Below, piece after piece: positions 1 through 49,714 of a DNA stretch of 49,714 nt (the stretch's first letter is position 1; each line of letters opens with the position of its first letter). The stretch is from positions 1-49,714 of the forward strand of contig NZ_JBGUAW010000015.1 of NCBI RefSeq assembly GCF_041821045.1. The letters are read 5' to 3'. Position numbers and translations under genes: made by a program. The DNA is from Thiohalorhabdus sp. Cl-TMA. Lineage in GTDB: Bacteria > Pseudomonadota > Gammaproteobacteria > Thiohalorhabdales > Thiohalorhabdaceae. Under the pieces are notes generated by a model, which was not told where the DNA came from, made no database searches, and worked only from the letters and a program-made list of their open reading frames with translations.

Positions 1-40
1 GGTCTTCAATCTGTTCGTACTGTGCTTGGGTGATTTCCAT
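1..40 (-). CDS. IS5-family transposase, N-terminal fragment (runs off the window)
   Basis: Reading leftward from an ATG at 40-38, the first 13 residues are MEITQAQYEQIED. This matches the characteristic N-terminus of IS5-group (IS427-like) transposases, remembered as MEIT-x-AQYE-x-I. Only this start lies inside the window, so the rest of the gene and its catalytic DDE residues cannot be checked. The AT-rich leader at 41-60 fits an IS leader. Identification rests on 13 residues and is moderate. Confidence 0.55.
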   Translation of the reverse strand, partial: MEITQAQYEQIED

Positions 41-76
41 TAGCACAGTATATCAAATAGCGTTAACAGGCCCTAG
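41..76 (-). mobile_element. Probable terminus and target site of the IS5-type element
   Basis: On the minus strand the leader of the transposase begins GGCCTGTTAACG (72-61), similar to known IS5-group ends. It is directly preceded by CTAG (73-76), which fits the YTAR target duplicated by this family. The other end is outside the window, so neither the inverted repeat nor the duplication can be confirmed. Confidence 0.4.
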
Positions 77-112
77 GGGGCTCCAAGCCTGAGCGGGGGG
101 TACCCCGGCAAA

Positions 113-147
113 CGCCGTTTCACCGGTGCGGCACCGGTGAAACGGCG
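113..147. terminator. Perfect 17-bp inverted repeat with 1-nt spacer
   Basis: CGCCGTTTCACCGGTGC (113-129) is followed after one G by its exact reverse complement (131-147). It lies 2 bp beyond the stop of the small minus-strand gene ending at 150, so it could act as a hairpin terminator. No T-run follows, so a protein-binding or REP-like role is also possible. Confidence 0.5.
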
Positions 148-149
148 GA

Positions 150-371
150 TCATTCGGGAAGCAGGGACTGCGGGGACTGGCCCGTGGGGGCGGGCGGATC
201 GAGGGCCCCGGCGTGGTAGGCGAGCTCCAGGGCGTCCTGCAGCCACTTGAGCCGCTGCGCGGGCGTGCGGAGGAGAAAGGCCTCGCGGCGCAAACGGTCG
301 GCGTCGGCCCATCCCCCCCAGGGATCGGCGGCTTCCGATGCGGGCAGCGGCGTCGGCTTACTTCCGGTCAT
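150..371 (-). CDS. Small conserved partner of the nucleotidyltransferase
   Basis: A 73-residue soluble protein. Its central part (FLLRTPAQRLKWLQDALELA) looks helical and is of the type often coded next to MNT/AbiEii-like nucleotidyltransferases. The start ATG at 371 was preferred over an upstream in-frame ATG because a purine-rich GAGAGGGG ribosome site lies just before it. The gene overlaps the last 14 bp of the upstream nucleotidyltransferase, so the two are probably translationally coupled. A toxin-antitoxin-like or accessory role is an inference from this pairing only; no catalytic motif is visible. Confidence 0.7.
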   Translation of the reverse strand: MTGSKPTPLPASEAADPWGGWADADRLRREAFLLRTPAQRLKWLQDALELAYHAGALDPPAPTGQSPQSLLPE

Positions 372-912
372 GGTCCCCTCTCTGCTGGATCTCCCGCAGC
401 CTCCGGGCATCCTCCTGGTCCGAGTCCCGCCCGGTGGCCTCCTTGAGGGCGATCAGGTCCTCAATGGCGGCCAGATGGCAGCGGCCATCGGGGAGCTCCA
501 CGTCCCGGGCCCGCTCCCACATACCCCCGAAAGGGAGGGGCGATTCGACGAACAAGTCTACCGTAGGGGAATTCCCGGATGCATCCCAGAAGCTGAACAC
601 GGTGAGCCCCTCCCGCTCGATCCAGTCGCGCCGCTGGTCGGGATCGGCGAATCCCTGGGGATCCACGGGCGCCCCGGCCTGGAAGCCCTGGGCCAGTAGG
701 GTCTCCACGGCGCGCCGGGCATTGTCCGGCTCAAGATCCACCACCAGATCGATGTCGGCTGTCAGGCGGTCCAGCCCGTGGAGAACGGTGGCCAGTCCGC
801 CGACAACCACGTAACGCACCCCGGCCGCATTCAAGGCCTCGAAAACGCGGGTAAAGTTGGTAGGCGCCAAACCGAACCCCGAAAACGGGCCGCCCGGGGG
901 CGGCGGGATCAT
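358..912 (-). CDS. Nucleotidyltransferase, AbiEii/MNT-like
   Basis: A 184-residue protein with a minimal nucleotidyltransferase fold. The N-terminal region has GGLATVLHGLDRLTADIDLV, which is the G-G-x-A...H-G...T-x-D-I-D-L signature with the two metal-binding aspartates in DID. A third acidic residue may be the D of TVDLFVES. This family transfers nucleotides to proteins or tRNA and often forms type IV toxin-antitoxin pairs (AbiE, MNT/HEPN). The C-terminus (IEDLIALKEATGRDSDQEDA) is typical of stand-alone members. It is followed by the overlapping small gene at 150-371. The start ATG at 912 lacks a clear ribosome site. The substrate is unknown. Confidence 0.8.
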   Translation of the reverse strand: MIPPPPGGPFSGFGLAPTNFTRVFEALNAAGVRYVVVGGLATVLHGLDRLTADIDLVVDLEPDNARRAVETLLAQGFQAGAPVDPQGFADPDQRRDWIEREGLTVFSFWDASGNSPTVDLFVESPLPFGGMWERARDVELPDGRCHLAAIEDLIALKEATGRDSDQEDARRLREIQQRGDHDRK

Positions 913-1259
913 ACCGGGCGGGCGCTCGGACCGCCGGACTGCGGGCCGGGATTCGTCCCGGCGCTCCTCTGGAAATTATTTCCCGCAACGCATCGCTTCT
1001 CAACCCGGGCGACGCCCTCCGGCGCCGAAAGCCTCCGCATGTCAAGTCTTTTTACGCTTCCCGGCCGGACGCGCGGTCCCTGTCCCGGAGTCTCGCCGAC
1101 AGCAGTGGTTGCCGAATGGCTCCCCCAGACACCATGCCCTTCCCGGCCGGGGTGGCCTGTTCCGCGGTTTACAGGTAGGGTCGATTATCGTTTTTTTCAA
1201 ACTCGTTCTCGGAGAGGAAATATCAACACCTCCGGGAACCAGCCGAAAATGGGGGGATC
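913..1259. other. Intergenic region between divergent genes
   Basis: No convincing gene. Overlapping reading frames here are low-complexity GC-rich shadows. The stretch near 1190-1215 is locally T-rich and may hold the promoter of the downstream lipoprotein gene, but no clear -35/-10 pair could be assigned. Confidence 0.4.
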
Positions 1260-2156
1260 ATGCAGACTGGACTGGGTTTGCGGACGCTGGGCGCCTGCTT
1301 GGGCGCCGCCTTGCTGGCCGCCTGCGCGGCGGAGGAGAACGGGACCACCGGAAGCCTCACCCTGGGAGTCACCGATGCCCCGGTGGACCAGGCGGCGGAG
1401 GTGGTGATGTCCTTCACCGGTGTCACGGTGAAGCCGGCGGAAGGCCCGGCCGTGGAGCGAAGCTTCGAGGAAGCCCGATCAGTGGATCTGCTGGCGCTCA
1501 CGGGAGCCGCCCGGGAGAAGCTGCTGGACGGGGTCGCGATACCCGCGGGGGCGTACAGCTGGATCCGCCTGCACGTGGCGGCGGAACGGGGAGCCACCGA
1601 CTCTTACCTGATGCGCAACGGGGAGAAGCATTCGCTGTACGTCCCCAGCGGCGGGCAGACCGGACTGAAGCTGGTTCGCGGCTTCACGCTCCAGGAAGAC
1701 GGGAAGGCGGATTTCACGGTGGATTTCGAGCTGCGCAAGTCCATCCACCAGCCCCAGTCGGGCTCCGGCTATCAGCTACGCCCGAGCCTCCGGCTGGTGG
1801 ACAATTCCTCCACGGGCCACCTGGAGGGCGTGGTGAGTGGCAGCTACGTCACCAACAAGTGCGGCGGCAGCGGGAACGGCCTCGCGGTGTATGTCTACGC
1901 CGGCGCGGACGCAACACCCGTGGATCTGGACGGCAGGGAGCCCGAGCCCGTGACCACCGCGCTGGTGGAACAGGACGACGAGAACGGCGCCTATGCCTAT
2001 GCCGCCGGTTACCTGCCGAAGGGCGATTACACCGTGGCCTTCACCTGCAAGGCCGACAACGACGATCCGGAGCTGGACGACAGCGACGTGGGCCTGCGGG
2101 ACGCGGCCAACGTGGAGATCGTCGCCGGGGAGACGACGACGCACGACTTCCCGTAG
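1260..2156 (+). CDS. DUF4382 domain lipoprotein
   Basis: A 298-residue exported lipoprotein. The N-terminus is a short hydrophobic signal ending in the lipobox LLAAC with the lipidated cysteine at residue 22. Residues about 31-190 match the DUF4382 pattern: GSLTLGVTDAPVD at the start, then VxxxFTGVTV and a segment on linear regression-like beta strands ending LRPSLRLVD. The remaining ~110 residues (GVVSGSYV...GDYTVAFTCKAD) resemble a carboxypeptidase-regulatory-like beta sandwich. The family has no known enzymatic role; a surface or periplasmic structural function is inferred. A GGGGGATC site precedes the ATG. A strong hairpin terminator follows at 2187-2209. Confidence 0.85.
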   Translation: MQTGLGLRTLGACLGAALLAACAAEENGTTGSLTLGVTDAPVDQAAEVVMSFTGVTVKPAEGPAVERSFEEARSVDLLALTGAAREKLLDGVAIPAGAYSWIRLHVAAERGATDSYLMRNGEKHSLYVPSGGQTGLKLVRGFTLQEDGKADFTVDFELRKSIHQPQSGSGYQLRPSLRLVDNSSTGHLEGVVSGSYVTNKCGGSGNGLAVYVYAGADATPVDLDGREPEPVTTALVEQDDENGAYAYAAGYLPKGDYTVAFTCKADNDDPELDDSDVGLRDAANVEIVAGETTTHDFP

Positions 2157-2186
2157 GCCTTTCCGCCCGCAAGGCGAGCACCTGCA

Positions 2187-2209
2187 AAGGCCCGGCGCAG
2201 CCGGGCCTT
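2187..2209. terminator. Hairpin terminator between convergent genes
   Basis: AAGGCCCGGC / GCCGGGCCTT form a perfect 10-bp stem with a GCA loop, 30 bp after the DUF4382 stop and 23 bp from the ChaB stop on the other strand. It probably serves both convergent genes. Confidence 0.7.
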
Positions 2210-2231
2210 CCTACATCCCGGCCGGCCGAGC

Positions 2232-2450
2232 TCATTCCTTCTTCACCCACTCGCCGTTGTCGTTCTTGGTGTAATCCAGCTTCACCATGCTCCAGGCCAC
2301 CCGCATGGCCACCTCCTCGCGGGGTTCATCGGGGTCCCTGCGGCTCCTTGGATCGGCGTATTCCTCGTAGGCGGAATTGTAAGCCTCCTTGAAGACCTCC
2401 TGCCCGCCCTCGGGCAGGTTGTTGCGGACCTGCTCGGGAAGCTCCTCCAA
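2232..2450 (-). CDS. chaB: ChaB family protein (possibly disabled by a stop in codon 3)
   Basis: A 72-residue ChaB-type protein: LPEQVRNNLPEGGQEVFKEA, then the NSAYEEY and EEVAMRVAWSMVK blocks typical of the family. ChaB is annotated as a regulator of the ChaA cation antiporter, although its biochemical role is unclear. The reading frame is open from a TTG at 2450. Five codons upstream, in the same frame, is ATG CCT TAG (2465-2457), which reads as the family's usual M-P-[aromatic] start with the third codon mutated to a stop. Either translation starts at the TTG, weakly preceded by AGGA, or the gene is silenced. No chaA lies nearby. Confidence 0.75.
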   Translation of the reverse strand: MEELPEQVRNNLPEGGQEVFKEAYNSAYEEYADPRSRRDPDEPREEVAMRVAWSMVKLDYTKNDNGEWVKKE

Positions 2451-2575
2451 CCGATCCTAAGGCATGGCGTTTCTCCGCACGGAATCTTTCCAAAACCCAT
2501 CCCCTATCCCGCCGGCGGCGATCGCGCAAGCCGGGGAAGCCCCATTACCGGGAGCGGCCGAACGGACGCGCCCCC

Positions 2576-2593
2576 TAGGACCCTTCGGTCCTA
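2576..2593. other. Short perfect hairpin in the ChaB/MFS divergent region
   Basis: TAGGACC CTTC GGTCCTA gives a 7-bp stem with a 4-nt loop, partly extended by CCC/GGG outside. It sits between divergent genes, so it is not an obvious terminator; it may be an operator or a leader structure of the MFS gene. Confidence 0.35.
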
Positions 2594-2664
2594 CAGGGCT
2601 TGCGGAATTTGCTAGGCTACCTGTCCGCTGGCCGCATTCACGCAATCACCTGGACAAGCCGCCC

Positions 2665-3858
2665 ATGAACCATTCGCGCCTCGCCCTGCTACTGGGCGCA
2701 TCGGTGGCCGTCAGTCCGCTGGCCATGGACGCCTACCTGCCCGCTTTTCCGGAGATCGCCCGGACCTTCGGGATCCCCAACCATCAGGTGGGGATGTCCG
2801 TGAGCATCTACCTGCTGGGGCTGGCGTTGGGCCACCTGATCGGCGGCCCGCTTTCGGACCGCTACGGGCGGCAGCGCGTCATGCTCGGCGGGCTGGGCAT
2901 GTTCGTGGCGGGCAGCCTGCTGCTGGGCTTCAGCGCTTCCTTCGACGCGCTGCTGGGCTGGCGTTTCCTGCAAGCCCTGGGGGGCGGCTTCTGCGTGGTG
3001 AGCGTCCCGGCCATCGCCCGCGATCACACCAGCGGCGCGGAAGGGGCGCGCCTGTTCAGCCTCATCGCCCTGGTGACCTTCGTGGCGCCAGCCACGGCCC
3101 CCACCATCGGCACCGGCATCCTCCACCTCACCAGCTGGCCCGGGATCTTCTTCTTCCTGGCCCTGTACGCCGCCACCATCGCGGTCTTGCTCCGGGTCAC
3201 CCTATTCCGCAGCTACCCGCATCAGCCCGGCCACTGCGCGCCGCTCCACACCCTGGTGACCAACTACCTGCACGTGCTGCGGCACGGTACCGCCATGCGC
3301 CTGCTCGGCATCCAGGCTTTGGTGTTCAGCGTAATGATGGTGTACATCACCCACGGCTCGTTCATACTCCAGGACTGGTACGGACTGTCCAAGCCCGTGT
3401 TCTCCGCCATCATGGCCGGCACCGTCGGCGCCATGGCGGCGTTCAACATCTCCAACAGGTGGCTCCTGCGCCGCTGGTCGCCCGCCATCATCCTCCGCGC
3501 CGCCGTCCTGCTCCAGGCCGCCGCCCTGCTCTATCTGGTGGCGGTGGTCCATACGAGCCCCCGCTTGGCGCTGTTCCTTCCCGGGCTGATCCTGGCCCTC
3601 GGCAGCTTCGGTGCCGGCGTGCCCAACACCTTCTCCCTGTTCCTGGAATTCTTTCGGGAGATGGCCGCCACCGCCGCGGCCCTGATGGGCGCGCTGCGAT
3701 TCAGCATCGCCGGCACCATCAGCGGCCTTTCCTCCCAGGTCGTGGGCGGCAGCCTGTCCATGGTGGTGCTGATGATGGCGGGCTGCTCCCTGACGGCCCT
3801 CTTCCTGGCCTGGAACACCCCCCATGCTGTGGCCCGGAGCGGCGAGCAGCCGTCGTAG
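2665..3858 (+). CDS. MFS drug-resistance transporter, Bcr/CflA type
   Basis: A 397-residue inner-membrane protein with about 12 hydrophobic segments. The N-terminus (SPLAMDAYLPAFPEIARTF) carries the D-x-Y-L-P motif of the Bcr/CflA family. The MFS loop 2-3 signature is seen as GPLSDRYGRQRVMLGG. These proteins export small molecules such as bicyclomycin, chloramphenicol or cysteine by proton antiport; the substrate here is unknown. The start ATG at 2665 was chosen because the open frame upstream (from 2464) encodes a proline-rich hydrophilic stretch unlike any MFS N-terminus. The gene is apparently single. Confidence 0.85.
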   Translation: MNHSRLALLLGASVAVSPLAMDAYLPAFPEIARTFGIPNHQVGMSVSIYLLGLALGHLIGGPLSDRYGRQRVMLGGLGMFVAGSLLLGFSASFDALLGWRFLQALGGGFCVVSVPAIARDHTSGAEGARLFSLIALVTFVAPATAPTIGTGILHLTSWPGIFFFLALYAATIAVLLRVTLFRSYPHQPGHCAPLHTLVTNYLHVLRHGTAMRLLGIQALVFSVMMVYITHGSFILQDWYGLSKPVFSAIMAGTVGAMAAFNISNRWLLRRWSPAIILRAAVLLQAAALLYLVAVVHTSPRLALFLPGLILALGSFGAGVPNTFSLFLEFFREMAATAAALMGALRFSIAGTISGLSSQVVGGSLSMVVLMMAGCSLTALFLAWNTPHAVARSGEQPS

Positions 3859-4156
3859 CTCCGGGCCACCTACCCCCTAGCGCCTAATGGCATTCCCGGA
3901 AAGACGTCCCCGTATGCCCGCAGCTTCGGGATAGAACCGGCGGTTCACGGGACCAAATCCTGAGGACCGAATCGCGACGCACCGGCGTTCAGGCCCTCCC
4001 GGACCCACGCCCGAGGCCGGGGACCCGGGACGACCCAACTCCTGCGCCCCTCGAAAAAGCCTCCCGATTTCGTCGAGAATGATCTGCAAGACCCTTTTCC
4101 CCTGCTAGGCCGGATACCGATTTTCATTAGCCGATACCGGGCTACCGGGAGCAACC

Positions 4157-6058
4157 ATGTCGTCACCGGGCAGCGCCAACGCCTCCGGGGTGGATTTTCA
4201 GGACGTTCTCGAAGCATCGCAGGACCTCTACGCCCTGGTGGCCCCCGATCCGCCGGATTTCACACTTCTGGCGGCCCGCGACGGCTATGTGCGCAGTGCC
4301 ATGCGCCCCCGGGAGGAGCTGATCGGACGGAGCATCTTCGATGCCTTTCCGCAGAACCCCGAAGTGCCGGAGGGTCAGGGCGGCAGCGTGCTGAGCGCCT
4401 CCTTCGAGCGGGTCCTGCGCAACAAGCAGACCCACAGCATCGGAACCTTCCGCTACGACGCCCCGGACCCCCAAAGCCCGGCGCAGTTCGCCGAACGCTA
4501 CTGGAGCCCCCGCAATATCCCCGTTCTCGACGGGGAAGGCGAAGTACGCTACATCCTGCACCGAGTGGACGAGGTCACCGACTTCGTCCTGCGCGAGCGC
4601 TTCCAGGCTCCCCGCACCTCCAATGTCCGCGGCTCCAAAGAGGGCAAGCACGTGCTCATCGCCGAAGCCGACCCTGGCCGACGCCATTACCTGGAGCAGC
4701 TATTCACCACGCAGTGGCACGTGCAGACCGCCGCTTCGGCCCGGGAGGCCCTGGACGAGATCCAGCGCCACATGCCGGACGTGGTCTTCACGGGCATGGA
4801 CCTGCCCGATCTACAGGGGGACGAGCTCACCAAGATGCTCCGGCAGGAATCGCATACCTCCGATCTGCCGGTAATCCTCACCCTGGCCAAGGCCAGTCCC
4901 CGGCAGTTCCGCGAGGCCTTCCGGGCCGGCGCCAACGAGGTGGTGAGCGGCCAAGCCTCGGCGCGGGAGCTGATCGCGCGCGCCGAGGCCCAGGTGGCGG
5001 CGGCCGAGCTGCGCAACCCCCTTACCCCCATCGCCAATATTGCCCAGCTCCTGCAGCTGAAGAAGGACGACATGGGATCGACGCAGCTGGAGGAAGCCTC
5101 CACAGTGCTGCCCCGGCAGATTACCCACCTGACCCGCATCGTCGACGACCTCCTGGACCTCTCCCGGATCGACCGGGGCCGGATCACCCTCCAGGAAGAG
5201 GCCGTGGACCTGCGCGGCGTGGTCCCGCAGGCGGTGGAATCCATTCCGAGCCTACACGAGGGGGACAGCCACGACTTCGCCCAATCCCTCCCCGAGCACC
5301 CCCTGGTGGTTAACGGCGACCCGGTCCGCCTCACCCAGGTCCTGACCAACCTCCTCGACAACGCCGTGAAGTACACTCCCAGCGAGGGCTGGATCCGGCT
5401 GGAGGCATCCCGGGAGGGCCAATGGGCGGTCCTGCGGGTCCTGGATAACGGTTCCGGCATCGAGCCGCACTTCCTGCCGAGGCTGTTCGACACCTTCGAG
5501 CGCGGCCCCAACCGGAGCACCCAGACCATGGGCCTGGGACTGGGCCTGCCCCTGGTTCGCCGCCTGACGGAGCTCCACGGCGGCACGGTGGAAGTCCATA
5601 GCCCCGGATCCGGCCAGGGCAGCCGGTTCTCCGTGTACCTGCCCGCCGCCGAGGCACAAACCGAGCGGAGTGGTCTCACCCAGGAGGCATCCGCGGCGTC
5701 CTCGGGCCGGGTCCTCGTAGTGGAGGACAACGAGGACGTGGCCAGCTCGCTGCGCTTCCTCCTCGAGGCGTTGGGCCAGGAGGTGGAGCACGCCGCCTCG
5801 GGGAAGGCCGCCCTGGAGGCCATGGAACGGAGCCGCCCGGCGCTCGTCCTCCTGGACATCGGGCTGCCGGACAGGAACGGCTTCGAGGTGGCCGGCGAGC
5901 TGCGCCGCTCCTCGCGTGGCACCCCCCTGGTGGCGCTCTCCGGGCACCCGCTCTCCAACTTCCCGGACGAGCCCGCGGAGGTCTTCGACGAATACCTGCT
6001 CAAGCCGCCCACTCTGGAGCGCCTGAAGCAGGCCTTGAGCCGAATGCGGGACGACTGA
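4157..6058 (+). CDS. Hybrid histidine kinase/response regulator with lost phospho-acceptors
   Basis: A 633-residue cytoplasmic protein. Domains in order: PAS (about 13-145), receiver 1 (164-280), truncated HisKA (281-340), HATPase_c (about 375-497; N box LLDNAVKYTP, G1 VLDNGSGIEP, G2 GLGLGLPLV) and receiver 2 (519-630). Receiver 2 keeps Asp567 (LLDIGLPD) and Lys616 (LLKPP). Receiver 1 has Gly213 where the phospho-Asp belongs (VVFTGMDLPD). The H box reads AAELRNPLTPI, so Ala283 replaces the conserved histidine, and the usual linker before it is missing: the last receiver helix runs directly into ELRNPL. It therefore probably cannot autophosphorylate. GGGAG precedes the ATG. It could work as an ATP-binding or phosphatase-type regulator, or be decaying. 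Confidence 0.85.
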   Translation: MSSPGSANASGVDFQDVLEASQDLYALVAPDPPDFTLLAARDGYVRSAMRPREELIGRSIFDAFPQNPEVPEGQGGSVLSASFERVLRNKQTHSIGTFRYDAPDPQSPAQFAERYWSPRNIPVLDGEGEVRYILHRVDEVTDFVLRERFQAPRTSNVRGSKEGKHVLIAEADPGRRHYLEQLFTTQWHVQTAASAREALDEIQRHMPDVVFTGMDLPDLQGDELTKMLRQESHTSDLPVILTLAKASPRQFREAFRAGANEVVSGQASARELIARAEAQVAAAELRNPLTPIANIAQLLQLKKDDMGSTQLEEASTVLPRQITHLTRIVDDLLDLSRIDRGRITLQEEAVDLRGVVPQAVESIPSLHEGDSHDFAQSLPEHPLVVNGDPVRLTQVLTNLLDNAVKYTPSEGWIRLEASREGQWAVLRVLDNGSGIEPHFLPRLFDTFERGPNRSTQTMGLGLGLPLVRRLTELHGGTVEVHSPGSGQGSRFSVYLPAAEAQTERSGLTQEASAASSGRVLVVEDNEDVASSLRFLLEALGQEVEHAASGKAALEAMERSRPALVLLDIGLPDRNGFEVAGELRRSSRGTPLVALSGHPLSNFPDEPAEVFDEYLLKPPTLERLKQALSRMRDD

Positions 6059-6083
6059 CACGGAGGGCGCGCGGGTACCGGGA

Positions 6084-6770
6084 TCAGGCCTCCGGCCGCT
6101 GCAGCAGGATGACGTCCGAGCCGATGAACCGGGCCGCCAGTCCCTCCTGCCGGGTCCACCATTCGAAGGTGGTCCGGGAGAAGAAGCCAATGTGGGTGGG
6201 ATCGCGGATATAGTGCCAGGCGGCGAAGCGCTCGCGATCGAGGACCAGCTTGGTCATGAGGCCGAGCCAGCCCCCAGGCCGCAGCAGCGTCGCCAGGCGG
6301 CGCAGCTCCTCGCCGGGACGGGCCAGGTGCTCCACCACCTCCGTGGCGGTGATGAAATCGAGGCCGGAACGCAGGGCGGCGCGGTCCGGAGCGTAGAAGG
6401 GATCGTAGAGTGCCACCCGGTGGCCGGCCTCCTCCAGCATGGCGGCGAGCGCGGGAGCCGGACCGCAGCCGAAATCCAGGCCGGAGGCGCGGGCCGGCAG
6501 CCGCGCCATCAGCGGCTCCGCAAGCCGGCTCAGGAACCGCCGGTAGCCGGGATCGTCCGGGCGGTTCTCGTGGCGATCGTATTCGGCCCGCTCCGCCGCG
6601 GGCGAAAGGTGGTAGCGCGGCGGCACGAAGACGAAGCCGCATTCCGCGCAGCACAGGTACCGACGCCGGCCGTCCGCGTGATAGGGCATTGCCTCCCCCC
6701 GCCCGCAGAGCGGACAATCCGCCTCCCGCACCTTCCCGCCCTCCCCTGGATGGCCGGTCTGCGCCGGCAT
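6084..6770 (-). CDS. Zinc-ribbon class I SAM-dependent methyltransferase
   Basis: A 228-residue protein. The N-terminus has two CxxC pairs (CPLCG and CAECG) forming a likely zinc ribbon. A Rossmann methyltransferase domain follows with the SAM-binding motif LDFGCGPAPALA and the motif ITATEVVEHLARP. The later segment (WHYIRDPTHIGFFSRTTFEW) is typical of this hypothetical methyltransferase group. Substrate unknown. The ATG at 6770 starts 6 bp after the arfB stop. A GTG at 6731 has a much stronger ribosome site (GGGGAGGG), so the true start may be there, directly before the zinc ribbon. Confidence 0.8.
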   Translation of the reverse strand: MPAQTGHPGEGGKVREADCPLCGRGEAMPYHADGRRRYLCCAECGFVFVPPRYHLSPAAERAEYDRHENRPDDPGYRRFLSRLAEPLMARLPARASGLDFGCGPAPALAAMLEEAGHRVALYDPFYAPDRAALRSGLDFITATEVVEHLARPGEELRRLATLLRPGGWLGLMTKLVLDRERFAAWHYIRDPTHIGFFSRTTFEWWTRQEGLAARFIGSDVILLQRPEA

Positions 6771-6776
6771 GCTGGT

Positions 6777-7187
6777 TCAATACACCTTGCGGCGCAGGGC
6801 CTTCTTCTCCTTGTGCCGCTTCTTGGCTTCCATGCGCCGGCGCTGGGAGGCCCGGCTCGGCCGGGAGGCTCGGCGTTTCGCGGGCCGCTGCCCGGCGCTC
6901 TGGACCAGGGCCTGCAGCCGGTTCAGGGCCTCGGCCCGGTTCTGCTCCCGGGTGCGATGATTCTGGGCCTTGATGACCACCACGCCGTCCTTGGTGATCC
7001 GCCGGTCCCGCATGGCCAGCATCCCTTGCCGGTAGTGCTCGGGCAGGGAGGAGGCCCGGACATCGAAGCGCAGATGCACGGCGCTGGCCACCTTGTCTAC
7101 GTTCTGGCCGCCGGCCCCCTGGGCACGCACGGCCGTGATCTCGATTTCCTGGTCGGGAATCCCGACCTTATTGGAGATCCGAAGCAT
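6777..7187 (-). CDS. arfB: Peptidyl-tRNA hydrolase ArfB, ribosome rescue
   Basis: A 136-residue protein with the release-factor catalytic loop GAGGQNVDK (GGQ at residues 26-28), then VHLRFD, and the very basic C-terminal tail (RRMEAKKRHKEKKALRRK) that inserts into the mRNA channel of stalled ribosomes. It hydrolyses peptidyl-tRNA on non-stop complexes. Length and layout match the family. It overlaps the end of cbiZ by 20 bp and is followed by a methyltransferase gene after 6 bp, so the three probably share a transcript. Confidence 0.93.
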   Translation of the reverse strand: MLRISNKVGIPDQEIEITAVRAQGAGGQNVDKVASAVHLRFDVRASSLPEHYRQGMLAMRDRRITKDGVVVIKAQNHRTREQNRAEALNRLQALVQSAGQRPAKRRASRPSRASQRRRMEAKKRHKEKKALRRKVY

Positions 7188-7848
7188 CGCGCCCCTCCGT
7201 CATGGCCAGGGAGGCGCCCACCGCCTCGCGCACCGCGGCGGCCAGCGCCTGTCCGGAGGCGGTATGGTAACCGGTAAAGGCCGTGCGGTCCCCGGGCCGG
7301 GCAACGACGGCCACGGCATCGGTGCCCGTGCCGGTGGCCGGGCGCCGGGAGCCCGGGACGGTCCGGCCGAGATCGCCGAGCACGGCGGTCTTGGCCTCCG
7401 CGACCAGGGCCAGCGCCTCCGCCCGGGCCGAGGCGGTCAGCTCCTGCCCGGTGACTGCGATCACGTTGATGGTGCCGGGACCCGCCGGCTCCGGGGCCGG
7501 ATCACCGGCATGATGGGCATTGCTGGTGCCGACGGTTGCGAGCACGGACCAGAGGGGCGCCTGGCGTGGCGCCCGGGCCAGGCCGAGATCCTCGGCGGAA
7601 ACCCCGGTCATGAGTCCGGTGAGCGGGCCCCGCCAGCCCTGCTCGGCGGCCAGCCGCTCGAAGGCCGCGGCGGGATCGGCGCAGGCCGCATGGCAGTCCG
7701 GGCCGTGCACGCAGAGATTCACCACCCGCCGGACCCGGACGTCCCCTCCGCCCACCGGGGCGGAGGAAAGCACCGGTCGCGGGCTGTCGAAATGGAGCGC
7801 GTTCCAGCGTGGATGGCGCTCCAGGTGGACGCCGGGAGGAAATTGCAT
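7168..7848 (-). CDS. cbiZ: Adenosylcobinamide amidohydrolase CbiZ
   Basis: A 226-residue protein matching CbiZ: VVNLCVHG, the central LMTGVS and VATVG-like (LATVGTSNAHHAGDPA) motifs, GTINVIAVT, and the C-terminal ATGTGTDAVAVV. The enzyme cleaves the aminopropanol-linked side chain of adenosylcobinamide to give cobyric acid, allowing salvage and remodelling of corrinoids. No other cobalamin gene and no cobalamin riboswitch were seen nearby. The ATG at 7848 has no strong ribosome site. Confidence 0.88.
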   Translation of the reverse strand: MQFPPGVHLERHPRWNALHFDSPRPVLSSAPVGGGDVRVRRVVNLCVHGPDCHAACADPAAAFERLAAEQGWRGPLTGLMTGVSAEDLGLARAPRQAPLWSVLATVGTSNAHHAGDPAPEPAGPGTINVIAVTGQELTASARAEALALVAEAKTAVLGDLGRTVPGSRRPATGTGTDAVAVVARPGDRTAFTGYHTASGQALAAAVREAVGASLAMTEGRDASDLQ

Positions 7849-7952
7849 GGGCCGGGCCGCGGGCTTGGAGAAGGGAGGCCAAATCTAGCAGATGGGCCCT
7901 CCGAGCCCAATGGCCCGCAGCGACTGCGGGCGACCGAGCCGCTTCGCTCCGC

Positions 7953-8786
7953 TCAGTGGCCCAGCTCGAAGGAGGAGAACCACTGCCCGGTCCCCTTGGG
8001 CTTCTGCGGGTCGTAGTACAGGGTATTGAGCCTGAGCCGGCCCGCGTCCCCGAGCAGGGGTCCGGAGGCCAGGGTGTGAAAGGCCTCGCCGCCGATGATC
8101 TGGTGGGTCAGGGTCACGTACAGCCGAGACAGGGCCCGGTCCCGGAGTACCGTCTCCATCATCTCCGGCCCGGCGAGGAGATACAGGCGAGTATAGCCCC
8201 GCCGTCCGAGGACGCCGGTCATGGCTCCCCCCTCCACGGACCGCCCGGTCCCGGCGAAGTGCACGTCGAGGCCGCGCTCCCGCCAATGCCGCACGCGGTC
8301 CTGCGGCGCGTCCTCGCCGGTGATGATGTGCACCTGCTGTTTGTGCGCCTCCAGGGACGGCGGCAGGGGAAAATCCAGCCGGCGGCTGACGATGGCCACG
8401 TCGGGCTGCTCGGTGAGGCCCCGCTCGTGCCGCCAGGCGCCGATATCGCGGGCTTCCTCCGATATCCCCACCTGCAGGATGTCCCCGAACTTGCCCTCTG
8501 CCAGGGCCCGCAGATAGCCACCGTGGGTGACCTGGCAGTCCGCCTGCGCCTGCAGCTCCTGGAATAGCCGCCAATCATGGCTGTTGGCGAGTCCCTCCAG
8601 CACGTAGGGCTCGTCGGTATCCGCCTCCGCGGCGGCGATGCGGCCGTCGATGCTGGATACGAAGTTGGCGTATACGAAAGGAGCTTCCGGCGTCCCCCGG
8701 CCCCGTATGTCGTGGGACAGGTAGGTACCCTCCAGGGTCCGTTCCGTCCCGGGCTCGGGATACAGCTCCATGATCTCCGCGCCCAT
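7953..8786 (-). CDS. RibD C-terminal domain reductase (pyrimidine reductase-like)
   Basis: A 277-residue protein of the RibD C-terminal/dihydrofolate reductase-like fold. It shows VYANFVSSIDGRIA near the start, then SHDWRLFQELQAQADC and VTHGGYLRAL, and later GAMTGVLGRRGYTRLYLLAGP and a YVTLTHQIIGGE segment. RibD-C proteins reduce the riboflavin-pathway pyrimidine with NADPH. No deaminase domain is attached, and no other rib gene is adjacent, so the physiological substrate is uncertain. AGGAGGAGG lies immediately before the chosen ATG at 8786. Confidence 0.82.
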   Translation of the reverse strand: MGAEIMELYPEPGTERTLEGTYLSHDIRGRGTPEAPFVYANFVSSIDGRIAAAEADTDEPYVLEGLANSHDWRLFQELQAQADCQVTHGGYLRALAEGKFGDILQVGISEEARDIGAWRHERGLTEQPDVAIVSRRLDFPLPPSLEAHKQQVHIITGEDAPQDRVRHWRERGLDVHFAGTGRSVEGGAMTGVLGRRGYTRLYLLAGPEMMETVLRDRALSRLYVTLTHQIIGGEAFHTLASGPLLGDAGRLRLNTLYYDPQKPKGTGQWFSSFELGH

Positions 8787-8922
8787 GGCCTCCTCCTGAT
8801 CCGATGCCGTTCATGCGGCGGCCCCGCGTCGGAGCCTCGGCTCCTATTGGGTTGGGTGGCGCGGGCGCGGATTGGTTTCCCGACAGGCGGCCGGGCTCCC
8901 CCCCGGAGGCGGGGCAGGACCG

Positions 8923-9627
8923 CTAGGCCAGGATCTCCATGGGCAGGCCCCCGGCGTCCCGCTCCGGATCTTCGGGCAGGCGGACGGCCCGGCCCGCTGC
9001 GATGCGCCGGGCCGTCCAGAGAACGGCCACCGCATCCAGCAGGTCGTCCCCGGCGAACCCGTCCGGCGGAAGGTCCGCCCGGGCGCGGTCCAGGCGGCCG
9101 CCCAGGTACCCTTCCACCAGGGCCGCGCGCTCCCGGCCGCCCGCCACGCTCCGCTTGTTATGGGTCATGGGCGCACCGCCGTTCCAGACCGCGAAGCTCA
9201 CCTCCGGGTGCACCTCCCGAACCCAGCCCGGCCGGTCGGATCCGGCCACCAGAAAGGCGTCCATCTCCCGGATCTTGGGCAGGATATTCCACGCCTGCCG
9301 GGACAGCCTGGACCCGTGAATCCGGTCGCCGATGCGGCAGGCCTCCGCATGGGAGCTCGCTTCGAGCATGGGGCGGATGGGCGGCGGGAAGACGCTGCTT
9401 GAGCGGGGCCGGCCCAGGAGCCGCCGGGCCGCCCGGTCACAGGTCCGGACGCCGCGCTCCGGCAGTCCGATGGGGATGTCGGCGCCCACCACCCGTGGTC
9501 GGGGCTCCAGAAAGGTCAGCTCCTCCAGTTCATGAAGGATCCGGGCCGCCAGGCGACCGTTTTCCGGGTCGCCCCACAGGCACAGCCAGCCGCCCCTGCA
9601 TCCGTCCAGTCCCGCCACCACCGTCAT
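8923..9627 (-). CDS. DUF429 domain protein
   Basis: A 234-residue protein matching DUF429: AGLDGCRGGW at the N-terminus, VVGADIPIGLPERGVRTCDR, RPRSSSVFPPP, HPEVSFAVWNGG and a C-terminal DDLLDAVAVLWTA. The fold is thought to be RNase H-like, with the acidic residues of GxDGCRGGW and ADIPIGLP as candidates for metal binding. Its function is not established. It is alone on the minus strand, about 140 bp from the RibD-like gene. Confidence 0.85.
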   Translation of the reverse strand: MTVVAGLDGCRGGWLCLWGDPENGRLAARILHELEELTFLEPRPRVVGADIPIGLPERGVRTCDRAARRLLGRPRSSSVFPPPIRPMLEASSHAEACRIGDRIHGSRLSRQAWNILPKIREMDAFLVAGSDRPGWVREVHPEVSFAVWNGGAPMTHNKRSVAGGRERAALVEGYLGGRLDRARADLPPDGFAGDDLLDAVAVLWTARRIAAGRAVRLPEDPERDAGGLPMEILA

Positions 9628-9921
9628 TCCTGCTTGCGCCTCCCGCGCTTTTCCGGGCCCGCATCGCGCTCCGCTTCACGCGTCCCGGACCGGCCTGCGG
9701 CGATCATCCGCGCTAAGCTCCGCGGAGCCTGTCGCAAGGGGGCGGACAGGCGACCGGGATCGCACCGCAGTTTCATTCCAGCCTGCCCCGCGCACCGGCT
9801 CGGGGCCCGTAAGGGGTGTACCCCCCCCCTTTTCAAGGGACTGCCCGTATGATGGCGGCCGCATTTGGGCTATGCTCCGACCCCAGAAGCCACCGTTTTT
9901 CCACTGTCACGGAGCGTATCC
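9628..9921. other. Intergenic region upstream of mltF and DUF429
   Basis: Divergent region of about 290 bp. It contains AAGGGG followed by TGTA and a run of nine C and TTTT (about 9810-9834), a possible weak hairpin. No gene and no clear promoter pair were found. Confidence 0.35.
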
Positions 9922-11313
9922 TTGGGCTTCCGGATCTACCATTTTCTGGTTCTTTCCTGTTTCCTCCTAGCGGCCTGCGATGACCGCCCCGCGGAGCAGT
10001 CCAGCGCCCGCAGCCTGGAGGAGATCAAGGCGTCCGGGAAGCTCGTGGTGCTGACCCGCAACGCGCCCACCACCTGGTACATCGACCGCGACGGCGAGGC
10101 CGCCGGTCCGGAGTACGAGATGGCACGGGACTTCGCGGAGCATCTGGGCGTGGAGGCGGAATTCAAGCTCCGCCCCAGCCTGGGCGCCATCCTGGACAGC
10201 CTCCAAGAAGGAGCCGGGGACCTGGCTGCGGCGGGCCTGACGCCCACCGACCAACGCCGAAAGCACTTCCGTTTCGGGCCGGGCTACCAGGACGTCACCC
10301 AGCAGGTGGTCTGCCGCAGGGACAATGTCCAGCCGGAGCGGGTGGCGGACCTCGCGGGCCTCGACCTCGCTGTGGTGGCGGACAGCAGCTACGCGGAGCG
10401 TCTTCGGGCCCTAGAGCCGGAGCACCCCGAGCTGCGCTGGCGGGAGATCCCGGAAACGAGCACCGAGGAGCTGCTGCAGAGCGTATGGAAGCGCGAGATC
10501 GACTGCACGGTGGCGGATTCCACCATCGTCGACATCAACCGCCGTTATTTCCCCGAGCTGAGCGCGCCCTTCAACCTGACCCGGGAGCAGTCCCTGGCGT
10601 GGGCACTTCCGGCATCGAGCGCGGACCTGGAGCGGGCCGTGGCGGAATGGCTGGAGGCATACCGCGCCGACAACCGGCTGAGCCGCCTCCAGGAGAAGTA
10701 TTACGGCTTCTTCGAGGTCTTCGACTACGTGGACACGCGCGTCTACATGCGGCGCATCGACCGCCGATTCCCCAAGTTCCGCTCCTACTTCCGCCAGGCG
10801 GCCGAAAAGCACGATCTCCCCTACACCCTCATCGCCGCCCAGGGCTACCAGGAGTCCCACTGGCGCGCGAACGCCCGCAGTCCCACGGGCGTCCGCGGCA
10901 TCATGATGCTCACCCTGCGCACGGCACGCTCGCTGGGCGTGGAGAACCGGCTGGACCCCAAGCAGAGCATCTTCGGCGGCGCCAAGTACCTGGCCCGCAT
11001 GAAGAAGCGCTTCAGCGACGAGGTCACCGAGCCCGACCGCACCTGGCTGGCCCTGGCGGCCTACAATGTCGGCCGGGGCCATCTCCACGACGCCCAGAAG
11101 CTGGCGCGCAAGAAGGGCCTGAGCCCGTATCGATGGCGCAGCATGAAAAAGGTCCTGCCCCTGCTCGCCGACAAGGACTACTACCGGGACCTGAAGTACG
11201 GATACGCCCGCGGCACCGAGCCGGTTCGCTACGTGCGGCGCATCCGCGAGTACCGGCACGTGCTCAAGAACGAGATGCGGCAGCGGGAGGCCCGGGCAGG
11301 CGGCGGGGGATAG
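9922..11313 (+). CDS. mltF: Membrane-bound lytic murein transglycosylase F
   Basis: A 463-residue outer-membrane lipoprotein. The signal peptide ends in the lipobox FLLAAC with Cys19. An amino-acid-binding (SBP_bac_3) domain follows (about 33-265) and then a family 1E SLT domain with catalytic Glu311 in GYQESHW, plus GVRGIMMLT and [12 protein letters not shown]. It cleaves peptidoglycan to 1,6-anhydromuropeptides; the N-terminal domain modulates activity. The frame extends upstream to a TTG at 9865, but TTG at 9922 was chosen because GGAG lies 7 nt before it and the lipoprotein signal then begins [11 protein letters not shown]. No ATG is available, which is unusual. Confidence 0.9.
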
Positions 11314-11348
11314 GACGGCCCGGCGGCGGGGTCTGATGGGGGCCCGGC

Positions 11349-12365
11349 TCAGGCCCCGGTTCCGGACTCGGCGCCGAGGGACGCATGGGCCTCCGCCAGG
11401 AGCTCGAAGGAGCGGAGGGTGGCCGACGGCTCGTACATCTGGGTGGTGGCCATGATCTCGTCGGCGCCGGTCCGCTCCGCGAACCGAGCGAGCCCCGCGC
11501 GCACGCTCTCGGGACCGCCCACCACCGAGGCCCACAGCATCTGGCTGACGCGCTCGCGCTCCTCCGGGCTCCAGTGCGCATCCATGTGCTCCACGGGCGG
11601 CGGCAGGGGCCCGGGGGTACGGCCGCGCACCATGGAGACGAACTGCTGCTGGACGGCGGTGAACTGGCGACGGGCTTCGGCGTCGCTGTCCGCCGCCGCC
11701 ACGTTGAGGCCCGCCATGGTGTAGGGGCGATCGAGGTACTCGGAGGGCTGGAAGCGGTGGCGGTAGAGGGAGAGCGCCTCCAGCAGCTGATAGGGCGCAA
11801 AGTGCGAGGCGAAGGCATAGGGCAGCCCGAGCTGGGCGGCGAGCTCGGCGCTGTTCAGGCTCGACCCCAGCACCCAGACGGGCACCCCGAGCCCGGCGCC
11901 CGGAACGGCCTGCACCGGCCGGTCGGCCCCCGCCGGCCGGAAATAGTCCAGCAGCTCCTCCAGGTCCTGCGGGAAGCGCTCGGCGCCCTCGGTCCGCTCG
12001 CGCCGCAGGGCGCGAACCGTGCGCCGGTCGGTGCCGGGCGCGCGGCCCAGCCCCAAGTCGATGCGATCCGGATGGAGGGTGGCCAGGGTGCCGAACTGCT
12101 CGGCCACCACCAGCGGCGCGTGATTGGGCAGCATGACGCCGCCGGCACCGACCCGGATGGTCCGCGTGGCCTCGGCCACGTGGCCGATGAGGACGGCGGT
12201 GGCCGAGCTGCCGATTCCGGTCATGTTGTGGTGCTCGGCCAGCCAAAAGCGCCGGTAGCCCCAGGCCTCCGCGTGGCGTGCCAGCTCGCGGGTGTGCCGG
12301 AAGGCGTCGGCGGCGTCGCCGCCCTGCCGGATGGGTGCCAGGTCCAGGATGGAAAGCGCGGTCAC
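11349..12365 (-). CDS. LLM-class flavin-dependent oxidoreductase
   Basis: A 338-residue luciferase-like monooxygenase. It begins [13 protein letters not shown], then [36 protein letters not shown] and [20 protein letters not shown]. These are the hallmark blocks of the YhbW/MsnO8-like group using reduced flavin. GTG at 12365 was chosen: it has AAAGGAG 7 nt upstream, while the longer frame adds a nonhomologous N-terminus. The substrate is unknown. It converges on mltF with a 35-bp gap. Confidence 0.88.
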
Positions 12366-12469
12366 GGCGGACTCCTTTCGCGGTTCCGGGCCTACCCGAC
12401 CCTCCATGCCGGGGCCGGGCGGGAGCGCCCACGGCAGTCTAACCCACTATCCGGCCCCGCGCCGAGCAT

Positions 12470-12498
12470 CCTTTCCGGAATGGCAATACCCGGAAAGG
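12470..12498. promoter_or_regulatory. Inverted repeat upstream of the sugar dehydrogenase gene
   Basis: CCTTTCCGG and CCGGAAAGG form perfect 9-bp arms with an 11-nt spacer, about 70 bp before the ATG at 12569. The following TTACAC and TACAGT, 18 nt apart, could be promoter boxes. An operator role is speculative. Confidence 0.3.
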
Positions 12499-12568
12499 GT
12501 TACACGCATCCGCGGGAAACCAGTACAGTACAATCCTGCCCTTTTCACATCCGCAGGGAGGGGTCCCC

Positions 12569-13699
12569 ATGAAGAGCCGCCGGCTGCTGCAGTTACCGTC
12601 CCTCGCCTTGCTGATCCTGGCGCTAGGCGCCGCGCATGCCGAGAAAGCGCCGCCCGTTTCCGACGGGGCGGCGGGCATCCGGGTAGAGACGGTGGCCGAA
12701 GGCCTGGAGCACCCCTGGTCCCTGGCCTTCCTCCCGGACGGCGACCTGCTCATCACCGAGCGGCCCGGCTCGCTGCTGCGGCTGGATCCGAAGAGCGGCG
12801 AGCGGGTGCGGATCGAGGGCGTTCCGGAGGTTAAAACCCGCACCCAGGGCGGCCTGCTGGACGTGGCCCTGCACCCGGACTTCTCCGACAACCGCTGGGT
12901 CTACCTGACCTGGTCCGGCCGCTGCGATTCCGGCAGCGCCACCCACCTCGGCCGCGGAAGGCTGGAAGGCGACCGTCTGGCGGATTTCGAGACCCTGTTC
13001 GTGGCCACGCCCTGTGTGGAAAGCCCCCAGCACTACGGCTCCCGGATCGTTTTCGATGGTCGGGGGCACCTGTTCATGACGGTGGGCGAACGGGGGCAGC
13101 GCCATCGCGCCCAGGACCTGAGCGACCACAACGGCTCAGTGCTGCGCCTCAATACCGACGGCTCGGTGCCCGAGGACAATCCCTTCGTAGGGCGCGATGA
13201 CGCCCGGGACGCCATCTACAGCTACGGCCACCGCAATCCGCAGGGAGCGGCGCTGCACCCCGAGACCGGGCGCCTGTGGATCCACGAGCACGGCCCACGC
13301 GGCGGCGACGAGATCAACATCCCCGAGCCCGGGCGCAATTTCGGCTGGCCGAAGACCACCTACGGACGCGAATACTCCGGTCCGGAGATCGGACCCGACC
13401 GGCTGCAGGGCACCGTCCAGCCGATCCACTACTGGGTGCCCTCCATCGGACCTTCGGGCATGGCCTTCTACACCGGCGACCGCTTCCCCGATTGGCGGGG
13501 CGACCTGCTCGTTGGTGCCCTGGACCATACCCACCTGGCCCACCTGACGCTGGACGGCCGGGAGGTGGTCCGAGAGCGGCGCCTGCTCGACGACCGGGGC
13601 TGGCGGGTGCGGGCGGTTGCCAACGGACCCGACGGTTTCCTCTACCTCCTCACCGACGCGGACAACGGCCGCCTGGTGCGGCTGCGCCCGGCGGACTGA
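12569..13699 (+). CDS. PQQ-dependent aldose sugar dehydrogenase (YliI/Asd-like)
   Basis: A 376-residue exported protein with a Sec signal ending near AHA (residues 1-24). The six-bladed beta-propeller blocks of soluble PQQ sugar dehydrogenases are present: GLEHPWSLAFLPDGDLLITERPG, then QGGLLDVALHPDF, GSRIVFDGRGHLFMTVGERG, YGHRNPQGAALHPETG and WIHEHGPRGGDEIN. The enzyme oxidises aldoses in the periplasm and passes electrons to the respiratory chain. GGGAGGGG lies before the ATG. No pqq genes lie in the window. Confidence 0.9.
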   Translation: MKSRRLLQLPSLALLILALGAAHAEKAPPVSDGAAGIRVETVAEGLEHPWSLAFLPDGDLLITERPGSLLRLDPKSGERVRIEGVPEVKTRTQGGLLDVALHPDFSDNRWVYLTWSGRCDSGSATHLGRGRLEGDRLADFETLFVATPCVESPQHYGSRIVFDGRGHLFMTVGERGQRHRAQDLSDHNGSVLRLNTDGSVPEDNPFVGRDDARDAIYSYGHRNPQGAALHPETGRLWIHEHGPRGGDEINIPEPGRNFGWPKTTYGREYSGPEIGPDRLQGTVQPIHYWVPSIGPSGMAFYTGDRFPDWRGDLLVGALDHTHLAHLTLDGREVVRERRLLDDRGWRVRAVANGPDGFLYLLTDADNGRLVRLRPAD

Positions 13700-13733
13700 A
13701 GCACCGCCCCCGGACGAGCACGGAGGCCCCGGT

Positions 13734-13934
13734 ATGGACGAGGAACCCCTGCCCGAGATCCCGGTGAGCTGCCCCTATTGCGGCGAGGGCTTTGCCACGC
13801 TGGTGGATACCAGCGGCCGGGACGCCGCCTACATCGAGGACTGCCCCGTATGCTGCGCGCCCATCGAATTCACCGTCTCCTGGCCCCCGGATGGCGGGCC
13901 GCCGGAGGTGGTCGTGGCGCGTGACGACGATTGA
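13734..13934 (+). CDS. CPXCG motif cysteine-rich small protein
   Basis: A 66-residue protein with CPYCG at the N-terminus and CPVCC in the middle, matching the CPXCG-motif family, probably one zinc site. The ATG at 13734 has GGAGG 8 nt upstream. It lies 34 bp after the sugar dehydrogenase and may be co-transcribed. Function unknown. Confidence 0.85.
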   Translation: MDEEPLPEIPVSCPYCGEGFATLVDTSGRDAAYIEDCPVCCAPIEFTVSWPPDGGPPEVVVARDDD

Positions 13935-13948
13935 CGGGACTGCCGCGC

Positions 13949-14176
13949 TCAGCTCCGCCGGCTCGCCAGCACCGCGTTCTCGATGAAGTCCCCGGCGCCC
14001 TGGTTGATGTCGTTGCCGTGCTGCCGGGTGCTCTCCGCGGCCACCTCCAGAAGCCGGTTCACCTCCGCCTCGGCGAGCACGCCCTTCTCCTCGAGGGCAT
14101 TGAGAATGGTCATGATCATGGTGGTATTGGCGGTCTGGACCTCCCGGTCCGTGAATCCGCTTTCCTTGCCGGCCAT
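13949..14176 (-). CDS. Small conserved hypothetical protein
   Basis: A 75-residue protein, largely helical: an amphipathic stretch ILNALEEKGVLAEAEVNRLL follows TTMIM. No known domain is recognised. A good GAGGAG site precedes the ATG at 14176 and codon use matches the neighbours. It is isolated between a convergent CPXCG gene and a REP cluster. Confidence 0.7.
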   Translation of the reverse strand: MAGKESGFTDREVQTANTTMIMTILNALEEKGVLAEAEVNRLLEVAAESTRQHGNDINQGAGDFIENAVLASRRS

Positions 14177-14325
14177 CGCCGTCTCCTCGGCTCGTGTATT
14201 TGCAGTGTCTGTCCGTGGGCCTTAACGGCGGACCTCGGTCCGCGCCGGCCGCGAAAATAGGCCGCGGACGCCCGCGGCCTTTACCGGCTCCCCTCCCGGG
14301 ACCGGTTTAAGGCCCGGGTACAACG

Positions 14326-14444
14326 TCGCGGCCGGAGGCCGCTCCCACGCATCCTGCTCCGACCTCAAACGCCCCGTGGGAGGGCCCTCCGGCCCCGACA
14401 CGGAATCCCGGCTCCGGGAGGTCGGGGCTGGGACCCGCTCCTAC
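14326..14444. repeat. REP cluster (BIME-like), three copies in alternating orientation
   Basis: Three related imperfect hairpins: 14326-14348 (minus; ends GCTCCCAC), 14376-14398 (plus; starts GTGGGAGGG) and 14422-14444 (minus; ends GCTCCTAC). Each has a GTRGGAG head, a GC-rich stem and a CGCGA/CCCGA foot, like the GTAGGAGC-type REPs of Xanthomonadales and related bacteria. The last overlaps the stop of the SDR gene. A fourth copy lies at 24826-24848. Confidence 0.75.
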
Positions 14445-15106
14445 CAGGGCAGCACCGAACCGTCCGAATGCCAGAAGGTGCCGGTATTCTCCGGATTCAG
14501 CTCGTCCATGCGCCGGATCAGGCGCTCGGCGGCCTCGTCGGGGGTGATATGGCCCTGGTTGCCGGTCATCTCCGTCTTCACGAAGCCCGGATGAAGGATA
14601 GCCACGGCGATGCCCCGCGGCCTGAGGTCCACGGCCAGGGACTTGCCCGCGGCGTTCAGCGCCGCCTTGCTCATGCGGTAGCCGTAGCGTCCGCCCGAAT
14701 CGTTGTCATCGATGGAGCCCATCCGCGAGGTCATCAGACCCACCTTGGCGCCCTCGTTCAGCCGGTCCAGCAGGGCGTGGGTGACCCGAAGCGGACCGAG
14801 GGTGTTCACCTCGAACTGCTGCTCCATGGTCTCGAAGTTCATGTTCGAGAGGTTCTCGTCGAGCAGGATGCCGGCGTTGTTATAGAGGAGGTCGATGCGC
14901 TCGTCGCCCAGGGCGCCGGGCAGGCGCTGCACGTCCTCGGCCTTGGTCACGTCGATCCCCTCGATGATCCGCACGCCCAGCTCCTTGAGCGCGTCGGAGG
15001 GCTGGCGGCATACGGCGATGACCCGGTCGCCCCGCTCGTGCCATTGGCGGGCCAGCTCCAGGCCGATGCCGCGGTTGGCGCCGGTAATCAGGACAGTCTG
15101 TGCCAT
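14441..15106 (-). CDS. Short-chain dehydrogenase/reductase
   Basis: A 221-residue SDR. The NAD(P)-binding motif TGANRGIG is at residues 8-15, NNAG is present, and the catalytic YxxxK is in YGYRMSKAALN. A late GFVKTEMTG segment is typical of the C-factor-like classical SDRs. Substrate unknown. The ATG at 15106 has GGAG 7 nt upstream; the longer open frame to 15277 overlaps the divergent promoter and lacks homology. Confidence 0.9.
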   Translation of the reverse strand: MAQTVLITGANRGIGLELARQWHERGDRVIAVCRQPSDALKELGVRIIEGIDVTKAEDVQRLPGALGDERIDLLYNNAGILLDENLSNMNFETMEQQFEVNTLGPLRVTHALLDRLNEGAKVGLMTSRMGSIDDNDSGGRYGYRMSKAALNAAGKSLAVDLRPRGIAVAILHPGFVKTEMTGNQGHITPDEAAERLIRRMDELNPENTGTFWHSDGSVLPW

Positions 15107-15270
15107 TGAACGCTCCTCAGCCGAAAGTTTTTGGAAATCAGAACGGAAAAGCCTACCAGGACCGCCGGGGTAGGGGCGCGATTCCGGCCACGCCATCCCT
15201 GGCCATATTTGGGCGGCACGGGCCACAATCAAGGGGAACCGGCTTCCATCGGCCAAGGAGCGGCACAACC

Positions 15271-16263
15271 GTGTCACACGCCACTATCGCTGAACAGCGC
15301 CTGGACCGCTACGGACCGGAAACGACCACCTACAGCCTCGCCATCATCACCGACGAGGACCAGGCCTCCCAGGTCAGCCTGGAGGACGGTCAGGTGGCCT
15401 GGCAGTCCATGCTCCGCTACGACCGGATGCTTCGCTCCCAGGACCCGGAAACCGGCCGGGCCCGCTACGCCTTCGAGGAGGTATCCGAGGCCGAGGGCGG
15501 CCGCCACCAGCTCATCAGCCTGGTGGCCGAGGGCGGACGCGGCGCGGAATTCTCCGAGCTGCTCCAGTTCGGCCACAAGCTGCTGGCCTTCGACGACCGC
15601 ACCGGTCTGGTCTGCGAGATCCGCGACGGCCACAACCTGATTCCCCGTCAGATCCTCATCACCGGCAGCGGCGACGAGAAGTTCAAGGGCTTCAAGGCGG
15701 AGTGGGCCACCCTGAAGGACGACCAGATGGTGGTGGGCAGCCACGGCAAGGTGGGCCTCGACGGCGGCGCCGTGGTCCCCGGCAGCGAGGAGTGGGTGAA
15801 GCTCATCGACCGGGACTACCGCATCCACAGCGTCAACTGGCACCACCGCTACCAGGCCATGCGCGAGGCGCTGGGCATCGACGCCGCCCGCGGCTACCTA
15901 ATCCACGAGGCGGCGGAGTGGCATCCCCGCAAGGAGCGCTGGTACTTCTTCCCGCGCAAGATCTCCCGGGAGCCCTTCGACGAGCCCGTGGACGAGCGCG
16001 AGCGCGGCGGCAGCACCCTGCTCGTGGCCGACGAGTCGTTCCGTGACATCGAGGTGCGCACGGTGGGCGAGCGCATCCCGGACCGGGGCGTCTCCTCCAT
16101 CAAATTCATCCCCGGCCACCCGGAGGAGTGCGTGGCCCTGAAGAGCGTGGAGCGCGGTGACGTCACCGAGACCTACGCCTTCTGCTTCGACCTGGACGGC
16201 AACATGCTCAGCGACGAGATCTTCCTCGGCGCCTACAAGTGCGAGGGCGTGGAGATCGTCTAG
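15271..16263 (+). CDS. Calcium-activated nucleotidase (apyrase) family protein
   Basis: A 330-residue five-bladed propeller protein of the apyrase/CANT1 family: FKGFKAEWATLKDDQMVVGS, then VGSHGK, SVNWHHRY, GYLIHEAAEWHPRKERWYFF, then PFDEPVDERERGGS, SSIKFIPGHPEE and a C-terminal YKCEGVEIV. Family members hydrolyse nucleoside di- and triphosphates using calcium, and are mostly known from animals; bacterial members are uncharacterised. No signal peptide is seen, so a cytoplasmic location is inferred. GTG at 15271 was chosen (AAGGAG 10 nt upstream); the longer frame from 15100 overlaps the divergent SDR promoter. Confidence 0.85.
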   Translation: MSHATIAEQRLDRYGPETTTYSLAIITDEDQASQVSLEDGQVAWQSMLRYDRMLRSQDPETGRARYAFEEVSEAEGGRHQLISLVAEGGRGAEFSELLQFGHKLLAFDDRTGLVCEIRDGHNLIPRQILITGSGDEKFKGFKAEWATLKDDQMVVGSHGKVGLDGGAVVPGSEEWVKLIDRDYRIHSVNWHHRYQAMREALGIDAARGYLIHEAAEWHPRKERWYFFPRKISREPFDEPVDERERGGSTLLVADESFRDIEVRTVGERIPDRGVSSIKFIPGHPEECVALKSVERGDVTETYAFCFDLDGNMLSDEIFLGAYKCEGVEIV

Positions 16264-16269
16264 GCCCAC

Positions 16270-16296
16270 CCGGCCGGCTAGGCCTCCGCCGGCCGG
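16270..16296. terminator. Inverted repeat between convergent apyrase and alcohol dehydrogenase genes
   Basis: CCGGCCGGC and GCCGGCCGG are perfect 9-bp arms around a 9-nt loop, 7 bp past the apyrase stop and overlapping the stop of the alcohol dehydrogenase. A bidirectional terminator is likely although no T-run is present. Confidence 0.5.
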
Positions 16297-17279
16297 TCCA
16301 CCACCAGCACCCCCGAGCCCTGGAAGGCGCCGCCGCGCAGGGCCTCCAGGGCCTCGTTGGCCTCCTCCAGACCGAAGCGGGTGATCTGCGTGCGTACGGG
16401 CACCCTGGGGGCCAGCTCCAGGAATTCCACCCCGTCCCGCCGGGTCAGGTTGGCCACCGAGCGCAGCACCCGCTCCTCCCAGAGCAACCGGTAGGGGAAC
16501 GCCGGGATATCGCTCATGTGGATGCCGGCGCTCACCACCGTGCCGCCGGGACGGACGGCGGCCAGGGCGGCGGGCACCAGGGCGCCCACCGGCGCGAAGA
16601 TAATGGCCGCATCCAGCGTCCGGGGCGGCGCCTCGTCCGAGCCCCCCGCCCATGCCGCGCCCAGGGAGCGGGCGAACTCCTGCCCTTCCCGATCTCCCGG
16701 CTGGGTGAAGGCATAGACCTCCACGCTCTGGTGGCGGGCCACCTGAATGAGCACGTGCGCGGCGGAGCCGAATCCGTAGAAGCCGACCCGCTCGATCCCG
16801 TCCGCCATGCGCCAAGCCCGGTACCCGATCAGCCCGGCGCAGAGCAGGGGCGCCGCCTGCAGATCGGGGAACGCCTCCGGGATGGGGAAGCAGAAGCGGG
16901 CATCGGCGGCGCAGTACTCGGCGAAGCCGCCGTCGATGTGATAGCCGGTGAAGCGCGCCTGCTCGCACAGGTTCTCCCGACCAGCCCGGCAATACCGGCA
17001 CTCACCGCAGGTGGAGCCCAGCCAGGGAACCCCCACCCGGTCTCCCGGACGGAACCCGGTTACCTCCGCACCGACGTCCTCCACCTCGCCCACCACCTGG
17101 TGTCCGGGGATCAACGGCAGCTTCGGCTCGTCCAGCTCGCCGTCGATGATGTGCAGGTCGGTCCGGCAGATCCCGCAGGCCCGCACCCGGATCAGGAGCT
17201 GGTCCCGCTCCGCCCGCGGCTTGGGCACCTCCTGGAGCTGAAGGGGAGTGCCCACCCCCTCGAAGACCATCGCGCGCAT
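16278..17279 (-). CDS. Zinc-dependent alcohol dehydrogenase
   Basis: A 333-residue medium-chain dehydrogenase. Catalytic zinc ligands are visible as Cys35 (CGICRTD) and His60 (IPGHQ); the usual Glu after this His is Gln. The structural zinc site is Cys91, 94, 97 and 105 in CGECRYC...NLC. The nucleotide-binding glycines are in VGFYGFGSAAHV. It likely oxidises alcohols or reduces aldehydes with NAD(P); the substrate is unknown. The ATG at 17279 begins MRAMVFEGVG as in relatives and follows a GAGGA site. Confidence 0.88.
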   Translation of the reverse strand: MRAMVFEGVGTPLQLQEVPKPRAERDQLLIRVRACGICRTDLHIIDGELDEPKLPLIPGHQVVGEVEDVGAEVTGFRPGDRVGVPWLGSTCGECRYCRAGRENLCEQARFTGYHIDGGFAEYCAADARFCFPIPEAFPDLQAAPLLCAGLIGYRAWRMADGIERVGFYGFGSAAHVLIQVARHQSVEVYAFTQPGDREGQEFARSLGAAWAGGSDEAPPRTLDAAIIFAPVGALVPAALAAVRPGGTVVSAGIHMSDIPAFPYRLLWEERVLRSVANLTRRDGVEFLELAPRVPVRTQITRFGLEEANEALEALRGGAFQGSGVLVVDRPAEA

Positions 17280-17385
17280 GGCATCCTCGGCGAGCTGTAT
17301 TCCGGTCGGGTCTCCAGCATACCAACCGCGCCACAAACTACCGAGCCCGGTTCCCGGGACCGCGAAAGGCGCCCTCCGCCGGCCC

Positions 17386-18143
17386 TCAGGTCTTGAGCCG
17401 ATAGCCGGTACGGAAGATCCACCAGACCGTGGTCATGCACAGGGCCAGGAACAGCAGGATCATGCCGAGGCTGACGGCGACGCTCACGTCCGCCAGGCCG
17501 AAGAAGCTCCAGCGGAAGCCGCTCACCAGGTAGACCACGGGGTTGAACAGGGTCACCGTCTGCCAGACCGGCGGCAGCATGTCGATGGAATAGAAGGTGC
17601 CGCCCAGGAAGGTCAGCGGCGTGAGCACCAGAAGCGGCACGAGCTGCAGCTTCTCGAAGTTGTCCGCCCAGATGCCGATGATGAAGCCGAACAGGCTGAA
17701 GGACAGGGCCGTAAGCACCAGGAACGCCAGCATCCAGACCGGATGGGCGATCTCCAGGGGCACGAACAGGGCCGCCGTGCCGAGGATGATGAGCCCCAGC
17801 ACCACCGACTTGGTGGCGGCGGCGCCCACATAGCCGATCACCACCTCGAAGGCGGAAACCGGGGCGGAGAGCACCTCGAAGATGGTACCCGTGAAGCGCG
17901 GGAAGAAGATGGCGAAGGAGGCGTTGGACACGCTCTGGGTCAGCAGCATGAGCATGATGAGCCCCGGCACGATGAAGGAGCCGTAGGTGACCCCCTCCAC
18001 CTCGGTGATGCGCGAGCCGATGGCGGCGCCGAAAACGACGAAATACAGGGAGGTGGAGATCACCGGCGAGACGATGCTCTGGAGCAGCGTGCGCCCGGTG
18101 CGCGCCATTTCGTAGCCGTAGATCGCTCGGATAGCGTGGATGT

Positions 18144-18147
<4 letters not shown>
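17386..18147 (-). CDS. ABC-2 type transporter permease
   Basis: A 253-residue inner-membrane protein with six hydrophobic segments, typical of the YadH/NodJ-like ABC-2 permeases: an N-terminal amphipathic start ([16 protein letters not shown]), [20 protein letters not shown], and the conserved [16 protein letters not shown] and [12 protein letters not shown]. The start ATG overlaps the ATPase stop as ATGA, so the two are coupled. It should form the membrane part of an exporter with the ATPase; the substrate is unknown. Confidence 0.9.
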
Positions 18148-19157
<1,010 letters not shown>

Positions 19158-19475
19158 CGCTTTGGGGGCTCCCCAGGGTTTTCCGTTGGATGGGAGACGG
19201 GTAGAGCACGTGGTTTTCAGCCGGTTAAACGAAACAGCATACCAAGAAGGGACGGGAATACGCCCGGGAACCTCCGGCCCTGGATCGACTCGGGATTGCA
19301 GTCGTTAGGATTGGCGCCGTATGGAGGACCGCCCGGTGTCCGGCATGGCCGGAGGTCATACCGTTCGACAACCTTTTCGGGACGGAATGCGGCGGCAACG
19401 GGCTCGGTATTGAGGGGATCCGGATCAAGGCAGCCCGCTGCGGACTTCCCCGGGAGGCGAAACGAGGGGCATTGC
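19158..19475. other. Intergenic region upstream of the ABC exporter
   Basis: About 320 bp between the TetR stop and the ABC ATPase start, both on the minus strand. It is less GC-rich than its surroundings near 19220-19260 and probably holds the exporter promoter. No gene was found. Confidence 0.35.
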
Positions 19476-20069
19476 CTAGTCCGGATGACGTCCCGCCAGG
19501 GCGGCGAGCACCATTTGCAGGACCTCCTCGAAGGCCTCGTCGATGCCCGGGTCCTGCCACTGGGCGCTGTGCGCCGGATGGTGGAAGCGCATGGTGGCAT
19601 CGAAGACCGCGCGCGCGGCGGCTCGCGCGTCGGTGACCGTGAAAATCCCCGCGGCCATCCCGTCCTGGATGATCCGCGCCAGCTGCCCGATCAGCGCCTC
19701 CACATGGGCGTCCACCACGCCGCGGGCCTGCTCGGCGAGGGCGTGGTAGGTGGCGAACAATTCCGGGTCGTCGAGCACCTTGCGCCGCTTGGCCCACGCG
19801 AGCGCCTGCAGCCATCGCCGCAGACGGTCGTCGGCGGGCCCCTTCTCCGCGGCGATGGCCTCCAGCGGCGCCGATACCCGGGCGAGCCAGCGCTCCGCCA
19901 CCGCATCGCGCAGGGCGGCCTTGTTCGGGAAGTGCCGATATATGGTCCCGTGGCTGACATCCAGCGCGCGCGCCACATCCACCACCGTAGTCTTCGATGG
20001 CCCGAAGCGGCGCAGGACCTCCTCGGCGGCATCCAGAATGCGATCGGCGGTCAGCGGTTCATCCGTCAC
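19476..20069 (-). CDS. TetR family transcriptional regulator
   Basis: A 197-residue regulator. The helix-turn-helix is TTVVDVARALDVSHGTIYRHFPNKAALRD (about residues 26-54, in the usual N-terminal position), preceded by RILDAAEEVLRRFG. The remainder is a helical ligand-binding domain. GTG at 20069 was chosen because AAGGAGGG lies 10 nt upstream. The gene overlaps the aldo/keto reductase end by 11 bp, so they form an operon. A 26-bp dyad at 21134-21159 in the divergent promoter is a likely operator. Confidence 0.9.
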   Translation of the reverse strand: MTDEPLTADRILDAAEEVLRRFGPSKTTVVDVARALDVSHGTIYRHFPNKAALRDAVAERWLARVSAPLEAIAAEKGPADDRLRRWLQALAWAKRRKVLDDPELFATYHALAEQARGVVDAHVEALIGQLARIIQDGMAAGIFTVTDARAAARAVFDATMRFHHPAHSAQWQDPGIDEAFEEVLQMVLAALAGRHPD

Positions 20070-21078
20070 CGGGCGGGGTCCCTCCTTTGTGCTCGCTGTC
20101 CAGCATGGCCATCTGCTCGGCACCATAGCGTTCACCGGCCACCGCGTCCCGGGGCACGGCCGTCTCGATCCGCGCGAGCTCCTCCGCGCTCAGCACCACA
20201 TCCAGCGCCCCGAGGGATTCCCGCAGCCGCTCGCGGGTACGGGCGCCGATCAAGGGGACGATATCGTCTCCCTGAGCGAGCACCCAGGCGATAGCGAGCT
20301 GGGCCACGGAGACGTTCTTCTCCGCCGCGAGGCCGTCCAGAGCCTGAACCAGCGCGAGATTGTTGTCGAGATTGCCGCCCTGGAAGCGCGGCAAATGGCC
20401 GCGAAAATCCCGGGCCCGCTCGGACCGGTCCCTGGACCAATGGCCGGAGAGCAGACCCCGCGACAGTACGCCGTAGGCGCTCACGGCGATACCCAGCTCC
20501 CGGCAGGCGGGCAGGATCTCCTCCTCGATGCCGCGCGAGAGCAGGGAGTACTCGATCTGCAGCCAGGTGAGTGGATGCTCGCGGTGCGCCCGGCGCAGGG
20601 TCTCCGCGCCGGCCTCCGAGAGGCCGAGGTGCCGCACGTGCCCGGCCTGCCGCATCTGCGCCATGGCTCCCACGGTCTCCTCGATGGGCACGTTCGGATC
20701 CACCCGGGCGGGCTGGTACAGGTCCACATAGTCGGTGCCGAGCCGCGTAAGCGTATGGGCCAGGAAGTTCTGCACGGCCTCGGGCCGGGCATCGACGCCG
20801 GTGAAGCGGCCCGCTGGGTCCCGCAGGGCGCCGAACTTCACGGCGATGAACAGCTCCTCGCGGGGCCGCTCCCAGAGGATTTCCCGCAGAAGCAGCTCAT
20901 TGTGCCCCATGCCGTAGAAATCCCCGGTATCCAGCAGGGTCACCCCGCAGTCCAGCGCCTCGTTCACGGTGGCGATGGATTCCGCGGGATCCGCGGCGCC
21001 GTAGAAATCCGACATGCCCATGCAGCCCAGTCCCAGTGCGGAAACCTCGGGGCCGCCGGCCATTGCGCGCGTATGCAT
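20059..21078 (-). CDS. Aldo/keto reductase
   Basis: A 339-residue (beta/alpha)8 NADPH-dependent reductase: VSALGLGCMGMSDFYG, LLDTGDFYGMGHNE (catalytic Asp and Tyr), FIAVKFG (catalytic Lys), and DYVDLYQPARVDPNVPIEET. The usual active-site His segment is LYQPARVD instead of LYYLHR-like, closer to the YajO/AKR13-type pattern; this is an inference. ATG at 21078 was preferred over ATG at 21084 because GGGGGG lies 6 nt upstream. It forms an operon with the TetR gene and is divergent from a tautomerase. Confidence 0.9.
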   Translation of the reverse strand: MHTRAMAGGPEVSALGLGCMGMSDFYGAADPAESIATVNEALDCGVTLLDTGDFYGMGHNELLLREILWERPREELFIAVKFGALRDPAGRFTGVDARPEAVQNFLAHTLTRLGTDYVDLYQPARVDPNVPIEETVGAMAQMRQAGHVRHLGLSEAGAETLRRAHREHPLTWLQIEYSLLSRGIEEEILPACRELGIAVSAYGVLSRGLLSGHWSRDRSERARDFRGHLPRFQGGNLDNNLALVQALDGLAAEKNVSVAQLAIAWVLAQGDDIVPLIGARTRERLRESLGALDVVLSAEELARIETAVPRDAVAGERYGAEQMAMLDSEHKGGTPPGDG

Positions 21079-21133
21079 AACCATCCCCCCGCCTGTTCTT
21101 CGGTTGCTTGACCCGAAACAGCATGGCTGATCG

Positions 21134-21159
21134 AATAACAGAAATCAATATCTGTCATT
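21134..21159. promoter_or_regulatory. Candidate TetR operator between aldo/keto reductase and tautomerase
   Basis: AATAACAGA and TCTGTCATT are 9-bp arms matching at 8 positions, separated by an 8-nt AT-rich spacer. It lies in the 98-bp divergent region, 18 bp before the tautomerase start, where a regulator from the adjacent tetR could control both directions. Confidence 0.5.
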
Positions 21160-21176
21160 TACAACAGGAGGCCATC

Positions 21177-21374
21177 ATGCCGACGGTTCGCCTGACGGTT
21201 CCCCAGAACGATCTTTCCAAGGCCGACAAGGAGGAAATGGTGGAGCGCCTGACCCAGACGGTCAGCACCTTCTTCCAGGAACGGAAGCAGGAGGATGTAC
21301 GGAACTTCGTCATGGTCCAGATCAGCGAGACCGCGGAAAGCGGTTACGCGCTGGGCGGCGAGATCATCGGGTGA
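21177..21374 (+). CDS. 4-oxalocrotonate tautomerase-like small protein
   Basis: A 65-residue protein starting M-P-T-V-R, so the catalytic N-terminal proline is exposed after Met removal, as required in the tautomerase superfamily. VERLTQTVSTFF and NFVMVQISE match the family helix and strand. AGGAG lies 6 nt before ATG 21177; the longer frame from 21108 would bury the proline. It is divergent from the aldo/keto reductase. Confidence 0.82.
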   Translation: MPTVRLTVPQNDLSKADKEEMVERLTQTVSTFFQERKQEDVRNFVMVQISETAESGYALGGEIIG

Positions 21375-21556
21375 GCGGACCCGCCGGGCGGATTCCGCTT
21401 CCGCCCGGCACCCTTTCGGTGTACCCCGGCACCTGGTGGCATCCGAAGCGCGCTGCGGCGGTTCGGCGGCGGAGATCGTGAAAGACCCCGTCTTGACCCC
21501 GGATGCCGGCAGGAAGGATCATAAGCCGCCCCCTTTCGCCAAGGAACGATAATCCA

Positions 21557-22318
21557 ATGAGCAAGCCGGAAGTGAAGACCGACGAAAAGAAGCAGCACTT
21601 CGACGACATCTACGTCGCGGAGACCCCCGTTCCGTACAAGGAGCGGATCCTGGACGCGCTGGAGTACGTCTCCGACAACTTCAACCGCCAGACCTTCGAC
21701 CGCCTGATCCTGCCCTGGGCGCAGCAGAAGGCCGCCGACGGCAGCCCGCTGAACTTCGTCGATCTGGCCGGCTGCTTCGGCAACACCACCATGGCCACCC
21801 TGAACGGCATGGACTACGACGCCATCCGCAACAACTGGCGCAGCGAGGAAGCGGCCAAAACCGTCGACCAGCCGCGCCGCTTCCCGGCCCACACCACGGG
21901 CATCGACATCTCCGCCAACGCCCTGGCCTACGGGAAGTCCGCCGGGCTCTACGACGAGACCATCGAGGCCGACCTCAACGCGCCGGCCCCCGAGACCCGG
22001 AAGGCGGTGGACGCGGCCCTGGAGAACGCCGACATCCTCATCTCCACGGCCGCCCTGGTCTACCTGGAGCCGGAGGCCGTGGCCGAACTACTGGACGCCT
22101 TCGCCAGGGGCTCCGGGGAAGGCTACATGCTGGTGAACTTCCTCAATCCCTTCGCCCCGGACCAGGCCGATGCCACCAAGCGCCAGCTCCTGGAACGCTT
22201 CGAGTTCGTCGGCAGCGGCGCCTCCCGGCACCGCAAGCTCTCGCCGCTGGAGCAGGAGAACTACCCCGGCGAGGAGTGGTCTCTGCTGGAGATCTGGGTG
22301 CTGCGGCGCAAGAGCTGA
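21557..22318 (+). CDS. SAM-dependent methyltransferase-like protein
   Basis: A 253-residue protein with a Rossmann core: NFVDLAGCFGNTTMATL is a variant SAM motif I, TGIDISANALAYGKSAGLYD a motif II, and ADILISTAALVYLEPE a motif IV-like strand. A charged N-terminus (KTDEKKQHFDDIYVAETPVPY) precedes it. Substrate unknown. AAGGA lies 12 nt before the ATG at 21557. A terminator hairpin follows at 22345-22373. Confidence 0.75.
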   Translation: MSKPEVKTDEKKQHFDDIYVAETPVPYKERILDALEYVSDNFNRQTFDRLILPWAQQKAADGSPLNFVDLAGCFGNTTMATLNGMDYDAIRNNWRSEEAAKTVDQPRRFPAHTTGIDISANALAYGKSAGLYDETIEADLNAPAPETRKAVDAALENADILISTAALVYLEPEAVAELLDAFARGSGEGYMLVNFLNPFAPDQADATKRQLLERFEFVGSGASRHRKLSPLEQENYPGEEWSLLEIWVLRRKS

Positions 22319-22344
22319 GCCCCGGCCCGGCCACGCCTTACCCC

Positions 22345-22373
22345 GTCGGCCCCGTTCCCCGGACGGGGCCGAC
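22345..22373. terminator. Hairpin between convergent methyltransferase and Smr genes
   Basis: GTCGGCCCCG and CGGGGCCGAC are perfect 10-bp arms with a 9-nt loop, 27 bp past the methyltransferase stop. No T-run; likely bidirectional. Confidence 0.6.
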
Positions 22374-22393
22374 GTGCGTCCGGGCCAGGCAAT

Positions 22394-22648
22394 CTAGAAC
22401 TTGAAGTAGACGAATAGCCGCCCGTGGTTCTTGGCATCCTTATCCACGCGGGCGTAGCGGGCCTTGATGTCGGAGCGCTCCAGGAACTTCAGCACCCGCT
22501 TCTTGAGCTGCCCGGAGCCCTTGCCGTGAATGATCTCCACGGTCTTCACCCGCTTCTCCTCGGCTTCGTCCATCACCCGATTCAGCTCCGCCTCGATGGC
22601 GGCGCCATTGCGGGCAATGGGATGCAAGTCGAGCTTCAGCTTGGCCAT
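22394..22648 (-). CDS. Small Smr domain protein
   Basis: An 84-residue Smr domain: LKLDLHP at the start, then TVEIIHGKGSGQLKKRV with the HGxGxG motif, and GRLFVYFKF at the end. Smr domains (MutS2 C-terminus) are nicking or RNA-cleaving nucleases. The gene is very short: a stand-alone minimal Smr. AGGAGG lies before ATG 22648. Confidence 0.85.
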   Translation of the reverse strand: MAKLKLDLHPIARNGAAIEAELNRVMDEAEEKRVKTVEIIHGKGSGQLKKRVLKFLERSDIKARYARVDKDAKNHGRLFVYFKF

Positions 22649-22974
22649 GCAGGCCTCCTTCAGGGGAAGTCGATCTCCGAAGCCACAGCCGAACCGGCGA
22701 TCCGGACCTCTGCCACGCCTCTCCGCCGTCCTCCCACACCCTCGCCCCGCCAGAACCACCATCGCAAATTCCCCGGTCATCAAATGGGGTTTTTTCGTAT
22801 GTGTTCCTGAAATCCCGGAACAAACCCCCGATCTGATCAAGTTCCGGCCAGAACCTCGGTGAATAATGGCGCCGCCCGTTCGAACCTGCCAGAAGGGGCT
22901 GCCGGAGCACGCGGCTCTTCGGGGTTGGAAACGAGCCCCGCGGCCAGGGGCTCAGCGCGGACAAAGGAGCCGGT
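22649..22974. other. Divergent promoter region of Smr and cytochrome genes
   Basis: No gene. TGTTCC/GGAACA (22802-22807 and 22817-22822) form a 21-bp dyad with a 9-nt spacer, a possible operator. The stretch 22770-22830 is less GC-rich than its surroundings. Confidence 0.35.
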
Positions 22975-24390
22975 ATGTTTGGGACCAACACCCTTGCGGG
23001 GGTATGTCTGGCCGGGGTCGTGGGGCTCGCCCTCTATTCCGGAGTGGTGGCCCAGGGAGAGAACGGCCAGGCGGAACGGCCCTCGGGGGGCAGCTATTTC
23101 CCCGTGGCGGATATCGATTTCCAGAAGATCCTCAAGGAGGACCGCGCCCAGAAAGACCAGGTTATGCAGGAGCAGCAGGGGCTGCTGGAGAGACGCTACG
23201 ACTTGTCGGACCGCCCCTCCGACACCATGATGTCCGCCAGCCGCAAACCGGTGCAGGAAGGGGTGCGCGTGAAGCTGCCCGAAGGCGTGGATTCCTGGGA
23301 TGAACTGAATGACATGACCCCCGAGGAGATCCGCGAGAAGGACCTCTTCCCGCGGGGCTTCATGCCGCTTCCACACGCGAAGCACGAAACCGGCGGCATG
23401 GTCTTTCCCGAGGAGCAGATCGAGGCCATCCGCAAGGCCGAGGACCGCAACCTGGAGCGCTTCGATGTGGCCTTCGATCTCCCCGAGCACCTCCTGCCCG
23501 AATTCCCGCCGCCGCTGTTCCTGACCAACCGGCCGGACCTCGGCGACGTCTCCCAGGGCAAGGTGATCACCATCAAGAACTTCCACGAGCTGTTCCGGGG
23601 CGTGCTGACGCCCGTCCAGCTCGAGGGCATGCGCCTGCTGCTCACGCCCTTCCCGCAGCAGCAGTTCAACGCCACCCACGACCGCAAGGTGCTGGAGCCG
23701 AGCAACGGCGTCGCCTGCCTGGACTGCCACACCAACGGCCACACCAACGGGGCCTTCCACCTCAACCCGGACACCCGGCCGAACGAGGCGCGGTTACGGA
23801 TCGAGACGGTAAGCCTGCGGGGCATGTTCAACCAGCAGATCCACGGCTCCAAGCGGGCCCTGCGCTCGGTGGAGGACTTCACGGAGTTCGAGCAGCGCAC
23901 GGCCTACTTCGACGGCGACCAGGTGACCGCCGCCAAGAAGGGCGTGAACGTGCTCGACCGCGGTGGACAGGTGGCCGCCATGGGCCAGATGCAGACCATG
24001 TTCGACTTCCCGCCGGCGCCCAAGCTGAAGGCCGACGGCGACCTGGACCCGGCCAAGGCCACCGACCAGGAGCTGTTCGGCCAGAAGGTATTCCGCGGCA
24101 AGGGCCGGTGCGCCGAATGCCACAGCGGGGCCAACTTCACCGACAGCCTGATGCATGACCTACACGACGAGCGCTTCTTCGAGCCCCGCGAGATCAACGG
24201 CAAGTACACCATTCCCACCGGGCCCATCAAGACCTTCACCCTGCGGGGCATCAAGGACTCGCCGCCGTACCTCCATGACGACCGGCTGATGACCCTCGCG
24301 GATACGGTGGAGTACTTCAACCTGGTGCTGCAGCTGGACCTCAACCAGAAGGAGAAGGACGCGCTGGTGGCCTACATGAAGGTGATCTAG
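22975..24390 (+). CDS. Di-haem c-type cytochrome, peroxidase-like
   Basis: A 471-residue exported protein. Residues 1-26 form a signal or signal-anchor. Two CxxCH haem sites are seen, CLDCH (248-252) and CAECH (379-383). The segment after the second (TIPTGPIKTFTLRGIKDSPPYLHDDRLMTLADTVEYFN) resembles the C-terminal cytochrome domain of MauG/CcpA peroxidases. The N-terminal 240 residues are not recognised. It may be a periplasmic redox enzyme or electron carrier; similar proteins are sometimes labelled cytochrome B6. GGAG precedes the ATG. Confidence 0.82.
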   Translation: MFGTNTLAGVCLAGVVGLALYSGVVAQGENGQAERPSGGSYFPVADIDFQKILKEDRAQKDQVMQEQQGLLERRYDLSDRPSDTMMSASRKPVQEGVRVKLPEGVDSWDELNDMTPEEIREKDLFPRGFMPLPHAKHETGGMVFPEEQIEAIRKAEDRNLERFDVAFDLPEHLLPEFPPPLFLTNRPDLGDVSQGKVITIKNFHELFRGVLTPVQLEGMRLLLTPFPQQQFNATHDRKVLEPSNGVACLDCHTNGHTNGAFHLNPDTRPNEARLRIETVSLRGMFNQQIHGSKRALRSVEDFTEFEQRTAYFDGDQVTAAKKGVNVLDRGGQVAAMGQMQTMFDFPPAPKLKADGDLDPAKATDQELFGQKVFRGKGRCAECHSGANFTDSLMHDLHDERFFEPREINGKYTIPTGPIKTFTLRGIKDSPPYLHDDRLMTLADTVEYFNLVLQLDLNQKEKDALVAYMKVI

Positions 24391-24470
24391 CGCCGCAACT
24401 ACCCGGGGAGCTGGTCCGAGTGGAGCCGGAGTCCCGGGGTACCGGTGGAGGCGGCCTGAGGCGGACGGCC

Positions 24471-24788
24471 TCAGCCGTCCCCGTCCTCCGGGTTATCCGA
24501 CGGCAGCCAGTAGTCGTAGACGCCCGGCACCCGGCTCGCGCGGGGGTAGGCGCTGGTGGCGTCGAGGTCGGCGTCGCTCTCGATGGGCACGGTGGCGCGG
24601 ACCCCGAAAACGGGGACCCACCCGCCGTCCATGGCCAGCTGCCCGGCGGGCTCGGCATCGGGGCGCACCAGTCGCGCCCGCCGCTCCCAGCGGGCCGCCG
24701 TGTCCAGCTCGCGGGGCAGGGGATCGCCGGGACCCGGCTCCCCGGGCAGGCGGTAGGCGGTCAGATTCGGATCGCGCTCGTTCTCCAT
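24471..24788 (-). CDS. Hypothetical protein
   Basis: A 105-residue polar, proline-rich protein without recognised domains. Codon use and GC content match the neighbours. ATG at 24788 was chosen because the six extra upstream residues gain no ribosome site; support for either start is weak. It ends just after the cytochrome gene on the opposite strand. Confidence 0.55.
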   Translation of the reverse strand: MENERDPNLTAYRLPGEPGPGDPLPRELDTAARWERRARLVRPDAEPAGQLAMDGGWVPVFGVRATVPIESDADLDATSAYPRASRVPGVYDYWLPSDNPEDGDG

Positions 24789-24825
24789 GGGCCGAAAATA
24801 CCACAAGGGGCTTGGGCAAGGCGCG

Positions 24826-24848
24826 GTGGGAGCGGCCTCCGGCCGCGA
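24826..24848 (+). repeat. REP element, GTGGGAG type
   Basis: Starts GTGGGAGCGG, ends GGCCGCGA, and is identical as a reverse complement to the copy at 14326-14348. It lies between two minus-strand genes. Confidence 0.75.
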
Positions 24849-24864
24849 CGGGCCGGCCCGCGCC

Positions 24865-25767
24865 CTATGGGGCCGCCCCGCAGGCCCGCCGCAGCGCCCG
24901 CCGGTCCGCGGCCGCGAGCCGCAGGCGGGAAAAGTCCTCCCGCTCGTTCAGGTAATACATCACCGCGCCGCGATCGTCCACATGGCCGATTCCCAGGGCG
25001 TGGCCCAGCTCGTGGGCGAGGATGAAGCGCAGCCGCCCGGGGCCCCGGTACTGGTTGACGGCGATCTGCTCGGCGCCGCGCCCCGTGCGCATGTAGAAGC
25101 CCTGGTGGAATTCCCGCCCGGGCCGGGTCAGCTCCCGGGCCTCGCGGACCCGGCGGTTGTGGCGCTGCACCAGGGCGTTGACCCGCACGGCGAGCCGATT
25201 GGCCCGGGTCTTCAGCTCCTTCAGGGAGCGGCGCATCGCCTGCAGCTCGGCGCCTCGCCGGCGGAGCCGGCGCCTTCGGTCCTCCAGGGCCCGCAGCTCC
25301 TGCGCCGACGCCCCGCCCTCCTCGTTCACCCGCCGGACGCGGGCCTCGAAGGCCCGCTTCTCGCGCCGGTAGGCCCGCACCCGCTCCTCGAAGGGCGGCA
25401 GCTTCCCGCGCAGCCGCTCCTTGGCTTCCTCCAGCCGCTTCTTGCCCGTTTCGATCCGCTCGCGGAGAGCGCCCACGTTGTCCTCCAGGCTCTCCACCCG
25501 CTCCGCGGCCTGCTGGATGGCGCCGTAGCGCAGGTGGATGCGGAAGTCCGCCCCGCGCCGGTGCACGAACAGCTCCCGCCCGGCGGCCGCCTCCCAAGCC
25601 CGGGCGGCGTCGCGGATCGCCTGCCGGAATTCCGCACGGGAGAGATCGAAGCGGCGGTCCACCTCGCCGATGCTGTAGGCGATGGGCACATCGCAGGCGC
25701 GGGCCGCTCCTGGCGGGCCCGCCAGGAGCCCGACGCCGAGGATGAAGCCGAGCAGAATCCGTTGCAT
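24865..25767 (-). CDS. Matrixin family metalloprotease with internal coiled coil
   Basis: A 300-residue exported protein. A signal peptide covers residues 1-24. Residues 45-80 (FRQAIRDAARAWEAAAGREL, then ADFRIHLRYG) match the first half of an M10/matrixin catalytic domain. A long charged coiled coil spans about 88-215. The second half then resumes with the zinc motif HELGHALGIGH (252-262) and a Met-turn at Met270. It is probably a periplasmic or secreted zinc protease whose fold carries a coiled-coil insertion. The ATG at 25767 has a weak GGAAGG site. Substrate unknown. Confidence 0.85.
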   Translation of the reverse strand: MQRILLGFILGVGLLAGPPGAARACDVPIAYSIGEVDRRFDLSRAEFRQAIRDAARAWEAAAGRELFVHRRGADFRIHLRYGAIQQAAERVESLEDNVGALRERIETGKKRLEEAKERLRGKLPPFEERVRAYRREKRAFEARVRRVNEEGGASAQELRALEDRRRRLRRRGAELQAMRRSLKELKTRANRLAVRVNALVQRHNRRVREARELTRPGREFHQGFYMRTGRGAEQIAVNQYRGPGRLRFILAHELGHALGIGHVDDRGAVMYYLNEREDFSRLRLAAADRRALRRACGAAP

Positions 25768-25801
25768 GACGCACCTTCCGGGAGTTGCCCGCCCCCTTGT
25801 A

Positions 25802-26809
25802 CTACCCGTGGGAATCCCGGCCAATGGTTGTACCCCACGGTGCCCCGCAAGCCCGATCATTCCTCGGGATACCCCCGCTCCGCTCGGCGATCCGCGCATT
25901 CACGGGCTGATCCCAGTAAGGCGGGTCGCTGATGTTGTCCACCAGGAAATCGACGAAGGCCCGCACGCGGCGGGCCAGACGCCGGGTCGGCGGATAGACA
26001 GCGTGCAGCGCCAGCTCGTTCCAGCGGTAGTCGGTGAGGATGGGCACGAGCGCCCCCCGCCGCACCGCCTCGTAAATCGTGAACGTCGGCTCCAGGATGA
26101 TCCCTTCCCCCTGGATGGCGGCCTCCCGCAGGAGCTCGCCGGTATTGGCCGCCGCCCGGATCGGCACCTGCACCTCCCCGGAGGAGCCGTCGGGGGCCTC
26201 ATAGGGCCAGGAGGTGCCGTGCGCGGACAAGGTGTAGACCATGCAGTAGTGATGCACCAGATCCCCGGGCACCTCCGGCTCGCCGTGACGGCGCAAATAC
26301 TCCGGGCTGGCGCAGACAATGGGCCTGATTGGGGCCATCCGGCGGGCGATCAGCGAGGAATCCTGCAGATTGCCGATGCGGACCGCCACATCGAAGCCGT
26401 CCTCGATGAGGTTCACATGGCGATCGCTGAAGTCCACATCGATCTGAACCTCCGGATGCAGCCGCATGAACTCCGTAAGGAGCGGCACCAGATGCGAAAT
26501 GCCGAAGGTTACCGGCGCCGCGATCCGGAGCCTGCCCCGCAAGGCCCCGTGCGAATCGGCGACCGCCGATTCCGCTTCCTCCATGTCGGCCAATAGCTGC
26601 TTGCAGCGCTCGTAGAACTCCCGTCCCGCATCGGTGACCGTAAGCTGGCGGGTTGTACGTGTCAGGAGCTGGGCCCCCAGACGCCGCTCCAGGTCCGAGA
26701 GCCGCCGGCTCACCGCCGATTTGGCCACCCCCATGCGCTCCGCGGCCCGGCTGATATTGCCGCTGTCCACCACCCGGACATAGGTCTCAAGCTCGGTGAG
26801 CCGATCCAA
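25802..26809 (-). CDS. LysR family transcriptional regulator
   Basis: A 335-residue LysR regulator. The N-terminal helix-turn-helix is seen as [25 protein letters not shown]; the substrate-binding domain follows, with [11 protein letters not shown] and GEGIILEP. The sub-type resembles the CrgA/DhcR-like branch. TTG at 26809 has AGGAG 6 nt upstream; the TTG at 26824 has none. It is divergent from wrbA and probably controls it through the dyad at 26826-26857. Confidence 0.9.
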
Positions 26810-26825
26810 TTTGTTCTCCTGCAAA

Positions 26826-26857
26826 GAACAATCATTTCAATGAAGAACTGTTTGTTC
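26826..26857. promoter_or_regulatory. Candidate LysR operator in the LysR/wrbA divergent region
   Basis: Outer arms GAACA/TGTTC are separated by 22 nt and enclose a perfect inner palindrome TCATT-TC-AATGA (26832-26843). Position, just upstream of lysR and divergent from wrbA, fits a LysR-type site. Confidence 0.45.
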
Positions 26858-26952
26858 GGTGCTCCGCGACCCCTAGGGTATCGATTATTGCCACTGGCCG
26901 GGAACTACCCGCCCGGCCGGAACTGAGACAAGAACAACCCGAGGAGCGCGAA

Positions 26953-27585
26953 ATGAGCCGCATTCTGGTGCTTTACTATTCCATGTACGGACACGTCGAG
27001 ACCCTGGCCCGGACCATCGCCGAGGGGGCCGGGCAGGTGCCGGGCGCCGATGTCCATACCAAACGGGTACCCGAGACCATGCCGGAGGAAGCCGCCCGCC
27101 AGGCCGGGGCCAAACTGGAACAGTCCGCGCCGGTCGCCGATCCCGCCGAGCTGCAGGACTACGACGCCATCCTGTTCGGCACGCCCACCCGCTTCGGGAA
27201 CATGGCCGGGCAGATGCGCAACTTCCTGGACCAGACGGGGAGCCTGTGGTTTACGGGCGCGCTGACCGGCAAGGTCGCCAGCGTTTTCACATCCACGGGC
27301 TCCGGCGGCGGGAACGAGACCACCATTACCTCCTTCTGGCCCACCCTCGCCCACCACGGGATGGTCATCGTGGGGCTTCCATACGCGGCGCCCGAGCTCG
27401 CCGACATCTCCGAGGTCAAGGGCGGCAGCCCGTACGGCGCGGCCACCATCGCCGGCGACGGCAGCCGACAGCCCACGGAGAAGGAGCTGGCGCTCGCCCG
27501 CTTCCAGGGAGCACACGTCGCCGGGATCGCGGAACGGCTGCACGGGGGCTCCGAGACCGGCTCCCGCAAGGCCGGGACCCCGTGA
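26953..27585 (+). CDS. wrbA: NAD(P)H:quinone oxidoreductase WrbA
   Basis: A 210-residue flavodoxin-like quinone reductase. The FMN-binding start is [34 protein letters not shown] and [12 protein letters not shown] are WrbA signatures, and [16 protein letters not shown] the C-terminal block. It reduces quinones by two electrons, protecting against redox cycling. GGAG precedes the ATG. A VOC gene follows after 36 bp, probably in the same operon under the divergent LysR. Confidence 0.93.
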
Positions 27586-27621
27586 CCCCGCATCCGTGAA
27601 CCGAGCTTCAGGAGACACGCA

Positions 27622-28023
27622 ATGCACGCAATCGTCGGCATGGACCACATCGGACTGCGGGTAACGGAGCTGGCGCGCACCCGGCGCTTCTACGAGAAGC
27701 TGGGATTCGTCTTCCTGGACGGTCCCCTGGGCCCCGAGCCGGTGGCCATCATGGAGCACCCCGCGGGCGTGAACCTCAACCTCATCCTGAACGGGGACGA
27801 AAGCCTCCGGGCCAACCCGCTCATGGACTATCCGGAGAAGCCCGCCGGCTACACCCACGTCGCCCTGCGGGTGAGCGATGCCCGGGAGGTGCAGGAGGAC
27901 CTTCGGGCCCAGGGCATCGCGGTGTCCGAGGGCCCGGTGGAACTGGGGGGCGGCCTCTCCCTGTTCGTGCGGGATCCGGACCGCAATGTCGTCGAGCTGC
28001 ACCAGCCCGGCACGGGCTCCTGA
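27622..28023 (+). CDS. VOC family (glyoxalase-like) protein
   Basis: A 133-residue vicinal-oxygen-chelate protein. Metal ligands are probable in MDHIGLRV (His), MEHPAGVNLNL, YTHVALRV (His) and VELHQPG (Glu). RRFYEKLGF is the usual linker. It may be a dioxygenase or glyoxalase; the substrate is not known. AGGAG precedes the ATG. It lies 36 bp after wrbA. Confidence 0.88.
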   Translation: MHAIVGMDHIGLRVTELARTRRFYEKLGFVFLDGPLGPEPVAIMEHPAGVNLNLILNGDESLRANPLMDYPEKPAGYTHVALRVSDAREVQEDLRAQGIAVSEGPVELGGGLSLFVRDPDRNVVELHQPGTGS

Positions 28024-28160
28024 ATCCGCGCCGTAACCACCGCGAAGCGCTGAAACATGGCCACGGGGCGGGTACCCTGTGGCCATGCTACGTGCCGGGG
28101 TAGCCACGATCCCCGCCCGCCCCGGGCCGATGCCCGCCACTACTTTCCGGGAGAACCACC

Positions 28161-28958
28161 GTGCAGCTTCCGCTCTACCAGGTCGACGCCTTCGCGAACC
28201 GCCTGTTCACCGGCAACCCGGCGGCCGTGTGCCCGCTGTCCGAGTGGCCCTCGGAGGCGACCATGCAGGCCATAGCCACGGAGAACAACCTGTCCGAGAC
28301 CGCCTTCGTCGTGCCAGGGAACGGCCGGCTGGGCATCCGCTGGTTCACCCCCAACCGCGAGGTGCACCTGTGCGGGCACGCCACCCTGGCTGCCGCCTGG
28401 GTCTGGCTGGAGCACTGCGCCGGCGAGCCCAAGCCGTCGGCCCTCCACTTCGACTCCGTGAGCGGTCCTCTGACGGTTACCCGCGAAGCGGACGGCAGGC
28501 TCACGTTGGACTTTCCGGTGGCGCCCGCCGAGCCGGCCGAGCCGCCCGCGCCCCTGACGGAAGGGCTGGATGCCGCGATCGTGGAGGTGGCGGCGGGCGA
28601 CGACTGGCTGGTGCGCCTGGAGAACGAGGCGGCCGTACGGACCGTGGCGCCGGACATCGGCCGGCTGCGCGCCCTGGACCGGCGGGGCGTGATCGTCACC
28701 GCCGAGGGCGACGAGGCGGATTTCGTCTCCCGTTTCTTCGCCCCGAACTTCGGCATCGCCGAGGACCCGGTCACCGGCTCCGCCCACTGCATGCTGACCC
28801 CTTTCTGGGCGGAACGGCTGGGCAAGGAGCGGTTCCGGGCGCAGCAGCTCTCGGCGCGGGGCGGCGAGCTGGCATGCGCGCTCGCCGGAGATCGGGTCCG
28901 GATCGGCGGCCACGTGGTGCCCTACCTGGCGGGCACCCTTGAGCTTTCCGGGAATTAG
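28161..28958 (+). CDS. PhzF family isomerase
   Basis: A 265-residue protein with the PhzF/diaminopimelate-epimerase-like double fold: VDAFANRLFTGNPAAVC, ATENNLSETAFV (catalytic Glu), RWFTPNREVHLCGHATLAAA and FAPNFGIAEDPVTGSAH. The substrate is unknown. GTG start at 28161 has GGGAG 6 nt upstream. It follows the VOC gene with a 137-bp gap. Confidence 0.92.
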   Translation: MQLPLYQVDAFANRLFTGNPAAVCPLSEWPSEATMQAIATENNLSETAFVVPGNGRLGIRWFTPNREVHLCGHATLAAAWVWLEHCAGEPKPSALHFDSVSGPLTVTREADGRLTLDFPVAPAEPAEPPAPLTEGLDAAIVEVAAGDDWLVRLENEAAVRTVAPDIGRLRALDRRGVIVTAEGDEADFVSRFFAPNFGIAEDPVTGSAHCMLTPFWAERLGKERFRAQQLSARGGELACALAGDRVRIGGHVVPYLAGTLELSGN

Positions 28959-29208
28959 CGCCGCCCGGGCGGTACGTGGAGGCGCCTGGCCGGCCGATTC
29001 CGGGGCATGCGGGCCCGGACTGATCCCGCCGCTGCCGATACCCCTTGCCCGGAAGGTGCCCTTGGGGGAGTGGCCTCCGCCCGCGTCACCATAAGGTGCG
29101 TGCTCCGCTGGGATCCGGAGCCGGTGGTAATGGCGGACGGCCAATGGGTCCCGAGCGGAGGGCACGCCTTCCTGGAACGGGCCTTCGCCTGGCTGCTCTA
29201 CACCGCCC

Positions 29209-29895
29209 CTAACCGGTTCCCGGAATCACCCGGGAGCTCGCCGCCCGCTTGTTGCTCCGGCCCAGGGCGTTCAGGGCGTCCCAATAGGGGATCGGGTTGG
29301 CAATGATCGCCCGGGCGAAGCCGCGCGTGGACTCGATCAGCTCCCCGTCCCGCTGCTCGGGCCGCCCGCCCTTGCGCGCCCAGACCTGGATGGCCTCTTT
29401 CACGCGCGCCACTCGCTTCTCCATGCTGTCCCGCCACTCCAGGACCGCGCCCTCCCGGGCCACCAGCTCCTCCCAGCCGTTCAGGTCCAGCCGGGCGGCG
29501 GAAGCGGCGAGCTGCGCCCGGATGAAGAAATACTTGGTGGCCACGAAGCGGATGCCGTCCGCGATCCCCTCCTCCCGGGAGACCAGCTTCGCCTTGATGT
29601 CGAAGCAGCGCTGGTCGAAGCTGTGCAGCTGGTTGCACCAGTTGAAGGTGCTCTTCTTGCGCTGCAGGAAGGAAAGGATGAACCGGGCATTCTCCCGGAT
29701 CCGGTCCTGCTCTTCCCGGAGCGCCGACCGGGAGGCGGTGACCTCGTCGAAGAACTGCATCCGCGCCTGGTAGCGATTCATGCCCAGCTGGTTGTAGCCG
29801 ATGAACAGCAGCGCCCCGGTCGCCACCAGCAGCAGGACGAAGGCGAGCCCCAGCACGAATCCGGAAAGCACGGATCCCCCGTTTCCCCTGCGCAA
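29209..29895 (-). CDS. Single-pass membrane protein of unknown function
   Basis: About 228 residues: one N-terminal transmembrane segment (VLSGFVLGLAFVLLLVATGA), then a soluble helical domain with FDEVTASRSALREEQDRIRE, NWCNQLHSFDQRC and SMEKRVARVKEAIQVW. No known domain is recognised. The start is uncertain: TTG at 29895 (GGGGAGG very close upstream) and GTG at 29874 are candidates, and the frame is open to 30069. It is divergent from the MarR unit. Confidence 0.7.
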   Translation of the reverse strand: MRRGNGGSVLSGFVLGLAFVLLLVATGALLFIGYNQLGMNRYQARMQFFDEVTASRSALREEQDRIRENARFILSFLQRKKSTFNWCNQLHSFDQRCFDIKAKLVSREEGIADGIRFVATKYFFIRAQLAASAARLDLNGWEELVAREGAVLEWRDSMEKRVARVKEAIQVWARKGGRPEQRDGELIESTRGFARAIIANPIPYWDALNALGRSNKRAASSRVIPGTG

Positions 29896-30072
29896 TAACC
29901 TCCCCTCCTCGCGGCTTGCCGAACAGCGCCCCGGAAGCCCGTTCCGGGGCCGGAGATGCCCAAGGGGCTTTTGTACCGCACGGGGAAGCTTTCCGGGAAG
30001 CGTGCGGGAGAATTTAAGTCCGGACGCGCCCCGCATTCGGCGACCGAATGCCCGTTGACGCCGGCTCAATAC

Positions 30073-30102
30073 TTAGTAAGCTAACAAATATTAGCAAGCT
30101 AA
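30073..30102. promoter_or_regulatory. Twin MarR-type operators
   Basis: TTAGTAAGCTAA (30073-30084) and TTAGCAAGCTAA (30091-30102). The second is a perfect dyad TTAGC-AA-GCTAA; the first has one mismatch. Copies are 18 bp apart, on one DNA face, right after a TTGACG box at 30055 and just before the gene pair ending in marR. Confidence 0.7.
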
Positions 30103-30117
30103 CCTTCGAGGACCGCC

Positions 30118-30555
30118 ATGCTGCTCAACCTCCACCGCACCGCCGCCGCTCTCGCACTGGCCAGCATCGCCCTCTTCTGGCTTTCCACCGTGACGGTGGA
30201 AGCCATCGGCTCGCCCGACGCCATCGCCGCGGTCAAGCGGGCGATCCTGTGGGGCCTGCTGGTCCTGGTACCCGCCCTCATCGCCACCAATGCCAGCGGC
30301 TTCCGTCTGGCGCGGGGCATCCCGCCGGAGGTTGTCCGCCCCAAGCTGCGCCGGGCAGTGATGGCGGCCGCCAACGGCCTCCTCATACTGGTGCCGGCCG
30401 CCTTCTACCTGGACGCCCTGGCCCGGGCCGGCTCCTTCGGCACTCCGTTCGTCGCCGTCCAGGCCCTGGAGCTGGTGGCCGGGGCCACCAACTTCCTGCT
30501 GCTGGCCGCCAACGTCCGCGCCGGCCGGCGCCTGCACGGGCGGGTCGCGGGATGA
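30118..30555 (+). CDS. Four-helix integral membrane protein
   Basis: A 145-residue protein with four hydrophobic segments: ALALASIALFWLSTV, ILWGLLVLVPALIA, NGLLILVPAAFYLDALA and VAGATNFLLLAANV. No known family name is recognised, but the coupling to a MarR gene by ATGA overlap points to a regulated membrane function, perhaps stress or export related. Confidence 0.8.
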   Translation: MLLNLHRTAAALALASIALFWLSTVTVEAIGSPDAIAAVKRAILWGLLVLVPALIATNASGFRLARGIPPEVVRPKLRRAVMAAANGLLILVPAAFYLDALARAGSFGTPFVAVQALELVAGATNFLLLAANVRAGRRLHGRVAG

Positions 30556-31031
30556 GCCTGGCGCGCTGGGACTCCCTGGGCTACATCATCAACCACGTGG
30601 CCCGGCTGTTCGCCGACCGCCTGTCCCGCCGCATCCGGCGGCACGGCGTCACCATCGGCCAGTTCCCGCTGCTACTGGCCCTGTGGGAGGAGGAAGGAAT
30701 CAGCCAGGCGGAGCTGTCCCGGCGCCTGGACATCGAGCCGGCCACCACCAACAACACCCTGCGCCGCATGGAGCGCGACGGCCTCGTCACGCGCCGGCGG
30801 GACGCCAATGACCAGCGGAGCACCCGGATCTATCCCACCGGGCGCGGCCGCGAACTGGAGGAACCGCTCACCGCCGAGGCGCGAGCCGTGAACGCCCGGG
30901 CTTCGCGGACGCTTTCGGGGGAAGAGGCCGCGGAGCTGCACCGCCTTCTGGGGAAGGTCATCCGGGCCCTGGAGCGGGAAGAGGCCCCCCTGCCCGGCTC
31001 CGGGGAGGGTCACTCGTCCAGCTCGGGGTAA
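30552..31031 (+). CDS. MarR family transcriptional regulator
   Basis: A 159-residue winged-helix regulator: ISQAELSRRLDIEPATTNNTLRRMERDGLVTRRRDANDQRS in the middle, with helices on both sides (YIINHVARLFADRL). Its start overlaps the stop of the membrane gene (ATGA). It probably autoregulates the unit through the two dyads at 30073-30102. Its last 22 bp overlap the convergent GST gene. Confidence 0.92.
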   Translation: MSLARWDSLGYIINHVARLFADRLSRRIRRHGVTIGQFPLLLALWEEEGISQAELSRRLDIEPATTNNTLRRMERDGLVTRRRDANDQRSTRIYPTGRGRELEEPLTAEARAVNARASRTLSGEEAAELHRLLGKVIRALEREEAPLPGSGEGHSSSSG

Positions 31032-31729
31032 TGCCGGAAGATGCCGTCCTCGTTGAAGGGGATGCGCCGCTCGGAATCCAGGTAGGCGCTGATTCGAGGC
31101 AGGTCCCGCACGCGCTGATGCAGCAGGGTCACGCGCGGCGTGCTGTATTCCGCCCGGGCCATGGCGTTGGGGAAGGCGTAGCGCAGCCCCGCCACCACCT
31201 GGAACATCGACAGGTCCGCGTAGGTGCACGCCGTCCCGGCGAGCCAGCCGGCATCGGCGTTGTCGGCCAGGACACGCTCGAAGTAGCCGAGGAACTTCGG
31301 GAGCCGGTATTCCCGGAAGCCCTGGGCCTTATTGAGCGCCTCCTCCTTCTGGTCCTCGTAGTAAAGCTGTACGCCCACCGGATGGTGGGTGTCGTGAATC
31401 TCGCCCACGAAATCGGCGATGGTAAGCTGCAGCTGATTCACCCAGAGCCGGTCCAGCTCCCCTTCCGGCGCCAGGCCGTGCTTGCCGCCGAGATAGAGCA
31501 GGATATTCGCGGTCTGGGCGATCAAGTGGCCGTCCACATCCAGCACGGGCGGCGCGAACGCCGGCGGCCCGGGCTGCTCCCCCCACAGGATGCTCGATAC
31601 CGCGCCGAAATTCGGGCCCTCCGGGGTCCGCCCCACATCCTCGTATTCCGCCCCGACCGCCTCCAGGGCAAGCCGCACGAGCTCGCCGCGCCCCTGGATC
31701 GTGGGCCAGTAATAAAGCCGGTAAGTCAT
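31010..31729 (-). CDS. Glutathione S-transferase
   Basis: A 239-residue GST of sigma/pi-like layout: thioredoxin-fold N-terminus YRLYYWPTIQGRGELVRLALEAVGAEYEDV, cis-Pro region FAPPVLDVDG, then QTANILLYLG. The helical C-terminal domain has TYADLSMFQVVAGL. It conjugates glutathione to electrophiles or acts as a peroxidase. ATG 31729 has GGAGG 8 nt upstream. Confidence 0.9.
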   Translation of the reverse strand: MTYRLYYWPTIQGRGELVRLALEAVGAEYEDVGRTPEGPNFGAVSSILWGEQPGPPAFAPPVLDVDGHLIAQTANILLYLGGKHGLAPEGELDRLWVNQLQLTIADFVGEIHDTHHPVGVQLYYEDQKEEALNKAQGFREYRLPKFLGYFERVLADNADAGWLAGTACTYADLSMFQVVAGLRYAFPNAMARAEYSTPRVTLLHQRVRDLPRISAYLDSERRIPFNEDGIFRHYPELDE

Positions 31730-31880
31730 TGCCGGGCCTCCATGGTTACTCCGGACGGGAGGGCAGCATGCCACCTGCCCTTCCCTTACGGGAGCCGTTT
31801 CCCGCCCATGGCGTCAATACGGAAAGCCGGAGGGGCCGGAATCCGGACGGGTACATCCAGGATTTTCCGGAAGGCAGCCA

Positions 31881-31902
31881 GCAAAAAGCAAGACCTGACC
31901 CC
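31881..31902 (+). repeat. Dispersed repeat AAGCAAGACCTGACCCC, copy 1
   Basis: GCAAAAAGCAAGACCTGACC followed by CC. Copies 2 and 3 at 34460-34481 and 39216-39237 share the core in the same orientation. Motifs of this kind, GGGGTCAGGTCTTG in reverse complement, are common beside RAYT-type transposase genes. Confidence 0.7.
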
Positions 31903-31992
31903 ACTTAAAACGGCCCCTGGGCCCCGGATGGAGCCCGGCAAGGCTCCGCCCGGGCTTGCCGTCCCTTTGTGGTCTGGGCGGCCGTGGCGGTC

Positions 31993-32658
31993 CTACCCCA
32001 GGGCCTCCAACAGCGTCCGGGCAACCGTCGCGCTGGAGGTGGGATTCTGTCCCGTGATCAGATTGCCGTCAGTGACCACGTGCTCCTGCCATGCCTCGAC
32101 GCCACTGTAGTCACCGCCCAGTTCGCGGAGCTTGTCCTCCAGCAAGAAGGGCAGGATATCCGCCAATCCGGTCTGCTGCTCCTCGGTGTTGGTGAACCCG
32201 GCCACCTGCCGGCCCGCCACGAGGGGCTGTCCGGAGGAATCGGTGGCCCCGATCAGAGCGGCCGGACCGTGGCATACCGCCGCTACCTGGCCACCGCCTT
32301 GGGCCAGCGCCGAGATCATGGCCGCGGAAGCCTCGTCGGTGGCCAGGTCGTACATCGGACCGTGGCCGCCGGGGGCGAACACCGCGTCGAAATCCTCCGC
32401 GCGCAGATCGCGCACCTTACGGGTACCGAGCAGCGCCTGGATGGCGTCGCCGTGGCGGCTGGTATCGGTTGACGGCAGGCTGCGCGGCTCGATGGGCACG
32501 TCGCCGCCCTCGGGGCTGGCTACGGTGATCTCGGCCCCGGCCTCGGAAAAGATCTCATAAGGTACGGCGAATTCGTCCAGCCAGACGCCGGTGCGGGCGC
32601 CCGGGACCATATGGTCAGTGCTGGTGCAAATTATCAGGATGCGCTTTGCCTGGCTCAT
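31993..32658 (-). CDS. DJ-1/PfpI family (type 1 glutamine amidotransferase-like) protein
   Basis: A 221-residue protein with the nucleophile elbow VAAVCHGPAAL (reactive Cys) and VFAPGGHGPMYDL. A GHG..AxE motif is seen with the catalytic acid likely in FAVPYEIFSEAGAE. It resembles the HchA/YajL-like group, which includes glyoxalases and chaperones. It is divergent from a LysR gene with a 109-bp operator region. Confidence 0.9.
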   Translation of the reverse strand: MSQAKRILIICTSTDHMVPGARTGVWLDEFAVPYEIFSEAGAEITVASPEGGDVPIEPRSLPSTDTSRHGDAIQALLGTRKVRDLRAEDFDAVFAPGGHGPMYDLATDEASAAMISALAQGGGQVAAVCHGPAALIGATDSSGQPLVAGRQVAGFTNTEEQQTGLADILPFLLEDKLRELGGDYSGVEAWQEHVVTDGNLITGQNPTSSATVARTLLEALG

Positions 32659-32677
32659 GGATTGCTCCTGGTCGAAT

Positions 32678-32704
32678 GGATGGACCGTTCAACGGACGCC
32701 ATCC
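32678..32704. promoter_or_regulatory. Nested palindrome upstream of the DJ-1 gene
   Basis: GGATGG at 32678-32683 pairs with CCATCC at 32699-32704 and encloses a second palindrome, CCGTT-C-AACGG (32685-32695). It lies 20 bp upstream of the DJ-1/PfpI start and may be an operator of the divergent LysR or a leader hairpin. Confidence 0.4.
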
Positions 32705-32767
32705 TAAGCACCCACCATTTATGCAACAATAGACATTTATTAAAAATTTCTTTTCGGGTTTGCAAAA

Positions 32768-33628
32768 ATGGCCCTACTGCAAGGCATCGAGGAATTCGTG
32801 GCCATCGTGGACGAGGGCTCCATGACCGCGGCGGCCGAGCGTCTCGGGGTCTCCGTGGCTCGCGTAAGCCGCCAGCTAGAGCGGCTGGAGGACCGGCTGG
32901 GCGTCCGCCTTTTGGAGCGCTCCACCCGGCGGCATAGCCTTACCCCCGAAGGCGAGCGTTTCTATCAACAGGTTAGCCCCCTGACCACGGAGCTACGCGC
33001 CCTCACCGAAGAGATCGGCGACCACGCTTCCGAGCTTTCCGGACCCATCCGGCTCGCCTCCCCCGGCGGCTACATGGTCGACTATATGGCGCCCCGCCTG
33101 GCCCGGTTCTCGGCGGAGCACCCCGAGGTGACCATCGACTGGGAGGTCTCGTCCCGGGTAGTGGACCTGGTGTCGGAGCCCCTGGACCTCGCCGTCCGCC
33201 AATGCCAACTGGAGGACAGCTCCCTGGTGGCCCGCAAGCTCTTCGAGCGCCGGCTGGCCCTGTGCGCCAGCCCGGACTACCTCCGCGCCCGACCCGCCCC
33301 CGAGCATCCGGACCAGCTCAGCGACCACGACTGCCTCGTTGGCTGCAGCGACCGCTGGCCCTTCCGGACCAATGGCCAGACCTGGCAGGTCCGCGTAAAC
33401 GGCCGTTGGCACAGCGACAACGGCGCCGCCCTGCTGGAGGCGGGCCGCCAAGGCCTGGGTCTGCTCTATCAGCCCCTGACCCTGGTGCACGAGGCCCTGG
33501 AGCAGGGCGAGCTGGTCGAGGTTTTGGCTGACTTCACCGTGGCCGACGTCCCCGTCTGGGCCGTCCACCCCAGCCGCCGCCACGTTCCGGCGCGGGTGCG
33601 CCGGCTAATCGAATACCTGGTTAATTGA
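32768..33628 (+). CDS. LysR family transcriptional regulator
   Basis: A 286-residue regulator: the helix-turn-helix in SMTAAAERLGVSVARVSRQLERLE, then a typical substrate domain with GPIRLASPGGYMVDYMAPRL and DLAVRQCQLEDSSLVARKLF. It is divergent from the DJ-1 gene, so likely its controller. The intergenic region contains AT-rich T-N11-A-like sequence (about 32718-32760). Confidence 0.92.
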   Translation: MALLQGIEEFVAIVDEGSMTAAAERLGVSVARVSRQLERLEDRLGVRLLERSTRRHSLTPEGERFYQQVSPLTTELRALTEEIGDHASELSGPIRLASPGGYMVDYMAPRLARFSAEHPEVTIDWEVSSRVVDLVSEPLDLAVRQCQLEDSSLVARKLFERRLALCASPDYLRARPAPEHPDQLSDHDCLVGCSDRWPFRTNGQTWQVRVNGRWHSDNGAALLEAGRQGLGLLYQPLTLVHEALEQGELVEVLADFTVADVPVWAVHPSRRHVPARVRRLIEYLVN

Positions 33629-33776
33629 AAGCGGGTCGGCCGGAACGGTCCCCATCTGGGAGCAGTCCAACGTCATTTCCCGGGTTGTCCGGCCCACCCG
33701 CACCTTCCGCACCCCCGTCGAGGACACCCCGCCTAGGCCGAGCCCGGCCGAAACCAACGGAAAGGAGCCCACTCCC

Positions 33777-34382
33777 GTGTCGACGAGCTTTTGGGACGAG
33801 CGTTACCAGGCGCGCGAATTCGCCTACGGGACCGCGCCCAATGACTTCCTGGTGGAGAACGCCGCTTACCTTCCGCCCCGGGGGCGGCTCCTGCTGCCCG
33901 CCGACGGCGAGGGGCGCAACAGCGTCTGGCTTGCGGAGCGGGGCTATCGGCCCACCGCGGTGGATTTCTCCAGCGTGGGCCTGGAGAAGGCACGGACCCT
34001 GGCCGCGGAGCGCGGCGTGGCCATCGAGACCGTACACACCGACCTCACCGACTGGGACTGGCCGGAGGACACCTTCGACGGCGTGGTCGCCGTGTTCTGC
34101 CACCTACCGCCCGGACACCGGCAGTACGTGCACCGCGCCATGCTCGGGGCCCTGCGCCCGGGCGGCCGGCTGCTGCTGGAGGCCTATACCCCCGACCAGC
34201 TCGCCTACCGCACCGGCGGTCCGCCCGTGGAGGAAATGCTATACAGCCGCGCGGCTCTGGAGGAGGACTTCGCCGGGGCCGCGATACTGCACCTGGAGGA
34301 AAAGGTGCGGCCCGTCATGGAGGGCAAATACCACCACGGCGATGGCGCCGTGATCCAGCTGGTGGCGGAGCGGCCCGCATAG
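33777..34382 (+). CDS. SAM-dependent methyltransferase, TehB/thiopurine-type
   Basis: A 201-residue small methyltransferase: FWDERYQAREFAYGTAPNDFL at the start, GRLLLPADGEGRNSVWLAERG as SAM motif I, VDFSSVGLEKAR as motif II and FDGVVAVFCHLP. Similar proteins methylate tellurite or small thiols, but the substrate here is unknown. GTG at 33777 has AAGGAG 9 nt upstream. Confidence 0.88.
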   Translation: MSTSFWDERYQAREFAYGTAPNDFLVENAAYLPPRGRLLLPADGEGRNSVWLAERGYRPTAVDFSSVGLEKARTLAAERGVAIETVHTDLTDWDWPEDTFDGVVAVFCHLPPGHRQYVHRAMLGALRPGGRLLLEAYTPDQLAYRTGGPPVEEMLYSRAALEEDFAGAAILHLEEKVRPVMEGKYHHGDGAVIQLVAERPA

Positions 34383-34459
34383 CGTGTGCCCCCTTCGGAG
34401 ACGCGCCCCCGGCCGCCCGGAGGCCTTAAACCACATGGAAAGCCGGGAGGCTCCATTAG

Positions 34460-34481
34460 GCAAAAAGCAAGACCTGACCCC
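34460..34481 (+). repeat. Dispersed repeat AAGCAAGACCTGACCCC, copy 2
   Basis: Same 22-bp sequence as the copy at 31881-31902 and same orientation. It lies between a methyltransferase and the convergent DUF2202 gene. Confidence 0.7.
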
Positions 34482-34516
34482 CAGCTTCAAATTTGTGATC
34501 CCAGCTTTGGTAGTGC

Positions 34517-34975
34517 TCATGCCCGCTCCCTACCGCCCCGATGGCGACCCGCCCCACCCCGTCCCCCGACGGAACCTTGGGCGCAACGCTGGAATGCCGG
34601 CAGGTGGCGTTGTTGGGAGGCCTCCTGGAGATTGCGGAACACGGCCAGGATGTCCTCCCGGGCGGTCGCGTGCAGCAGTCGGTCATACAGCCTGCCGTTG
34701 GCAATTTCCGCGCCGACGCCCGCCTTGCAGGCATCCCGCAGGCTGTCATAGCGGTCCACCTTGCCCGGCCAGGGGTTGTCGGGGATGGGCAGGTCGTAGC
34801 GGGCGAACAGCGTGCACAGCGCCTCGATATGGCGCGCCTCCGCCTCGCGGATCTTGCTGAACGGCCGCACGGGACCGAAATCGTCCAGCACCTGGTCGTA
34901 GGTAGCCCAGGCGCGGTACTCGTCGTCCAGCGCCTCGTGAAGTGCGTGAATCTCGGGGGCGGTCAGGTCGCTCAT
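34517..34975 (-). CDS. DUF2202 ferritin-like protein
   Basis: A 152-residue helical protein: HEALDDEYRAWATYDQVLDDFG, SKIREAEARHIEAL, LPIPDNPWPGKVDRYDSLRDACKAG and VFRNLQEASQQRHLPAFQRC. Carboxylates and histidines of ExxH type (EAEARHIEAL and LLHATARED) suggest a di-iron site. The ATG at 34975 has no clear ribosome site; the longer frame has no homology. Function unknown. Confidence 0.82.
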   Translation of the reverse strand: MSDLTAPEIHALHEALDDEYRAWATYDQVLDDFGPVRPFSKIREAEARHIEALCTLFARYDLPIPDNPWPGKVDRYDSLRDACKAGVGAEIANGRLYDRLLHATAREDILAVFRNLQEASQQRHLPAFQRCAQGSVGGRGGAGRHRGGRERA

Positions 34976-35323
34976 GGGGCGTTGTGGGAATGGGACCCGC
35001 TGGGATGGGAGTGGGCGGCCACTCAAGACCCTTCGCGGCCAGCCCGGGTCTTCCCAACAGTGCACGCCCGCCGGAGCGCTCCGGTCAAGGGCTCTCGGCG
35101 TAATTCCCTGGTTGGGAGGCAGGACCCGTCGGCTGGCGCTATCAGGTAGTTCCGCCACTTGCGACCCAACACCCTATGGGGAAAACCCGCGGTCCGACGG
35201 GTATCGATCCATATTCGGCACGTGGGCCCACCCGTATACATTGGGAAAACCGTTTGGCGACGCACGCAGCGAAGCCCATCGGGAGCGGGCAGAAACGTAA
35301 ACAAAGGGCGGGGAGGAAAGATC
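34976..35323. other. Divergent intergenic region of DUF2202 and cupin genes
   Basis: About 350 bp; no gene. It holds CCCTATGGGGAAAACCC (35171) and CATTGGGAAAACCG (35239), a short direct repeat that might be a regulatory site. Confidence 0.35.
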
Positions 35324-35710
35324 ATGCATATCGCAAAGGAAGACGTTCCGGTACGAATCGATGCGCCCGGAGCAGTCGCCCGGCAACAGACCGAGTTCGG
35401 TGACGTCACGGGCTACGGAAAGATGGGGGCGGAATACTTCTCCTTCGGCGCCGGGACCGACATCACCGAGCTGCTCCACGGGCTGGAAGACGATACTTGC
35501 CAATCCCCGCACTGGGGCTATGTGGTAAAGGGTGCCATTACCGCCCTGTATACGGACGGCGAGGAAGAGACCTCGCGGACCGGCGACCTCTTCTATTGGC
35601 GCCCCGGCCACAGCGTCCGGGCGGAAGAGGACACCGACGTCGTCATGTTCAGCCCGCAGGAAGAGCACGGCGCCGTCATCGACTATATCCGCGGCAAGGT
35701 CGGCGGCTGA
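35324..35710 (+). CDS. Cupin domain protein
   Basis: A 128-residue protein with a single cupin barrel: HWGYVVKGAITALYTDGEEET, then GDLFYWRPGHSVRAEED. The first motif keeps the H, and GYVVKG and YWRPGH are the two cupin turns. Metal and substrate are unknown. A GGGAGG site precedes ATG 35324 and a terminator hairpin follows. Confidence 0.82.
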   Translation: MHIAKEDVPVRIDAPGAVARQQTEFGDVTGYGKMGAEYFSFGAGTDITELLHGLEDDTCQSPHWGYVVKGAITALYTDGEEETSRTGDLFYWRPGHSVRAEEDTDVVMFSPQEEHGAVIDYIRGKVGG

Positions 35711-35722
35711 CCCCCTCCATGC

Positions 35723-35750
35723 GAAGGGCAGGGGGTACGCCCTGCCCTTC
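35723..35750 (+). terminator. Hairpin terminator after the cupin gene
   Basis: GAAGGGCAGGG and CCCTGCCCTTC are perfect 11-bp arms around a 6-nt loop, followed by CTTTCAT, 12 bp past the cupin stop. Confidence 0.75.
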
Positions 35751-35913
35751 CTTTCATCCTGCTCCCCCGATGCAATAGCGCATTCGGTCGCCTGTCCCAG
35801 AAGGGCATGGGCGAGCAGCGCCCATTTGTGCCCGGAAGGCGGCCACGTTACAGTCTCGGGCCTATCGGCCCGGGCCGCCGGGTCTGGCCACCCACCTAAC
35901 CCCAAGGACCACC

Positions 35914-36840
35914 ATGTCTTCCTACCTGGGCCGAATCCTCGGCCTCGAGCTGCTGTTCGTCCTGCTCTGGAACTCCGGCTTTATCGGGGCCGAATATGGC
36001 CTTCCCTATACCGGCCCATGGAGCCTGCTGTTCTGGCGCTATGTCGCCCTGGCGGGTCTGCTGGGGCTATGGCTGGCCGCGAACGGGCGGCTGAGCTGGC
36101 CCGGGAACCGGGCGGTTGGGCATACGGCGCTGGTGGGCGTGCTGGCCCACGGGGTCTGGCTCGCCTGCGTACTGGTGGCGCTGGACATGGCGGTCCCGGC
36201 GGGCATCGTGGCCCTGGTCACGGCCCTCCAGCCGCTACTGACCGGGGCCCTGTCCGGCCCCGTGCTCGGCGAGCGCACCGATGCCCGCCAATGGCTCGGC
36301 CTGGTCTTGGGCTTCACCGGCGTGGTCATCGCCGTGGGTGCGCGCCTGTCCCAGGACGCCGCCACCCCGGCGCTGGGCTACCTGATCCCCTTCGGCTCCG
36401 TGGTGGGCATTACCATCGCCAGCCTCCTGCAGCGCCGCTGGGCGCAGGCGGGCACCAGCGCCTCTCTTCCCCTGGACACCACCCTGTTCTACCAGAGCGT
36501 CGCCACCGCCCTGGCCCTGATGCTGCCGGCCTGGTGGCTGGAGGGCTTCGCCGTCCAGTGGGCGCCGCCCTTCCTGGCGACCATGGGCTGGCTGATCGTG
36601 GCCGTCTCGCTGGGGGCCTACTGGGCCATGTGGCGCCTGCTGGCCCGGGACGAGGCGACCCGGGTAGCGAGCCTGTTCTACCTCAGCCCGCCGGTGACCA
36701 TGCTCATGGCGTGGGCGGCCTTCGGTGACGGCCTGATCGCCACGGATGTGCTCGGTCTGGCGGTGGCCGGGGCCGGGGTGATGCTGGTCTACCGGATCGG
36801 GGCTCGGCGCCCGGCTACGGCGTCCAAACCGTCGGAATAA
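35914..36840 (+). CDS. EamA family (DMT) transporter
   Basis: A 308-residue membrane protein with about ten hydrophobic segments in two EamA repeats: ELLFVLLWNSGFIGAEYGL in the first, LLTGALSGPVLGERTDARQW at its end, and a second repeat ending GLAVAGAGVMLVYRIGARR. It probably exports a metabolite. AAGGA precedes the ATG. A shortened copy of its C-terminal sequence occurs at 38434-38511. Confidence 0.9.
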   Translation: MSSYLGRILGLELLFVLLWNSGFIGAEYGLPYTGPWSLLFWRYVALAGLLGLWLAANGRLSWPGNRAVGHTALVGVLAHGVWLACVLVALDMAVPAGIVALVTALQPLLTGALSGPVLGERTDARQWLGLVLGFTGVVIAVGARLSQDAATPALGYLIPFGSVVGITIASLLQRRWAQAGTSASLPLDTTLFYQSVATALALMLPAWWLEGFAVQWAPPFLATMGWLIVAVSLGAYWAMWRLLARDEATRVASLFYLSPPVTMLMAWAAFGDGLIATDVLGLAVAGAGVMLVYRIGARRPATASKPSE

Positions 36841-36898
36841 ATCCCTCCGGCCCGCCGGTCAAGGGCGAATAATCGAATGGGGGCGGAAGGCGCCTACC

Positions 36899-37387
36899 TC
36901 ACTTGTACTTGAGGTAGGCGTAGCCCTTCTGCTGATAGCGGATGATCTCCGCCTCGGCCATGGGCACCAGCGTAACGAAGCCGTGGATGTCTCCGGGCTT
37001 GTAACCGTGGAAGCTGGCCGCTTGCTCGCACATGCGGAATTCAATGACCCCGTTCATGGTCAGGCTGTTCGCCCTTTTCATCAGGTCCTTGTGCTTTTGA
37101 AAATTCTCAATGGCGAAAAACGGGATCTCGTTGCCGTGCAGGACCAGCACCACCGAGGTGTCGAAGGGGTTGGCGCCATTGAGCTTGCTGATGTAGCTGG
37201 CGCGGTCGAGCACGGAGCTCAGGCGCTCGACGCTGTCCACGGCCACATCGAACACCACCTCCTGCCGGCTGTAGTCAATGTCCTTGGCCGAAGCCTTACC
37301 CCAGGGCGCCTGGGCGGACTCGGCGACGGCCGCTGCCGGAGCGGCCAGGGCGCCCGCGAGCAACAGCGCAAACAGCTTCCGGAACAT
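36899..37387 (-). CDS. Exported DsrE-family protein
   Basis: A 162-residue protein with a signal peptide (cleavage near AVA-E, about residues 22-24) and a DsrE/DsrF-like fold (VVLVLHGNEIPFFAIE, then GVIEFRMCEQAASFHG). The Cys in FRMCEQAA is in the usual position. Periplasmic DsrE-like proteins are linked to sulfur metabolism. GGAGGAC precedes the ATG. Confidence 0.85.
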   Translation of the reverse strand: MFRKLFALLLAGALAAPAAAVAESAQAPWGKASAKDIDYSRQEVVFDVAVDSVERLSSVLDRASYISKLNGANPFDTSVVLVLHGNEIPFFAIENFQKHKDLMKRANSLTMNGVIEFRMCEQAASFHGYKPGDIHGFVTLVPMAEAEIIRYQQKGYAYLKYK

Positions 37388-37556
37388 GGCGTCCTCCGTG
37401 GTTGGATCCGATTGCGCAAGGAAAACTTGTCCGGACGCGGAAATCAACCATCCAGTCCGGAGCCGGCGGGAAGGATACCGGGATCGCCCGGACGTTGCGG
37501 GGTATCGCCACGGCTACTAGGGATGGGATAAGACCACCTGATCAGGAGGGAATCCC

Positions 37557-38057
37557 ATGAAGGCAGCCATAAGCACCCTGCTGGGAAGCGCCGTGCTGGC
37601 GCTCACCGCCACGCCGGTACAGGCCGAGGAAGCCACCTTCAACAACCCGAGCCTGGTTCCCGAAGTCGCCATGAAGGCGGTCAAAGCGGCCGTGAAGGCC
37701 TGTCGCGAACAGGAGACCCAGGTTACCGCCGCGGTGGTGGACGAGGGCGGCAACACCCAGGCCCTCATGCGCGACCGCTACGCCGGCCCGCACACCGTCG
37801 ACACCGCCATCAGCAAGGCCTGGACCGCCGTCAGCTTCCGCACGGACACGCTGGAGCTGCGGGACATAACCGAGCCCGGCAAGTCCGGCTACGGTATCCA
37901 GAACCTGCCCAACGTAACCATCCTGGGCGGCGGCAAGCAGATCATGGTCAATGGCCGGATCGCCGCCGGCATCGGCGTCTCCGGAGCACCAAGCGGCGGG
38001 ATCGACGACCAGTGCGCAACCGCCGGCATCGATGCCATTCAGGAGGAGCTGCTGTGA
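37557..38057 (+). CDS. GlcG/HbpS-family haem-binding protein
   Basis: A 166-residue exported protein: Sec signal 1-23, then the GlcG/HbpS domain (ACREQETQVTAAVVDEGGNT, and GYGIQNLPNVTILGGGKQIM, then GRIAAGIGVSGAPSGGIDDQC). Family members bind haem or small molecules. AGGAGG precedes the ATG. Confidence 0.9.
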   Translation: MKAAISTLLGSAVLALTATPVQAEEATFNNPSLVPEVAMKAVKAAVKACREQETQVTAAVVDEGGNTQALMRDRYAGPHTVDTAISKAWTAVSFRTDTLELRDITEPGKSGYGIQNLPNVTILGGGKQIMVNGRIAAGIGVSGAPSGGIDDQCATAGIDAIQEELL

Positions 38058-38389
38058 ATCAAGCTGGGGTGCCTTTTGCCTTGTTGACCCGCTTGGACCA
38101 GTGGAAGCCCGGCATCGGGCTTTTACCTTGGGGCACTGTCGCCTCCCGAACAAGATAGGCTGTCGACCCCCTATAGTTGTATTGAGGCGGCCTTGGCCTA
38201 GGGATAGGCTGCCTCTGTCTTGTGGATCGCAAGGCACTCTCCTTGGTGTGTGTAGACCGCCCCGCCAGGTTGTTCCCCCCACCTCTCCCCTGGCGGGGTC
38301 TTTGTTTCCCGCCCTTGCGCTAACTGGCGCAATCGTCCTGAAGCGAGCTTCCCGCCGCTGTGCTATTCGCTGCCCGATTGCGGGCAATC

Positions 38390-38403
38390 AAAGTGGGTGT
38401 CCC
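38390..38403 (+). repeat. AAAGTGGGTGTCCC repeat, copy 1
   Basis: Perfect core, preceded by GGGCAATC. It is the outlier copy, 4.8 kb left of the others, in the same orientation. Confidence 0.75.
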
Positions 38404-38433
38404 GTAGGGCCTTCTGTCCCGTAGGGCCTTCTG

Positions 38434-38511
38434 GGCCTGCCCGTGGCCGGGGCGGGGGCGGGGGCCGGGGCGGGGGCGGGCATACTGCTGGTGTACCGAA
38501 TTGGGCGCTGC
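38434..38511 (+). pseudogene. C-terminal fragment of an EamA transporter with expanded Gly-Ala tract
   Basis: Reads G-L-P-V-A-G-A-G-A-G-A-G-A-G-A-G-I-L-L-V-Y-R-I-G, which corresponds to the tail of the EamA protein at 35914-36840 (GLAVAGAGVMLVYRIG) with an expanded GGGGC-type repeat. No transporter body precedes it. Confidence 0.6.
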
Positions 38512-38539
38512 AACCGGCCCCGGCGCCGCGGTAACTCCC

Positions 38540-38716
38540 TGTCGAAAATCTTTACAGGATCCAGCCTGTCTGCTGGCCCTGCCAACGAAGGTCCAATCCA
38601 GGACAATCCGGGACCGCAAGCCCCGTGGGGCCGGCCAGCCCCCCTCCCCTGCGGAGCATAGCGCTCTGAGCCAGTGTAGAAATCCTTTACAACACGGACC
38701 GCCGAAATTCTTCACA
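38540..38716 (+). promoter_or_regulatory. Three copies of a 17-bp motif upstream of a sigma-54 promoter
   Basis: TGTCGAAAATCTTTACA (38540-38556), TGTAGAAATCCTTTACA (38675-38691) and a weaker CGCCGAAATTCTTCACA (38700-38716). They precede the sigma-54 promoter by 40-215 bp, the position of enhancer-binding-protein sites. A PrsR-type activator of PEP-CTERM genes is a plausible ligand. Confidence 0.6.
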
Positions 38717-38755
38717 CCTTCGCTTGGTCTGTCCGAGCCCCCACTTGTCCGGGTC

Positions 38756-38770
38756 TGGCATAACGCTTGC
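38756..38770 (+). promoter_or_regulatory. Sigma-54 (RpoN) promoter
   Basis: TGGCATAACGCTTGC: the GG (38757-58) and GC (38769-70) are separated by exactly 10 bp, and the sequence fits TGGCAC-N5-TTGC with one mismatch. It lies 50 bp before the RBS (AAGGAG) and ATG 38821. Confidence 0.7.
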
Positions 38771-38820
38771 GGGGACACAACCCGGGAGGCAACCGATTTT
38801 CCTGCTGCAAGGAGCGCGCT

Positions 38821-39121
38821 ATGCAAGCAAGTAGCGGCGCTCCCGGTGTTGGCCTCCATTACGATGTGGCCCCCAATGTCTACGGATCCCCGGACTGGGG
38901 ACCCTGGCTTCAGGACACCAGAGACGATGTGGCGGACGGATCCTTTACCAACATGGGCTCGGGGGCTCACCCCGGGCAGTCCAAGTTAGCCCCGCGGGAG
39001 ATGATCTCTTATTCAAAAGGTTGCCCCGGTCCCCAACGCCAAGACCCTGTGGCTACTCCTGGCCGTCAGCGGGGTTTCCTATTGGGCCAGTCGTCGTCGT
39101 CAGAGTGCCGGATCCTGCTAG
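38821..39121 (+). pseudogene. Truncated, frameshifted PEP-CTERM protein gene
   Basis: From ATG 38821 (AAGGAG 6 nt upstream), the frame gives GLHYDVAPNVYGSPDWGPW and about 65 residues ending near ISYSK. In the next frame, from 39020, the sequence reads VAPVPNAKTLWLLLAVSGVS, then YWASRRR: a short proline motif, a hydrophobic span and an Arg cluster, the layout of a PEP-CTERM exosortase signal, ending at TAG 39121. A single-base shift at the AAAAGG near 39016-39020 joins the two. The first part resembles a PEP-CTERM family I recall with VAPNVxGSPxW. The signal peptide and most of the mature protein are missing. Confidence 0.65.
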
Positions 39122-39215
39122 AGCTCGGGTAAGGGAAAGCAAGCCACCATCTGGCCCCCGAACAAAAAGGGCGTCCTATGCGGTGCTCCTTCTGGCGTCA
39201 ATCCAACCCTTTTAG

Positions 39216-39237
39216 GCAAAAGACAAGACCTGACCCC
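39216..39237 (+). repeat. Dispersed repeat AAGACCTGACCCC, copy 3
   Basis: GCAAAAGACAAGACCTGACC followed by CC. It differs from copies 1 and 2 at two positions (AGA for AAG) and has the same orientation. Confidence 0.65.
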
Positions 39238-39353
39238 TCTTACAGGTCGCTCATGGTGCGGTGCCGGGGGCAAGTGGCAGGGACTCTTCCACAGTGGACT
39301 CCTCTCCGGCTGCCCGATCAAGGGCCTGCGGCGTTCTCCGCTCGGAAGAAACC

Positions 39354-39376
39354 GGGGCGGCCGCATGGGCCGCCCC
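39354..39376 (-). terminator. Hairpin downstream of acyl-CoA dehydrogenase
   Basis: 9-bp perfect arms GGGGCGGCC and GGCCGCCCC with a 5-nt loop. On the minus strand it is followed by GGTTTCTTCC, and lies 91 bp beyond the stop. Confidence 0.5.
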
Positions 39377-39466
39377 AAGCGAGCGCATCCCCGCCTCTTC
39401 CTGCCGCCGCCCCCGAGCATCCGCCCTGCTTTATCTTCATCTTCGTTGGAAGGCCAGCTTCGGGGG

Positions 39467-40795
39467 TTATTCCACGCCTTTCCCGGCCACGGCGCCATAG
39501 CCTTCCATGGACTTCTTGTACCGCAGGGGCTTGTTGTTCATGAAGGTGGTGGAGTCGTAATTCTCATCCGCGATCACACCCCAGACCTTGCGCCGTTGCA
39601 TTCCCATGTTCCCCGTATCGTACAAGGGGAAGATCAAGCTCTCCCGCATGTGCTTTTCCAGGGGATTGGCAAGGTCAACGGAGTTAATTCCAACCACTTG
39701 CATGCACTGCCAAACGGCCTCCTTAAGCACCTCGCCGGCGTAGATCTTGGCCATCGCCCCTAGGGCATGGCCTTCGCCCTCATGGGTGTCCAAATAGTGG
39801 GCGCCCTTCCAGGAGAGATAACGTGCCGCTTCGATCTTGGTGGCGATATCCGTCAGCAGGTAGCCCACGTTCTGATAATTGATAATGGGCTTGTCGCTGC
39901 CCGCGGTGTAGGTCTTGCACCAGTCGAGTGCCCATTCGTAGGCGGCGCGGGCATTGCCCACCGCCGAGGCACCGGCCGCCGGTCCGGACCAGGTGAAAGC
40001 CTTTTGTATCACCAGGTCGCCGTCGCCGACGGCGAACACGTTTTCCTCCGGGATCCTGGCGTTGTGGATCTCGAACCAGTTGTTCTGGTCGAGGAATTGG
40101 CCGACGGTCCGAAGCGGCTGGCGGAAGCGCAGCCCCTCGGTCCCGCGGGGGATGATGGCGACACCGAGTCCTTCGCTCCCTCCCTTGGACTTGTCCACCC
40201 GGACAATGGCAACGATCACATCCGCGCCCTGCAGGTCCCAGCCGCCGCAATTGGTTGGCCAATACTTCTCGCCGTTGATCACGTACTCGCCGTTGGCCGG
40301 ATCATGTTCGGCGACCGTCTGGATGCCTACGGGGTGCTTGCCCGGGTGGTCGAAATTGGCGGTACCCCCGGGAGCACCCGGAGGCTCGCTGACCGCCCAG
40401 CCGGCGAGCCAGGAGCTCTTCTCGCCGCTGGTCGCCATTTTCAGCCATTTTTCCTTCTGCTCTTCGGTGCCGAACCAGAGGATGGGCAGCAGGGCCAGTC
40501 CATTCACCAGGAGGGTGGTGGCAAAGCCCGGGTCCACGGTGGATATCTCCTCCGCAGCGATCAGGTAATCCACGTTGCTCAGGCCCGAACCGCCGTATTC
40601 CTCGGGGAGGAAGCACATGGCGAAACCCGCCTTGTAGGCTTCTTCATAGGCGGGCTTGGTCATCACAAAGGCCTTTTGCGGATCGGGTTCTTGCCAGGCC
40701 TCCTCCACGATTGGCTTGAGGGTGTTCCGGGCGAAATCCCGGGTAGTCTTTTGGATTTGCTCCTGTTCTGGCGTCAGGGTGAAATCAATGGGCAT
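39467..40795 (-). CDS. Acyl-CoA dehydrogenase family protein
   Basis: A 442-residue FAD enzyme. N-terminal helices (IDFTLTPEQEQIQKTTRDFA), EEYGGSGLSNVDYLIAAEEI, the middle beta domain with WAVSEPPGAPGG and EYVINGEKYWPTNCGGWD, and C-terminal helices (AGEVLKEAVWQCMQVVGINS). It introduces a double bond in an acyl-CoA substrate. The chain length is not deducible, and no other beta-oxidation gene is adjacent. AGGAGG precedes the ATG. Confidence 0.9.
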   Translation of the reverse strand: MPIDFTLTPEQEQIQKTTRDFARNTLKPIVEEAWQEPDPQKAFVMTKPAYEEAYKAGFAMCFLPEEYGGSGLSNVDYLIAAEEISTVDPGFATTLLVNGLALLPILWFGTEEQKEKWLKMATSGEKSSWLAGWAVSEPPGAPGGTANFDHPGKHPVGIQTVAEHDPANGEYVINGEKYWPTNCGGWDLQGADVIVAIVRVDKSKGGSEGLGVAIIPRGTEGLRFRQPLRTVGQFLDQNNWFEIHNARIPEENVFAVGDGDLVIQKAFTWSGPAAGASAVGNARAAYEWALDWCKTYTAGSDKPIINYQNVGYLLTDIATKIEAARYLSWKGAHYLDTHEGEGHALGAMAKIYAGEVLKEAVWQCMQVVGINSVDLANPLEKHMRESLIFPLYDTGNMGMQRRKVWGVIADENYDSTTFMNNKPLRYKKSMEGYGAVAGKGVE

Positions 40796-40955
40796 GGGGG
40801 ACCTCCTCTGCTTCAGGAGGTTATATCCGGCGAGCCCTCAGGGCGGGCGGGCATAACCTGCAATTCACATTCCATATTTCTCCATTGGGCACCTTTTTTG
40901 GATTTTGTCAATATCTGTTTTTACGATATTACCTGCTGATAATCAAGAATAATTT

Positions 40956-40986
40956 CCAGAAAGGGGCCGAACCTTCCCCTTTCTGG
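40956..40986 (-). terminator. Terminator after the diguanylate cyclase gene
   Basis: CCAGAAAGGGG and CCCCTTTCTGG are perfect 11-bp arms with a 9-nt loop; on the minus strand it is followed by AAATTATTCTT. It is 40 bp past the GGDEF stop. Confidence 0.75.
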
Positions 40987-41025
40987 AATAAAATGGGTGC
41001 CCCCTAGCTTCGCAATGGCCACGAC

Positions 41026-42888
41026 TCAGGATGCATCCTCCCGGGAGTCCTCCGCAGCCGTCTTCCGGGAATACATAGCGCGATCGGCCACCCGGAACAG
41101 GGTCTTTTCATCGCCGGCATCCGCTGGGTAGCGGGCCCAGCCCAGGCTCAGCCCCACATGGACCACCCGACCGTCCTCCAGCCGGATGGACCGGGCCACC
41201 TCCTCATTGATCTTCTCCACGACCGTCTCGACATTATCGGTGCCGCCCACCTCCTCCAGCAGGATGACGAACTCGTCCCCTCCCAGACGTCCGACGGTAT
41301 CCGACTGCCGCACACTGCCGCGCAGGCGATCGGCCACCTGCACCAGAACCTGATCGCCGGCGGCATGGCCGAGGCTGTCATTGATGGGCTTGAAGCGATC
41401 CAGGTCGCCCACCACCAGGGCCAAGCCGTGACCATGGCGGTCGCCCCGGGCCATGGCGGCCTCCAAGTTTTCATCGAAGACGTTGCGATTGACGAGGCCG
41501 GTCAGGGGGTCGTGGCCGGCCTGATACTCCAGCTGCGCCTGGCTCTCCATGAGGTCCTGATTGGCCCGCTCCAGGTCATGCGTGCGCTCTGCCACCCGCT
41601 GCTCCAGCTGGCGCTCGCTCTCCCGCAAGGCCTCCACCTTCTCCTGACGGGTGCGAAGGGCCTGCTCCTGCGCCTCGTCCCGGGACTGCTGCAGGGTCTG
41701 AATGCGGTCGGCCAGGGCCAGGGAAAGCAGCAACATTTCCATGGCCGAGCCAATGAGCAGGGCATTGGCCGTGACGACGTTGGAGGGCAGCACGCCCAGA
41801 TTGTGGAGAGAGATGATGACCACCCCGGTCAGCAGCGCCACCCAGGCCAGCACGAAGAAGCGCGCCCCGGGCTGCCGCTGATAGAGACTGACCGCCCCCA
41901 AGCCCAGCGCCCCGGCGGCGAAAACCAGGGAAAGGAGGTTCACGGAAAGCGCCGCCAGGTGGTAGGACCACAGCACCACGCAGAGGAAAATGGCGGCATA
42001 GCCGGCGGCCACCAGCGGCATGAGCCAGCCCAGCCGCACCCGGGACGGCGTATCGCCCAGGAAACGCCGCACGAAGAGCGCGCCGAAGAAGCCCGCCAGG
42101 GAGACACCGCCGGTGGGCGTCAGGTTGGTTAGCCAGGGGTTTTCGGGCCAGAGGAACTGCCCCGTGAACCCGGCCAGCCCAGCCTGGCCGATAGCCAGGG
42201 TGGCGATAAAGGCGACGTAGTTGAGGTAGAGCGGATCGCGAAGGGAGAGGTAGAGGAACAGGTTGTAGATGAGCAGGGCAAGCAGGATGCCATAGTAGAG
42301 GCCCAATGCCGCGTACGCCCGCAGATCGTGCGCCCAGAGGGCATCGGCCCGCCAGATGGTCAGCGGCGCCGTGAGCGTCCCCTCCGATGCCACCCTCAGG
42401 TAGAGGGTGTAGTCCGTCGCCGGTTCCAGGTCGAGGTCGAAAACGTGGTTGCGATGGGGAATGGGGCGGTCGCGGAAGGGGAGCTGATCGCCGGAATGGT
42501 GGGCCCGCCACCCGCCCCCATCGGAAGCCAGATAGAGGTCCACCCGATCCAGGGAGGCATGCCCCACCTCCAGCAGCCAGCGCCCGGTAAGATCGGCCTT
42601 TGTGGACAGCGGCAGCCGCAGCCAGATCTCGTCCCGGGTCAGGCCGAAGTTGGTGGCGCGGGCCCCCTCCCCCGCCAGGGAGCGGAAGCCGCCTTCGCCA
42701 TGGACCGCGCGCACCGCCTCCAGGGTAAGGGGCGCCCCGTCATGGCGATGCAGGCTGGCGGCAGCATCAATCGGCTGGCGCGTCTCGGCCCCCACCGTCA
42801 CCCGCTCCCCCCCGGCCGCAGCAGCCGGTCCCGCGACCATGGTAAGCACCACCAGCGCGACCGCCGCCCAGAACCCCTGCCAGCTCAT
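41026..42888 (-). CDS. 7TMR-DISM diguanylate cyclase (GGDEF)
   Basis: A 620-residue membrane protein. The signal peptide (1-24) is followed by a 7TMR-DISM extracellular domain, seven hydrophobic segments (about 190-395), a coiled-coil linker (QTLQQSRDEAQEQALRTRQE) and a GGDEF domain with the intact RLGGDEFVILL signature (about residues 533-543). The GGDEF A-site glycines are intact, so it should make c-di-GMP. No EAL domain. The sensed signal is unknown. Confidence 0.93.
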   Translation of the reverse strand: MSWQGFWAAVALVVLTMVAGPAAAAGGERVTVGAETRQPIDAAASLHRHDGAPLTLEAVRAVHGEGGFRSLAGEGARATNFGLTRDEIWLRLPLSTKADLTGRWLLEVGHASLDRVDLYLASDGGGWRAHHSGDQLPFRDRPIPHRNHVFDLDLEPATDYTLYLRVASEGTLTAPLTIWRADALWAHDLRAYAALGLYYGILLALLIYNLFLYLSLRDPLYLNYVAFIATLAIGQAGLAGFTGQFLWPENPWLTNLTPTGGVSLAGFFGALFVRRFLGDTPSRVRLGWLMPLVAAGYAAIFLCVVLWSYHLAALSVNLLSLVFAAGALGLGAVSLYQRQPGARFFVLAWVALLTGVVIISLHNLGVLPSNVVTANALLIGSAMEMLLLSLALADRIQTLQQSRDEAQEQALRTRQEKVEALRESERQLEQRVAERTHDLERANQDLMESQAQLEYQAGHDPLTGLVNRNVFDENLEAAMARGDRHGHGLALVVGDLDRFKPINDSLGHAAGDQVLVQVADRLRGSVRQSDTVGRLGGDEFVILLEEVGGTDNVETVVEKINEEVARSIRLEDGRVVHVGLSLGWARYPADAGDEKTLFRVADRAMYSRKTAAEDSREDAS

Positions 42889-43217
42889 GCGCCCACTCCA
42901 CCAACCATACCCACCCTCAATCCACTGGTGTCTTAATCGCGGAATGTGGCTGCCCCCTCCCAGACACTCCGATGCGCGCTCCCGCAGGGCAGGTGCTGTT
43001 CACCCGCCCGGCGGGTCCCGGCTACCACCAGGACGCTGTCCTCTTTAATGGCCTTGGAAACCCTGTGCGTTATACGGCTATTGACCGTAGCTCGGTCCGG
43101 CCCTGTCCGCAAGTGCGCAAAGGAAGAGCTGTCCGAATGGGCAAGAAGCTCGGCCAGAGCAGAGCTGCGGGATCGGGGAGTGTGCCGGAAATGGCAACCA
43201 GCACCGAGGAGGGGAGG

Positions 43218-43260
43218 CCCAGGGAGGCTGCCTGAGGACAAGCAAGAAAGTGGGTGTCCC
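43218..43260 (+). repeat. Extended AAAGTGGGTGTCCC repeat, copy 2
   Basis: Core at 43247-43260; the left flank (CAGGGAGGCTGCCTGAGG) is shared with the copy at 45171-45208, so the unit may be about 40 bp with a hairpin-like CAGG/CCTG head. Confidence 0.75.
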
Positions 43261-43322
43261 TTTTGCTCTTTTGCTCCGGCCCAATTCCTAACTGGGAACT
43301 GCCCGGCCTTTCTGGCATCCTA

Positions 43323-43345
43323 TTTTGTTGAAATATTCAACAAAA
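43323..43345. promoter_or_regulatory. Perfect palindromic operator of the VapBC-1 module
   Basis: TTTTGTTGAA, spacer ATA, TTCAACAAAA: perfect 10-bp arms, 25 bp before vapB. It fits autoregulation by the VapB antitoxin. A second module has a similar 3-nt-spaced dyad. Confidence 0.75.
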
Positions 43346-43370
43346 GAAATCCGCTTCGGGAGTCTCGGCT

Positions 43371-43604
43371 ATGGCTACGGTCAACTACTCGGTACCGGAT
43401 GAGATCCGGAATGAATTCAACGAGGCCTTCGCCGGAGAGAACAAGAGCGCGGTTATCGCGCGTCTGATGCAGGAAGCTGTGGAAGAGCGGCGCCGGCAGG
43501 AGCGCCGGCAGACGGCTATAGAAGGCCTGCTGCGGCTCCGGGAAGAGATGCCGGGACTGACCGAGGAGGAAATTCGGGAGGCCCGGAAAGAAGGCCGGCC
43601 GTGA
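43371..43604 (+). CDS. vapB: VapB-type antitoxin
   Basis: A 77-residue antitoxin. The N-terminus YSVPDEIRNEFNEAF and the SAVIARLMQEAV segment suggest a ribbon-helix-helix. The C-terminus ending TEEEIREARKEGRP resembles PIN-toxin partners. Its stop overlaps the toxin start as GTGA. A perfect palindrome lies upstream. Confidence 0.85.
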   Translation: MATVNYSVPDEIRNEFNEAFAGENKSAVIARLMQEAVEERRRQERRQTAIEGLLRLREEMPGLTEEEIREARKEGRP

Positions 43605-44038
43605 CGCACCTGGTAGTGGATGCCAGCGTCGCCCTGAAGTGGATCTTCCCCGACGGAGCGGAAGAACTGGAGGATGCGGCCCTAACCCTCCTGCACCGTG
43701 TCGGCTCCGGGGAGATCACCCTGATTCAGCCGCCCCACTGGCTGGCGGAGGTAAGCGCCGTCCTGGCCCGCAAGGCGCCGGAACCGGAGCGCCGGGAACA
43801 AGCTATCGGCTTCTTCTACGCCCTGGAACCGGAGATCCCGGACTCCCCCGACCTATACTTCCGCGCCGCCGACCTCGCCGCTCACCTGGAGCATCACCTG
43901 TTCGACACCCTCTACCACGCCGTCGCCCTGGAGCATGAGGCCGAATTGATTACCGCCGATACTGCCTACTTTCGCAAGGCCGGCCCGGAGGCAGCCAACC
44001 TGGGCGCCATACGGCATCTGGGGGATTTTTCAGGTTAG
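43601..44038 (+). CDS. vapC: VapC-type PIN-domain toxin
   Basis: A 145-residue PIN nuclease. Acidic residues are in VVDASVALKW (Asp near 7), the Glu in WLAEVSAV, the Asp in HLFDTLYHAVA and the Asp in LITADTAYF. It cleaves RNA until bound by its antitoxin. GTG start overlaps the vapB stop, so the two are coupled. Confidence 0.88.
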   Translation: MTHLVVDASVALKWIFPDGAEELEDAALTLLHRVGSGEITLIQPPHWLAEVSAVLARKAPEPERREQAIGFFYALEPEIPDSPDLYFRAADLAAHLEHHLFDTLYHAVALEHEAELITADTAYFRKAGPEAANLGAIRHLGDFSG

Positions 44039-44091
44039 TTGGGGGAGCCGGACCAAGACGAAAATCTTATTCCCCCTTACTGCCTCCGCCG

Positions 44092-45132
44092 CTAAGCCGC
44101 CGCGGAGAACAGCCGCTCCGCCGCCCGAAGGCCCCGGAGGTAGGCGCGCTGGCGCCGAGACCGGGCGACCGTAAGCGAGGCGGGCGCGCCCACCGCCGAG
44201 CCGAAGGCCCGCAAGAGCCGGTCGGACTCGGCAGCCAGGGCCTCGGCATCCATGCCGAGGCGGTCCAGGATTTTGGGCTTTCCTGGCGGAATGCGCCCCC
44301 GCTTGGCCGGATGCACCGCCCGCCCCAGCCAGTCCACCAGTTCCAGATAGTCGTCAAAGGCATAGGGGATGGCCCAGTCCAAATGCCCTGTCGCATCGAA
44401 GGGCATGAGCGGTGCCTTGGGCAAGGCAGCCGTCCCCTCCTCGGAGTCCTCCGCCCCTGCCTCGGCCACCGGACCGTCCACCCGCTCCGGTTCCCGTCCT
44501 AGTCGCTGCTGGATGGACGTGTAATCCGACTCCTCCGGTGTCTCGGCAATTCCCGCCCGAATGGGATTCAGGTCCACGTAGGCCAGGGCCGCGATCAGCG
44601 CCTGCTCGTCCAGTAGGGCCTGGCTCTTGAACCGTCCCTCCCAGAACCGCCCCCGGACGCCGTCCTCGGCATTGGCCTGGCGAGCGATGCCCTCGTTCAG
44701 GGTGCGCATGAACCAGGACAAGTCCTGCAGCCGGGCGCGGTACTGCTCGGCCCACTGGGTCACGGCCAGGACCTCCCCTTCATCGAGCCCCTGGCGCCCT
44801 TCCGCCAGGTACCGCCGAACCAATAGCGGCCCGGAGTACAGGGCGGTCCAGCGGGCCAGCACCTCGTCCACGGTCCAATTTTCTGCCCGCTCCGCATCGA
44901 TCCGGACCACCACGTGGAAATGGTTGTTCATCACCGCGTAGCCCGCCACATCCACCGCGAAGACAGAGGCAAGCTGCTGCAAGCGGTCGGCGATCCAGCC
45001 GCGCCGGTGCTCATAGTTCACACCAGTAAATCGGTCCTCCCCACACAGGAAGGCCCGGCGCACGCAGCGGGAGACACAGTGGTACCAGGGGGTATCGGAG
45101 ACAGAAACCAGGGCGGAGCGGGGCTGGGTCAT
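44092..45132 (-). CDS. REP-associated tyrosine transposase (RAYT, Y1_Tnp)
   Basis: A 346-residue protein of the IS200-like Y1 transposase superfamily: YHCVSRCVRRAFLCG, the HUH site HFH at 71-73 (MNNHFHVVV), then GRFWEGRFKSQAL and the family segment YVDLNPIRAGIAETPEESD. The catalytic Tyr is not identified with certainty. It is single-copy in this window and has no IS ends seen nearby, as expected for a RAYT. Candidate targets are the AAAGTGGGTGTCCC, AAGACCTGACCCC and GTGGGAG repeats. The C-terminal ~120 residues are family-variable. Confidence 0.85.
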   Translation of the reverse strand: MTQPRSALVSVSDTPWYHCVSRCVRRAFLCGEDRFTGVNYEHRRGWIADRLQQLASVFAVDVAGYAVMNNHFHVVVRIDAERAENWTVDEVLARWTALYSGPLLVRRYLAEGRQGLDEGEVLAVTQWAEQYRARLQDLSWFMRTLNEGIARQANAEDGVRGRFWEGRFKSQALLDEQALIAALAYVDLNPIRAGIAETPEESDYTSIQQRLGREPERVDGPVAEAGAEDSEEGTAALPKAPLMPFDATGHLDWAIPYAFDDYLELVDWLGRAVHPAKRGRIPPGKPKILDRLGMDAEALAAESDRLLRAFGSAVGAPASLTVARSRRQRAYLRGLRAAERLFSAAA

Positions 45133-45170
45133 GGGGAAGCCCTCCTAATAAGAACATATTGAGAACTTAC

Positions 45171-45208
45171 CAGGGAGGCTACCTGAGGGCAATCAAAGTG
45201 GGTGGCCC
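45171..45208 (+). repeat. AAAGTGGGTGTCCC repeat, copy 3
   Basis: Core AAAGTGGGTGGCCC (one change) at 45195-45208 with left flank CAGGGAGGCTACCTGAGGGC, close to that of copy 2. It lies 38 bp upstream of the RAYT start. Confidence 0.75.
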
Positions 45209-45356
45209 ATATCTATCCTACCTTGGGGTTCCCCCTGGACAGGGGCTTTTCGGCCTGGAAAGATCTAGGAACGAGAACGTCGCTAGATAGCTGAAAATAA
45301 AGGGGCTACCTGACGAATCCGGTTGTGCCAGTGGGTTTTTCGAAGAAGGGGGGCAC

Positions 45357-46087
45357 ATGGATCCCGCGCAGATATTCCAAGCGCAGATGGCCAAATTCTA
45401 CGGCTTCGTCTTCCAATGGATATTCCCCGCCGTGCTCATTGTTCCCGGGGTGTCGCTGCTGTTGCGCTCCTGGCTGAAGGACCTTAAGGGGCACGCGGGC
45501 GAGAAGGGAGTGGCCAAACGCCTGGCACGGTTCGCCGCCGATGTCCGCAACGACGTGCTTCTTCCGGACGGCAGGGGTGGCTTGACCCAAGTGGACCATC
45601 TGGCCCTGCTGCCTTCCGGGATCTGGGTGGTGGAGACGAAGAACTACGGAGGGGAAATCTTCGGCAAGCCCCGGGAAAGCAGTGGACCCAGAAGATCAGC
45701 GGGCGCCGCTACCAGTTCCACAATCCCCTCCGCCAGAACTATGGCCACATCAAGGCCCTGGAGACCTCCCTTCCCGACACGCCGGTACATGGCCTGGTGG
45801 TGTTCTCCGACCGGGCGGCTTTCCCGAAGGGGCACCCCGAAGGCGTGGTGCAGGTCCGGGAAATGCTGGAGAACCTGGGCCCCGATCCGCTTGTGGAGCC
45901 GGTACCTGTAGGTCTGCGGGCGAAGTGGGAGGCCCTCGAATATCGCATCCGGACAGGGAAAGAGGCCCGAAAAGCCCATCTCGCCCAGTTCCGATCGAGG
46001 ACGCGGGAGCGTCTGGGTCGGATCCTCACCATGGTCCTGATCGGATTGGGGATCTCCGTGTTCATCGGATCCCGAATCGTTTACTGA
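45357..46087 (+). pseudogene. NERD domain protein, frameshifted
   Basis: From ATG 45357: a transmembrane segment (WIFPAVLIVPGVSLLL), then GEKGVAKRLARF and GLTQVDHLALLPSGIWVVETK, the NERD (nuclease-related) fold with D and ETK. After about residue 106 the frame changes. The frame ending at 46087 continues the family (ISGRRYQFHNPLRQNYGHIK, then LVVFSDRAAFPKG). A one-base loss near 45675-45680 (GGGAAAGCAG) explains it. Membrane-anchored NERD proteins are thought to process nucleic acids. Confidence 0.8.
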
Positions 46088-46153
46088 CCACCTCCCTCCC
46101 ATGAGGAAGCACCGTGCGTCTGCGTTCCCCGTGAGTGCGGGAATGAACCAATC

Positions 46154-46390
46154 TTAAAACCAGGAACTACGGGGCGGCCACTTAGGAAAGTGGGTGTCCC
46201 TTACCTGGTCTGAAACGCCCTCCGCGGCCCCTGAACGGACCTCCTCCAGGCGACGCCGGGCCTCCTCGGCCCATTTCCGGTCGATTTCCGCCTCCGGTGG
46301 GTTGAGGCTGCGCAGGAGGGAGTCCACCACCTGGGCCCGCTCTTCAACCGGAAGCGAGGCGGCCTCTTCGAGGATCTCTTCAATTTTCAT
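46154..46390 (-). CDS. Addiction module antitoxin (PF09720-type), chimeric C-terminus
   Basis: A 78-residue protein: MKIEEILEEAASLPVEERAQ and VVDSLLRSLNPPEAEIDRKW match the putative addiction-module component family, partner of ParE/RelE toxins. From about residue 58 the frame reads through the AAAGTGGGTGTCCC repeat (DQVRDTHFPKW), replacing the normal C-terminus. No toxin gene follows. Likely a remnant. Confidence 0.7.
   Translation of the reverse strand: MKIEEILEEAASLPVEERAQVVDSLLRSLNPPEAEIDRKWAEEARRRLEEVRSGAAEGVSDQVRDTHFPKWPPRSSWF
46187..46200 (+). repeat. AAAGTGGGTGTCCC repeat, copy 4
   Basis: Perfect core, lying inside the frame of the antitoxin at 46154-46390. Confidence 0.75.
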
Positions 46391-46588
46391 GGCAGGCCCT
46401 ATGGCCGTACAGAACAGTCACCAGAAACCCGTCCGGTCCTGGTTGGATTATCGCCCGGGGAAGCGTCGCACACCATAGCGGGGAGGAACTAGAACGTTTA
46501 TCAGGTCGAGATTGGAGCGGAAGGTACCGGTGCCGTTGAGGGAAAGCGAAGGCCGTAGCCAAAGGAGGCGCCCAGTAGGAAAGTAAGG

Positions 46589-46628
46589 AAAGTGGGTGTC
46601 CCTTAGGTTAGGTCAAGGTGGGTGTCCC
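46589..46628 (+). repeat. AAAGTGGGTGTCCC repeat, copies 5 and 6 in tandem
   Basis: Perfect core at 46589-46602 and AAGGTGGGTGTCCC (one mismatch) at 46615-46628, 12 bp apart, upstream of the second toxin-antitoxin pair. Confidence 0.75.
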
Positions 46629-46683
46629 ATACCTCCCATACCTTCACCATACCTTCATATTGCCCTCCCGATTGGCCGATGGC

Positions 46684-46704
46684 ATGCTAGCAAATTGCTA
46701 GCAT
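46684..46704. promoter_or_regulatory. Perfect palindromic operator of the second toxin-antitoxin pair
   Basis: ATGCTAGCA, spacer AAT, TGCTAGCAT: perfect 9-bp arms, 19 bp before the antitoxin start. The same 3-nt-spaced geometry as the first module. Confidence 0.75.
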
Positions 46705-46723
46705 CAAAAAAGGAGATTCCGCC

Positions 46724-46948
46724 ATGGGTGCCATCACGATCCGCAACCTCCCCGAGGAGCTGGTAGACCGCCTCAAGGAGGCAGCCGAGGCCCATAACCG
46801 ATCCATGGAACAGGAAGTCCGCGAACTGCTGGAGCAGCGCTACGCGCCCAAGGGGGAGGTCTTGAGTCGGATGCGCGAGCGATGGGAAGAGCTCCCTCAG
46901 ACCGATCCGGACGAAGTGGCCCGTTGGCGTGAGGAAGGGCGGCCTTGA
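46724..46948 (+). CDS. FitA/VapB-type ribbon-helix-helix antitoxin
   Basis: A 74-residue protein. The N-terminus ITIRNLPEELVDRLKEAA and AEAHNRSMEQEVRELLEQRY is a typical FitA ribbon-helix-helix. The C-terminal part binds the toxin (PDEVARWREEGRP). AGGAG lies 7 nt upstream. Its stop overlaps the toxin start as TTGA. Confidence 0.88.
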   Translation: MGAITIRNLPEELVDRLKEAAEAHNRSMEQEVRELLEQRYAPKGEVLSRMRERWEELPQTDPDEVARWREEGRP

Positions 46949-47376
46949 GCAAACCCCTGGTCGTGGACACCATGGTGTTCGCCTATGCCTTGCTGGGGGT
47001 ATCCACCCACCGGGAGACCGCCCTCGCAGCTCTTGAGGCAGCAGATCCCATCGTGGTGCCGGACTCCTGCTATGCGGAGCTGGCGAATGTAGTGTGGCAA
47101 TGGACCCGGGCCAAGGAAATCTCCAGAGAGACCGGGCACGCCCTCCTTACGGACGCCGAGGTACTGATCAATCGCTCCCACCCCACTACCCACCTCTGGA
47201 GCCAGGCCCTGAGCCTGGCGATCGACGCCGACCACCCTGCCTACGACACCCTTTTCATTGCCGCCGCCCAGCGCGAAGGGACCCAAGTGGTCACCTTTGA
47301 TAAGCGGCTACAAACCGCCTTCCCGGACTGGACCTTGGCTCCGGAACTGTTTCTAGGGCTCCGGAACTGTTTCTAG
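46945..47376 (+). CDS. VapC/FitB-type PIN toxin with duplicated tail
   Basis: A 143-residue PIN nuclease: LVVDTMVFAYALLG, the Glu of CYAELANVVWQW, and DHPAYDTLFIAAAQREGTQVVTFDKRL carrying the late acidic residues. The start is TTG at 46945, overlapping the antitoxin stop. A perfect 20-bp tandem duplication at 47337-47376 changes the end from a short ELFLG tail to GLRNCF. Its effect on activity is unknown. Confidence 0.88.
   Translation: MSKPLVVDTMVFAYALLGVSTHRETALAALEAADPIVVPDSCYAELANVVWQWTRAKEISRETGHALLTDAEVLINRSHPTTHLWSQALSLAIDADHPAYDTLFIAAAQREGTQVVTFDKRLQTAFPDWTLAPELFLGLRNCF
47337..47376 (+). repeat. 20-bp perfect tandem duplication in the toxin tail
   Basis: GGCTCCGGAACTGTTTCTAG occurs twice without gap. 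With one copy the frame would end ELFLG-TGA; with two it reads through and ends at the second copy's TAG. Confidence 0.9.
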
Positions 47377-47425
47377 GCTGATTTCCGAATTTCAGCCGCC
47401 AGCTCGGAGGGCAATCAAGGTAATC

Positions 47426-47439
47426 AAAGTGGGTGTCCC
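47426..47439 (+). repeat. AAAGTGGGTGTCCC repeat, copy 7
   Basis: Perfect core preceded by TAATC, 50 bp after the toxin gene. Confidence 0.75.
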
Positions 47440-47489
47440 ATTTAGTTTCTTGCAACGAGGAAAGAAAGCAGGGGGCTTTTCCCTGAATC

Positions 47490-47503
47490 TAGGTGGGCGT
47501 CCC
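47490..47503 (+). repeat. AAAGTGGGTGTCCC repeat, copy 8 (degenerate)
   Basis: TAGGTGGGCGTCCC, three mismatches to the core, at the left edge of the AT-rich block. Confidence 0.5.
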
Positions 47504-47527
47504 TTACCTAATTACCAATTTTCTGTT

Positions 47528-48679
47528 TTACCTTCCACGACTATCCTTCCAGCCCAAGGTATATATTTCTACATTTTCCACATATTCTAAGTTTTTCCAA
47601 GTAATATCAGGGCCACTTAATGGGATAACACCCTCAGACTGAGGTCCTGAAAATTCAATAGGATCTTTATTAATATCCCCCCATACGATAATTCTACCAG
47701 TAGAAGGCCGAATTTTTACCCTTAGGTGAACCTCCTCAGCATCCGGAGGAACCTGCAATTCTCTTGAATTGAAGGGGTTACCCCCCTCATCAGTTATAAA
47801 ATATTCAAATTTCCCAATATGCACATTAGGTCTTACTTTTGCCTGAATAAAATTATACGGAATATCAGGAAGCTCAGATTTTTTACTGTAACTTGGGAAC
47901 TTTTCCTTGTAGCCAGAAAAATCTTCAGGATTTAGAAGGATGGTACGCTTTCCCTCCATAACAAAATCTAGCTCTTTAGTCCCCTCTAGCTTGGCAGTCC
48001 CTGCCAAATAATAGCTTCTATGCAATTCGGCAGATATATAAAAGTCCTGCAAATAAACCTTACTGCCATTAATATCCCTCTTAAAATAAGATCCTTCTAT
48101 ATCGTCCGGCCGCCATTCTATTTTATCCACCTCATCCTCTAATTCAATCTCATTATTGTTCCACTTACCCTTAAAAAGTTCTGAAATATCAATATCATTA
48201 ACTAATGCATTTTTTTCAAATTTTCCCCCTTCCTCCAAATGCATTCCAAACATCATACTCAACCCTAACAACTCCACCTCTTCAATAACGATAGGGATAT
48301 CTAACTTAACAGGCCATTTGTAGGTCCTAGCGGCATGTGCAGTGCACAAATCAATCCCAAGCCTTTTTGCCTTTTTTTGGGCAGTATTAGAAAAACCCTT
48401 TCTGGCGACCAGAACTGCCTTATGGGCTTTTATATCTTGCATTTTTGAGGATAGGGCATCGAACTCAGTAACCGTAACCTTTTTGTTATAATCTTTACAC
48501 TCTACAATAGTCACCACCTCAACAGGCCCTATTGATCCAGTGACCAGCACATCCACTTCTCGCTTTCCGTCATGACCTTGCACGTAAACATTCTTTTCAA
48601 CTTTTTCATATTCTGGATTCTTAATAAGAATTTTGAAAATCTCAGCCGTCAAATCTTCAAATTCTTTAAAATCTGACAT
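47528..48679 (-). CDS. Mrr-like restriction endonuclease fold protein
   Basis: A 383-residue protein coded in AT-rich DNA unlike its neighbours. Residues 1-120 have a PD-(D/E)XK core: EDLTAEIFKIL, then REVDVLVTG (acidic), VVTIVECKDYNKKVTV (E-x-K) and KAVLVARKGFSNTAQKKA, as in the Mrr_cat family. The C-terminal ~200 residues are not recognised and may bind DNA or be an effector. Probably a type IV restriction or mobile-element nuclease gained by transfer. No methyltransferase is seen beside it. The ATG has only a weak AGGGA 11 nt upstream. Confidence 0.8.
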   Translation of the reverse strand: MSDFKEFEDLTAEIFKILIKNPEYEKVEKNVYVQGHDGKREVDVLVTGSIGPVEVVTIVECKDYNKKVTVTEFDALSSKMQDIKAHKAVLVARKGFSNTAQKKAKRLGIDLCTAHAARTYKWPVKLDIPIVIEEVELLGLSMMFGMHLEEGGKFEKNALVNDIDISELFKGKWNNNEIELEDEVDKIEWRPDDIEGSYFKRDINGSKVYLQDFYISAELHRSYYLAGTAKLEGTKELDFVMEGKRTILLNPEDFSGYKEKFPSYSKKSELPDIPYNFIQAKVRPNVHIGKFEYFITDEGGNPFNSRELQVPPDAEEVHLRVKIRPSTGRIIVWGDINKDPIEFSGPQSEGVIPLSGPDITWKNLEYVENVEIYTLGWKDSRGR

Positions 48680-48732
48680 ATATTAAACGATCCCTTTTAG
48701 GCATTTTGACCTTGGGGGCCACCCTCCAAATC

Positions 48733-48746
48733 AAACCGGGTGTCCT
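48733..48746 (+). repeat. AAAGTGGGTGTCCC repeat, copy 9 (degenerate)
   Basis: AAACCGGGTGTCCT, three mismatches, preceded by CAAATC, between the Mrr-like gene and the nucleotidase remnant. Confidence 0.4.
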
Positions 48747-48760
48747 ATAGAGTTTTCTAA

Positions 48761-49637
48761 TTATCCCCTTTCCTCCTCTAGCCTAGGCTCTCCCGTTTCG
48801 TTTTCTTTACCCGCTTCATGAAACTTCCTTAGTTTGGAGTTTGTTGGGTACAATACTTTTGCGCTAGGAACATCACCTGCAGCTGGTTCCAAATGGGAGT
48901 CTTGGTCATCGAAAAATATATGCGGCTTATATGCCTTCAGAAACCGGCTTTTTTGTAATCCCCCCAAGAAAAATGCTTGATCAACATATACATCCCAAGA
49001 ACGTAAGGTTTTTATAACTCTCATCTCCGCTGGACTATTTCTTGCCGTTATTATAGAAATACGCACGGGGGAAAAATCCACATTTCCAGGTAAGCGCTCC
49101 TGCATTTTAGATAATTTTCTAAGAAGATTTGCATGAGGGCCTTCAGGCAAAGGCATATCCTGTTTATTATCCTCTTCTGACCAAAAGGCTGAAATACCTT
49201 TAGTCTTATTAATCAATTCACTTTCATCTCCGAAAATTACTGCGTCTGCATCAAAAGCAAACCTGACCTGCTGCTCCGTTAGACTTTCACTATCCTTGGG
49301 AGGCTCTTTGACTAGGGCCGCAGCGGATACCCCGCTATCAATAACTCTTTGCGCATCCCTTTCACTTGTTGTTAAAAATAAATCTACATAAAAAGCTTCC
49401 AAGTAATCTGAGCTATTTTCCCCCGCAGTAAACTGCGGACCTTGTTATATCCAAACCTCTCCTTCTAATTTCCTTCAGAACTCTATAACCCGTTTCCGGA
49501 CTATTTCTTGAAATAACTACCACCTCAACTATAGGATTGTTTTGTTTTTCATCTATGAATTCATTAAGGTTAAGGAGAGCTTTAACCAGGGGCATTCCTG
49601 TTCCGCTATTTAATGGCGCCTCCTCGTGCTCCAGCAT
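48761..49637 (-). pseudogene. Cytosolic 5'-nucleotidase (PF06189-type), truncated and frameshifted
   Basis: The first part (49637-49413) reads LEHEEAPLNSGTGMPLVKAL and VEVVVISRNSPETGYRVLKE, then stops. The second (49402-48761) continues VDLFLTTSERDAQRVIDSGV, then VRFAFDADAVIFGDESELI and PLPEGPHANLLRKLSKMQ, as in 5'-nucleotidases of the NT5C1 type. They join if one base near GCAGTTT (about 49430) is removed, giving SAFTAGENSSDYLEAFYVD. The N-terminal ~50 residues are missing because an IS3-type end begins at 49638. The DNA is AT-rich. Confidence 0.8.
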
Positions 49638-49714
49638 TGAAGTGGACCCCAAAAACTGGACAGGGGTAGAAGTAAACGGCTGAGGGGGTATGCTCAGGCT
49701 CAGAAAGGAGCCTC
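49638..49714 (+). mobile_element. Terminus of an IS3-family-like element
   Basis: TGAAGTGGACCCCAAAAACT followed by GGACAGG resembles the TG-starting ends of IS3-family elements (remembered pattern TGxxxTGxxCCCCAAAAxxTGGACA). It abuts the nucleotidase remnant. The element runs off the window, so the family and orientation are not confirmed. Confidence 0.6.

Follow-up and report, generated by a model that had tools for sequence, protein, structure and literature searches.

Positions 38540-39121 of the window, by which we mean the whole 49,714-nt stretch of DNA from Thiohalorhabdus sp. Cl-TMA that was analysed, hold what we take, with a probability of about 0.88, to be a PEP-CTERM/exosortase-substrate pseudogene that still carries a PrsR-type sigma-54-dependent promoter. 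The original prediction described the relic of a sigma-54-controlled PEP-CTERM gene with an intact promoter, and this reading is supported by protein homology, by the machinery encoded in the same genome, and by the likeness of the promoter to the sites described by Haft et al. 2006 (PMC1569441). The elements of the region are as follows.

38540-38556, plus strand: activator box copy 1 (distal), TGTCGAAAATCTTTACA, an exact match to the 17-mer, 135 bp 5' of copy 2
38675-38691, plus strand: activator box copy 2, TGTAGAAATCCTTTACA, an exact match to the 17-mer, 65 nt from the -24 GG
38700-38716, plus strand: weak activator box copy 3, CGCCGAAATTCTTCACA, three mismatches, 40 nt from the -24 GG
38757-38770, plus strand: sigma-54 core GG-N10-GC, GGCATAACGCTTGC (TGGCATAACGCTTGC with the preceding T), consensus score 5/5
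38809-38814, plus strand: ribosome-binding site AAGGAG, 6 nt 5' of the ATG at 38821
38821-39021, plus strand: N-terminal remnant of a PEP-CTERM protein, 67 codons long and without the signal-peptide core, assigned by homology to the protein of locus L071 and by family alignment
39026-39121, plus strand: remnant of a C-terminal sorting signal, PVPNAKTLWLLLAVSGVSYWASRRRQSAGSC-stop, made up of PxP, a hydrophobic stretch, RRR and a stop, in a different frame from the N-terminal remnant

All the elements that had been reported here, namely three 17-bp motifs with the third weaker, a well-formed GG-N10-GC promoter, a ribosome-binding site and a short ORF, and a sorting signal in a frame other than that of the ORF, were found again, the weaker motif being the copy with three mismatches. 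The sigma-54 core is separated from the ATG by 50 nt. With up to three mismatches allowed, the box pattern TGTNGAAANNCTTTACA had seven matches in the window, where 100 shuffles gave an expectation of 0.53 and none of them reached seven, and both exact matches in the window fall within 38540-39121. In the whole 3.74 Mb genome there were three exact matches, including these two, and two more with a single mismatch, while the reversed control of the pattern gave zero matches at 0-1 mismatch. The DNA directly 5' of the promoter (38395-38480) is of low complexity, with repeated CCCGTAGGGCCTTCTG and runs of GGGGC, and an Rfam search of 37000-41000 returned no match. On the 3' side the next long ORF (39467-40795, acyl-CoA-dehydrogenase-like by eye) lies on the opposite strand, and the relic promoter is therefore without an obvious second client.

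The best match to this promoter is that of an intact PEP-CTERM gene elsewhere in the same genome, C14:22055. The spacings of the three-box layout are 135/25/65 in the window and 133/25/65 at C14:22055, where the distal box (two mismatches) lies 133 bp 5' of the main box and the last box, CGACGAAATTCTTCACA, is almost identical to the weak box of the window, both standing 40 nt before the GG. Because a near-identical box occupies the same place at this gene, we regard the weaker third box of the window as probably a genuine part of this promoter type in this genome. Global alignment of the two promoters scored 167, where 300 shuffles reached at most 143.5, and local alignment scored 40 against 34. 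We considered a duplication of the whole promoter and do not claim common descent, as the local match consists of just the two adjacent boxes.

The short ORF is a genuine gene fragment, homologous to the mature region of a family of PEP-CTERM proteins sharing the motif D(A/V)APNVYGSP. Over 38839-39030 it aligned with residues 23-86 of an intact PEP-CTERM protein (L071) at 53% identity and E = 1.2e-16, and it is this homology that makes the reading as a relic secure. Across the mature region the identity was 52-53% to the L071 protein and 35% to that of locus L064, which is identical to the protein of genome G332. The PEP-CTERM gene in G332 matched the 67-codon ORF at E = 7.3e-7 (E = 6.0e-6 in the reverse search); it is a 244-codon ORF with PF07589 at its end (26.2 bits against a cut-off of 20.7). 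With a two-row alignment of the relic fragment and the G332 protein as query, a scan of one genome per species found eight loci of the family (L064-L071). Seven of the eight family frames (L064-L069 and L071) end in a VPEP tail, and that of L070 in a hydrophobic tail without VPEP.

The family was rare in the samples searched. Its loci come from metagenome assemblies labelled Gammaproteobacteria, Deltaproteobacteria and Desulfobulbaceae, Hydrogenedentota, Verrucomicrobia, and KSB1, the last being the label of the L071 assembly, which thus provides the closest relative of the window ORF from another phylum. Occurrence in such distant groups suggests horizontal spread, or wrong binning of some of the assemblies. 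When the L071 protein was searched against 398 genomes of the phylum, own included, the window was the only match apart from a weak one (E = 7.6e-4) that covered the middle of the query, and a contig scan with the 67-residue fragment alone as query gave no match. Matches to the G332 protein were found in 15 genomes of the class, of which 13 were rejected as family members, the match beginning only at query residue 146 or later.

The tail is modest evidence when taken alone. It matched neither PF07589 nor TIGR02595, and the nearest model, NF038119, reached only E = 0.07, far under its cut-off. In place of PEP its motif has PVPN; this form is not odd here, since two live PEP-CTERM genes of the same genome read VPAPA and IPAPS (translated by eye) and a frame 3' of a box in another genome (L083) carries VPVPA. 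We identify the tail as a sorting signal because it is placed behind a fragment of the PEP-CTERM family. It might be argued that the whole region is a GC-rich intergenic stretch in which motifs and tail have come together by coincidence, and indeed dinucleotide shuffling of 38821-39130 produced a tail-like motif in 10 of 2000 cases, counted with a regular expression written after the tail had been seen. Against two exact 17-mers, the same layout at the live gene C14:22055, and the homology to L071, however, we consider the chance of such a coincidence to be next to negligible.

As an exosortase substrate the relic is broken in several places: by eye it has no signal peptide, and it has no in-frame PEP-CTERM domain. 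Only 14 residues without a hydrophobic core precede DVAPN, compared with about 30 with a core in the relatives (by eye), and in the family alignment everything after YSKG is absent. Judged against the proteins of G332 and L071, the missing middle amounts to about 110-135 residues before the sorting signal. The loss of the signal peptide, the loss of most of the mature part, and the frameshift, all three part of the original prediction, are thus borne out by the alignment with these relatives and by the frame of the tail.

The intact ancestor would have been an exosortase substrate of the D(A/V)APNVYGSP family of about 220-270 residues. Phosphorylated PrsR would have bound the 17-bp boxes and activated RpoN-polymerase at the GG-N10-GC core, and the product would have been exported and then sorted by the exosortase. 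The course of its decay can be proposed as follows from the remaining DNA. One deletion would have removed the signal-peptide core, about 16-17 codons and apparently in frame, and a larger one between YSKG and the sorting signal would have removed the 110-135 residues and shifted the tail out of frame. At the junction AAGGT can be read by eye on both sides, and one slippage deletion at this common sequence could have removed the middle and shifted the frame, so that a single event may account for both changes. Two genomes of the same genus contained no syntenic locus, the upstream genes matching three different contigs of genome G001 and the relic none, and therefore the decay cannot be dated.

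It is also conceivable that the cell has an intact gene whose middle, together with one base, was lost in the draft assembly. The draft consists of 45 contigs, and an indel error could occur in the AAAAGG run at the junction. The loss of more than 100 codons of unique sequence together with the signal-peptide core would, however, be an atypical error, and at E <= 10 the L071 protein as query matched the window alone in this genome, the missing part being found nowhere else in an assembly that is 99.2% complete. We therefore regard an artefact as improbable. A different objection is that promoter and ribosome-binding site now drive a working short gene, the 103-residue ORF at 38821-39132 (with stop), which would encode a new cytoplasmic protein. 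The ATG stands in register with a good ribosome-binding site and promoter, and the frame is open through the former tail. Yet the ORF has no signal peptide by eye, its residues after about 67 are the old tail read out of frame, and as a whole it has no convincing family match (none in NCBIfam and one in Pfam under the cut-off, E = 0.09). The relic DNA, moreover, matched only itself in a search of 56 genomes, own included. A new gene of this kind seems to us highly unlikely, and the decayed PEP-CTERM gene remains the preferred reading.

The machinery that such a gene would have needed is present in the same genome. Contig C5 encodes in a row EpsB2 (TIGR03013, 578 bits), PrsK (TIGR02916, 787 bits), PrsR (TIGR02915, 725-726 bits against a cut-off of 502.6), and PrsT (TIGR02917, 757 bits), each over its cut-off, and an exosortase is found at C5:265066 (E = 1.5e-77). 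Absence of an exosortase or PrsR homologue had been named in advance as grounds for abandoning the prediction, and both are there. The expectation that the 17-mer would recur near other PEP-CTERM genes likewise held, with one-mismatch copies 5' of the intact genes C14:22055 and C2:294506. The genome has nine PEP-CTERM matches over the Pfam cut-off, two of which pass only with their neighbours in the frame. A scan for pairs of box and core covering the window and nine stretches found a box followed 63-75 nt on by a GG-N10-GC core, 5' of the gene and on its strand, for five of the nine (C14:22055, C14:37549, C3:106470, C9:4205, and C2:294506), three of these five boxes having 2-3 mismatches; for the other four no pair was found on their own strand. 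The same scan gave two pairs with no PEP-CTERM gene on the strand concerned (L035 minus, L038 plus), and some weak pairs are therefore noise. The third exact 17-mer of the genome lies at C3:158090-158106 (L001:1501-1517) and is followed after 75 nt by a poorer GG-N10-GC core. Some 400 bp 3' of this box is a tandem pair of ORFs whose acidic, secreted-looking products have DxDxD repeats that resemble EF-hands by eye, and the site may belong to a member of the regulon that is not a PEP-CTERM gene.

The association of the box with PrsR extends across the class. In a sample of 339 genomes, own included, 60 carried the relaxed box and 95 carried PrsR; PrsR was present in 35 of the 60 box-bearing genomes and in 60 of the 279 others (p = 5e-8, an optimistic value as the genomes are related). 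Leaving out our own genome changed little (34 of 59 box-bearing genomes, p = 1e-7), and the reversed box showed no link to PrsR (6/31 vs 89/308, p = 0.30). No PrsR match was found in 25 of the 60 box-bearing genomes, and the reversed control pattern itself was present in 31 of 339; many single boxes elsewhere are therefore due to chance or to another regulator. At the sites in PrsR-carrying genomes a sigma-54 core with a score of at least 4 lay downstream of the box in 29 of 61 cases, upstream in 1/61, and on the other strand in 0/61, whereas such a core lay downstream at 3 of the 28 sites in other genomes (89 sites in total). With the threshold lowered to at least 3 the PrsR-genome counts were 34/61, 6/61, and 3/61, respectively. 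A PEP-like tail followed the box at 6 of 30 class loci (L075, L078, L083, L087, L095, and L100, with frames found by regular expression), four of the 15 with PrsR and two of the 15 without. The regular expression had matched at 7/30 loci, and that at L081 was dropped as not PEP-like.

Among the 29 PrsR-genome sites with a core of score at least 4, the distances from box to GG fell at 51-54, 62-65, 71-76, 82-86, and 96-97 nt, with two beyond 120. Steps of about 11 bp (52, 63, 75, 86, 97) can be seen at PrsR-carrying loci such as L078, L099, L100, L117, L145, and L155. For DNA looping in living E. coli the helical repeat is near 11 bp. The phasing sample consisted of 28 sites (score at least 4/5, PrsR-carrying genomes, own left out), the 32 of 61 sites without such a core having been dropped beforehand, and equal spacings within a genus were collapsed to leave 25 distances. 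The period that fitted these best in a scan of 9.5-12.5 was 11.2 bp, with a mean resultant of 0.76 compared with 0.60 at 10.5 bp; none of 20,000 draws from a smoothed null scanned likewise reached the best value. Seven pairs from our own genome, which stood outside the fit (the window, the five PEP-CTERM genes, and the C3:158090 site), have distances of 63, 63, 64, 65, 65, 75, and 75 nt and fall near the same phase, with cosines of 0.53-0.99. The weak box of the window at 40 nt is near phase as well (cosine 0.90), and the distal box at 200 is off phase (0.22).

These distances suggest that box and sigma-54 core need to share one face of the DNA helix, an apparent phasing that we treat as a side result of a small sample uncorrected for phylogeny. 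We would give even odds to the fuller proposal that the spacing is fixed to one helix face (about 52, 63, 75, 86, and 97 nt) and that the relic promoter, in register with two of its boxes (65 and 40), may remain a target of PrsR, serving as a dead end that is transcribed or as an activator sponge. PrsR binding and present transcription at the relic promoter are putative. Our search found no paper on helical phasing of the PEP-CTERM box and promoter, and Haft et al. 2006 (PMC1569441) nowhere use the terms 'periodic', 'phas-' or 'helix turn', while the word 'helical' appears once, in the reference list. The apparent phasing offers a cheap and concrete test of how PrsR reaches the polymerase.

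The PEP-CTERM cis-regulatory site was described by Haft et al. 2006 (PMC1569441), and the promoter of the relic is such a site, to judge from the parts of that paper used here. They describe a 17-nt motif 1 that ends in TTTACA and is sometimes repeated, followed by a spacer and then by a sigma-54 motif with -24 GG and -12 GC. Compared with their text description rather than with their logo, the relic has motif 1 in three copies, two matching the 17-mer exactly and one weak. Its spacers, 65 nt from copy 2 and 40 nt from copy 3, lie within their range of 32-92 nt (mean 62.8, S.D. 10.6), and the 50 nt from GGCATAACGCTTGC to the ATG within their 23-221 nt. The genomes in their account carry PrsR, PrsK, and PrsT, as does this one, together with an exosortase. 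Unlike their sites (PMC1569441, in the parts consulted), that of the relic has three boxes, with a CTTCACA-type third box common to one live gene, and stands before a broken gene. Support for this kind of control comes from a further RpoN-dependent PEP-CTERM gene, pepA of Aquincola tertiaricarbonis RN12, which is described with a mapped start, a TGGCAC/CTGCTT -24/-12 promoter, and a predicted enhancer upstream (PMC9850573); according to the portion of that report consulted, the gene is intact, its product is named as another PEP-CTERM protein (PepA), and its transcription has been shown, whereas our relic is known from DNA alone. The relatives at L064-L069 and L071 are complete, with a hydrophobic N-terminus, a full middle, and an in-frame VPEP tail, and the relic shares with them the N-terminal mature region. 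The find is thus real but fairly ordinary: the kind of site has been known since 2006, and the gene behind it has decayed. Its value is that the 2006 prediction of a PrsR/sigma-54 control site shared by PEP-CTERM genes (PMC1569441, as far as consulted) is borne out in one genome from its DNA, and that the relic is a case of a control site outliving its gene.
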